Origin: a virus
IMG/VR virus record: IMGVR_UViG_3300037189_019860
Location: 1-32,670 of that record
Length of the DNA stretch: 32,670 bases
Strand: one strand, 5' to 3'
Shown here: positions 1-32,670 of the stretch, one piece after another
Layout of the letters: every line of letters starts with the position of its first letter
How positions within the stretch are numbered: position 1 is the first letter of the stretch
Program-made: the position numbers and the translations under genes
Notes under the pieces: generated by a model
What the model was told of the DNA's origin: nothing
The model's database searches: none
The model's input: the letters and a program-made list of their open reading frames with translations, nothing else

Positions 1-183
1 ATTGGTCATGTACGGAAACACTTCTGGGGCACAGGTTTTGCACGGAATAACTGGGGCTTATCAATCCAGCAACTCATCAAATGGTCAATCTTTTTTCTTG
101 CCAACTAAACAGTTCAGTTCTTACAGGTATTACTGTGTAGATGGCACTCTTGCAAACACCTTCGTAGTAGGGCAGGTCATCTA

Positions 184-184
<1 letters not shown>
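1..184 (+). CDS. C-terminal end of a probable tail fibre or tail-tip protein (partial)
   Basis: The reading frame is open from the left edge and ends with TAA at 182-184, so only about the last 60 residues are visible and the true start lies outside the window. The TTG at base 2 is unlikely to be the start. The fragment is rich in Ser, Thr, Gly and Tyr, as in the beta-structured ends of phage fibres, but no domain can be named. Its stop overlaps the start of the next gene (TAATG), so it is cotranscribed and probably translationally coupled with the collagen-like fibre. The virion role is inferred from that neighbour. Confidence 0.55.
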
Positions 185-1554
<1,370 letters not shown>

Positions 1555-1563
1555 GAATAGACA

Positions 1564-2526
1564 ATGGCAACCGCAACGACAGCATTTAGTGGTAGACCCA
1601 CACTATCGTTACGCTCTACCGTAACTGAAAGCAGTACAAACGCTAGCACCTATGTAACTTCAGTTAACTGGAGCTTGGTGATTATTGCTTCCAGTAACAC
1701 ATCTACGGCCTACAATACTGGTGGTACCGCTGCTTGGTCTATGGATGTCAATACTAATGGAAGTACTCCAGTATCTTCTGGAACCTATAGTTACGATTTT
1801 CGCGCACCGAATACAACAACAAATAAAACTATTGCATCTGGTAGTAAAAATATTTCTAGAGGCTCGTATGGGTCTTATACCACAAACTTTAGTGGATATG
1901 CAGATGGTGGAACTGGTGGTCTAATTGGTTCCGCTACAGCCGCTGGATCTCTTGCTCTAAGTAATATTGTTGCTCCACCATTCTTCCCATACTTCCCGCC
2001 ATTCTTCCCGTACTTCCCTCCTTATTTCCCATACTTCCCTCCTTATTTTCCTTATTTCCCACCGTTCTTCCCGTTCTTCCCTCCTAACTTTACTCCAGCT
2101 CCTGGATGGTCTGGAACCGGTACAGATGTTGTATTAGCTACAGCAACCGAAGGAATTTACTACTCAGATGGAATAGCTGCAAGTAATGCTACTTCATACT
2201 CAATTACCAGCGGTTCATTCCCTAGTGGAATAACATTTGATACTTCTACTGGAGCAGTATACGGGACACCAGCTACTGGAACTAAAGGAACATACAACTT
2301 AACATTCACTGCATCTGGTGCTGGAGGTAGCACTACAAGTGGGACTATAAGTTTGATTGTTGTTCCAGAACCTGGTCAACTATTTACATATGACACTGCC
2401 ACTGGAACCTGGAAAAAGGCAATAGTAAATACATACTCTAATGTGGGTGGAGTTCCAACATCAAGCAAGAATACCTTGTATGTATATGACTCAGCCTCAG
2501 GCCAGTGGGTAATTAGTAAGGGTTAA
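1564..2526 (+). CDS. Tail-tip structural protein with aromatic-proline heptads and a putative Ig domain
   Basis: 320 residues. Residues 1-135 are Ser/Thr/Gly-rich beta sequence resembling siphophage minor structural proteins of the DUF859 type. Residues 138-172 are five exact-length heptads, PP(F/Y)FP(Y/F)F, followed by a partial PPNF. Residues about 185-265 look like a putative Ig (He_PIG) domain: ITSGSFPSGITFD, then GTP, then a strand ending SLIVV. Residues 270-320 carry two short motifs ending TGTWKK and SGQWV, similar to the Trp motif at the head of the collagen fibre. It is the last gene of this + strand tail group and ends 3 bases before the convergent primase gene. A role in the virion adsorption apparatus is inferred from domains and neighbours. 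Confidence 0.7.
   Translation: MATATTAFSGRPTLSLRSTVTESSTNASTYVTSVNWSLVIIASSNTSTAYNTGGTAAWSMDVNTNGSTPVSSGTYSYDFRAPNTTTNKTIASGSKNISRGSYGSYTTNFSGYADGGTGGLIGSATAAGSLALSNIVAPPFFPYFPPFFPYFPPYFPYFPPYFPYFPPFFPFFPPNFTPAPGWSGTGTDVVLATATEGIYYSDGIAASNATSYSITSGSFPSGITFDTSTGAVYGTPATGTKGTYNLTFTASGAGGSTTSGTISLIVVPEPGQLFTYDTATGTWKKAIVNTYSNVGGVPTSSKNTLYVYDSASGQWVISKG
1975..2091 (+). repeat. Heptad repeat region coding PP(F/Y)FP(Y/F)F x5 plus PPNF
   Basis: Five in-frame 21-base units followed by a partial unit. The DNA copies differ at third positions (for example ttcttcccg against tatttccca), so the protein period seems to be kept by selection rather than by very recent duplication. Confidence 0.9.
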
Positions 2527-2529
2527 AAC

Positions 2530-5148
2530 CTAAATACTATTTGCAATTCGAAGAGTAGAATCCCAATTAACCTCACCGGTTGGGACTGCTCTAGGCTTAA
2601 GAGCACGATGAGCAACTACTGCCTTAACACCCTGACCTGCAACATCTAGTCCACGATCCTGCAGCTTACGCTGGAATGCAATCTGAGTCATAGCACGTTC
2701 ACCACGCTCATCAGACCATGTGCGATATACACGATATAGCTCTCGCACCTGTACTGAAGCATCGTCACGCTCTATAGTCTCTTCATCTAAGAACAAACCA
2801 ATTCGATCCTCATTTTTACGATAAATATCAGACGCATCGCGAACAGCAGAACACCAACCAAGAGGGTCACGCGCACTGGAGTTTAGGTAGCGAATCGCAC
2901 CCTCAACAGCCCACGAGAGAACCGCTGGAAGACCACCATCTGGGTCAGAAAGATATGCCTTTAGATCCGGATTAGCACGTTCTGGATCTGGAACGTGTGA
3001 CCATGGAATTGGACGAAGACGACGCCACATAGCATCATCATTAATAATAGGGCGGTGGTTTGTAGTTACCCACATCTTGCCCTGAGCCTTAAACGTAAAT
3101 GGCTTTTCACCAGGAGAACGACCCTGAATAGTTGATGAACCAGTCATTTGCTTAATCTGGTTTTCATTTAGACGTTCAGATTCTGGCAACTCATCAATCC
3201 AGATCATGCGCTTACCACGAAGCTCAGCCATATAGTACTGAGCAGAAGAATCATTTCCACCTTTACCAGCTGCCATAATTTCTGAAGGTAGTTTACCTGC
3301 ATACTGTTCAGTACCAAGAGCATTAACAATTGTTTCAACAAATGTGTTCTTACCAGAACCAGGAGGACCGTAAACAAGGAACAAAACATCCTGGTCGCTC
3401 AAACCGGTTAGAGTATAGCCAGCAGCACGCTGAATCCATTCTTGAAGTTCTTTATCTCCACCGGTTGCATAGTCAATAAATTGTTCCCAGCGAGTGTTAC
3501 GAAGTCCAGGAGTATACGAAACCGGTGCACGCTTGGTTATATACAAATCAGGTTGACCTTTAAGAAGTTTTCCAGTACGTAAATCAACAACACCATTACT
3601 AACACCTAAAAGATGAACATCCCCATCCCACTGCTCCACGGAAGTAACTACACGAGGGTCAGAGTTAGCACTTTTAATAGTTCCAGCAATACGGCTATTA
3701 GATTTAGCTTGCTTAGCCCAGTTAACAAGTTCCTGACGTTTGGTATCATCGCTAGCTGGGTAGTTAGCAGTTTCTCCAGCAATAACTGGAGCAAGTTTCT
3801 TTGCTAATTCTTGAATCTCTAAATCCTCTGAGTCTGGACGCCAGTACTGGCCATTCCAGTGGAACCAACCGAGACCAGCCGTATATCTAATCGCAGATCC
3901 AAAGGTATCAACTAGACGGCGACCATTACCGGTATCGGTGAGGGTGCGGAATCCAGGTTGTCCACCATCTTCTTCATTAATCGAGTCAACGTCTTTAGGT
4001 AGATTCAGATTTCCATTACTAGTAGCATCTACTACTGACATACCTTGCTCTACAAGCTGCGCAACAGTTGCACCAATAACACCACTAGTCACTACTTCTG
4101 GATTACCTGCAAGCTCTCCACCGGGAGATAGTTTTTCTGCAAGCTCTTGCCCCTGAGTCTCTATCCACTCAGATAGCCCATTCCACCCTCGATCAATTTT
4201 AGGGTTACCGGCTACAAAATCAATTGCACGGTGAACGTGCATAAGTAGAGAGTTCTGACCCTCTAGCTCCATAGGAGGGCGGACCATCTCGTGATTAAAT
4301 CGAATCATCATTGACTCGATTGCAAGACGACCCTTTTCATCAGTACCAAACTTATTTGCTAGAGCGCATGCAAGACGATAGATTTCTACCGCACGGTGGC
4401 CTTCTTGTATCCCCTCTGAAAGAATTGAATCTATATCAACTTTTTCTCCGCGGAATTCTAGATCTTCCATCCAATCCCAGGAGCCCTCTTTATAGCTAGA
4501 CCCCGTGCCCTGACGAGCAGCTCTAGCGCGTAGAACTGCAAGAAGTTCTTCTGGTGCTTCGGCAATCTCCATCTCCCACGGAGCGTGGCCCGGCTTCCAG
4601 TCATAAGTAATTCCTGAAAAATGGCGAGATGGGGAGAGCAGGATATACCCATTGTGTTTAATATCGATACCCTTTAGACCAGCTTTTTCTAGGTTACCGA
4701 TAAACTTTTCATTAGGGTTGCATTTATAAATTAAGTGGCGTCCACGAACAACTTTTCCATTTACAGAATATTCTCCAGTTTGAGCTTCAACTGTAGAAAT
4801 AATTGCACCCTCGGCGCGGGATTCAAGGATATCAAAAGAATCATCCCCACCAGAACGCGGGTCAATATCAATTGCAAAAAAGCCAGATTCTTTACATAGA
4901 ACACCAACGTTATAATCAGGGTTCTGGTTCCACCAGCTTTGAATTTGAGTTAGATCGGTAGTGGCATCTTTTTGTCCATTAGGACTTGCAGGGTGTTTGC
5001 CAATATCTTTTGCTTCATTGTGCGGCTTACCGCAAGTGCATCTACCATCTAAAGTAATTCCATGGACAGGTAGGACTTTCCATCCCTTTTTCGCATACCA
5101 TTCGGCACCAGCGCCAAGCCTATTATTAGCTGACTCCCAGTTGCCCAT
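2530..5148 (-). CDS. Bifunctional primase-polymerase / SF3 helicase (D5/P4-type replication protein)
   Basis: 872 residues. The N-terminal prim-pol domain (about 10-205) has a C-x-C-G-x-x-H/GKHP segment (37-53), the metal-binding pair D94-x-D96 in FAIDIDPR, GRH at 136-138 and D162 in the third motif. Residues 410-580 match the D5_N linker (GxAIRY, WNGQYW, VSNGVVDL). The helicase domain has Walker A GPPGSGKN at 594-601, Walker B MIWIDE (D652, E653), a sensor VTTNHRP near 694-700 and Arg residues at 709-712. It would lay primers and unwind DNA at the phage origin. The length is normal for the fused family. Its start overlaps the stop of an 11-codon leader ORF (TAATG). It is transcribed alone and convergent to the tail-tip gene. 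Confidence 0.92.
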   Translation of the reverse strand: MGNWESANNRLGAGAEWYAKKGWKVLPVHGITLDGRCTCGKPHNEAKDIGKHPASPNGQKDATTDLTQIQSWWNQNPDYNVGVLCKESGFFAIDIDPRSGGDDSFDILESRAEGAIISTVEAQTGEYSVNGKVVRGRHLIYKCNPNEKFIGNLEKAGLKGIDIKHNGYILLSPSRHFSGITYDWKPGHAPWEMEIAEAPEELLAVLRARAARQGTGSSYKEGSWDWMEDLEFRGEKVDIDSILSEGIQEGHRAVEIYRLACALANKFGTDEKGRLAIESMMIRFNHEMVRPPMELEGQNSLLMHVHRAIDFVAGNPKIDRGWNGLSEWIETQGQELAEKLSPGGELAGNPEVVTSGVIGATVAQLVEQGMSVVDATSNGNLNLPKDVDSINEEDGGQPGFRTLTDTGNGRRLVDTFGSAIRYTAGLGWFHWNGQYWRPDSEDLEIQELAKKLAPVIAGETANYPASDDTKRQELVNWAKQAKSNSRIAGTIKSANSDPRVVTSVEQWDGDVHLLGVSNGVVDLRTGKLLKGQPDLYITKRAPVSYTPGLRNTRWEQFIDYATGGDKELQEWIQRAAGYTLTGLSDQDVLFLVYGPPGSGKNTFVETIVNALGTEQYAGKLPSEIMAAGKGGNDSSAQYYMAELRGKRMIWIDELPESERLNENQIKQMTGSSTIQGRSPGEKPFTFKAQGKMWVTTNHRPIINDDAMWRRLRPIPWSHVPDPERANPDLKAYLSDPDGGLPAVLSWAVEGAIRYLNSSARDPLGWCSAVRDASDIYRKNEDRIGLFLDEETIERDDASVQVRELYRVYRTWSDERGERAMTQIAFQRKLQDRGLDVAGQGVKAVVAHRALKPRAVPTGEVNWDSTLRIANSI

Positions 5149-5183
5149 TAGTTGCCTACCTTATTGTCATTAAAGAAATACAT
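5148..5183 (-). CDS. Possible 11-residue leader peptide coupled to the primase gene
   Basis: The - strand reads ATG at 5183-5181, then 11 codons (MYFFNDNKVGN) and TAA at 5150-5148, whose last A is the A of the primase start codon. A Shine-Dalgarno-like GGAGAG lies at 5192-5187. The primase gene itself has only a weak, distant AAGG/TAGG, so coupled re-initiation is plausible. With so few codons, chance cannot be excluded. Confidence 0.35.
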   Translation of the reverse strand: MYFFNDNKVGN

Positions 5184-5374
5184 ATGCTCTCCAGTTACTA
5201 AACACCAGCATACACACAGGGTAGGTGTGCTGCAAGTCAAAACGCTAAATGAGGTAAAAATACCTAACTTATTGGCGGTCTGATCTAACAGCGCGTCAAA
5301 TAAGGACGACCCTAATAGGGTAAAATAGGATAAACAAATCTAATTGTTTCCCTCTAGAGAATCTATTATAGGCT
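5149..5374. promoter_or_regulatory. Divergent intergenic region with several palindromes
   Basis: This 226-base stretch separates the primase gene (-) from the membrane-protein gene (+). It holds the leader ORF and candidate promoter for the - side and three short inverted repeats: CACAC...GTGTG near 5214-5229, AGGTA-AAAA-TACCT at 5252-5265 and CCCTA-A-TAGGG at 5310-5320. For the + side only AT-rich -10-like boxes can be seen (TAAAAT 5321-5326, TAGGAT 5326-5331, TATTAT 5364-5369) with no good -35. It is a reasonable place for regulator binding or a replication origin, but neither is shown. Confidence 0.4.
5207..5235 (-). promoter_or_regulatory. Candidate promoter for the primase-helicase gene
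   Basis: On the - strand there is TTGCAG (5235-5230), a 17-base spacer and TATGCT (5212-5207). The start of the leader ORF follows about 23 bases after the -10 box. The -35 match is only partial. A second TTGACT at 5240-5235 would give a spacer of 22, too long for a normal promoter. Confidence 0.35.
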
Positions 5375-5704
5375 ATGACCATCGAGATTATTTTAACTAT
5401 TGCAGCAGTGATCACAGCTCTCGGAGTGATCTTTGGTGGAATATACGCCACTTTTCGTTTAGTAAATCGAATTAGCCAAGCTATTGGTGTAGATGCTTCA
5501 GGTAGAACATTATCAGATAGATTAGAGCGAGTAGAGCACCAACTCTGGGAAAATGGCGGAAGTTCTCTAGCCGATAGAGTAAACGTCATTGGCGAACATG
5601 TAGTTAAACTTTCAGCCGAAACAGAGCTGATTAAAGACTTAGTAATTACTACAAAAACTGCCCCAGTAAAAGTTGTCAAAACACGTGTCAAAAAAGCTAG
5701 CTAA
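5375..5704 (+). CDS. Small membrane protein, holin-like (DUF2746-type)
   Basis: 109 residues. One hydrophobic segment at about residues 4-27 is followed by a soluble, charged, probably coiled-coil part (RLERVEHQL; NGGSSLADRVNVIGEHV; ELIKDL) and a basic tail (RVKKAS). This resembles actinophage single-pass membrane proteins of the DUF2746 type, several of which lie near lysis genes. A holin or holin-accessory role is possible, but no endolysin is visible nearby. There is no convincing ribosome binding site before the ATG; a TATTAT box ends 5 bases upstream, so a leaderless mRNA is possible. It is the first gene of the 5375-9465 + strand group. Confidence 0.65.
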   Translation: MTIEIILTIAAVITALGVIFGGIYATFRLVNRISQAIGVDASGRTLSDRLERVEHQLWENGGSSLADRVNVIGEHVVKLSAETELIKDLVITTKTAPVKVVKTRVKKAS

Positions 5705-5729
5705 CAGCAAAAATATGTAGTAGGATTTT

Positions 5730-5753
5730 CCTAGTGTAAATAAAACCACTAGG
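5730..5753 (+). promoter_or_regulatory. Inverted repeat overlapping the ribosome binding site of the next gene
   Basis: CCTAGTG (5730-5736), a 10-base AT-rich loop and CACTAGG (5747-5753) form a perfect 7-bp inverted repeat. The last bases are part of the Shine-Dalgarno AGGAG (5751-5755) for the ATG at 5760. As RNA it could hide the ribosome site; as DNA it could be an operator. There is no T-run, so it is not a standard terminator. Confidence 0.45.
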
Positions 5754-5759
5754 AGATGC

Positions 5760-6035
5760 ATGAGCCTCAACGACAAGCTTAAGGCTGCAGCTAATGAAGC
5801 TTCAGCTAAACTTTGTAAGCTAGCAATACTGCTTAATGGGTCAGAGCTTACTAATGATGAAAAGAAAAATCTAATCACCCTTCTTGAGGTCGATGACCGA
5901 GACCCAGCTCGGGTTCCTAGTTCAACAATCGGGCAAATTCTACGCGAAGAAGGCTATGACATCAGCAATAGTGCTGTTGACCGTCATCGCCGTATTCCGA
6001 AGTCCTGTGCCTGCAAAACAATAGGGAAGAAATAA
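5760..6035 (+). CDS. Small HTH-like DNA-binding protein of actinophage type
   Basis: 91 residues. An N-terminal helical part (SLNDKLKAAANEASAKLCKLAILL) leads into a compact C-terminal half with STIGQILREEGYDISNSAVDRHRR, which has the spacing of a helix-turn-helix: a short helix, a turn at the Gly, and a recognition helix ending RHRR. Small proteins ending in this RHRR motif are common in actinophages and are usually annotated as HTH proteins. It is preceded by AGGAG 4 bases from the ATG, and its stop overlaps the next start (TAATG). It could regulate this region or assist the phosphoesterase that follows. DNA binding is inferred from the fold pattern only. Confidence 0.65.
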   Translation: MSLNDKLKAAANEASAKLCKLAILLNGSELTNDEKKNLITLLEVDDRDPARVPSSTIGQILREEGYDISNSAVDRHRRIPKSCACKTIGKK

Positions 6036-7237
6036 TGGGACTAGCAGATCGTTTAGAAGCATTAGCTTCTCCAGGAAAGTCTGGTTCAGACTTAAAATCT
6101 TTAAATACTCCAGAAAATTGGCGTCCTCGAATGGACATCGATAGCGTTTCTGGAGGTTTTCTTATTTCTCAGGCTAGACCAGAAGGCGAATCTCTTGGTG
6201 CGAAAGAAGTACTAGAGGAATTCAATCTGAACCCTGAAGATTGGAATATAACTTCTGTAAGACTGGGCAAGTGGCAGAAGTATGATGGCGAGTATTTAGA
6301 GTCTCAGCGTGTAAATGTTGTACCAGCAGCAACTAGTTTGATAGAGCAGCTAGATGCTGAAAAGTTAATTGACGAAATTAAAAAGTGGCGTCCAGCTAAA
6401 GGGATCAAGCAAGCAACTGGTAGAGGATCTTTTGCTCTTTTCCCCGCTGACCAGCAGATCGGTAAAAAAGCTGGTGGTGGCGGTACTCAACAGTCAATTG
6501 ACAGAATTCTAGGATTAACAAATTCTGCAGTAGAACGTTTCAAGGGCTACCAAAAGATGGGTATGAATCTTGGCACAATTACTCTTGGACTTCCAGGTGA
6601 CCACGTCGAGGGTAACGTGTCACAAGGTGGGCGTCTTCAAGGATTAGCTGCATCTGATTTAGGTCTTACCGAACAGGTTCGAGTTGCACGTCGTCTGCTT
6701 ATGGCTCAGATTAAAGCACTGTCCCCTCTTGCAGAAAACATGGTAGTTCCAGTTATCAACGGAAATCACGATGAAACTGGCAGATATGTTGCAACGGATC
6801 CAGCTGATGGTTGGAACGTAGAAATTGCATCTTCCGTACAAGATGCTTGTGCAGAGAATCCAGCACTACAGCACATCAAGTTTCGCTATCCTTCATCAGG
6901 GCACCAGACTTTGGTAACAGAGATTTGCGGCACCCATCTCGGGATGTTTCACGGTCACCAGGCAAATCAGAATAGTATAGAAAAATATCTAGCAGGTCAG
7001 ACTCTAGGTCAGACTGCACTAGGTGGAGCAGACATCTGGGTGTCAGGACACTTTCACAATTTCCGTACAATGGATGTTAGTGAACGACTATGGGTTCAAT
7101 GTCCAACCACTGACCCAGGCTCTGACTGGTTCCGCGATAGGGCTGGTCACCAGTCTCGAGCCGGACTACTTACCATGGTATTTGGTGGAGATTACGATCC
7201 GCGTGAGAATATCAGCGTACTTTCAATAAAAGGATAA
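6035..7237 (+). CDS. Calcineurin-like metallophosphoesterase, MRE11/SbcD-like nuclease
   Basis: 400 residues. The metal-ligand motifs of the family occur in order: D139-x-Q141 (Gln in place of the usual His), GDH at 188-190, GNHD at 243-246, HGH at 306-308 and GHFH at 338-341. The N-terminal about 130 residues have no recognised motif. The family includes DNA exo/endonucleases (MRE11, SbcD) and other phosphodiesterases; phage versions are often annotated as MRE11-like. No SbcC/Rad50-type ATPase lies beside it, so it may act alone or with an ATPase outside the window. It is coupled by TAATG to the small HTH-like gene upstream and ends 2 bases before the next gene. Confidence 0.8.
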   Translation: MGLADRLEALASPGKSGSDLKSLNTPENWRPRMDIDSVSGGFLISQARPEGESLGAKEVLEEFNLNPEDWNITSVRLGKWQKYDGEYLESQRVNVVPAATSLIEQLDAEKLIDEIKKWRPAKGIKQATGRGSFALFPADQQIGKKAGGGGTQQSIDRILGLTNSAVERFKGYQKMGMNLGTITLGLPGDHVEGNVSQGGRLQGLAASDLGLTEQVRVARRLLMAQIKALSPLAENMVVPVINGNHDETGRYVATDPADGWNVEIASSVQDACAENPALQHIKFRYPSSGHQTLVTEICGTHLGMFHGHQANQNSIEKYLAGQTLGQTALGGADIWVSGHFHNFRTMDVSERLWVQCPTTDPGSDWFRDRAGHQSRAGLLTMVFGGDYDPRENISVLSIKG

Positions 7238-7239
7238 AC

Positions 7240-7989
7240 ATGATAATCAATCTATTTGGACTACCGGGTTCTGGAAAAACTACTCTTGCTAGAGAAATCT
7301 TAAAGCGTACTCCTGCTATCCACCTAAATGCAGACGAGGTACGGTCTGATTTAAGTATTGATCTAGGTTTTTCTCCGGAAGATCGAATCGAGCAAGCTCG
7401 CCGCATGGGAGCAATGGCTCGTCTACTTTCTGCTCAAGGGCATGTAGTTTTAGTAGACTTTGTAAACCCTACCGAAGCAACTAGAACTGCATTCGGTAAG
7501 GCTGACTTTGCTGTATGGGTAAATCGAATCAACTACAGTCGATTTGAAGATACAAATGTGCTCTGGGAGACTCCGGAAAAGTTTGATCTACAAATTATTA
7601 GTGGTATGGATTTGGACACAGAAGTTACCGTAGTGATGTCTGCAACTAAACTTCCAGATTGGAAGAAGCCAACTACCCTAATGCTTGGTAGGTATCAGCC
7701 GTGGCACGAGGGACACGATGCTCTATATGATGCTGGACTAGAGCGTACGTCTCAAGTTCTTATTGCTGTAAGAGATACCCAGGGCACTTCTGAAAAAGAC
7801 CCTTTAAGCCATGATCAGGTGGTTCACTACATCCAAAAGTATCGACCAGAAGCGATGATCATGAGAGTTCCCAACATTACAAACATTATTTATGGACGTG
7901 ATGTCGGATATAAGATTGAAAAAATAGAGCTTAGCCCGGAGATGCAGGAAATATCTGCAACCAAAAAGCGAGAAGAGTTGGGCATTTAG
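7240..7989 (+). CDS. Fusion of an APS-kinase-like P-loop kinase and a NadM-type nucleotidyltransferase
   Basis: 249 residues. Residues 1-135 are a P-loop kinase most like adenylylsulfate kinase: Walker A GLPGSGKT (7-14), the family segment DEVRSDLS..LGFSPEDRIEQARRMG (32-57) and a strand HVVLVDFV (68-75). Residues 143-249 are a nucleotidyltransferase with GRYQPWHEGH (150-159) and ISATKKRE (238-245), the two signature motifs of NadM/NadR-type NMN adenylyltransferases and related cytidylyltransferases. All key residues are kept in both halves. The C-terminal half is far too short for ATP sulfurylase, so it is not an ordinary PAPS synthase. The substrate cannot be told: NAD salvage, a sugar nucleotide or another small molecule are all possible. 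A good AAAGGA site at 7228-7233 precedes the ATG. Confidence 0.8.
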   Translation: MIINLFGLPGSGKTTLAREILKRTPAIHLNADEVRSDLSIDLGFSPEDRIEQARRMGAMARLLSAQGHVVLVDFVNPTEATRTAFGKADFAVWVNRINYSRFEDTNVLWETPEKFDLQIISGMDLDTEVTVVMSATKLPDWKKPTTLMLGRYQPWHEGHDALYDAGLERTSQVLIAVRDTQGTSEKDPLSHDQVVHYIQKYRPEAMIMRVPNITNIIYGRDVGYKIEKIELSPEMQEISATKKREELGI

Positions 7990-7990
7990 A

Positions 7991-8395
7991 ATGGCTCATC
8001 TGGATAATTTAGATGAGTCATATGTGCAGCATGCTAGAGAAGGTATTCGACTATCTACTAAACTGTTTTTAGCATCTATTGCATGCTTAATTCACTCTTT
8101 TTTCCCAGAACTGTTTGAGCAGACAGCCAGTAAAACAATGTCAACAGAACTACAGCGTTTTAAGAATAGGCTAACTAATACTAGCCACATTCAAGTCAGG
8201 TATAACACCAAAGTAGGGGATGGAAACCTATTTTGGCGAGTGATAGTAGATGGTAAGGAATCTCTTGCTAGTACTGTAGTTATTTTTGGAACTATATATG
8301 GTGAAGAAAGTGCTACTAAAGAAGGCAGAAAGCTTAACATGGCATGCGATGGCATAGCCACCTGGGACAACGATATGGTAGTTATAGAGGCATAA
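7991..8395 (+). CDS. DUF6356-like protein with an unknown C-terminal half
   Basis: 134 residues. The first about 60 residues (HLDNLDESYVQHAREG, then a hydrophobic helix around LFLASIACLIHSFFPELF, then TASKTM) match my memory of the small uncharacterised DUF6356 family, sometimes labelled capsule biosynthesis protein. The hydrophobic stretch at about 26-46 may insert in a membrane. Residues 65-134 look like a separate small alpha/beta domain with no motif I recognise. It starts one base after the kinase fusion and is coupled to the glycosyltransferase by TAATG, so the three genes are a unit. A role near the cell envelope would fit but is not demonstrated. Confidence 0.6.
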   Translation: MAHLDNLDESYVQHAREGIRLSTKLFLASIACLIHSFFPELFEQTASKTMSTELQRFKNRLTNTSHIQVRYNTKVGDGNLFWRVIVDGKESLASTVVIFGTIYGEESATKEGRKLNMACDGIATWDNDMVVIEA

Positions 8396-9465
8396 TGAAG
8401 GTAGCAGTTTACACGATAGCCCTGAATGAAGAAAAGCATGTTGAGCGTTGGTACAACTCCGTAAAGGATGCTGACTATATCTTAATTGCAGATACGGGGT
8501 CTACTGATAGAACAGTAGAGATTGCTAAAAGTCTGGGAATCAATGTAGTAAGTGTTTTAATTAAACCTTTTAGGTTTGATACTAGTCGTACTGCTGCACT
8601 GGCAGCTATTCCGGCTGACATTGATTACTGTATCTCGCTCGATATGGATGAAGTATTGACAGAGGGCTGGCGTTCTGACATAGAGACTTTGACCCTACTG
8701 GAACCAAATCAATCAGCAATTTTAAGAACTGTTTTGACATGGAACTTCAAAGAAGATGGTTCTCCAGGACTTCAATATGGAGCAGATAGAGTGCACTCCC
8801 GCTGGGGCGTTCGTTGGCGTCAACCAGCTCACGAGATCATTAGTACCTACGGGGACTACGAAGAAATTAGAGGTTCTGTTTCTTTCGGTATACATCACCT
8901 ACCTGATGACACAAAATCTCGTTCTCAATATATGGCAATGTTAAAAATGGCTGTAGATGAGAATCCGTATAGTGATAGAAATGCTTTTTACTACGCTAGA
9001 GAACTATACTTCTACGGACTATATGATCAGGCAGCTAGAGAATTTAAGCGCCACCTAAGCCTACCATCGGCCACCTGGGCCCCAGAAAGAGCAGCATCTC
9101 TTAGATATCTCTCCATCTGCGACCCTGCCAATGCAGAGCAGTATCTATTGAGTGCAGTTTCTACTGACAAGGGTCGTAGAGAGCCTAAGGTATCGTTAGC
9201 TCAACTTTATTATGATCGAGTGTCATGGGATGATTGCTATAAATGGTCATTAGAGGCTTTAGCTATTGAAACCAAACCACTGGACTATATGTGTGAGGAA
9301 TATGCATGGGATCACACACCATGGGATCTTGCAGCACTAAGTGCATATAATCTTGGTAAATATGATGAAGCTTTAAAATACGGTCTTAAGGCAGTGGAGT
9401 TAGATCCGACCAATGAAAGACTTGTAGCTAATTTAGAGTTTTACTCTAAGGCTTCTTCTTCCTAG
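8395..9465 (+). CDS. GT2-family glycosyltransferase with C-terminal TPR-like repeats
   Basis: 356 residues from the ATG at 8395. An in-frame start 17 codons upstream would lie within the previous gene and is rejected, because the GT-A fold begins right at MKVAVYTIALNEE. Residues 1-100 show the GT2 core: NEEKHVERWYNSV, the DTGSTDRT motif near 34-41, and DMDE near 83-86 as the metal/sugar-nucleotide site. Residues about 185-356 look like helical repeats, with a clear TPR near the end (NLGKYDEALKYGLKAVELDP). Two-domain GT2-TPR enzymes are known from bacteria and phages. The acceptor may be a surface polysaccharide, a virion protein or DNA. It ends 20 bases inside the convergent WhiB gene. Confidence 0.85.
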   Translation: MKVAVYTIALNEEKHVERWYNSVKDADYILIADTGSTDRTVEIAKSLGINVVSVLIKPFRFDTSRTAALAAIPADIDYCISLDMDEVLTEGWRSDIETLTLLEPNQSAILRTVLTWNFKEDGSPGLQYGADRVHSRWGVRWRQPAHEIISTYGDYEEIRGSVSFGIHHLPDDTKSRSQYMAMLKMAVDENPYSDRNAFYYARELYFYGLYDQAAREFKRHLSLPSATWAPERAASLRYLSICDPANAEQYLLSAVSTDKGRREPKVSLAQLYYDRVSWDDCYKWSLEALAIETKPLDYMCEEYAWDHTPWDLAALSAYNLGKYDEALKYGLKAVELDPTNERLVANLEFYSKASSS

Positions 9466-9904
9466 ATTCCTGAGCGTGAAATGCTTCAACCGCATTTGCA
9501 CTAGTTCTACTCTGCCAATTAAATCCACAATCTATGCATTCAACAACTTTCATAGTTGCCCATCGTCCCTTATTTGGGCGCTCTACTGTCATTGTCTTTA
9601 AAGAAGATGTTTTGGCTTTGCACATCGGGCATAGAGGGAATCTTTTATGACGCATTTCTTGACCTTCCCAGTTAACAGAGAGTGTGCGTCTTATTTGTTT
9701 AGGAGTTAGACCGCCCCAGATTCCCCAAATTTCTTTATTTTCTAGTGCATCTTTTGCGCATTGAGCTTTTACAGGGCATATTTCGCATAATTTTTTAGCA
9801 GCTACCTGCTGAGAGGGCTTATTAGCAAAGAAGCTATGAATATGCTCTCTATTTATAGGTTTAGAGCACTCGGAATTTTCATGCCATTCTGGAGAATCTA
9901 TCAA
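9446..9904 (-). CDS. WhiB-family protein with an extra C-terminal zinc ribbon
   Basis: 152 residues. Residues 1-75 are a WhiB domain: four cluster cysteines C13, C40, C43 and C49 (C-x2-C-x5-C at the end of the set), followed by the GIWGG turn at 61-65 and a basic QIRR segment. WhiB proteins bind a [4Fe-4S] cluster and act on transcription through the sigma factor. Residues 92-126 hold two further CxxC pairs (C92/C95 and C123/C126), a zinc-ribbon pattern not usual in WhiB proteins. The likely start is TTG at 9904, overlapping the stop of the upstream gene by 4 bases; no strong ribosome site is seen. It is the last gene of the - strand run and marks the host as an actinobacterium. Confidence 0.85.
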   Translation of the reverse strand: MIDSPEWHENSECSKPINREHIHSFFANKPSQQVAAKKLCEICPVKAQCAKDALENKEIWGIWGGLTPKQIRRTLSVNWEGQEMRHKRFPLCPMCKAKTSSLKTMTVERPNKGRWATMKVVECIDCGFNWQSRTSANAVEAFHAQESRKKKP

Positions 9905-10233
9905 AAGTCATACACCTTAACCCATGTAGCTGGAATAACAAAATCTAAAAGATATCCGTTACTTGTCTCACCAGACTCATCACATGGCATTACTTCATCT
10001 TCAGCTGGATCAATCCCTGAATAGCCTAAGGTTATCTCAGCTATATTGATCATCTGAAAAGCTTGACCTAAGGATAAGGCAATACCTTCTCGCTGAAGAG
10101 TAGAGGCTAGAGCCTTGCGCACAACTTCGTGTTCAAGGTCAACATGCCCTTCGGTATAAAAAAGCAACCCATCGCCAGATGGATCTGCATCCCAAAAAAA
10201 CCAAAGGGACTCGCCAATACGAGAATCTTTCAT
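9901..10233 (-). CDS. Hypothetical protein, conserved-looking small acidic protein
   Basis: 110 residues. No domain is recognised. It starts with a WFFWDADPSGDG segment and has acidic stretches (DPAEDEVMPCDESGE). The mix of hydrophobic and charged residues suggests a small soluble alpha/beta protein. It lies directly upstream of WhiB (4-base overlap) and after a 59-base gap that holds a palindrome and a -10-like box, so it may begin its own short transcript with WhiB. Function unknown. Confidence 0.65.
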   Translation of the reverse strand: MKDSRIGESLWFFWDADPSGDGLLFYTEGHVDLEHEVVRKALASTLQREGIALSLGQAFQMINIAEITLGYSGIDPAEDEVMPCDESGETSNGYLLDFVIPATWVKVYDF

Positions 10234-10240
10234 AAAAAAG

Positions 10241-10282
10241 ATTCTACCTTGACAAGTCCCTAGGTTATACGGTATGTACCGT
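10241..10282 (-). promoter_or_regulatory. Possible leaderless promoter and palindromic operator before 10233
   Basis: The - strand has TAGAAT (10246-10241) 7 bases before the ATG, the spacing of leaderless actinobacterial transcripts. No good -35 is present. Instead a palindrome, ACGGTA-TG-TACCGT, lies at 10269-10282, just where an activator or repressor could act. Weak support, from sequence pattern only. Confidence 0.3.
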
Positions 10283-10292
10283 TAATTACAAT

Positions 10293-10526
10293 TTAAAAGG
10301 GTTTAGCAATACTATTCTTCACATTACCGTAAGCAGTAACGACAAAGTGCTGAGTTAGTCCAGAATCCTTCTCCGGATCTGGGATAGCCACCTTTAGCTC
10401 AATATCAACCACCGAGGGAATAGCATCTTCACCGATTTCCATGAATTTAGCTACTTCTTCGCAGGCAGTCTTTCTAGCCTGCTCTACAGTATCTGCACCA
10501 AACTTAAGTTCAAAATGTACGCGCAT
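10293..10526 (-). CDS. Hypothetical small protein
   Basis: 77 residues. The pattern is strand (VHFELKF), helix (TVEQARKTACEEVAKFM), then strands (VDIELKVAIP, HFVVTAYG), suggesting a small alpha/beta fold. No family is recognised. It is translationally coupled to the upstream gene by TAATG at 10526, so it belongs to the same operon as the glycosyltransferase at 10967-11959. Confidence 0.65.
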   Translation of the reverse strand: MRVHFELKFGADTVEQARKTACEEVAKFMEIGEDAIPSVVDIELKVAIPDPEKDSGLTQHFVVTAYGNVKNSIAKPF

Positions 10527-10954
10527 TAGCTGACCTTCTTCTCTAGTTTATATGGAGAGTAGTGGACACCCTTGAGTTCAGGAACTTTACCATCAGTAGA
10601 GTTGATAATTACATCTCCATAACGAACAGCAATTACTTTACCTCGACGCCCGTTATGCATAATACCGGTAGCATCAGCAAAGGCATCAATTAGAACCCTT
10701 ACATCATCTCCAACCACGATATTTCCAGGCTGTAGAGGAATCCAAATCTCATCCGGTGAGTCAACCTGGTCTAGTGCTGGTTTACCTAGAGCCAACTTAC
10801 TGAAAATATCAATGGTTTCCTTAGCAATGCCTGGAGTCATTTTTTCAAAGCTTTCCCAGGTTTCGAGTAGCTTCAAAATAGCCTTACCTGAGCCAACCTT
10901 AACCTTGGCTTCTTCTAGCTGTTGCTTTATCCATTCATAGTTTACTTCTGGCAT
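10526..10954 (-). CDS. Hypothetical protein with a KOW/SH3-like C-terminal region
   Basis: 142 residues. Residues 1-70 are helical and charged. Residues about 78-140 look like a small SH3-like barrel: GDDVRVLID, then GRRGKVIAVRYGDVII, then LKGVHYSPYKLEK, similar to KOW-type beta segments. Such domains bind nucleic acids or proteins, but function is unknown. A clean AGGAG lies 6 bases before the ATG, so translation should be efficient. It follows the GT-B-like gene by 12 bases. Confidence 0.7.
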   Translation of the reverse strand: MPEVNYEWIKQQLEEAKVKVGSGKAILKLLETWESFEKMTPGIAKETIDIFSKLALGKPALDQVDSPDEIWIPLQPGNIVVGDDVRVLIDAFADATGIMHNGRRGKVIAVRYGDVIINSTDGKVPELKGVHYSPYKLEKKVS

Positions 10955-10966
10955 TTTTTCTCCTAT

Positions 10967-11959
10967 TTATCCAGCTACTACTAATCTTAGTAGTTCAATG
11001 GATTCTTCTTTATTTGGAATGGCACTTATATAATCTCTACGTTGATTTATCGCAATCTCTAGACGCTCTTCATCGCTAGCTTCTTCAATGCTTGATCCGA
11101 GAACGTACCAGCTATTCGAAAGTTTTCCCGTGTCTCGCCAATCTGAAAATACAGGCACTAGAGAGTTCATAGCTTGTATATACCTATATGACCACCATGT
11201 GCCCACGCCTCTATCATGAGGAGCAGCCAATAATCCAAAACTAGAGGCCAATCTAGAACTAACTATAGACTCGCTTTCCTTCGGGGCAATTTTTAAGGGA
11301 GATACTGGTAGTTGAAGTAACTGTTCTACTTTTTTAGTCCATGAAGATTTAGGCGAATCAGCTACCCATCGGGTGCTACGGATATCAGATATAGAAGGCT
11401 CCACGAGCAGATGAGAGTCTAGATTCACTCCAATCAGGCTCGATGGGTCAACAGTAGATATAAATTTAGATACTGATTCTTTATCTTTCCAGGGCATAGA
11501 AGGGTATATGGTCTTAGGCCATGCAGTATTCAATAGTTTTGTTGCAGCTGAACGAATACTTTCCTGAGAAGATGAAGATATGGCTGATTTAAACTCTCTA
11601 CGCTTGGTATAGAAATCAGAAAAAAGGCTGGAAACATCTCTATCAATAGAGGCAAGACTTGATTTAAATTGCCATATCTGAGGATGGTCTACGATCAATC
11701 TTAGCTTCGGTGACTCGTACATAAGATTAATAGTATGCATTGCACCATATACTTTGTTGGCTCCTAGACTTGTAGGGGGTATGACACCAACAAGTATCGA
11801 GTCATATTGATCTAAAAATTCTTTGGTCCAAGTAACACTAGGAGTAGCCCACTCTACGTCTGCAAAAGTCTCTACTGCTTTGACTAAAGTCCCAAAAAAA
11901 GTAGTATTTGCTGATGGCTTAGTGTGGGACGAAGCCATTCCCGTAACAAGTACTTTCAT
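10967..11959 (-). CDS. GT-B-fold glycosyltransferase-like protein
   Basis: 330 residues. The N-terminal half opens with a Rossmann-like strand and loop (MKVLVTGMAS) and a helix, then SILVGVIPPTSLGANKVYG. The C-terminal half has the nucleotide-sugar binding pattern seen in phage GT-B enzymes: GLLAAPHDRGVGTWWSYRYIQA, then LVPVFSDW. Phage GT-B enzymes include those that glucosylate modified DNA bases and those acting on proteins or glycans. It is the first gene after the hairpin at 11981-12004, with AAAGGA about 7 bases before the ATG. The Ser-rich middle (about 110-170) is poorly conserved in type. The substrate is unknown. Confidence 0.65.
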   Translation of the reverse strand: MKVLVTGMASSHTKPSANTTFFGTLVKAVETFADVEWATPSVTWTKEFLDQYDSILVGVIPPTSLGANKVYGAMHTINLMYESPKLRLIVDHPQIWQFKSSLASIDRDVSSLFSDFYTKRREFKSAISSSSQESIRSAATKLLNTAWPKTIYPSMPWKDKESVSKFISTVDPSSLIGVNLDSHLLVEPSISDIRSTRWVADSPKSSWTKKVEQLLQLPVSPLKIAPKESESIVSSRLASSFGLLAAPHDRGVGTWWSYRYIQAMNSLVPVFSDWRDTGKLSNSWYVLGSSIEEASDEERLEIAINQRRDYISAIPNKEESIELLRLVVAG

Positions 11960-11965
11960 ATAAAT

Positions 11966-12004
11966 CCTTTAATAAAGGTAGAGGGGCATCTTTCGATGCC
12001 CCTC
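11966..12004 (-). terminator. Strong hairpin between the SSB-like gene and the GT-B-like gene
   Basis: A perfect 10-bp GC-rich stem, GAGGGGCATC (11981-11990) with GATGCCCCTC (11995-12004), has a four-base loop that reads GAAA on the - strand, a stable GNRA tetraloop. It starts 12 bases after the SSB-like stop codon. The following T-tract is weak (TACCTTTATT), so it may be a partial terminator or a 3'-end stabiliser. A second small repeat, CCTTT-AAT-AAAGG (11966-11978), overlaps the ribosome site of the next gene. Confidence 0.65.
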
Positions 12005-12016
12005 CACGTTATTTAT

Positions 12017-12571
12017 TTAGAACGGTGTATCTTCTGAAGCGCTTACAGGAGCGGCAGGTGCAGGTGCTGGTGCCGGTGCAGGTGCAGGGGCAGCAGCAAC
12101 TGGTGCAGCTGGTGCAGGGGCAGGGGCAGCAGCCGCTGCGGCAGCAAATGCATCATTAGCTACAGCCTGAATAGCATTGTAGTTCTTGATTTCATTGCTA
12201 CGGTTACCGTTATAGGTGCGAGTGGCAATAGTTCCACGGAATGAGCGGTGAAGCAGTGCCTGCTCAATCTGCGCATTAGTTGGGTTGGTCTCGAAGTATG
12301 CCTTGTTCAAGCCAAGAACACCCATCTTCATGAAGAACATTCCAAGAGCCTTGTTGTTCTCTGGTGAAATTACAAGGTTGTCCCATACGCGACGCTTAGC
12401 GTGAGGACCACTCTGAACTTCGGTTGTGATCTTGAACATGGTCTTGCCAGACTGAGACACGGTTGCCTTAGACTCGATAACCTTTAGTTCGTAATCGCCA
12501 TCTGGTAGTGGCTCGTAGGAAGCAGTTTCTCCGGCTTCCTTGACTAGATCGCTCCAATTAACTGAGCTCAT
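12017..12571 (-). CDS. Single-stranded DNA binding protein-like (phage SSB-like, DUF669-type)
   Basis: 184 residues. Residues 1-135 resemble phage SSB-like DUF669 proteins: PLPDGDYELKVIESK, then KITTEVQSGPHAKRRVWDNLVIS, then FRGTIATRTYNG. Residues about 139-177 form a flexible Ala/Pro linker of (AP)n type. The last residues, SEDTPF, are an acidic tip ending in Pro-Phe, the hallmark of bacterial SSB tails that dock partner proteins. Length is close to that of ordinary SSBs. It starts 3 bases after the Sak4-like gene, with AAGGAAAG as ribosome site. It would coat ssDNA for replication and recombination. Confidence 0.85.
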   Translation of the reverse strand: MSSVNWSDLVKEAGETASYEPLPDGDYELKVIESKATVSQSGKTMFKITTEVQSGPHAKRRVWDNLVISPENNKALGMFFMKMGVLGLNKAYFETNPTNAQIEQALLHRSFRGTIATRTYNGNRSNEIKNYNAIQAVANDAFAAAAAAAPAPAPAAPVAAAPAPAPAPAPAPAAPVSASEDTPF

Positions 12572-12574
12572 GAT

Positions 12575-13357
12575 TTACTTTCCTTCACTTGTTGTAGTTG
12601 TTTTCTTTGTTGCTGCTTTAGTCTTCTCACCGAAGACGATGTCTAGCATGCGCTCGACACCAAGGTCCTGCTGTTCTACAACCTTGCCTAGGCGTCCCTG
12701 AACGCGCTCTCCAGCTTCGTACTCAGGCGTGCGCTCAACGTACATGCGACGCACCTTGTATGGGGGCTGTAGTGGGTCAGGATTCGGCATAGTTTCTACC
12801 GTAATTGCACCTAGGATGTCATAGAAGTACGGAGCCTGAATTGCTAGCTGACCCTGTAGATATGGACGGTATACACCATCAGTACCCTTACGAGCCATAG
12901 CAGTCAGGATTACGGCCTCTAGAGGCTGGGTTGGGTGCATTGTAAGGTCACGAAGGTCACGAAGTAGCGCACCCATGTGGCGAAGAAGTTCGCCCCACTG
13001 CTGCATCTTCATCTGTTCGGTTCCTGCAATGTTGTCCATGCACTTGACCTGCAACTCAGAGATTGAGTCGATGATCAAAGACTTGAACTGGTGCTTGCCG
13101 CTCTGAAGCCACTGGAAGGCCTTCATAACGACATCATAGTCGCGAACCTGGACCACAACTGTGTCCCAAGTGCCATCTGCAATAGGTGGCGCTTCGCTAA
13201 TTGGGTCCCAGTACTTGACGTTAATTGGTAGGAAGCGGTGCCCACCCTCAACATCTAGCATTAGGCGTGGGTAAGGTGCTGTGACGGCAAACGAGGATTT
13301 ACCGACCTTAGATTCGCCATAAACCATAATTGTTAAACTGCGATCAACTTCAGACAT
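12575..13357 (-). CDS. RecA-like P-loop ATPase, Sak4-type recombination protein
   Basis: 260 residues. Walker A GESKVGKSS lies at 14-22 and Walker B SLIIDSISEL at about 93-102, with D97 as the metal acidic residue. The pattern MLDVEGGH (33-40) follows Walker A as in phage AAA_24/Sak4 proteins. This family are short RecA/RadA-core proteins that help ssDNA annealing and pairing. The C-terminus is a basic, Lys/Thr-rich tail. It sits between the Cas4-like nuclease and the SSB-like gene, a common arrangement in phage recombination modules. The Sak4 role is known for homologues; here it is inferred. Confidence 0.85.
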   Translation of the reverse strand: MSEVDRSLTIMVYGESKVGKSSFAVTAPYPRLMLDVEGGHRFLPINVKYWDPISEAPPIADGTWDTVVVQVRDYDVVMKAFQWLQSGKHQFKSLIIDSISELQVKCMDNIAGTEQMKMQQWGELLRHMGALLRDLRDLTMHPTQPLEAVILTAMARKGTDGVYRPYLQGQLAIQAPYFYDILGAITVETMPNPDPLQPPYKVRRMYVERTPEYEAGERVQGRLGKVVEQQDLGVERMLDIVFGEKTKAATKKTTTTSEGK

Positions 13358-13359
13358 TC

Positions 13360-14298
13360 CTACTCACTTCCTTTCTTCTCTTCGATTCCATAGTAACCGT
13401 ACGGGTCGGATGACTCGAACGCATCGCTAAGTGCTGCCTCTGCTGCCGAACCATCGTCGAACATCGGGCAAATAGCGAAGAACTGGCACTTCCACTTACA
13501 TTCACGGCCTGGCTTTGGGTACGCAAGCTTTAGGTGGCTCACTCCCTCATCAAGGCCATCGCGAACACGCATCATATCTTCCAGTGTGCCCTCTAGGCGC
13601 TGGTAGAAAGATCGGAGTGCAAACTTATTGTGGCGAACTTCAATCTGGTCGTAGAACGGTGGCTTAGCATAAGCACCGCGCTTAACCTTACGAAGCATAG
13701 TAAAGATGGCTCCATCAGAACGCTCACCGTCCTGGTTCTGAGCCTCTTCCAAAAGCATGTACGTTAGAACCTGCTCATTCATGTGAGCGATTGCTCCAAA
13801 TTCCGAGAATGAACCACCAACGGTTTTGAAGTCACGTAGCATACGAGCCCCATCGATCTTACGACGAACACGCATATCAATTTTTCCCTGAAGAGTTACG
13901 CGACCATCTAACATTGGACGCTCAATAACTTCCTCAGTAGAAATCATGTCTAGCTCAACATCGATACCCTCAAGCTCGATCCACTCAAGATAGCCCTCAA
14001 GCATTACTCTACCGAGCTCTGCTTCAGTCTCTAGCTCAGTGCTGTCGACTCCACTATCGGTTAGCGTCTTCATATCAATTTTCACTAGCTCAGCGTGAAT
14101 CTCTAGAAGATCGCGTTCCATATTAGACGTATAGTACTGATCAAGCGCCTCGTGAATACGAGAGCCCAACGCTAGTGCACCGGTAAAACTCTGCACCTTT
14201 GGCTTTAGACGACGGTAGTAAGTTAGCCACCAACGGCGACGGCAGTCCTTAAAGGTTTGGATCTCTGAGTTAGAGATACGGATTGGTTCAGTTGTCAT
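13360..14298 (-). CDS. PD-(D/E)XK nuclease, Cas4/RecB-like with a probable Fe-S cluster
   Basis: 312 residues. The nuclease motifs are in order: GSRIHE (45-50, H49), GKID (138-141, D141) and DFKT (156-159, D156 and K158). Four cysteines, C19 near the N-terminus and C267, C271, C277 near the C-terminus (C-x3-C-x5-C), have the Cas4/AddB layout for a [4Fe-4S] cluster. There is no Cas1 or CRISPR array, so it is not an adaptation gene. It probably trims DNA ends to ssDNA for the Sak4-like and SSB-like proteins downstream. It overlaps the helicase stop by 4 bases (ATGA). Confidence 0.88.
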   Translation of the reverse strand: MTTEPIRISNSEIQTFKDCRRRWWLTYYRRLKPKVQSFTGALALGSRIHEALDQYYTSNMERDLLEIHAELVKIDMKTLTDSGVDSTELETEAELGRVMLEGYLEWIELEGIDVELDMISTEEVIERPMLDGRVTLQGKIDMRVRRKIDGARMLRDFKTVGGSFSEFGAIAHMNEQVLTYMLLEEAQNQDGERSDGAIFTMLRKVKRGAYAKPPFYDQIEVRHNKFALRSFYQRLEGTLEDMMRVRDGLDEGVSHLKLAYPKPGRECKWKCQFFAICPMFDDGSAAEAALSDAFESSDPYGYYGIEEKKGSE

Positions 14299-16112
14299 TT
14301 TGTCGTTGCCTTGCTTTCCTTTAGCATCTTGAGCAGTTGTTGTTTATCTCGAACAATCTGCTCAAAGTTATCGGCTTTTGTATCTAGGGCCTGAATAACA
14401 CGCTCTTCGATTGTGTTTTCAGTCACATAGTCAGTGATAATCACAGAGTCATGGATCTCTGAACCGATACGGTGTACTCGGTCAAGAGCCTGCTTGTGGT
14501 CAACCAAAGACCATGGTCGTTGTAGCATAACAAGACGGCGTGCAGTTGTCAAGGTGACACCAACACCACCGGCCTGGGCAGTAAAAAGAATCCATTTAGT
14601 CTTGCCAGACTGGAAATCATCGATGGACTTCTGACGCTCATCCTGATCCTGAGCACCGGTAATTAGACCATGCTCGATCCCCTCCTTAGTCAGACGTGCA
14701 CTAAGAATTTCAATAAGCTGACGAGATACGGCGCAGACTGCTACAGAGTCATCACCAAAATCGCCATTTTTCATATCATCCATCAGAGCATCAACCTTAC
14801 AGGAGGGGTCTGACAAAAGTACTTTTTCCTCACCGGTAGCCGGATCAATGGTCACATCGGCATAGGAGCTGGCTAGTTGAAGTAGACGCAAAGCCTGGGT
14901 GAGTGGGTTAGGTGCAACTACAGAATCTCCAACTGTCCCGTCCTCTTTCTCGATTAGGGCAATCATGTGGTCCAGCATTTGCTTATACGCTTTAGCCTGC
15001 TTTGCACCCATTTCGACATCACGACGTTCATTGATAACTTCTGGAAGCCAAGGTAGAACTCGAGACTTCAACATACGGCGCATGCGTGGATTAATAGATG
15101 CGTAAAACTCTTGCTCCATGTGAGGCTTCACACCGAGAACCATCATTCCACCGAATGCGTTCAACATGGTATCAATCATTCGGTCAATCCATTTAGTCTT
15201 TGATGGCCACTCTTCAGGAGATATCCAGTGCAAGATAGGCCACAGATCTACAACATCCTTAGCAATAGGTGTACCAGTCAATGCAAAACGAATATCAGCA
15301 TCACCAGTGGCTGCCCAAAGAGCACGGGTTTGCTTAGACTTAGGGTCCTTAGAGCGGTGGATCTCATCTGCAACTACAGACTTAAAGTTAATCTCATTAA
15401 GCTCGCGCTGGTGGACTTCACAGCGGCTAGGAGTGATTCGAGAATCATGTCCCTTACAATCAATACAACGAGCCAATGCAATTGAGCCATAAGATGAAAG
15501 CTTTGAATGGGTGCGTAGTGACTCCCAGTTGATGACAATTACATCTGACTGCTGGTCAAACTGAGCACGACGCTGGGTGGCGGAACCATTGATAACGGTG
15601 ACATTTACTCCAGGCCACCACTTATCAAACTCTCGTTCCCAGTTCTTTTTGAGAGTATTTGGGCAGACAATGAGAGCTGGAAAAACCTCTTCACCACGAT
15701 CGTGTAGCTTCTTGAGAGCACGTATAGCCTGAGCGGTCTTACCAAGTCCAGGTTCATCGGCAAGTAGGGCACGCTTAGAGGTTGCTAAAAACTCAACTCC
15801 AGCACGCTGATGAGGAAATAAATCCTGGTCACCATCTTCCATAACATCTACATCACGTAGAGCATTAGATGGGTCGACTCGGTCAGCTTTCTCCCGCTTG
15901 GCCCACTCGGTCAATTTAGGCCCTAATTCGAGCTCAGCCTTGAATGTAGACCTTAAAGCCAGGCAGCCACCCCAGGACACAGGGATACGCCAAATCTGCT
16001 CCTTAGCGCTCCAGGAGGCTCCTGGAAGGCTTTTACAGAGCTCTTTTAAACGCCACTCGGCTGTAACCACAATGTGGGTTCCTGGGTCATCCAGCTCTAC
16101 AAATACTGACAT
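14295..16112 (-). CDS. SNF2-family DNA helicase/translocase
   Basis: 605 residues. FPHQRAGVEF (99-108) is the Q-like motif, DEPGLGKT (119-126) Walker A, DEIH (249-252) Walker B, LTGTP (278-282) motif III, and the C-terminal domain has QAGGVGVTLT and QALDRVHRIGS (motifs V and VI). This order and the DEPGLGKT and DEIH forms are typical of SMARCAL1-like phage helicases. Residues 1-75 form a small extra N-terminal domain. Between motif Ia and II, C216-x2-C219 and C231-x2-H234 form a possible zinc knuckle. A clear promoter lies upstream, and AAGGA is 5 bases before the ATG. It leads the helicase, nuclease, Sak4, SSB operon. Confidence 0.92.
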   Translation of the reverse strand: MSVFVELDDPGTHIVVTAEWRLKELCKSLPGASWSAKEQIWRIPVSWGGCLALRSTFKAELELGPKLTEWAKREKADRVDPSNALRDVDVMEDGDQDLFPHQRAGVEFLATSKRALLADEPGLGKTAQAIRALKKLHDRGEEVFPALIVCPNTLKKNWEREFDKWWPGVNVTVINGSATQRRAQFDQQSDVIVINWESLRTHSKLSSYGSIALARCIDCKGHDSRITPSRCEVHQRELNEINFKSVVADEIHRSKDPKSKQTRALWAATGDADIRFALTGTPIAKDVVDLWPILHWISPEEWPSKTKWIDRMIDTMLNAFGGMMVLGVKPHMEQEFYASINPRMRRMLKSRVLPWLPEVINERRDVEMGAKQAKAYKQMLDHMIALIEKEDGTVGDSVVAPNPLTQALRLLQLASSYADVTIDPATGEEKVLLSDPSCKVDALMDDMKNGDFGDDSVAVCAVSRQLIEILSARLTKEGIEHGLITGAQDQDERQKSIDDFQSGKTKWILFTAQAGGVGVTLTTARRLVMLQRPWSLVDHKQALDRVHRIGSEIHDSVIITDYVTENTIEERVIQALDTKADNFEQIVRDKQQLLKMLKESKATTK

Positions 16113-16139
16113 TTGAGTCCTTAAATATGTTGTACGAAT

Positions 16140-16168
16140 ATATTATCAGAAAAAATAAAGTTTGTAAA
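16140..16168 (-). promoter_or_regulatory. sigma70-like promoter for the SNF2 helicase operon
   Basis: On the - strand: TTTACA (16168-16163), a spacer of exactly 17 bases, and TAATAT (16145-16140). Transcription would start near 16133, giving a leader of about 20 bases with AAGGA (16122-16118). The -35 box lies inside the palindrome AAAGTTT-GT-AAACTTT. Confidence 0.7.
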
Positions 16169-16187
16169 CTTTTTTTGATAATAACTT
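16141..16187. promoter_or_regulatory. Nested inverted repeats, candidate operator (and weak terminator)
   Basis: Outer arms TATTATC (16141-16147) and GATAATA (16177-16183) enclose AAAGTTT-GT-AAACTTT (16157-16172). The right arm is part of TGATAATAACTT (16176-16187), and its reverse complement AAGTTATTATCA recurs exactly in the polA promoter. The outer repeat brackets the -35 and overlaps the -10. The AT-only stem with A/T runs could also give weak termination after the RuvC-like gene. Confidence 0.55.
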
Positions 16188-16651
16188 TAATTTAATAAGT
16201 TTAGTGGTTTCCAGCCACTTTTGACAAGTCTTAGTAGCCCATGTCTGATTGCATCCAAAGCATGCCCTTCTCCACCCCTATGCCAGTACTCTAGCTTTTT
16301 TAGGGCTTCATTGGGGAACATAGCCTTGGCATCAGCGGGGGATTGGAAGTAGATATCGTCTGCCGGACGATCTACATCCATCAAACACTGCTTCAATATG
16401 CCAATCTGTTCCAGCGAATATGGAGCCTGAGAATTGCGCACCGTTTGCGCATTGATAGTAAATCGTTCGCAAACAACTTCGATTCCATCGCCCTCTGAGG
16501 CATAGAGTTCTAGGTACTGACGGATTGGTTTAGCGTATTCTTCTTGCTGAACCTCCCCAGACCAGATCAAAACTGGGTCACCACCCAACTCAAAGGAGAA
16601 TAGGGCAATACCCGTGGCTTTTCCAGGGTCTACTGATAATACATATTTCAT
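16187..16651 (-). CDS. RuvC-like Holliday junction resolvase / RNase H-fold nuclease
   Basis: 154 residues. The RNase H-fold acidic residues are present: D8 in VDPGKATG (7-14), E62 in VVCERF (59-64) and D133 in HALDAIRH (130-137). The DxGxxxTG start and DAxxH end are the RuvC pattern. Length is near that of short phage RuvC proteins. It would cut branched intermediates before packaging. It overlaps the deaminase stop by 4 bases and is followed by the palindromic promoter region. Confidence 0.85.
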   Translation of the reverse strand: MKYVLSVDPGKATGIALFSFELGGDPVLIWSGEVQQEEYAKPIRQYLELYASEGDGIEVVCERFTINAQTVRNSQAPYSLEQIGILKQCLMDVDRPADDIYFQSPADAKAMFPNEALKKLEYWHRGGEGHALDAIRHGLLRLVKSGWKPLNLLN

Positions 16652-16971
16652 GTCCAGAACACATTTCCTACCTTATATTTTTCAAGGTATCGTTTACATT
16701 TTTTGCACGGTTCAGAATTAACAGGAGTACCATCTGCAGAAAGCCTAGCTACATACATAGTAGCCCCAGCAGCTCGTGGTCCTGCCTCCAAAAGAGCAGC
16801 CACTTCAGCGTGAACATGAGAGCGACGCCACCCCTTAGTTTGATCATTTACAATCTTGTTCACACCAGATGCAATAATCTGACCACGATAGACAATTACA
16901 GCACCGTGCTGATACCTACATCGACTAGTTGCAGCAAGTGCAACAGCCTTGGTGATGTATTTACTCTTCAT
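16648..16971 (-). CDS. Cytidine/dCMP deaminase-family protein
   Basis: 107 residues. The zinc site is complete: H54-A-E56 and P88-C89-x2-C92. The early GAVIV strand (23-27) also fits the fold. At 107 residues it is among the shorter members, lacking any clear allosteric region of T4-type dCMP deaminase. It may supply dUMP for thymidylate synthesis or act on another base. It is coupled to polA by TAATG at 16971 and overlaps the RuvC-like gene by 4 bases, so it is part of the replication transcript. Confidence 0.8.
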   Translation of the reverse strand: MKSKYITKAVALAATSRCRYQHGAVIVYRGQIIASGVNKIVNDQTKGWRRSHVHAEVAALLEAGPRAAGATMYVARLSADGTPVNSEPCKKCKRYLEKYKVGNVFWT

Positions 16972-18788
16972 TAGTACTTCTCTCCCCAGTTCTCTAGGGG
17001 TCCATCAGCATCAGCAGTTAGAGGAACTGCCCAACCTTCTCGAGTTGTCATACACTCACGAACAATTTCTTTAATCTCTTCTGCCTGATTACGAGGAGCA
17101 TTGAGAACAATTTCGTCGTGAACAGGAACAATAAGCAGTTCAGTAAGATCAGCTTGATCTAGTTTTACTAGGTTTGATTTAAATATTTCAGCTGCACCAC
17201 CCTGAATCAGATAGTTGACCAAAGTGTAGACACGATCTTCATCGCAAGGCAAACGACGACCAGTCCAAGTATTTACATACCCCTGACCTTCCTCACGAAG
17301 ACGACGCATGCCGATATCTTCGACTTTCTTTTGGAACATAGCCATACCCGGGAATCGTTTATCAAACTCATCTGAAACGGCACGCATCTGAGTCTCTGGC
17401 ACACCTGCAGTAAGAGCCTGCTTGGCAACACCTGCACCATATAGACGTCCATAAACTACACCCTTGATTAGACCACGGCGCTTATCGGACTTTTGCATAG
17501 TAGGGTCCTGATAAATTTCACGACCAATTTCGGTAAACGGATCAGAGCCGGTTGCGTCTGCAAGATTGAAAAGGCTAATAAGGTTCGGGTCCTTTGACAG
17601 AGTCGAGAACATACGGAACTCAACCTGATCTAGGTCAGAGGTAATAATTACGTGGTCATCGTCTTTCGGAAGGAATGCACGACGAACAGTATCGTCACCC
17701 TTTGGCAGAGTTTGTAGCGCAGGGTTCTGAATAGACATGCGACCGGTACGAGCTCCCATAGTCTTAACCGATGGGTGTACAAATCCATTCACATTGTCAT
17801 TGATGAAGTTAGAGAAGTATGTGGAAGCGAGCTTGTCAGCTTTGCGTTGCTTTAGAACTGTATCTGCTAGCTGTTGAACTTCAGGAGTACCATCACGCAG
17901 TAGAAGCTTCAGCTGATCCGCAGATGCAGACTTAGCACCAGACGGGGTTGTTTGGGTAATGGTAGCTCCTAGAGCTTCAAACTGGCGAACTAGCTGAGCA
18001 TTACTTGTAATAGATAGACCGTTGTAGTTGTCTTTACCCCACTGCTTTACCTGCTCGGTATAGTCAATAAGTTCTTGATACTTGCGCTTTGAATAGTCCA
18101 AGTCAAGTCGGGCACCGTTTAGCTCCATACGAGTGACGATACGTCGAGTATTCATCTCAAGCTCGTAAGCCTGTGAGTATGGGCGACCAGGGGCACACTT
18201 TTCCCAAAACTGCTCAAACAGCTTCATAGTAAGAACAGTGTCCAAAGCACCATATGCCCAGTACGGCTGGTAATTAACTGGAACGGTTCCCCAAGTCCAG
18301 CCATTTTTTACCATACCATCGTCAAGCCCCTGCTGAAGACTAGCGGCTTTGGCATCAACATACTGAGAAGTTAGACGCTTTAGCGCACCAGAACCAAGAG
18401 GATCGATCAGGTGAGCCATAATCATGGTGTCATGAGCTTGATGCCAAGGAATATCCCAGTCGGACTGTACGTCAAACCATCGAGCTTCGAATCCAATATT
18501 GTGACAGACAATAGGTCCATCAAATTGATTCATGCCTTGATAAAAAACGCCCTTCCAGTGATCCCACGGGATAGACCAGCCAGTTTGACCATCACCAACC
18601 TGAACAAGACGTAAACGCCCATGCCAAGGAGATAGTGCATCATCACGCTTGCCACCAGGTAGCTCCCCTGTTTCTGTATCGATTGCAATTGCATTAAGAG
18701 GGCGACGTTCGCCCAGCCATGTCAGGAATTTACCTGCCTGCTCTACGCTATCTACTAGCTGTAGGCTGACATCACCCAATCCAGTCAT
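16971..18788 (-). CDS. polA: DNA polymerase I (family A) with 3'-5' exonuclease domain
   Basis: 605 residues. The exonuclease keeps D37-x-E39, the Exo II HNIGFE region, an HDTM motif and the YGALD Exo III. The polymerase has TGRMSIQNPALQ, motif A DLDQVEFR, motif B KGVVYGRLYG and motif C VHDEIV. There is no 5'-3' exonuclease, as in most phage enzymes. The motif B residue equal to E. coli Phe762 is Tyr, as in T7 polymerase. A strong promoter lies upstream and AAGGA is 5 bases before the ATG. It heads the polA, deaminase, ruvC transcript. Confidence 0.95.
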   Translation of the reverse strand: MTGLGDVSLQLVDSVEQAGKFLTWLGERRPLNAIAIDTETGELPGGKRDDALSPWHGRLRLVQVGDGQTGWSIPWDHWKGVFYQGMNQFDGPIVCHNIGFEARWFDVQSDWDIPWHQAHDTMIMAHLIDPLGSGALKRLTSQYVDAKAASLQQGLDDGMVKNGWTWGTVPVNYQPYWAYGALDTVLTMKLFEQFWEKCAPGRPYSQAYELEMNTRRIVTRMELNGARLDLDYSKRKYQELIDYTEQVKQWGKDNYNGLSITSNAQLVRQFEALGATITQTTPSGAKSASADQLKLLLRDGTPEVQQLADTVLKQRKADKLASTYFSNFINDNVNGFVHPSVKTMGARTGRMSIQNPALQTLPKGDDTVRRAFLPKDDDHVIITSDLDQVEFRMFSTLSKDPNLISLFNLADATGSDPFTEIGREIYQDPTMQKSDKRRGLIKGVVYGRLYGAGVAKQALTAGVPETQMRAVSDEFDKRFPGMAMFQKKVEDIGMRRLREEGQGYVNTWTGRRLPCDEDRVYTLVNYLIQGGAAEIFKSNLVKLDQADLTELLIVPVHDEIVLNAPRNQAEEIKEIVRECMTTREGWAVPLTADADGPLENWGEKY

Positions 18789-18815
18789 TCAGATCCTTAT
18801 TAGTTGTGGAAGACC

Positions 18816-18845
18816 ACTCTAACAAATCTGATAATAACTTGTCAA
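18816..18845 (-). promoter_or_regulatory. sigma70-like promoter for polA with an operator motif in the spacer
   Basis: A perfect -35 TTGACA (18845-18840), an 18-base spacer and TAGAGT (18821-18816) on the - strand. The motif AAGTTATTATCA (18840-18829) lies in the spacer, overlapping the -35 by one base, and is identical to one upstream of the SNF2 helicase. AAGGA (18798-18794) is the ribosome site. Confidence 0.75.
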
Positions 18846-18863
18846 CTTAACCCGGCGTGTCGT

Positions 18864-19334
18864 TTAGGGGATAATTTCATATCTGTAAATATTTGCAATA
18901 TCTGCATCTGCTCGCGCAGCATCTTCTAGAAGCCTTTGAGCAACATTAGTTAGATAGCGAGCACCACCGTCGTCATATTTATATAACGCGTCAAGTACCG
19001 CAGATGGCTCCTCTGATACCTGAGCCCAATAACGATACTTTTCTGGAAAGATTAAATCAAGCTCTTCGGTTGGATTACACTCATCGCACGGTAGTGCATG
19101 GTCTTTAAGCTCGGAACTAGGGGCTTCTGTTAAGTTATATCGACGAACCAAAGCACAGGCAGCTCCATGAAAAACTAAAGAGACGCCGATACGAGAGAGG
19201 ATATAAGACCCGCTCTCGGTACGGTACAGCTCGAACTCAATCCAGCGGGTAGAGTCATTTCGCTTCGAGGAAGATTTTCCAAGAAGCTTACCGTTGAATT
19301 GAAGCGTACGAGCTCCGTCTTTTACTTCAAACAT
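18864..19334 (-). CDS. Hypothetical protein, actinophage-type
   Basis: 156 residues. An HALPCDEC segment (C-x2-C, possibly a metal site) sits near the middle, followed by PEKYRYWAQVSEEPSAVLDALYKYD. The C-terminal half is helical (ARYLTNVAQRLLEDAARADADI). Similar proteins are, from memory, common next to replication genes in actinophages, with no known role. Not a membrane protein. The ribosome site is unclear: AAGGA lies about 17 bases before the ATG, inside the end of the small gene upstream. Confidence 0.7.
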   Translation of the reverse strand: MFEVKDGARTLQFNGKLLGKSSSKRNDSTRWIEFELYRTESGSYILSRIGVSLVFHGAACALVRRYNLTEAPSSELKDHALPCDECNPTEELDLIFPEKYRYWAQVSEEPSAVLDALYKYDDGGARYLTNVAQRLLEDAARADADIANIYRYEIIP

Positions 19335-19338
19335 GTGG

Positions 19339-19509
19339 TTATTTATTATCCTTAGGGGACACTTCTTCAGCTCTCTTCAAAGCAGCTCTAGTAGCATCTA
19401 ACTCGGCTTCTAGCTCTATAATCTGAAAAACAGCCGTAGTTAACTTCTCTCTAGTTTTTAATAGAAGAACAGTTAGGGTTTCTTTAGATATTTCTTCGTT
19501 ATTAGTCAT
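19339..19509 (-). CDS. Small coiled-coil protein, 56 residues
   Basis: Starts at ATG 19509-19507 and ends TAA 19341-19339. The sequence (start MTNNEEISKE, end SPKDNK) is nearly all helical, with a Leu/Ile heptad pattern (TLTVLLLKTREKL, IIELEAELDATRAAL), so a coiled coil is likely. It overlaps the upstream gene by 8 bases, typical of a coupled operon, and fills what would otherwise be a 167-base gap. Function unknown. Confidence 0.65.
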   Translation of the reverse strand: MTNNEEISKETLTVLLLKTREKLTTAVFQIIELEAELDATRAALKRAEEVSPKDNK

Positions 19510-19858
19510 TTGGGGTCACTCTTCCTTTTTCATATAGGTACAAACCAATGCCCATAGCTTCCGAGATAGCATGACCAAGATTAAAACCAAGGGTCGAAGA
19601 TCTATAAGAGATCGATGGATTTTCAGGTTGATCTCCAATTGGCAAGATAATATCTAGACTAGACTCTATTTCTTGTCTTATTGCTGAGTAAAACTCCGGT
19701 AGGGATTCAGCAGGAGTATTTAAGATATATTCTTCCATGCCAACTGATTGAACTGCTATCTCATTTTGCTCGGAATCTAATAGCTTCTTTACTGTAGATA
19801 TACTTTGAAGTACGCCATCAGAGTTTTTATTGTAAATAATTAGATAAATCCACTGCAT
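19502..19858 (-). CDS. Hypothetical protein
   Basis: 118 residues. It begins with a hydrophobic strand (WIYLIIY), has acidic helical segments (SLPEFYSAIRQEIESSL) and a Gly-rich end (GFNLGHAISEAMGIGLYL). No motif is recognised. It lies 4 bases after the receptor-binding protein gene and may be a late-module accessory such as a fibre chaperone, but this is only from position. The ribosome site is weak. Confidence 0.65.
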   Translation of the reverse strand: MQWIYLIIYNKNSDGVLQSISTVKKLLDSEQNEIAVQSVGMEEYILNTPAESLPEFYSAIRQEIESSLDIILPIGDQPENPSISYRSSTLGFNLGHAISEAMGIGLYLYEKGRVTPND

Positions 19859-19862
19859 AATT

Positions 19863-22502
19863 TTACGCTTTCTTCATTTTGTCTATAGTAGATTCTAGCT
19901 CAGATATCCTGCTTTGATAATTTTTTAGAACAGGAATTATCGCAGCAACTAAAGTACCATAGTTAACCGATTCTGCTGAACCATCCTCATTATGATGCAC
20001 AAATAGGTTAAATCCCGCTTCATCTAAATCTTCTGCAATAAATCCAGGATAACGTTTTAATCCAGTAGGGTTATTTCCATTAGCGATATATTCATTTTTA
20101 TCAATCCAGGTCTTGGGTTGGAGATTTAAAATCCCCAAGCCGGTATCTAGAGGCTCTTCCAAAACCTTATACCTTCTAGAAGAGCTAAATCTGACCAAAC
20201 CAGCACCGCTCGCCGATTGGTGGACCGCAGTGGAGTTACCAGTGGATGTGTTTGGATACATAGTCCCGGTGGGGGTGATTAGGACCCTAGTATTAGAATT
20301 ACTGTCTGTACCCCAAAGGCCGTCAGAAGTAGTTCCAGATGCCATAAGTATTCTAGACATAGCATGTATAGTATTAGTGCCGCTAGTAAGCCTTAGGGTT
20401 CCTGAAGCACCTAGATTTAGTTCATTTCCACCATAGGTGCTTATATATATGCCGCCACTAGATCTATAATAAGAATTGTATGCACCAATGTCACCGCTGT
20501 ACTGCCATGCTAGAGCATTAATATTATAATCTAATCCAACTAAAAAGTCAGACCACTGGGCCGAAGTTCCAATTATTCCTTTAAAATACCCACTCTTCAA
20601 AAAAGAAACACCAGTAAAGGTAACCGGGTACCCTGAAACTTGGTGATTTCCAATAATAACTTCGCTAGAACCGTATGCTGGATTACCACCACTATCTACT
20701 GAATCAGCAAATGTTATGGATGTAGAAGCTAAAATCTTGTCACCAGTAATTGCCCTAGATGAGATTTTTTCTGCGGTGACAGCACCAACATCTAGCTTAT
20801 CTGTAGTTATAGCATTACTTTTTATACTACCGGCTTCAATTGTTAAAGCACTGATTAGGCTTCCGGTAATAGTATTTCCAACAATCACATCAGATGCAGT
20901 AACTGATCCCTTAACAATATTAGCGCCGTTAATTACTCTGCCGATAATGTCTGTATCCACTAGTGGCTGTACAGAAATATTAGCCTGCGCTGAGGGAGAC
21001 GTTTTTATTCCGTTTGACTCCATCAAAACTAGTCTGAAATAGTATGTAGTGTTGTACGCCAGGCTAGGAGCTACTAAAGTACCAGATACTCCGTTATAAG
21101 TAATAGTTCCGATAAATGTTGCGCTAGAAGGGGTAAATCCAGAGGTAGTCGAATAGTGTACTTCTGCATATAAAACAGTATTAGGTTCTAAAGTACCTAG
21201 GTAGTCTTTACCATCCCATGCGACAGTTACTACACCTAATCTAGAAGTAAGAGTCGGGGTAGACGGGGCTTTTGCCACGGAGGCAGGGACAGACGTTACT
21301 AAGTGGTAGACATTGGATATAGTAGAAACCTGAGCAGGTTTTCCAGAGTCAAAAGCCTTTACTGCAACATATAAATCAACACTTATAGCGTAGTCAACCG
21401 ACAATATTTGACTAGTACTATTACCATAGAAGGTAATCTCTTTCCAGTCATCAGTAAGCTTATTTTTATATAAAACAATATAACCAGCTAAATCTCTAAG
21501 AGTCTTACCATTAGCATTCTGAGTAGGAGCGGTCCAGGTTACGGTAACAAGCGAAGTAGATTCTCCACCCGGCTTTGTATTTCCAACGCTAGTAGCCGAA
21601 ACATTGGTAGGTGGTTTAGGCGCAACACCATCGTCTGGAACAGAGGAGCTGGCATAGTCAACCCATTTGAACCCGTCCCAAATATAAACGCCATTGGTAT
21701 CTGGACCAGTAACAGATGTATCAACCCAGGTATCTCCAACCTGAACATATTCATGGAATACAGCCCCGGCATAGGCATCCAAATTTAAAGTAGTCTCTGG
21801 AATAGGGTCTGCCAGCGGGGTATCAAGATTATATGTTAGAACACCCGGATTCTCCTGAGCCCCTGTAACAATAAACGCGCCATCTAGAGCAGTACTTACT
21901 CCATATACTGAAATTACGTCACCAGTCTGCAGATGCATTGCAGTAGAGGCTAGCTTTAACGTGACCGTAGAATCAACTGCCGAATATTTAGAAACTTTGT
22001 ATCTGTTATACATTGTAATCGGAGTAGTTGTTTTATCAGATAGAGATACCTTAAATGAAAAAACGTAGACTCCACTTGAAGCAGTAGCTATCTTTTTAGT
22101 AGACGTGCTGTAAGCTTTTTGTACATCTAAAATAGTGTGAGCTCCGCTAAAATCTTCGTAGCCGATAGCCCTACGAACACCGTAAAGTAGTACTTTATCT
22201 CCAGCCACAAATCCGTGAGGAGATTCTGTATAAATCTCTATGCGTGCAGAACCACCAGTGAGATTTCCCCCGACCAGCTTGGAGCTTATAATTCTCTTAT
22301 AGCTAGAGGGGGCATTAGGTCCTACTGTAGAAATTGGAGTATTGATAACATCAACCATAGAATCAGAACTGACGGCAGCAGTGGCAGCATAATTAAATGC
22401 TCCGCCACCATACGGGCGTGATTCTAGGTGACGTATCCTAGTGTCTACGTTATTTAAAACTGTTGTAAGTTTTTTTCTATTGCGCTGTATAGCCAAGGAC
22501 AT
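19863..22502 (-). CDS. Receptor-binding/tail fibre protein with FN3 domains and C-terminal S74 chaperone
   Basis: 879 residues. Residues 85-150 and 178-228 are two beta-rich modules (HGFVAGDKV, HLQTGDVISVYGV). Residues 271-283 carry a YIWDGFKW motif. FN3-like domains lie at about 295-405 and 412-515. Residues 516-595 are repeats of the GSVTA/GNTITGS type. The domain from about 600-770 is the likely host-binding tip. Residues 773-879 match an intramolecular chaperone of Peptidase_S74 type: SSRRYKV start with the family Ser/Arg, then GFIAEDLDEAG and a final coiled coil. Such chaperones trimerise fibres and cleave themselves off. It overlaps the hub gene by 26 bases. Confidence 0.85.
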   Translation of the reverse strand: MSLAIQRNRKKLTTVLNNVDTRIRHLESRPYGGGAFNYAATAAVSSDSMVDVINTPISTVGPNAPSSYKRIISSKLVGGNLTGGSARIEIYTESPHGFVAGDKVLLYGVRRAIGYEDFSGAHTILDVQKAYSTSTKKIATASSGVYVFSFKVSLSDKTTTPITMYNRYKVSKYSAVDSTVTLKLASTAMHLQTGDVISVYGVSTALDGAFIVTGAQENPGVLTYNLDTPLADPIPETTLNLDAYAGAVFHEYVQVGDTWVDTSVTGPDTNGVYIWDGFKWVDYASSSVPDDGVAPKPPTNVSATSVGNTKPGGESTSLVTVTWTAPTQNANGKTLRDLAGYIVLYKNKLTDDWKEITFYGNSTSQILSVDYAISVDLYVAVKAFDSGKPAQVSTISNVYHLVTSVPASVAKAPSTPTLTSRLGVVTVAWDGKDYLGTLEPNTVLYAEVHYSTTSGFTPSSATFIGTITYNGVSGTLVAPSLAYNTTYYFRLVLMESNGIKTSPSAQANISVQPLVDTDIIGRVINGANIVKGSVTASDVIVGNTITGSLISALTIEAGSIKSNAITTDKLDVGAVTAEKISSRAITGDKILASTSITFADSVDSGGNPAYGSSEVIIGNHQVSGYPVTFTGVSFLKSGYFKGIIGTSAQWSDFLVGLDYNINALAWQYSGDIGAYNSYYRSSGGIYISTYGGNELNLGASGTLRLTSGTNTIHAMSRILMASGTTSDGLWGTDSNSNTRVLITPTGTMYPNTSTGNSTAVHQSASGAGLVRFSSSRRYKVLEEPLDTGLGILNLQPKTWIDKNEYIANGNNPTGLKRYPGFIAEDLDEAGFNLFVHHNEDGSAESVNYGTLVAAIIPVLKNYQSRISELESTIDKMKKA

Positions 22503-24636
22503 CCACCTGCGGTTCTGTAATTAGCTGAAGAGTCACTTCTTCAGGATATGACGGACTATCTGGTACGTTAACTGTGTAGGAAACAATTTTCCTAACAAGT
22601 ACGCTACTTCTAGGCTCAATCGGGGTTAGAATTCTACCTCCGGCTTCATACCCAGCTCTAAGCCGTGAGTTCACATAGTCATCGTTTACTATTAGAGAGC
22701 ACCAATCTCCAGGCACGTAGCTTCCAACAAATGGATGCATAGACCCGTTTACTGTTACCGAGAAGTTAGAAATAGGTGGGCGAGCCTGATCTAGATATTG
22801 TTTTCCATACTCGTAAAGCTTGTGTGGATCATAAATTGTTTGTTGACTTTCAATCTGATCAAGAAGAGGCCAACCCTCTTCCAGCATATCTACTGCTGTA
22901 ACAGCTACATAAGGCTGAGCCGAAGAAGAATCTATTTCAGAGTTATTTCCACGTACCCAGAATCTTGTTGCTGCGTCTTCAGCACTTTCTTCTAGGGTTA
23001 GATCAATGATATTTCCAGGGTGCTCAAATACCAACTTATCTGCACCTAGCGCAGAAGGCGGGACAGTGTTTCCCGGAGGTAGAGTTCCGCCATAGTTATC
23101 TTGCAGATATTGCGTATATACAGCCGGGAAATAAGGCATTATTACAAAAGTCTTTTTAAAAGTTTTAGTTGTTGAATCATAGCGAGCATCAATCCTGTAC
23201 TCGAAACCCTTTAGAGTATTTGAGTAGTTATTTAGGATATCTCCCATAAATTCTAGGTTAGACCCAAGGTAAGGGTCATTCTGCATAAACTTTCCACTAA
23301 TCTCTGAAGTAGAGTAGTCAATTTTTAAATCCGACTGAGCAGTATATGGACCGTAGTCAGCATAGAATACCTGAGATTTGACAGTAACAGTACCAGAAGC
23401 AGCTGCAGCCTTACTAGGGGCCTCGACGCTATAAAATCGAACCTCTCCAGCTTTAGCTACGTAAGCAACTGGATTTATACCGTCAGTATTTACATCGACA
23501 CCGGAAACAACTGCCTCATCGCCAACGGTAAAAGTGACAGGTTGGTTTGAGCTATCTACAACAGTCAGGATGGATACTGATGGATATAGAGAGTGCTTAA
23601 TTTGAGTAGCTACCGAAGTCTTTGCTGTAACTATTGATGCAACTTGCTTCTTTGTCACATTTCCTATTAGGTTTCTAATAGTGACTGAACCTGTGGGCGC
23701 CTGGGTGTCAAGGGTAATTGTATTGTTAGTGGTGTTTACACTAACTACTTTATGCTCACCAGTAAACCCTGGTGTATTAGTGATCTTTATACCCTGACCA
23801 GGAGTTAGATTGCCTGACAAAGAGCTAACATGAACTAGGGCCTTGCCAGTACCATCATTAGTGATGCTTGTAATATCATCAAAATAGTTTAGGTTGATGT
23901 CGCCTGGATATCCAGCTTCGTAGTATTGGTTATCTGCCTTATCAAAAAAGTCCACATTTATATCATTGAGAATTTTTCTAGCATACTCGTAGGTGTCTAC
24001 ATACGCAGTAATACCGACAATCTGAGCCGGACCATCTTCGATAGGCCCTATAGTCTCACCAAACTGATTAATAGCCATATTCCCCACACTGAAAGTGGTA
24101 GAAGTAGGTGTGACATCGTCAGTAATTGTGTAATATCCTGTAAAAGCAGCATCAGTCTTTGAGTCCATTAGGTTGATATAAACCTTAGCCCCTACCCTAA
24201 AGGCTCCTGACATAGGGTGCTGAGGGTCAACAACTACAGTACCGACACCATTAGTAAAATCTAGATCAGCTGTAGCTGAGTTATTTCTATCAGCCCATTG
24301 AGCACGGTGGTGTAGGTAGCTTATAAACTCTGATGCATTTACTTCTAGTACTTTTTCTTTAATATTGTAGGTACGGGACCAAATAATACCGCCCCATACA
24401 CAGACATTATTTCTAAGAATGTAAAGTGCTGTTTTTCCCGGAAGAGTGTTTCCATACAGATCCAGGTTATAGGTATCATCAATTACCGGAATACTGCCAG
24501 AGAAAGTTCCGGCATCTCTAATATTACGACCGTATGTTACGTTCTTAAATGGAACTTCGGCAATAACTTCATTAGTTACAAAGTCACAAAGGATATAGGT
24601 ATAGTTAGCCAGAAGGTCAGATTTATTCTGAAGCAT
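22477..24636 (-). CDS. Tail hub / minor tail protein (Tal-like, Gp37-type)
   Basis: 719 residues. The N-terminal region (about 10-115: DFVTNEVIAEVPFKNVTYG, GTFSGSIPV, VWGGIIWSR, LEVNASEF) is the typical start of siphophage baseplate hub proteins of actinobacterial and Gram-positive phages. Three inserted beta-rich modules lie near 128-188, 263-312 and 338-405. The C-terminal half continues the hub fold (SNLEFMGDILN, VSGSMHP-like VNGSMHPFVGSYVPGDW). No peptidase motif is seen. It follows the Dit-like gene, as expected, with AAAGGA before the ATG. Confidence 0.8.
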   Translation of the reverse strand: MLQNKSDLLANYTYILCDFVTNEVIAEVPFKNVTYGRNIRDAGTFSGSIPVIDDTYNLDLYGNTLPGKTALYILRNNVCVWGGIIWSRTYNIKEKVLEVNASEFISYLHHRAQWADRNNSATADLDFTNGVGTVVVDPQHPMSGAFRVGAKVYINLMDSKTDAAFTGYYTITDDVTPTSTTFSVGNMAINQFGETIGPIEDGPAQIVGITAYVDTYEYARKILNDINVDFFDKADNQYYEAGYPGDINLNYFDDITSITNDGTGKALVHVSSLSGNLTPGQGIKITNTPGFTGEHKVVSVNTTNNTITLDTQAPTGSVTIRNLIGNVTKKQVASIVTAKTSVATQIKHSLYPSVSILTVVDSSNQPVTFTVGDEAVVSGVDVNTDGINPVAYVAKAGEVRFYSVEAPSKAAAASGTVTVKSQVFYADYGPYTAQSDLKIDYSTSEISGKFMQNDPYLGSNLEFMGDILNNYSNTLKGFEYRIDARYDSTTKTFKKTFVIMPYFPAVYTQYLQDNYGGTLPPGNTVPPSALGADKLVFEHPGNIIDLTLEESAEDAATRFWVRGNNSEIDSSSAQPYVAVTAVDMLEEGWPLLDQIESQQTIYDPHKLYEYGKQYLDQARPPISNFSVTVNGSMHPFVGSYVPGDWCSLIVNDDYVNSRLRAGYEAGGRILTPIEPRSSVLVRKIVSYTVNVPDSPSYPEEVTLQLITEPQVDVLGYTAQ

Positions 24637-24665
24637 AAAATATCCTTTATATCAATTTGTCATTA

Positions 24666-24681
24666 GTAGTATCAATACTAC
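24666..24681 (-). other. Small inverted repeat at the end of the Dit gene
   Basis: GTAGTAT (24666-24672) and ATACTAC (24675-24681) form a 7-bp repeat across the stop codon. No T-run follows; it may stabilise the message or be chance. Confidence 0.3.
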
Positions 24682-25604
24682 CCGATCCATCCGGATCTGA
24701 ATAGAATTTGACATCTGCCTAGGTTATTAGGGCCGGTAAAGGTGAAAGTATTAGTTCCCGGATCTAGATATATCCAGCTACTTGTAACATCCATTTTTTG
24801 ACGAGAGTTATATGTTACATCGTCAAGAGTTTCTAAAATTTCTTTATTGTAGGTATCAATTTCAATTACATCACCAGTTTTGGTTCCGATAATCTTAATA
24901 GCTTCGTTTCTAGTTGTATTTGTTAGAACAAATGGAGAACTAGGAGTCCCATGGATGGTTCCCGTAAGTTCTACAACAATTGGAACCTTTATGTTTCCCT
25001 TGTTATATACAGTAAAAGAACTAGCATTTGATTGGATTATAGAACTAGCATCATAGTTATCGCCTCTACCTTGCACCCATTCGTACTTGATCGGGTCAGC
25101 AGCCTTTAGGCCAATAGAGAAGTCAGTACGACCTCTAGCGTTTACAGTTTTAATGTCTGGCTTACCGCTTAGACGAACAAAAGAAGCTTTAGCAGGAGTC
25201 TCGTTAACTACTAGCCATCCACCGTCGTATACGAGGCTTGTGGCTGCGACTAGCTTATCTCTAGCAATTGGAACGTAGCTATTGTCTCTTACTAAGAAGG
25301 AACCGCTTAGGGTAATCTGTCTAGCCATCCAACGACCGCGAACATCGTAAGATCCGTCACCCCAACCTCGAGTTAGGTCAGGGAATTCTGGATCAGGCTG
25401 AGACCACCAGCCCTCTATATCAGTACAAACCCAAACGATCCCGTCAGAGTCAATGGTGTTAAGTGTCAACCCATTTATAGAAATATCGCCACGTAGCTCG
25501 AGGCCAGTGACAACTGGCATAGGTACAGGACTAAGTCCAACATTAACTTGTCTATTTTCATAGCCTTGAGCTATGGGACTAGTATTCTGAGCGTCTTCAG
25601 CCAT
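24678..25604 (-). CDS. Distal tail protein (Dit-like)
   Basis: 308 residues. The N-terminal half has the Dit pattern: VVTGLELRGDISINGLTLNTID, WWSQPDPEFPDLTRGWGDGSYDVRGRW, RQITLSGSFLV. The C-terminal half is beta-rich with a galectin-like feel (IKVPIVVELTG, ITLDT-like ending NTFTFTGPNNLG). It joins the tail tube to the hub. It is coupled to the tape measure gene by TAATG at 25604 with GAGGAAAG as ribosome site. Positioning between tape measure and hub is canonical. Confidence 0.82.
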   Translation of the reverse strand: MAEDAQNTSPIAQGYENRQVNVGLSPVPMPVVTGLELRGDISINGLTLNTIDSDGIVWVCTDIEGWWSQPDPEFPDLTRGWGDGSYDVRGRWMARQITLSGSFLVRDNSYVPIARDKLVAATSLVYDGGWLVVNETPAKASFVRLSGKPDIKTVNARGRTDFSIGLKAADPIKYEWVQGRGDNYDASSIIQSNASSFTVYNKGNIKVPIVVELTGTIHGTPSSPFVLTNTTRNEAIKIIGTKTGDVIEIDTYNKEILETLDDVTYNSRQKMDVTSSWIYLDPGTNTFTFTGPNNLGRCQILFRSGWIG

Positions 25605-28600
25605 TAGTACTTTCCTCGTCCAAGCTGGAATGAAATCTTTCTACCAACTACATCTGCTAGTTCGTTGACGTCCATCTTAGGAGTTCCATGAACGTGGATA
25701 GTAACTCCTCCACCAACTCCACCAGATAGTTTCTCTATAATAGCTACGTCACGTTTTGAAAGACCGTTAGGAGCTAGAGGCTCGATTCGCTCCGGGCGAC
25801 CAGCTTCAGCAACTCTAACTAGGCTACCGCCATAGGAAGGATAAATGGTGCTACCTTTAGCATGACTTGTAATAGGTTTTCCTGTTTTAGGGTCATATCT
25901 AACCACGGCACGTGCACCAGCTATGCCTATACCGGCTTGATTTGAAATCTTTATTGGAGTCTTGCCCATGAGCCAGTCTAGGAATGCATTAAGACCATTT
26001 GCCAAAGCATCAGAGATTGGCTGGAAAATCTTTCCAATTTTTCCACCAAGATCCTGCCACTTCTGGCCAATCTTGTCCGAGGTAGTCGCCATCTTATCTG
26101 CCGTGCCACCATATGAATCAGATAGGTCTTTAAGCAAGGTTTTCTGAGCATCTGCAGTTTTGTTTGCCTTTAGAAGAGCTAGATATTTCTTTTGTTCAGA
26201 ATCTGATACTTTAATGTTTGCATCTTTAAGAATGTCAAGAGCATCTGCTGGCTTTGATAGTGCATCAGCCAGGTTTTGAGCCGCAGTAGGTCCATCGGTT
26301 CCAAGTGCTCTAGATAGGTCTAGTGATAGCTTACTTGTCTTATCGAAAGCACCGCCAACAGTTCCTGCAGTCTTGGCTAGCATAGGGTACTTAAGTAAGA
26401 GAGTTTCAGTAGCATCAATCTCGTCTTTGCTAATGCCGGTATTGTCAGCCATTTGCTGACCCATTTCATTAATTCGCTTACCGGCATCTTTAGCCTTACC
26501 GCCCAGGCCGCCATAGATTTTAGCTAAAATCCCGAGTTGCTGCTCTGCAGATCTTGATTTATCTGCAATAGCTACTAGAGGTCCGACTGTCTTAGCAATA
26601 GCTATACCACCAACAGCAATTGCTAGACCAATAGGTCCAGCAGCCGATCCTCCAGCTAAAGCTCCACCTTCAGCAGCCGCTGCTGCACCAGCACCGACTT
26701 CGGCTCCTGCACCTGCACTAGCACCGCCAGCAAATCTGCTTAGTAATCCTAAGCCGCCGCCACCACTAAATCCTCCGCCGCTTTTACCACCATTACCAGA
26801 TACAGAAACCTTAGGAGTTGCTCTAACTTTTCCTAGCTTCTCTAGGGCAGTCTTTGCTCTCTTAGCATTTGTTTCAATATTTTTAATTTTCTTAGCAGTG
26901 CCGTCGCTAGCACCCTTCATGGTGTTGAGCTTAGTAGCAGTTAGCCCAGCTGCAGACTTAAACTTATTTACTGCTGTCGTAGCACTAGAAATTTTTGTTT
27001 TAAAAATTTGAAGTAGCTTATTGGACTTCTCAATAGCCGTGTTCATACGGCGGAATGCTTTATCTAGGGCTGTAGTACTTCTATTTAGGCCAGCTGTTTT
27101 CTTGATGGTATCAGCAATGCTAGTGCCAAGCTTGTCATCTTCTTTTTTAGCTGTTTTAAATGTTATTCCTAGTTTTGCACCTAGGCTTTTTAGTCCATTT
27201 GTCAGCTTATTATTTTCAAGGAATCCAAAGAATCCTTTGCCTAATTTACTTAGACTAGCTACAGCTTTTATACCTTTATAAAACTTCTGTACTAGTTTTA
27301 TGTTTCCACCAATAACAAAAGAAAGACCTTTGAATAGCCTACCTAGTATTGCTATGCCAGCGATCCATGCAGCAGCTGGACCAAGAAGCGTTATTACTGG
27401 ACCAAGAAACTTTACTATAGCCGCTAATTTATCAAAACCATCTTTTAGAACATCAAAAAATGTTACTACACCTTTTGATTCCGCAATAGTTTTAATAATA
27501 TCGATAATAGATCCGACAATGCTTGCTACTGACGGTAGAGCATTAGTTGCACTATCGAAAATAGGACCAGCTTTATTAAGTTTGTCTCCAATAGTTGTCC
27601 AGAATTCTGTAACTTTTGGATTACCAACTATTCCAGAGAAGAGCTTAACTACTCCACCAAGCGCGTGGAAGAAAGCTATTGTTCCCTTAGCTGCTTCTTT
27701 AGATTTATCTCCAAAAGCTTTCTTACTCTGAGCATCAGTTCCAGTAATGTTAGCAAAACCCTCTGTAGCTGTCTTGATCCAATCAAGAAGCATTTGCCCA
27801 GCCGAGCCAGGTTTTAAATTCTCATTAATTAGAGACTTAAGCCCGTTAAAAATGTTTCCAAAGATATCTCCAAGTTTTTTGGCAGAGTCTCCAGACTTAT
27901 TAAAGAAGTCAGTTATACCAGTCTGATTTTTACCCGTCCATGTTGCAAACTGATCAGAAATTTTTGTTACCCAGTCTAGGAACCTCTTGGTAAGCGGCTG
28001 AGCAGCCTTCATAATATTTAAGAAAGCAGTTAGACCATTAGCTAAGATAGGACCTAGCGGTTTTAAGTTACTTGCTACATTATTAAAAAATGTCTTTAGC
28101 AGACTTAGATTAGCCGGGCTACCGAATACATCAGCAAAAGTTTTAGCAACTGTACCTAGGGAGCTTCCAACAACTGCAAATCCAGCTTTTAGGGTTGGAA
28201 GGGATGTTTTCATTACAGAATTTATAGCTTTCTGTAGCTCGGGTAAGAATCCACTAGCTACTGCTTCCTTAAGAGACATCATCTGTCCACGAATACTTAC
28301 TAAATATCTAGCAAACTGAGCTTGAGATTTAGTCAGTCCCGCATATGGATTTGCTGTTTGTAGCGGGGCTTTACGTTTAGCCGCCGCCTGAGCCTGCTGA
28401 TTAGCCGCGGAAGCCTTTTTAACGTTAAGAATTGCTTCCTTATAGTTAAGAACAGCCTCTCGTCGAGCTAAATCATTATTTGGAAGATATTGAGTCATAG
28501 TCAAAGCTTTACGAGCCTTGACCAATTGAATATTTGCACCTTCTAGAGATAGAGCAGAAGACTCGGCCTCGAAAGCAATTTTTTGAAGCTGGTTCTTAAC

Positions 28601-29104
28601 TGCCTCGAGGGTCATTCCATAAAATGCACCAGAAGTGGCTGCTTTTTGCGCAGCCTGGGTTACCCCGCCAAACGCAAGTTTGGCTAGGGACATACCGGTT
28701 TCAACGCTAATTAGTGTGCTTCCAAAGGCAGCAAAAGAGCCAGCAGCCCCGGCTAGAGTCCCGCCTAGAGATAAAGCAGAAGACCCCAAATCCCCGATTG
28801 TACCAACTACAGCAGCAATCGCGGCATCAGCGTAGTGGGAGGTTTTCATTAGCTGAGCAAATTTAGAGCGAGCACCCTCCATTGCATCTTCAGAGGCTCG
28901 GAAACCGTCAGTGAGCTTTCCAATTGCAGTGGTGCTTTTACTATTTTGTAGACCTCTTAAGAATCCACTTCCATAGCCTTTACCTAATTTAGCTCCAGCT
29001 TCAGTTCCAATACCTTCGACATTCTGGAAACCGTTACGGATATCGCGCTCAACGCCAGAAGTAATAGCTTTGACAATAATGTGAGCTTCACCAACGAGTG
29101 CCAT
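25604..29104 (-). CDS. Tape measure protein
   Basis: 1166 residues. Long helical stretches, several hydrophobic segments (near 93-150, about 580-615 and an Ala/Gly-rich region about 790-850), a Gly/Ser linker (SGNGGKSGGGFSGGGG) and a C-terminus with the usual VRVAEAGRPERIEPLAPNGLS pattern seen in siphophage tape measures. By the rule of about 0.15 nm of tail per residue the tail would be about 170-175 nm. No lysozyme or peptidase motif is visible. It follows the tail assembly chaperones, with AGGAAGGAGA before the ATG. Confidence 0.93.
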   Translation of the reverse strand: MALVGEAHIIVKAITSGVERDIRNGFQNVEGIGTEAGAKLGKGYGSGFLRGLQNSKSTTAIGKLTDGFRASEDAMEGARSKFAQLMKTSHYADAAIAAVVGTIGDLGSSALSLGGTLAGAAGSFAAFGSTLISVETGMSLAKLAFGGVTQAAQKAATSGAFYGMTLEAVKNQLQKIAFEAESSALSLEGANIQLVKARKALTMTQYLPNNDLARREAVLNYKEAILNVKKASAANQQAQAAAKRKAPLQTANPYAGLTKSQAQFARYLVSIRGQMMSLKEAVASGFLPELQKAINSVMKTSLPTLKAGFAVVGSSLGTVAKTFADVFGSPANLSLLKTFFNNVASNLKPLGPILANGLTAFLNIMKAAQPLTKRFLDWVTKISDQFATWTGKNQTGITDFFNKSGDSAKKLGDIFGNIFNGLKSLINENLKPGSAGQMLLDWIKTATEGFANITGTDAQSKKAFGDKSKEAAKGTIAFFHALGGVVKLFSGIVGNPKVTEFWTTIGDKLNKAGPIFDSATNALPSVASIVGSIIDIIKTIAESKGVVTFFDVLKDGFDKLAAIVKFLGPVITLLGPAAAWIAGIAILGRLFKGLSFVIGGNIKLVQKFYKGIKAVASLSKLGKGFFGFLENNKLTNGLKSLGAKLGITFKTAKKEDDKLGTSIADTIKKTAGLNRSTTALDKAFRRMNTAIEKSNKLLQIFKTKISSATTAVNKFKSAAGLTATKLNTMKGASDGTAKKIKNIETNAKRAKTALEKLGKVRATPKVSVSGNGGKSGGGFSGGGGLGLLSRFAGGASAGAGAEVGAGAAAAAEGGALAGGSAAGPIGLAIAVGGIAIAKTVGPLVAIADKSRSAEQQLGILAKIYGGLGGKAKDAGKRINEMGQQMADNTGISKDEIDATETLLLKYPMLAKTAGTVGGAFDKTSKLSLDLSRALGTDGPTAAQNLADALSKPADALDILKDANIKVSDSEQKKYLALLKANKTADAQKTLLKDLSDSYGGTADKMATTSDKIGQKWQDLGGKIGKIFQPISDALANGLNAFLDWLMGKTPIKISNQAGIGIAGARAVVRYDPKTGKPITSHAKGSTIYPSYGGSLVRVAEAGRPERIEPLAPNGLSKRDVAIIEKLSGGVGGGVTIHVHGTPKMDVNELADVVGRKISFQLGRGKY

Positions 29105-29124
29105 AACGGTCTCCTTCCTGTCTA

Positions 29125-29469
29125 CTAATTAATCGGGGCATCCAACACTCCACCAAAAGGATCAAATATGTTATCTGACATTTCAGTAGGAGGAATGTAA
29201 GGTTTTAGTACATTTTTATTTGGATCAAGCGGGTCAAGACCCTCAAAACCATCTAACTCTCCGCCAAATGTAGTCTCTGTACTTGGTCTAGATGATTTAA
29301 TTCCATACAAGTATTTTTGATTGTACATACTGCCGTACATATTCTCTCTAAGAGCAGTCCTAGTATCTGACTGAGTCTCGGAGATGAAGTAAGAGTCTTC
29401 TTCAAAGAAATAGTGAAGCACATCGCACATGTCAGACGTATTCATGTCTGCCAATTTCAATTTATTCAC
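29125..29469 (-). CDS. Tail assembly chaperone, gpT-like extension (probably made by frameshift)
   Basis: The drawn ORF starts at GTG 29469, but no ribosome site precedes it and the frame stays open upstream to about 29595, inside the gpG-like gene, in the -1 frame. The key segment SDMCDVLHYFFEEDS is typical of the second half of actinophage tail chaperones. So it is more likely the C-terminal part of a gpG-gpT fusion than a free protein. Chaperones of this type load the tape measure and are absent from the mature tail. It ends 20 bases before the tape measure gene. Confidence 0.7.
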   Translation of the reverse strand: MNKLKLADMNTSDMCDVLHYFFEEDSYFISETQSDTRTALRENMYGSMYNQKYLYGIKSSRPSTETTFGGELDGFEGLDPLDPNKNVLKPYIPPTEMSDNIFDPFGGVLDAPIN

Positions 29470-29493
29470 TATTGCTTTTCCATTTACATAGGG

Positions 29494-29528
29494 CCAGAGG
29501 TCTATTGCCCAGCTAATTAGGCCTCTGG
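29494..29528 (-). promoter_or_regulatory. Inverted repeat at the chaperone stop codon, candidate frameshift stimulator
   Basis: CCAGAGG (29528-29522 on the - strand) pairs with CCTCTGG (29500-29494), 7 bp, loop 21 bases. It begins at codons just before the gpG-like stop, downstream of CCCGGAAACG. A stimulatory hairpin would sit about here, but the slip site is not canonical. Confidence 0.4.
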
Positions 29529-29849
29529 CTGCGTTTCCGGGCGGTCTGAATATTCCTCCATTAGCCAGCCAGCGATTTCGGTAAGGGTTTCTACCTTAAC
29601 AATGCGCTCTGGATCCTCTAGAAGAGCATTGAAGCGGATAGCGCTTTCTGGATATAGGATTCGATTGAAAAACTTAGTTACTGATTCTGAAGCAACAGTA
29701 GGGTCGTCTGAGTTTGACTCAGCGATTAGCTGTAGGAAAAACTTTCCCTGTACATCTGGGTAGCAGTTAAAGTCTTCTCCGTGAAGCTTAAATGCTAGTG
29801 GTTCTTTGTTGGAGTCTGATGCTCCAAAGTCCTTAAAACGGGTGGTCAT
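29517..29849 (-). CDS. Tail assembly chaperone, gpG-like
   Basis: 110 residues from ATG 29849, which has AAGGA 5 bases upstream; an in-frame ATG nine codons earlier lacks this and is not preferred. The sequence (FKLHGEDFNCYPDVQGKFF, KFFNRILYPESAIRFNALL, EIAGWLMEEYSDRP) follows the actinophage chaperone pattern. Its end overlaps an open -1 frame continuing into the gpT-like part, so a share of ribosomes likely frameshift. Confidence 0.8.
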   Translation of the reverse strand: MTTRFKDFGASDSNKEPLAFKLHGEDFNCYPDVQGKFFLQLIAESNSDDPTVASESVTKFFNRILYPESAIRFNALLEDPERIVKVETLTEIAGWLMEEYSDRPETQPEA

Positions 29850-29905
29850 GATTTCCTTTTCGTATATACATGTCATTAGCTACATTGGTCATAGCTACTT
29901 ATATT

Positions 29906-30430
29906 TTATCGTAGATAGTTTACTCTTATTTGATCTGACAGATAGCGATTAGGCTTAGTTCCAGGGTGATGTACAACTTTAGTGTGAACAACTCTTCCAC
30001 GTCTCATGAATACCAACTCTGGTGCTCTAGACGGGGTGATTATGTGCGGTCTAGACCCCTCGTGGTGTAGTAGAGCGTATTTAAGCTCTGAACCAATCCA
30101 GTACGTGTGCCCCCTGGGTCCAATGGTATGTCTAGTATGAATTGACCTCTTTAGAGCACCTGTTCTAACACCTACTTGGTGTTTAGCTCTAAGCTCCATT
30201 TGCTTAGTCATACGGTTCATATAGCGACCAACAGCACCATTCATGCCATTGATATATTCATAGAATGATGGATATAAAACTAAGTCTTTATATTTATATT
30301 TAAAAGATACTGAAGATGGTCCCCGGTGTACTATAGATCCAGATCTAGATACACCCCTGGTTGCTTTACTACCTAGTCTTTGAACACCATATAAAAGCGG
30401 ACTATCCGCAATTAGTCCGTATAGCGGCAT
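29906..30430 (-). CDS. HK97 gp10-like tail completion / connector protein
   Basis: 174 residues. The core RMTKQMELRAKHQVGVRTGALKRSI and YALLHHEGSRPHIITP is the HK97-gp10-like signature of head-tail connection proteins. The N-terminal about 60 residues are basic and not typical of the family. It lies one base after the previous stop codon, with no clear ribosome site, so it is probably translated by coupling. Expected position between adaptor and chaperones. Confidence 0.8.
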   Translation of the reverse strand: MPLYGLIADSPLLYGVQRLGSKATRGVSRSGSIVHRGPSSVSFKYKYKDLVLYPSFYEYINGMNGAVGRYMNRMTKQMELRAKHQVGVRTGALKRSIHTRHTIGPRGHTYWIGSELKYALLHHEGSRPHIITPSRAPELVFMRRGRVVHTKVVHHPGTKPNRYLSDQIRVNYLR

Positions 30431-30431
30431 T

Positions 30432-30938
30432 TTATGGGACCGCCATAGTTACAGTCATCGTGGTTGTTTGAAAACCACCTTCTGGAGCTGCAGTCTCTAG
30501 CGTTGCAATTACACCAATACCATATCCAGTTTCATCCCACTGATCTAGTAGGTTGATTGACTCCATAAGTACCCAGGAGTCATAGGCTAGGGTTTCTCCT
30601 GCAATTTGAATCTTCTCGGCTGATGGTGGTCTACCATTCTGACCAACAATAGGAGTAGCACGAGCAATCTGAATAGTTAGAGTTGCACTGCGTGGGACAT
30701 GGCAGCGCTGAGGTTCTGATACCTGGGCTCCAGGTGTTCCTAGATACATCTGCTGAAAAGCAACAACTAGCTGCTCACAGTCGATAGCAGGCTGTCCCAT
30801 GGTCCAGTAACGACGCTGAGGTAGGTTTACGTTGTAAGACTGGAATACAGTTTCTACACGTTCTAGAACGCCTTGCATCATATCTCGAAGATTTGTAGCA
30901 TCTTCAGATACTCCGGTAAAGTCAATTTGCGTAGCCAA
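30432..30938 (-). CDS. Head-tail connector or tail terminator protein
   Basis: 168 residues from a TTG start at 30938, supported by AAGGAG 7 bases upstream. The sequence (LRDMMQGVLERVETVF, CEQLVVAFQQMYLGTPG, CHVPRSATLTIQIARATP, NLLDQWDETGYGIGVIATLET) matches actinophage proteins found between adaptor and gp10-like genes. The exact role (stopper or tail terminator) is inferred from order only. Confidence 0.7.
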   Translation of the reverse strand: MATQIDFTGVSEDATNLRDMMQGVLERVETVFQSYNVNLPQRRYWTMGQPAIDCEQLVVAFQQMYLGTPGAQVSEPQRCHVPRSATLTIQIARATPIVGQNGRPPSAEKIQIAGETLAYDSWVLMESINLLDQWDETGYGIGVIATLETAAPEGGFQTTTMTVTMAVP

Positions 30939-30950
30939 TTTCTCTCCTTA

Positions 30951-32063
30951 TTAGCTGTACATTTGGGTCTTAAGATTGCCAGTAGCAAGCTCTACAACAT
31001 TATCAAGTCCATCAATATTTTTAACAGCAAACAGGCTCCACGTACCAGGATCTACCATTCCAATTGCTGAAAGAGTTTTATCGTACGGGACAGAAAATGA
31101 TACTGAAGCTGATCCTTGATTTACTTCAATAGTGGACGGGTCTAGATCTACAGTCTTATTTCCACTGTAGCTACGAAGAGTTACCTGCGGGGTCCATCCA
31201 CTATCTGGAAAAAAGTTACTTAGATCTAGCTCAGTCAATCCTACGGATGACCAAGTTGCAGGTGAATCCTTTACAAGGGTTAGATCATAGTGAGAATTAG
31301 CAGTTAAAACTAAGCCTTTAGGAGTATAACGTCTAGCACGCGGCTGATCAGGACTAAATACTTTTGACTTGCGGCGAGCATTATCTGGATTAGTGGTCTT
31401 AAGGAAAAGATCAATAACATATAGACCAGTGCGAAGCTCGTCGATGAACTCCTGCTGGTCAAGAATCGTGTAGTTAACTCCCTGACGGGTTACAGAGGTA
31501 ACACGCTGAGGCAGGGCACACTCTTCGTCTCCGGTCCATAAACGAATGAATTCAATTGCAAGAGTACGAGCAGCCATCTTACCTACTGCAGGAACTGGAG
31601 TTCCGTAAGAGTAGGTTACTTCAGTGTTGCACGGAGTCCAAGGAGTACCAGCGCGAACGTGAAGTGTTGAGTGGTCCACTAGGTAGTAGCTAGATGGGTC
31701 AAGAATTTTACCGAGGCGGTTACGTACAGCGTGAACCTTAGTCACTGGACGACCGCGAAGACGAATACGAGAATCTGGAGACATGCCATCAGAGGTCAAC
31801 TCTGAATACTCATCGTAATCGCCAGAAGGGATATTGTATACATCTCCACCAAAGAGCACTGGAGAGTTTGTCTTAATAGAAGGCCCCATACGGTTGTTGC
31901 GAAGGGTGCAGGTATAACGCTCGGTTACAGTAGTTTCACCGGTAAATTTACGACCTGACATAGCCCAAAGAAGGTACGAGGCAGTTCGTACGGCCTCTTC
32001 TGTAAATTCCGTATATGCGTAGTCACCCAGTTCTTCGGGCTGAATCCAAAAATTGTTGGTCAT
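30951..32063 (-). CDS. Head-to-tail adaptor with an extra C-terminal beta domain
   Basis: 370 residues. Residues 1-240 are an actinophage adaptor: AVRTASYLLWAMSGRKFTG, RLRGRPVTKVHAVRN, CNTEVTYSYGTPVPAVGKMAARTLAIEF, CALPQRVTSVTRQGVNYT and VIDLFLKTTNP, ending SPDQP. Most adaptors end near here. Residues about 245-370 form an added beta-rich, Ig-like domain (ATWSSVGLTELDLSNFF, SASVSFSVPYDKT, DPGTWSLFAV). It has AGAGAGG before the ATG and follows a long-loop hairpin. Confidence 0.75.
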   Translation of the reverse strand: MTNNFWIQPEELGDYAYTEFTEEAVRTASYLLWAMSGRKFTGETTVTERYTCTLRNNRMGPSIKTNSPVLFGGDVYNIPSGDYDEYSELTSDGMSPDSRIRLRGRPVTKVHAVRNRLGKILDPSSYYLVDHSTLHVRAGTPWTPCNTEVTYSYGTPVPAVGKMAARTLAIEFIRLWTGDEECALPQRVTSVTRQGVNYTILDQQEFIDELRTGLYVIDLFLKTTNPDNARRKSKVFSPDQPRARRYTPKGLVLTANSHYDLTLVKDSPATWSSVGLTELDLSNFFPDSGWTPQVTLRSYSGNKTVDLDPSTIEVNQGSASVSFSVPYDKTLSAIGMVDPGTWSLFAVKNIDGLDNVVELATGNLKTQMYS

Positions 32064-32082
32064 AAATACCTCTCTATAAGTT

Positions 32083-32128
32083 TAAACGGGTGACAAACCA
32101 GTGATTAGACTAGTCTGCCACCCGTTTA
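32083..32128 (-). other. Long-loop hairpin between the capsid/tail protein gene and the adaptor gene
   Basis: TAAACGGGTG (32083-32092) and CACCCGTTTA (32119-32128), perfect 10 bp, with a 26-base loop that itself contains AGACTAGTCT. No T-run follows on the - strand, so it is more likely an mRNA stabiliser or attenuator after a highly expressed gene than a full terminator. Confidence 0.5.
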
Positions 32129-32140
32129 GATTTAACTTAT

Positions 32141-32670
32141 TTAGCCAATTTCGTTGGCAACAATAATGTTGTCAATTGCAGCATCAGCGTTGTACTTCAA
32201 GTTACCAGGAACGTTGAAGGTGTCTCCACCTGCACCAATCTGGTCAGTTGTAGTAGCAATCGGAGCTGGGTGGCTCTCGGTTACAGAGTTAGTTGCAGTA
32301 ACGCGAGCACCAGATCCTACAGTGAATTCAGGGATATCTGCGGTGACTGCAGAGCTTACGAATTCAACAGTGTATGGTGAGCTGGTAGTTACAGCAGTAA
32401 CTGTCTGAGTACCGTTTAGTGCAGGGCTTACGTTCTGGATGTAGATAACGTCACCAGCCTGGATGTTGTGAGCAGCTGAGAAGGTTAGAACACCAGTGGT
32501 GTCAACTAGAGTAGCTGATGCCTTGGTTACATTCTTAGCTGTAGGCTGCTTAGCATTAGCTGCAGTGAAGATTACCTGATCAGTAGCATTGTCAGTCCAA
32601 GTGTAGAAGCCTGATAGACCTGTTGGAGCCCATGAAGTGCGTGCGTAAGCGTATGGACGCTCTGCAGCAA
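32141..32670 (-). CDS. Major structural protein, C-terminal part (capsid or tail tube; partial)
   Basis: The frame is open from the right edge to TAA at 32143-32141; 175 whole codons are visible. The sequence contains one beta-rich module (LTFSAAHNIQAGDVIYIQ, NGTQTVTAV) like those in the hub and fibre proteins. Codons favour C-ending forms (AAC, GAC, ATC, TTC), unlike the small neighbours, which points to high expression. Its place just before the adaptor suits a major capsid or head decoration protein; but as no tail tube gene is found between the gp10-like gene and the chaperones, it could also be the tail tube protein. Ends IVVANEIG. Confidence 0.6.
   Translation of the reverse strand, partial: AAERPYAYARTSWAPTGLSGFYTWTDNATDQVIFTAANAKQPTAKNVTKASATLVDTTGVLTFSAAHNIQAGDVIYIQNVSPALNGTQTVTAVTTSSPYTVEFVSSAVTADIPEFTVGSGARVTATNSVTESHPAPIATTTDQIGAGGDTFNVPGNLKYNADAAIDNIIVANEIG

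Follow-up and report, generated by a model that had tools for sequence, protein, structure and literature searches.

What does a tract of tandem proline and aromatic residues do in the middle of a putative phage tail protein? The question is raised by a 320-aa open reading frame of the window, that is, the whole stretch of 32,670 nt analyzed here (IMG/VR record IMGVR_UViG_3300037189_019860). The first-pass annotation placed five perfect heptads of PP(F/Y)FP(F/Y)F at 1975–2091, between two beta domains. These coordinates are exact, with the heptads running to 2079 and a closing PPNF to 2091, and the placement agrees with AlphaFold strands on both sides of the tract and with a Pfam match to an Ig-like domain at residues 201–266. 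The features considered below are the following.

184–1554, + strand: collagen-like tail-fibre gene, directly upstream of the tract ORF (Pfam Collagen, neighbours)
1564–2526, + strand: tract-bearing protein, whole ORF, 320 aa (ORF and translation)
1564–1974, + strand: N-terminal beta-rich domain, residues 1–137 (identity to L002, L139 and L140; AlphaFold strands)
1975–2079, + strand: five heptads PP(F/Y)FP(F/Y)F, residues 138–172 (sequence; column variation)
1975–1995, 1996–2016, 2017–2037, 2038–2058 and 2059–2079, + strand: the single heptads (sequence)
2080–2091, + strand: PPNF, capping the tract, with another residue in place of the first aromatic (sequence)
2092–2523, + strand: C-terminal module, residues 177–320, Ig-like domain and tail (identity to L001 and L139)
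2164–2361, + strand: He_PIG putative Ig domain (PF05345), residues 201–266 (Pfam)

The heptads read, in order, PPFFPYF, PPFFPYF, PPYFPYF, PPYFPYF and PPFFPFF, followed by PPNF; other tracts of the family described below close with PP or P followed by R/S/T/G/H-F. A degenerate DNA pattern for PxFPPxF has four matches in the window, all on the strand of the tract, and the backwards control pattern has none. The He_PIG match is well above the Pfam gathering cut-off (41.3 bits vs. 24, E 2e-10), and the tail of the C-terminal module carries two repeated Tyr/Trp motifs. For the N-domain no match was found in Pfam or PHROGs, and a PHROGs HMM search with the window protein yielded no families up to E 0.1. 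From the collagen-like fibre gene upstream and the tail genes nearby (Dit and minor tail genes are present elsewhere in the window) we infer that the product of 1564–2526 is a tail protein. A neighbour of this kind is also found ahead of the tract gene in L001, L002 and L139, and ahead of the tract-less relative in L140.

The window encodes a DNA polymerase with 76% identity to its counterpart in Actinomycetia phage DSL-LC01, a phage assembled from a lake-water metagenome (PMC10611076), and WhiB is encoded in 10 of 49 tract-bearing records, including L001 and L002, close relatives of the window. The WhiB records and the DSL-LC01-like polymerase together indicate that at least part of the tract carriers are freshwater actinophages. 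DSL-LC01 itself has no such tract. A T4-like origin was considered and set aside, as Gp23 is absent from all 49 records, a weak argument given that no control matched either.

The first-pass annotation regarded such a rod as very unusual for a virion protein. It is not rare: a search of IMG/VR with a degenerate DNA pattern encoding PPxFPxFPPxFPxFPPxF retrieved at least 119 contigs whose tracts follow the same grammar. With a stricter pattern that includes Tyr, 14 IMG/VR matches were obtained, nine of them already in this set, and a rough capture-recapture estimate suggests approximately 185 carriers in all. Among 84,980 genomes of bacteria and archaea, the 3+4 pattern has no matches, and the period-4 pattern has 11, seven in spurious-looking ORFs and four in phage-like genes. 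The latter four (L129, L132, L136 and L137) are viral-looking PASTA-tract or fn3-tract genes in MAG contigs, with host bins assigned to Verrucomicrobiales, Gammaproteobacteria and Chitinophagaceae; they probably belong to phage contigs or prophages and not to the hosts proper. When the window protein, an fn3-tract-Hint protein and a PASTA-tract protein were used as queries, no tract-bearing record from cultured phages was retrieved, and since BLAST masks low complexity, these searches address the flanks only. The tract is not covered by Pfam, PHROGs or PDB, no description was found in the literature searched, and the repeat family is apparently undescribed so far.

Throughout the family the grammar is a tandem of (P or PP)-(F/Y)-F units in which the second aromatic is always F, and the window tract conforms to it; the longest tract among the matches listed has 175 aa. 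The strict period of seven claimed earlier holds in the window and does not extend to the family: as a general rule it was rejected, because units of three and four residues are mixed in most tracts, and the perfect heptad run of the window is a special, local case. Alternation of the two unit lengths only slightly exceeds that in shuffles (447 vs. 419, s.d. 12). The phase of the invariant Phe, plotted against residues per turn, has a broad peak at 3.4–3.6, with little beyond what is seen in shuffled units. As the sample was drawn by a DNA pattern, the central units are fixed by design, and composition was calculated from the 1187 units outside the pattern: FF accounts for 1045, YF for 104, RF for 18, SF for 10 and WF for five, with five others. 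All 1187 end in F, under a definition in which a non-aromatic second residue breaks the tract and is not counted; pairs in the order Phe-Tyr, which the counting rule would have admitted, do not occur. Aromatic residues make up more than half of the tract, and charged ones are absent.

The claim that third-position changes reveal selection on the protein is borne out both in the window and in its relatives. Across the five 21-base copies of the window 8 of 21 columns vary, six at third codon positions and two at second positions (Phe to Tyr or back). In L054 and L099, the pair chosen as the clearest case, the 18 shared units (65 codons) differ by 31 synonymous and no replacement changes, with no indel. 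As the N-domains of these proteins are 88% identical, the tract in this lineage is more conserved than the domain flanking it. More generally, the composition, and in close relatives also the order of units, is kept while synonymous sites diverge. Judged by this substitution pattern, there is clear purifying selection on the tract at the protein level.

Codon use in the tracts is also distinct. Phe is encoded by TTC in 89% of cases (18–20% in other genes, 29% in the non-tract parts of these proteins), Tyr by TAC in 81% (28–30% elsewhere) and Pro by CCG in 26% (5% elsewhere), the last mostly where the proline immediately precedes the aromatic pair. In the window, TTC encodes 13 of 14 Phe residues of the tract vs. 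117 of 322 (p = 3e-5). The bias is almost independent of GC, and the longest T-runs and pyrimidine runs of the tracts are about half of the expectation from genome codon usage. General avoidance of T-runs is insufficient as the cause of TTC preference, as FF elsewhere in the same loci is encoded by TTTTTT in 53% of cases. Selection of codons that are copied and translated faithfully may account for this, or else duplication may have spread a founder unit that happened to use TTC. The preference is inverted relative to the genome both at 1975–2079 of the window and in the tracts of 121 loci.

The reading we prefer, with our confidence about evenly divided for and against, is that of a proline-locked, extended (polyproline-II-like) stalk, which also acts as a joint, in a freshwater actinophage protein of modular build located at the tail tip or in a tail fibre. 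The AlphaFold model of the window protein (three-row alignment, low confidence) has eight strands in the N-domain, over residues 2–135, and further strands over 209–317, and the tract has neither helix nor strand. A fold search with this weak model gave vague beta-sandwich matches. The fn3-fn3-tract-Hint protein L012 (10-row alignment) is predicted better, with pLDDT about 90 on both sides of the tract, 33–43 within it and again no helix or strand there; its N-terminal part matches tandem fn3 domains of known structure. A tract predicted with low confidence in a single-chain model would be equally compatible with disorder. The earlier suggestion of a stiff polyproline spacer stands insofar as the tract is spacer-like, lying between beta domains with no predicted helix or strand. 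Its polyproline part is a deduction from stereochemistry: prolines and residues preceding prolines favour the extended polyproline-II conformation, and as most tract residues belong to one of these classes, the tract may be polyproline-II-like.

In such a stalk, the tract would keep the virion-side beta domain apart from the distal module, here Ig-like, and would provide the seam where phages swap distal modules. Prolines every three to four residues disfavour both alpha-helix and beta-sheet. If the stalk is oligomeric and fibre-like, its chains probably pack through the second Phe, invariant in every unit, the first aromatic position (F/Y, rarely R/S/W) being more exposed. Approximately 39 residues, if fully extended, would span roughly 12 nm, and the longest tract of the family roughly 50 nm. 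Since a plain spacer would need fewer Phe residues, an additional role, packing or binding, has to be assumed. The modular position, the exchange of both flanks, the presence or absence of the tract, the selection on the protein and the lack of predicted helix or strand are observations, whereas we infer the polyproline-II conformation, the packing of oligomers, the location in the virion and the receptor reach. A more specific version, which we find possible but rather doubtful, is a hitherto unknown fibrous architecture, with several proline-locked extended chains zipped together by stacked invariant Phe into a stalk of adjustable length, serving as a plug-in joint for many exchangeable distal modules in freshwater actinophages. 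The tract is, in any case, a candidate for a new fibrous motif consisting of proline and aromatic residues only.

On this reading the tract functions much as low-complexity stalks do in other tail fibres and in adhesins. Streptococcal antigen I/II, a bacterial surface adhesin, has a polyproline-II stalk that carries a distal head and is wound on a long alanine-rich alpha-helix; the tract proteins would share the long proline-repeat stalk with a distal binding head, but not the alanine-rich helix partner. Plant extensins, with their SPPPP-Tyr repeats, are extracellular structural rods that are hydroxylated, glycosylated and cross-linked via Tyr; the alternation of proline and aromatic residues is common to both, although the tract is Phe-based and viral. 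The only sequence match in PDB is to the RNA polymerase II CTD heptads (YSPTSPS), at chance level (E 2.5). These are also tandem heptads with prolines and one aromatic residue, but form a polar, phosphorylated, disordered regulatory tail, and no homology is claimed.

Closer at hand are the Gly-X-Y repeats of collagen type in phage tail fibres (e.g., the collagens of E. coli prophages, PMC3368898), which are neighbours in the same phages, as in the gene at 184–1554. Both are extended rods of low complexity that contain proline, vary in length and connect folded domains of modular tail proteins. Unlike collagen, the tract has units of three or four residues rather than strict triplets, and aromatics in place of small polar residues. 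A collagen-like repeat was rejected, as Pfam Collagen matches the neighbouring gene only and the tract has no Gly, so that a Gly-centred triple helix cannot form. An alpha-helical coiled coil was rejected as well, given a proline every three to four residues and two AlphaFold models that both leave the tract without helix, although the 3–4 spacing of the invariant Phe resembles coiled-coil heptads.

The role of the tract as a joint is seen in the relatives of the window protein. Its N-domain is 64% identical to that of L002, 59% to L139 and 39% to L140, and its C-terminal module is 64% identical to that of L001 and 40% to L139. By these identities, the window protein is an L002-type N-domain joined via the tract to an L001-type C-terminal domain. 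L139 has both flanks with a differently ordered tract of 41 aa. In L140 the tract is absent and the N-domain runs straight into three He_PIG domains, hence the tract is not essential to this type of protein. Tract lengths among these relatives are 0, 26 and 35–41 aa. In the family, 13 N-terminal and 41 C-terminal clusters meet at tracts among the matches listed, numbers that depend on the thresholds of single-linkage BLAST clustering, and one fn3 lineage of 71 proteins has 22 C-terminal types among the same matches. These types include Hint-like domains, PASTA, short Cys-rich ends, ends similar to the start of S74 and GPFFPGF tails. As far as comparison of flanks can tell, the tract is a domain-swap joint at which phages exchange end modules. 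It recurs in at least 119 viral contigs, marking where actinophages change the ends of tail proteins, and may serve as a sequence handle for candidate receptor-binding modules of uncultured freshwater phages.

One could go further and assume that the tract matters mainly as a DNA or evolutionary joint, with a shared, codon-homogenised repeat allowing unrelated tail genes to recombine and thereby swap distal modules, and the peptide merely tolerated as a linker. The many C-terminal types on one N-lineage, the uniform codons, hardly dependent on GC, and the presence of two tract genes in some loci agree with such a scenario. Nevertheless, we consider it unlikely, as the strict amino-acid constraint together with diverged third positions points to a role of the peptide, and a merely tolerated linker would accept other residues. 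A peptide role and a role as a recombination joint are compatible.

Contact with the host envelope, raised by the first-pass annotation as membrane binding, is, in our opinion, similarly unlikely. Here, the hydrophobic tract would lie on or in the host membrane or lipoglycan layer after distal binding, aiding irreversible attachment or genome entry, and the excess of aromatic residues and the lack of charged ones agree with that, with no counter-evidence in the sequence itself. On the other hand, tracts are flanked by folded domains on both sides or lead into a folded Hint or Ig domain, a free end not being the rule; the first aromatic position can also be occupied by Tyr, Arg or Ser; and prolines every three to four residues are not known from membrane helices or fusion peptides.

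Slightly less probable again is a glycan platform, in which Phe and Tyr, stacked along the stalk, would bind peptidoglycan or other polysaccharide of the cell wall and widen adsorption. Aromatic residues commonly stack on sugars, and PASTA domains, which bind peptidoglycan in other proteins, are also found in some tract proteins. On the contrary, the invariant residue is Phe rather than the Trp or Tyr usual in sugar sites, W occurs in only five of the 1187 units outside the pattern, and the tract has no polar partners.

Finally, neutral slippage, with a functionless low-complexity repeat growing and shrinking, for which the first-pass annotation had named free variation of copy number and sequence as the sign, is very improbable and, taken alone, appears largely contradicted by the substitution pattern: copy number does vary (from no tract to 41 aa among the relatives of the window protein, and to 175 aa in other tracts), but sequence does not vary freely, the second Phe and Pro being almost never replaced while synonymous changes abound, slippage-prone T- and pyrimidine runs are rarer, not commoner, than expected, and the tract is apparently confined to viral genes.

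Several types of end modules deserve a separate mention. A Hint (hedgehog/intein-like) domain follows the tract in L012, L025, L053, L089, L093 and approximately 27 further loci; it starts with Cys, often has His-Asn at the end and is weakly supported by Pfam. Such a domain could cleave or covalently attach the fn3-tract part. In L008, L029, L030, L037, L054, L063, L066 and L110 the tract is followed by Cys-rich ends of approximately 20–50 aa that differ strongly from phage to phage and look like small binding tips held by disulfides or metal. The proteins of L023, L042, L049 and L101 stop at the C-terminal SS(E/K)RFK(N/H/Y)(S/A/N)I, which we take to be similar to the beginning of S74, an intramolecular chaperone domain. 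The long proteins of L068 (1071 aa) and of L103, L104 and L112 (about 1060–1130 aa) contain WSxWSxC...RxRxW repeats similar to thrombospondin type 1, with no Pfam match to this stretch of L068. Two tract genes, always on the same strand, are present in 14 of 124 loci (L005, L011, L017, L021, L029, L049, L054, L082, L093, L120, L142 and L144–L146), a hint that the tract proteins encoded by one phage may dock onto one another.

Follow-up and report, generated by a model that had tools for sequence, protein, structure and literature searches.

ATP sulfurylase, the enzyme for the first step of sulfate activation, has been described in two kinds, Sat and CysDN, and the animal PAPS synthases (PAPSS1/2) hold an APS kinase and a sulfurylase together. 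Fusions of a kinase with a nucleotidyltransferase also exist in other pathways, as in HldE and NadR. The literature that we searched, which excluded most subscription journals, gave no paper on the nucleotidyltransferase domain studied here, on a short sulfurylase, on a link of DUF2061 to sulfur metabolism or on PAPS synthesis by phages. We analyzed a stretch of viral DNA of 32,670 nucleotides (IMG/VR record IMGVR_UViG_3300037189_019860, here referred to as the window), in which one gene encodes an APS-kinase domain followed by a compact nucleotidyltransferase domain (NT). This fusion is most probably a compact bifunctional PAPS synthase whose NT serves as a short ATP sulfurylase, a role that we infer from genomic context. 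Moreover, the NT itself is likely to represent a third kind of ATP sulfurylase, derived from the NMNAT branch and present in phages, marine bacteria and haloarchaea, which would supply the initial step of sulfate activation in genomes that appear to be without it.

The open reading frame at 7240..7989 (+) starts with ATG and remains intact over 249 amino acids. It belongs to a tight cluster, lying 2 bases after the stop of an exonuclease-like gene (6035..7237, +; phrog_284, 1.6e-51) and 1 base before a gene for a small membrane-type DUF6356 protein (7991..8395, +; PF19883, 3.8e-16). The initial annotation had placed the frame exactly here and had quoted the motifs GLPGSGKT, GRYQPWHEGH and ISATKKRE, all of which are present; its description of an APS-kinase-like domain fused to a NadM-type nucleotidyltransferase also agrees with the profile searches and the model given below. 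At least 597 relatives of the fusion were confirmed in IMG/VR, including hundreds in aquatic phages, phrog_10255 matches the protein over its full length (2.2e-55), and full-length homologues are present in cultured phages, so this is not a chance reading frame. Among 51 diverse homologues, little or no variation is seen in GxxGxGK, GRxQPxHxGH, GRxVGY, AT and R. In the tree, the window protein falls within a phage-only clade, and cellular members fall in at least two other places. Megablast of the whole window against phages returned zero matches. Elsewhere in the window, a protein with collagen-like G-P-T-G repeats, probably a tail fibre, is encoded at 184-1554, upstream of the fusion and separated from it by only a few genes, and a WhiB-type protein (9446-9904, -; PF02467, 1.5e-15) suggests an actinobacterial host.

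The kinase half is a lid-less APS-kinase domain that covers residues 1-124 (7240..7611, +), an assignment supported by Pfam APS_kinase, by Foldseek and by stand-alone versions, which end near residue 124. Pfam APS_kinase (PF01583) matches residues 2-84 (2.7e-17) with 63.6 bits against a gathering cut-off of 21.1, and the NCBIfam apsK equivalog (TIGR00455) gives 61.1 bits, below its cut-off of 138.7. The Walker A motif GLPGSGKT (residues 7-14; 7258..7281, +) has G7, G10, G12 and K13 invariant, and the likewise invariant D32, R35, F44 and R49 align with conserved APS-kinase residues. When aligned with the haloarchaeal proteins described below, the window kinase lacks the lid KARxGxIKxFTGID; in addition, its D-G-D-N motif has N30 in the position of the first Asp, with D32 kept. 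In some phages (L165-L170) the lid-less kinase occurs alone, without the NT domain.

The NT half, a compact HxGH domain and candidate ATP sulfurylase, covers residues 142-249 (7663..7986, +) and at about 105 amino acids is far shorter than NadM. It contains GRYQPWHEGH (residues 150-159; 7687..7716, +), with G, R, Q, P, H, G and H invariant; YGRDVGY (residues 218-224; 7891..7911, +), with G219, R220, V222, G223 and Y224 invariant; and ISATKKRE (residues 238-245; 7951..7974, +), with A240 and T241 invariant and S239 and R244 nearly so. NadM-type matches are weak, reaching about 21 bits over residues 145-212 against NCBIfam cut-offs of at least 127, and a Pfam search of the fusion protein found no PF01747 (Sat). 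The NT matches no sulfurylase family. Profile comparison with hhalign gave 99.1% for NadM and 1.4% for Sat. The NadM segment with the invariant N80 and W84, which we take to be NMN-binding, falls in an alignment gap of the NT, and the C-terminal helices of NadM are missing as well. Judged from this profile match and this gap, the NT descends from the NMNAT (NadM) branch but lacks its substrate site. We considered GRD as a Sat signature but dropped it as proof, since NadM-Nudix proteins carry K-D at a similar place.

The structure models agree with this division. AlphaFold2 folded the whole fusion as two domains with a mean pLDDT of 92.7, and the NT alone with 93.4. With the whole model, Foldseek ranked APS kinases first, with human PAPSS1 among the best matches, while the NT model retrieved NMNAT and PPAT structures first and its best PDB matches are NMNATs. 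The high PPAT ranks raised the logic of a CoA synthase (PPAT plus a 3'-OH kinase), which the genomic context does not support.

Since the NT resembles NadM and hardly Sat by profile, its activity has to be read from its neighbours, and we further focused on cellular relatives. The OCS116 genomes, which are marine alphaproteobacteria, encode a canonical APS kinase (PF01583, 3.4e-64; TIGR00455 above cut-off) joined to the NT. A gammaproteobacterial MAG also has an APS kinase-NT fusion, and the kinase of the OCS116 and MAG fusions is canonical wherever it was scanned. Nine haloarchaeal plasmids carry a cysC-NT gene, and in 8/8 of the annotated ones a sulfotransferase lies upstream of it. As in the window protein, the kinase comes first; the haloarchaeal protein shares 34% identity in an alignment over the whole window protein, and TIGR00455 is above cut-off in all four proteins scanned. 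The plasmid operon reads sulfotransferase, cysC-NT and YqcI-YcgG (L216-L218, L220, L224-L227), and one guess for its product is a sulfated osmolyte such as sulfotrehalose.

Four streamlined alphaproteobacteria with genomes of 0.8-1.1 Mb, which look SAR11-like, have separate kinase and NT genes at the end of an operon. Its order is sirohydrochlorin chelatase, uroporphyrinogen-III methyltransferase (SumT), sulfite reductase, CysH, DUF2061, kinase and NT, with NCBIfam names taken from one copy (G272). The B. subtilis cysH operon offers a parallel. This is an operon of sulfate assimilation whose sulfurylase step is otherwise unfilled: Sat and CysD are both absent in three of the four genomes. Other patterns also occur: G044 carries Sat in addition to the NT operon, and CysD is present in G205 and G001 (Rhizobium); the Sat gene of G044 (C19, L207 1793-2857) adjoins NeuB-like and polysaccharide-type genes. 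In the literature, assimilatory sulfate reduction is described as incomplete in SAR11 bacteria (PMC5069961, PMC6018831). In a phylogenetic profile over 385 alphaproteobacterial genomes, 12 of which have true NT members, Sat and CysD were both missing from 3/5 of the CysH-positive genomes with the NT and from 9/154 of the CysH-positive genomes without it (p = 0.003, an optimistic value because the genomes are not independent and the three that account for the enrichment are closely related). Moreover, a kinase and NT gene pair adjoins a TPR-sulfotransferase in G398, and in a Rhizobium locus (L086) a Sulfotransfer_2 domain is fused in front of the kinase-NT member. Three other cellular members (G226, G401 and G135) have no sulfur neighbour.

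A plasmid of Microvirga lotononidis (L219) carries a kinase-NT gene followed by CysD (2e-138) and then CysN (1e-139). Here the kinase is intact and the NT motifs have decayed, with HESH for HxGH, GLD for GRx and SPT..Q for SAT..R. Since the NT alone has decayed where CysD and CysN follow, this one case fits the idea that NT and CysDN may do the same job. A sulfotransferase-like gene was read by eye upstream of the kinase-NT gene, as was a DUF2061-like stretch at the C-terminus of the CysN (7758-9347; 1zun_B match, 1e-139).

Phage neighbourhoods point in the same direction. In related phages, sulfotransferases of several families stand directly upstream of the fusion, and those found near it span PF00685, PF13469, PF03567 and a PF09037-like type. 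Sulfotransferase-motif genes occurred at 15/114 within three genes of the fusion versus 1/155 farther away (p = 1.5e-5). In a sibling phage (L013) with the same gene order as the window, a sulfotransferase-like gene (0.0016) stands between the exonuclease and the fusion. A sulfotransferase was looked for and not found in the 32.7-kb window, whose record appears to be a fragment, and the records of the window and of its nearest relative (L004) contain no Sulfotransfer_3 gene. The position after the fusion is taken by a DUF2061 cluster in 74/168 loci, or by DUF6356 as in the window, with representatives tested. These neighbours are probably membrane helpers, and a role in sulfate supply is our guess. 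As DUF2061 is present in the phage loci and in the SAR11-like operons, and a DUF2061-like stretch ends the Microvirga CysN, this family of small membrane proteins appears to be linked with sulfate activation. Genes for 2OG-Fe(II) oxygenases or Asp/Arg hydroxylases are also frequent in these phages, near the fusion and far from it alike (e.g. L031 531-1145 and L026 5441-6004).

On this basis, the fusion would act in two steps. The NT would use its HxGH site to convert sulfate and ATP into APS and pyrophosphate, and the N-terminal kinase would then phosphorylate the 3'-OH of APS to yield PAPS. Sulfotransferases encoded by the phage or by its host could then use this PAPS as their donor. The initial annotation had suggested a new activated small molecule as the product, which finds no support, as the phage, bacterial and archaeal contexts point to PAPS. 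It had also set PAPS synthase aside because the sulfurylase of that enzyme is much longer; the difference in length is real, but a short NT of the NMNAT branch may take over this very step.

Three other explanations were weighed. First, the kinase might phosphorylate, and the NT add a nucleotide to, some other compound such as a sugar, a phosphonate or a lipid head group for surface decoration. HldE and NadR follow this kind of logic, and glycosyltransferases lie near the fusion in some relatives and in the window, where a family 2 enzyme with TPR (8344..9465, +; PF00535, 2.1e-07; phrog_13126, 1.7e-106) is a possible partner in surface modification. We nevertheless regard this as improbable, because in two lineages this NT domain is paired with canonical APS kinases, and because the step left unfilled in the sulfate-reduction operon is precisely that of the sulfurylase. 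Second, a NadR-like pathway in reverse domain order could replenish NAD during infection, with the kinase turning nicotinamide riboside into NMN and the NT turning NMN into NAD. The homology of the NT to NadM, in profile and in best PDB matches, speaks for it, as does a NADAR gene (L001 7553-7996; L003 5553-5996) that immediately precedes the fusion in Casjensviridae phages; this gene hints at NAD chemistry and is unexplained by the sulfate reading. Against this, the N80/W84 segment is deleted, the kinase is an APS kinase and canonical in OCS116 and haloarchaea, the neighbours are sulfur genes, and 12/13 genomes with the NT have a NadD-type match of their own, 7 of these over cut-off; NAD salvage is thus quite unlikely. 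Third, the kinase could make PAPS from host APS with an NT that is only regulatory or inactive, as the kinase-only phage relatives and the decayed Microvirga NT might suggest, but this is very unlikely, since HxGH, GRxVGY and ISxT..R are invariant across very diverse members and thus indicate constraint of a catalytic type.

If the reading as a compact PAPS synthase is true, there exists a short and overlooked route of sulfate activation, and genomes classed as incapable of using sulfate or of making PAPS, including those of small marine alphaproteobacteria, may have been misjudged. Phages would carry a complete PAPS supply, often beside sulfotransferases, and phage cysC-type genes that have been read as mere APS kinases may encode entire PAPS synthases. 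It would also be a surprising enzyme origin if an NMNAT-derived domain had taken the place of ATP sulfurylase without being homologous to it.

The fusion can finally be compared with the known systems. NadR has the NMNAT first and the NR kinase second, whereas the window protein begins with an APS-type kinase, a contrast that had already been drawn from the sequence alone. NadM shares the motifs GRxQPxHxGH, NPF/DPL and ISxTxxR with the NT, but the NT lacks the N/W segment and the C-terminal helices and has sulfate genes as partners. CysC and CysNC APS kinases have the Walker A motif and the D32-R35-F44-R49 pattern in common with the window kinase, which differs in its missing lid, in N30 for the first Asp and in its fusion to the NT instead of CysN. 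PHROG 10255 covers the whole length of the fusion, but it is named only as a kinase, with the NT half and its role unrecognised. The animal PAPS synthase shares the kinase-first order, the APS-kinase fold, an HxxH nucleotidyltransferase in second place and, as proposed here, the product. It differs in that the NT of the window is only about 105 amino acids and has no recognisable relation to Sat by profile, its kinase has no lid, and the entire fusion measures 249 amino acids against 630 residues in the PAPSS1 chain of 1x6v. What would be new is the sulfurylase, as a short, NMNAT-derived enzyme that annotation pipelines miss.
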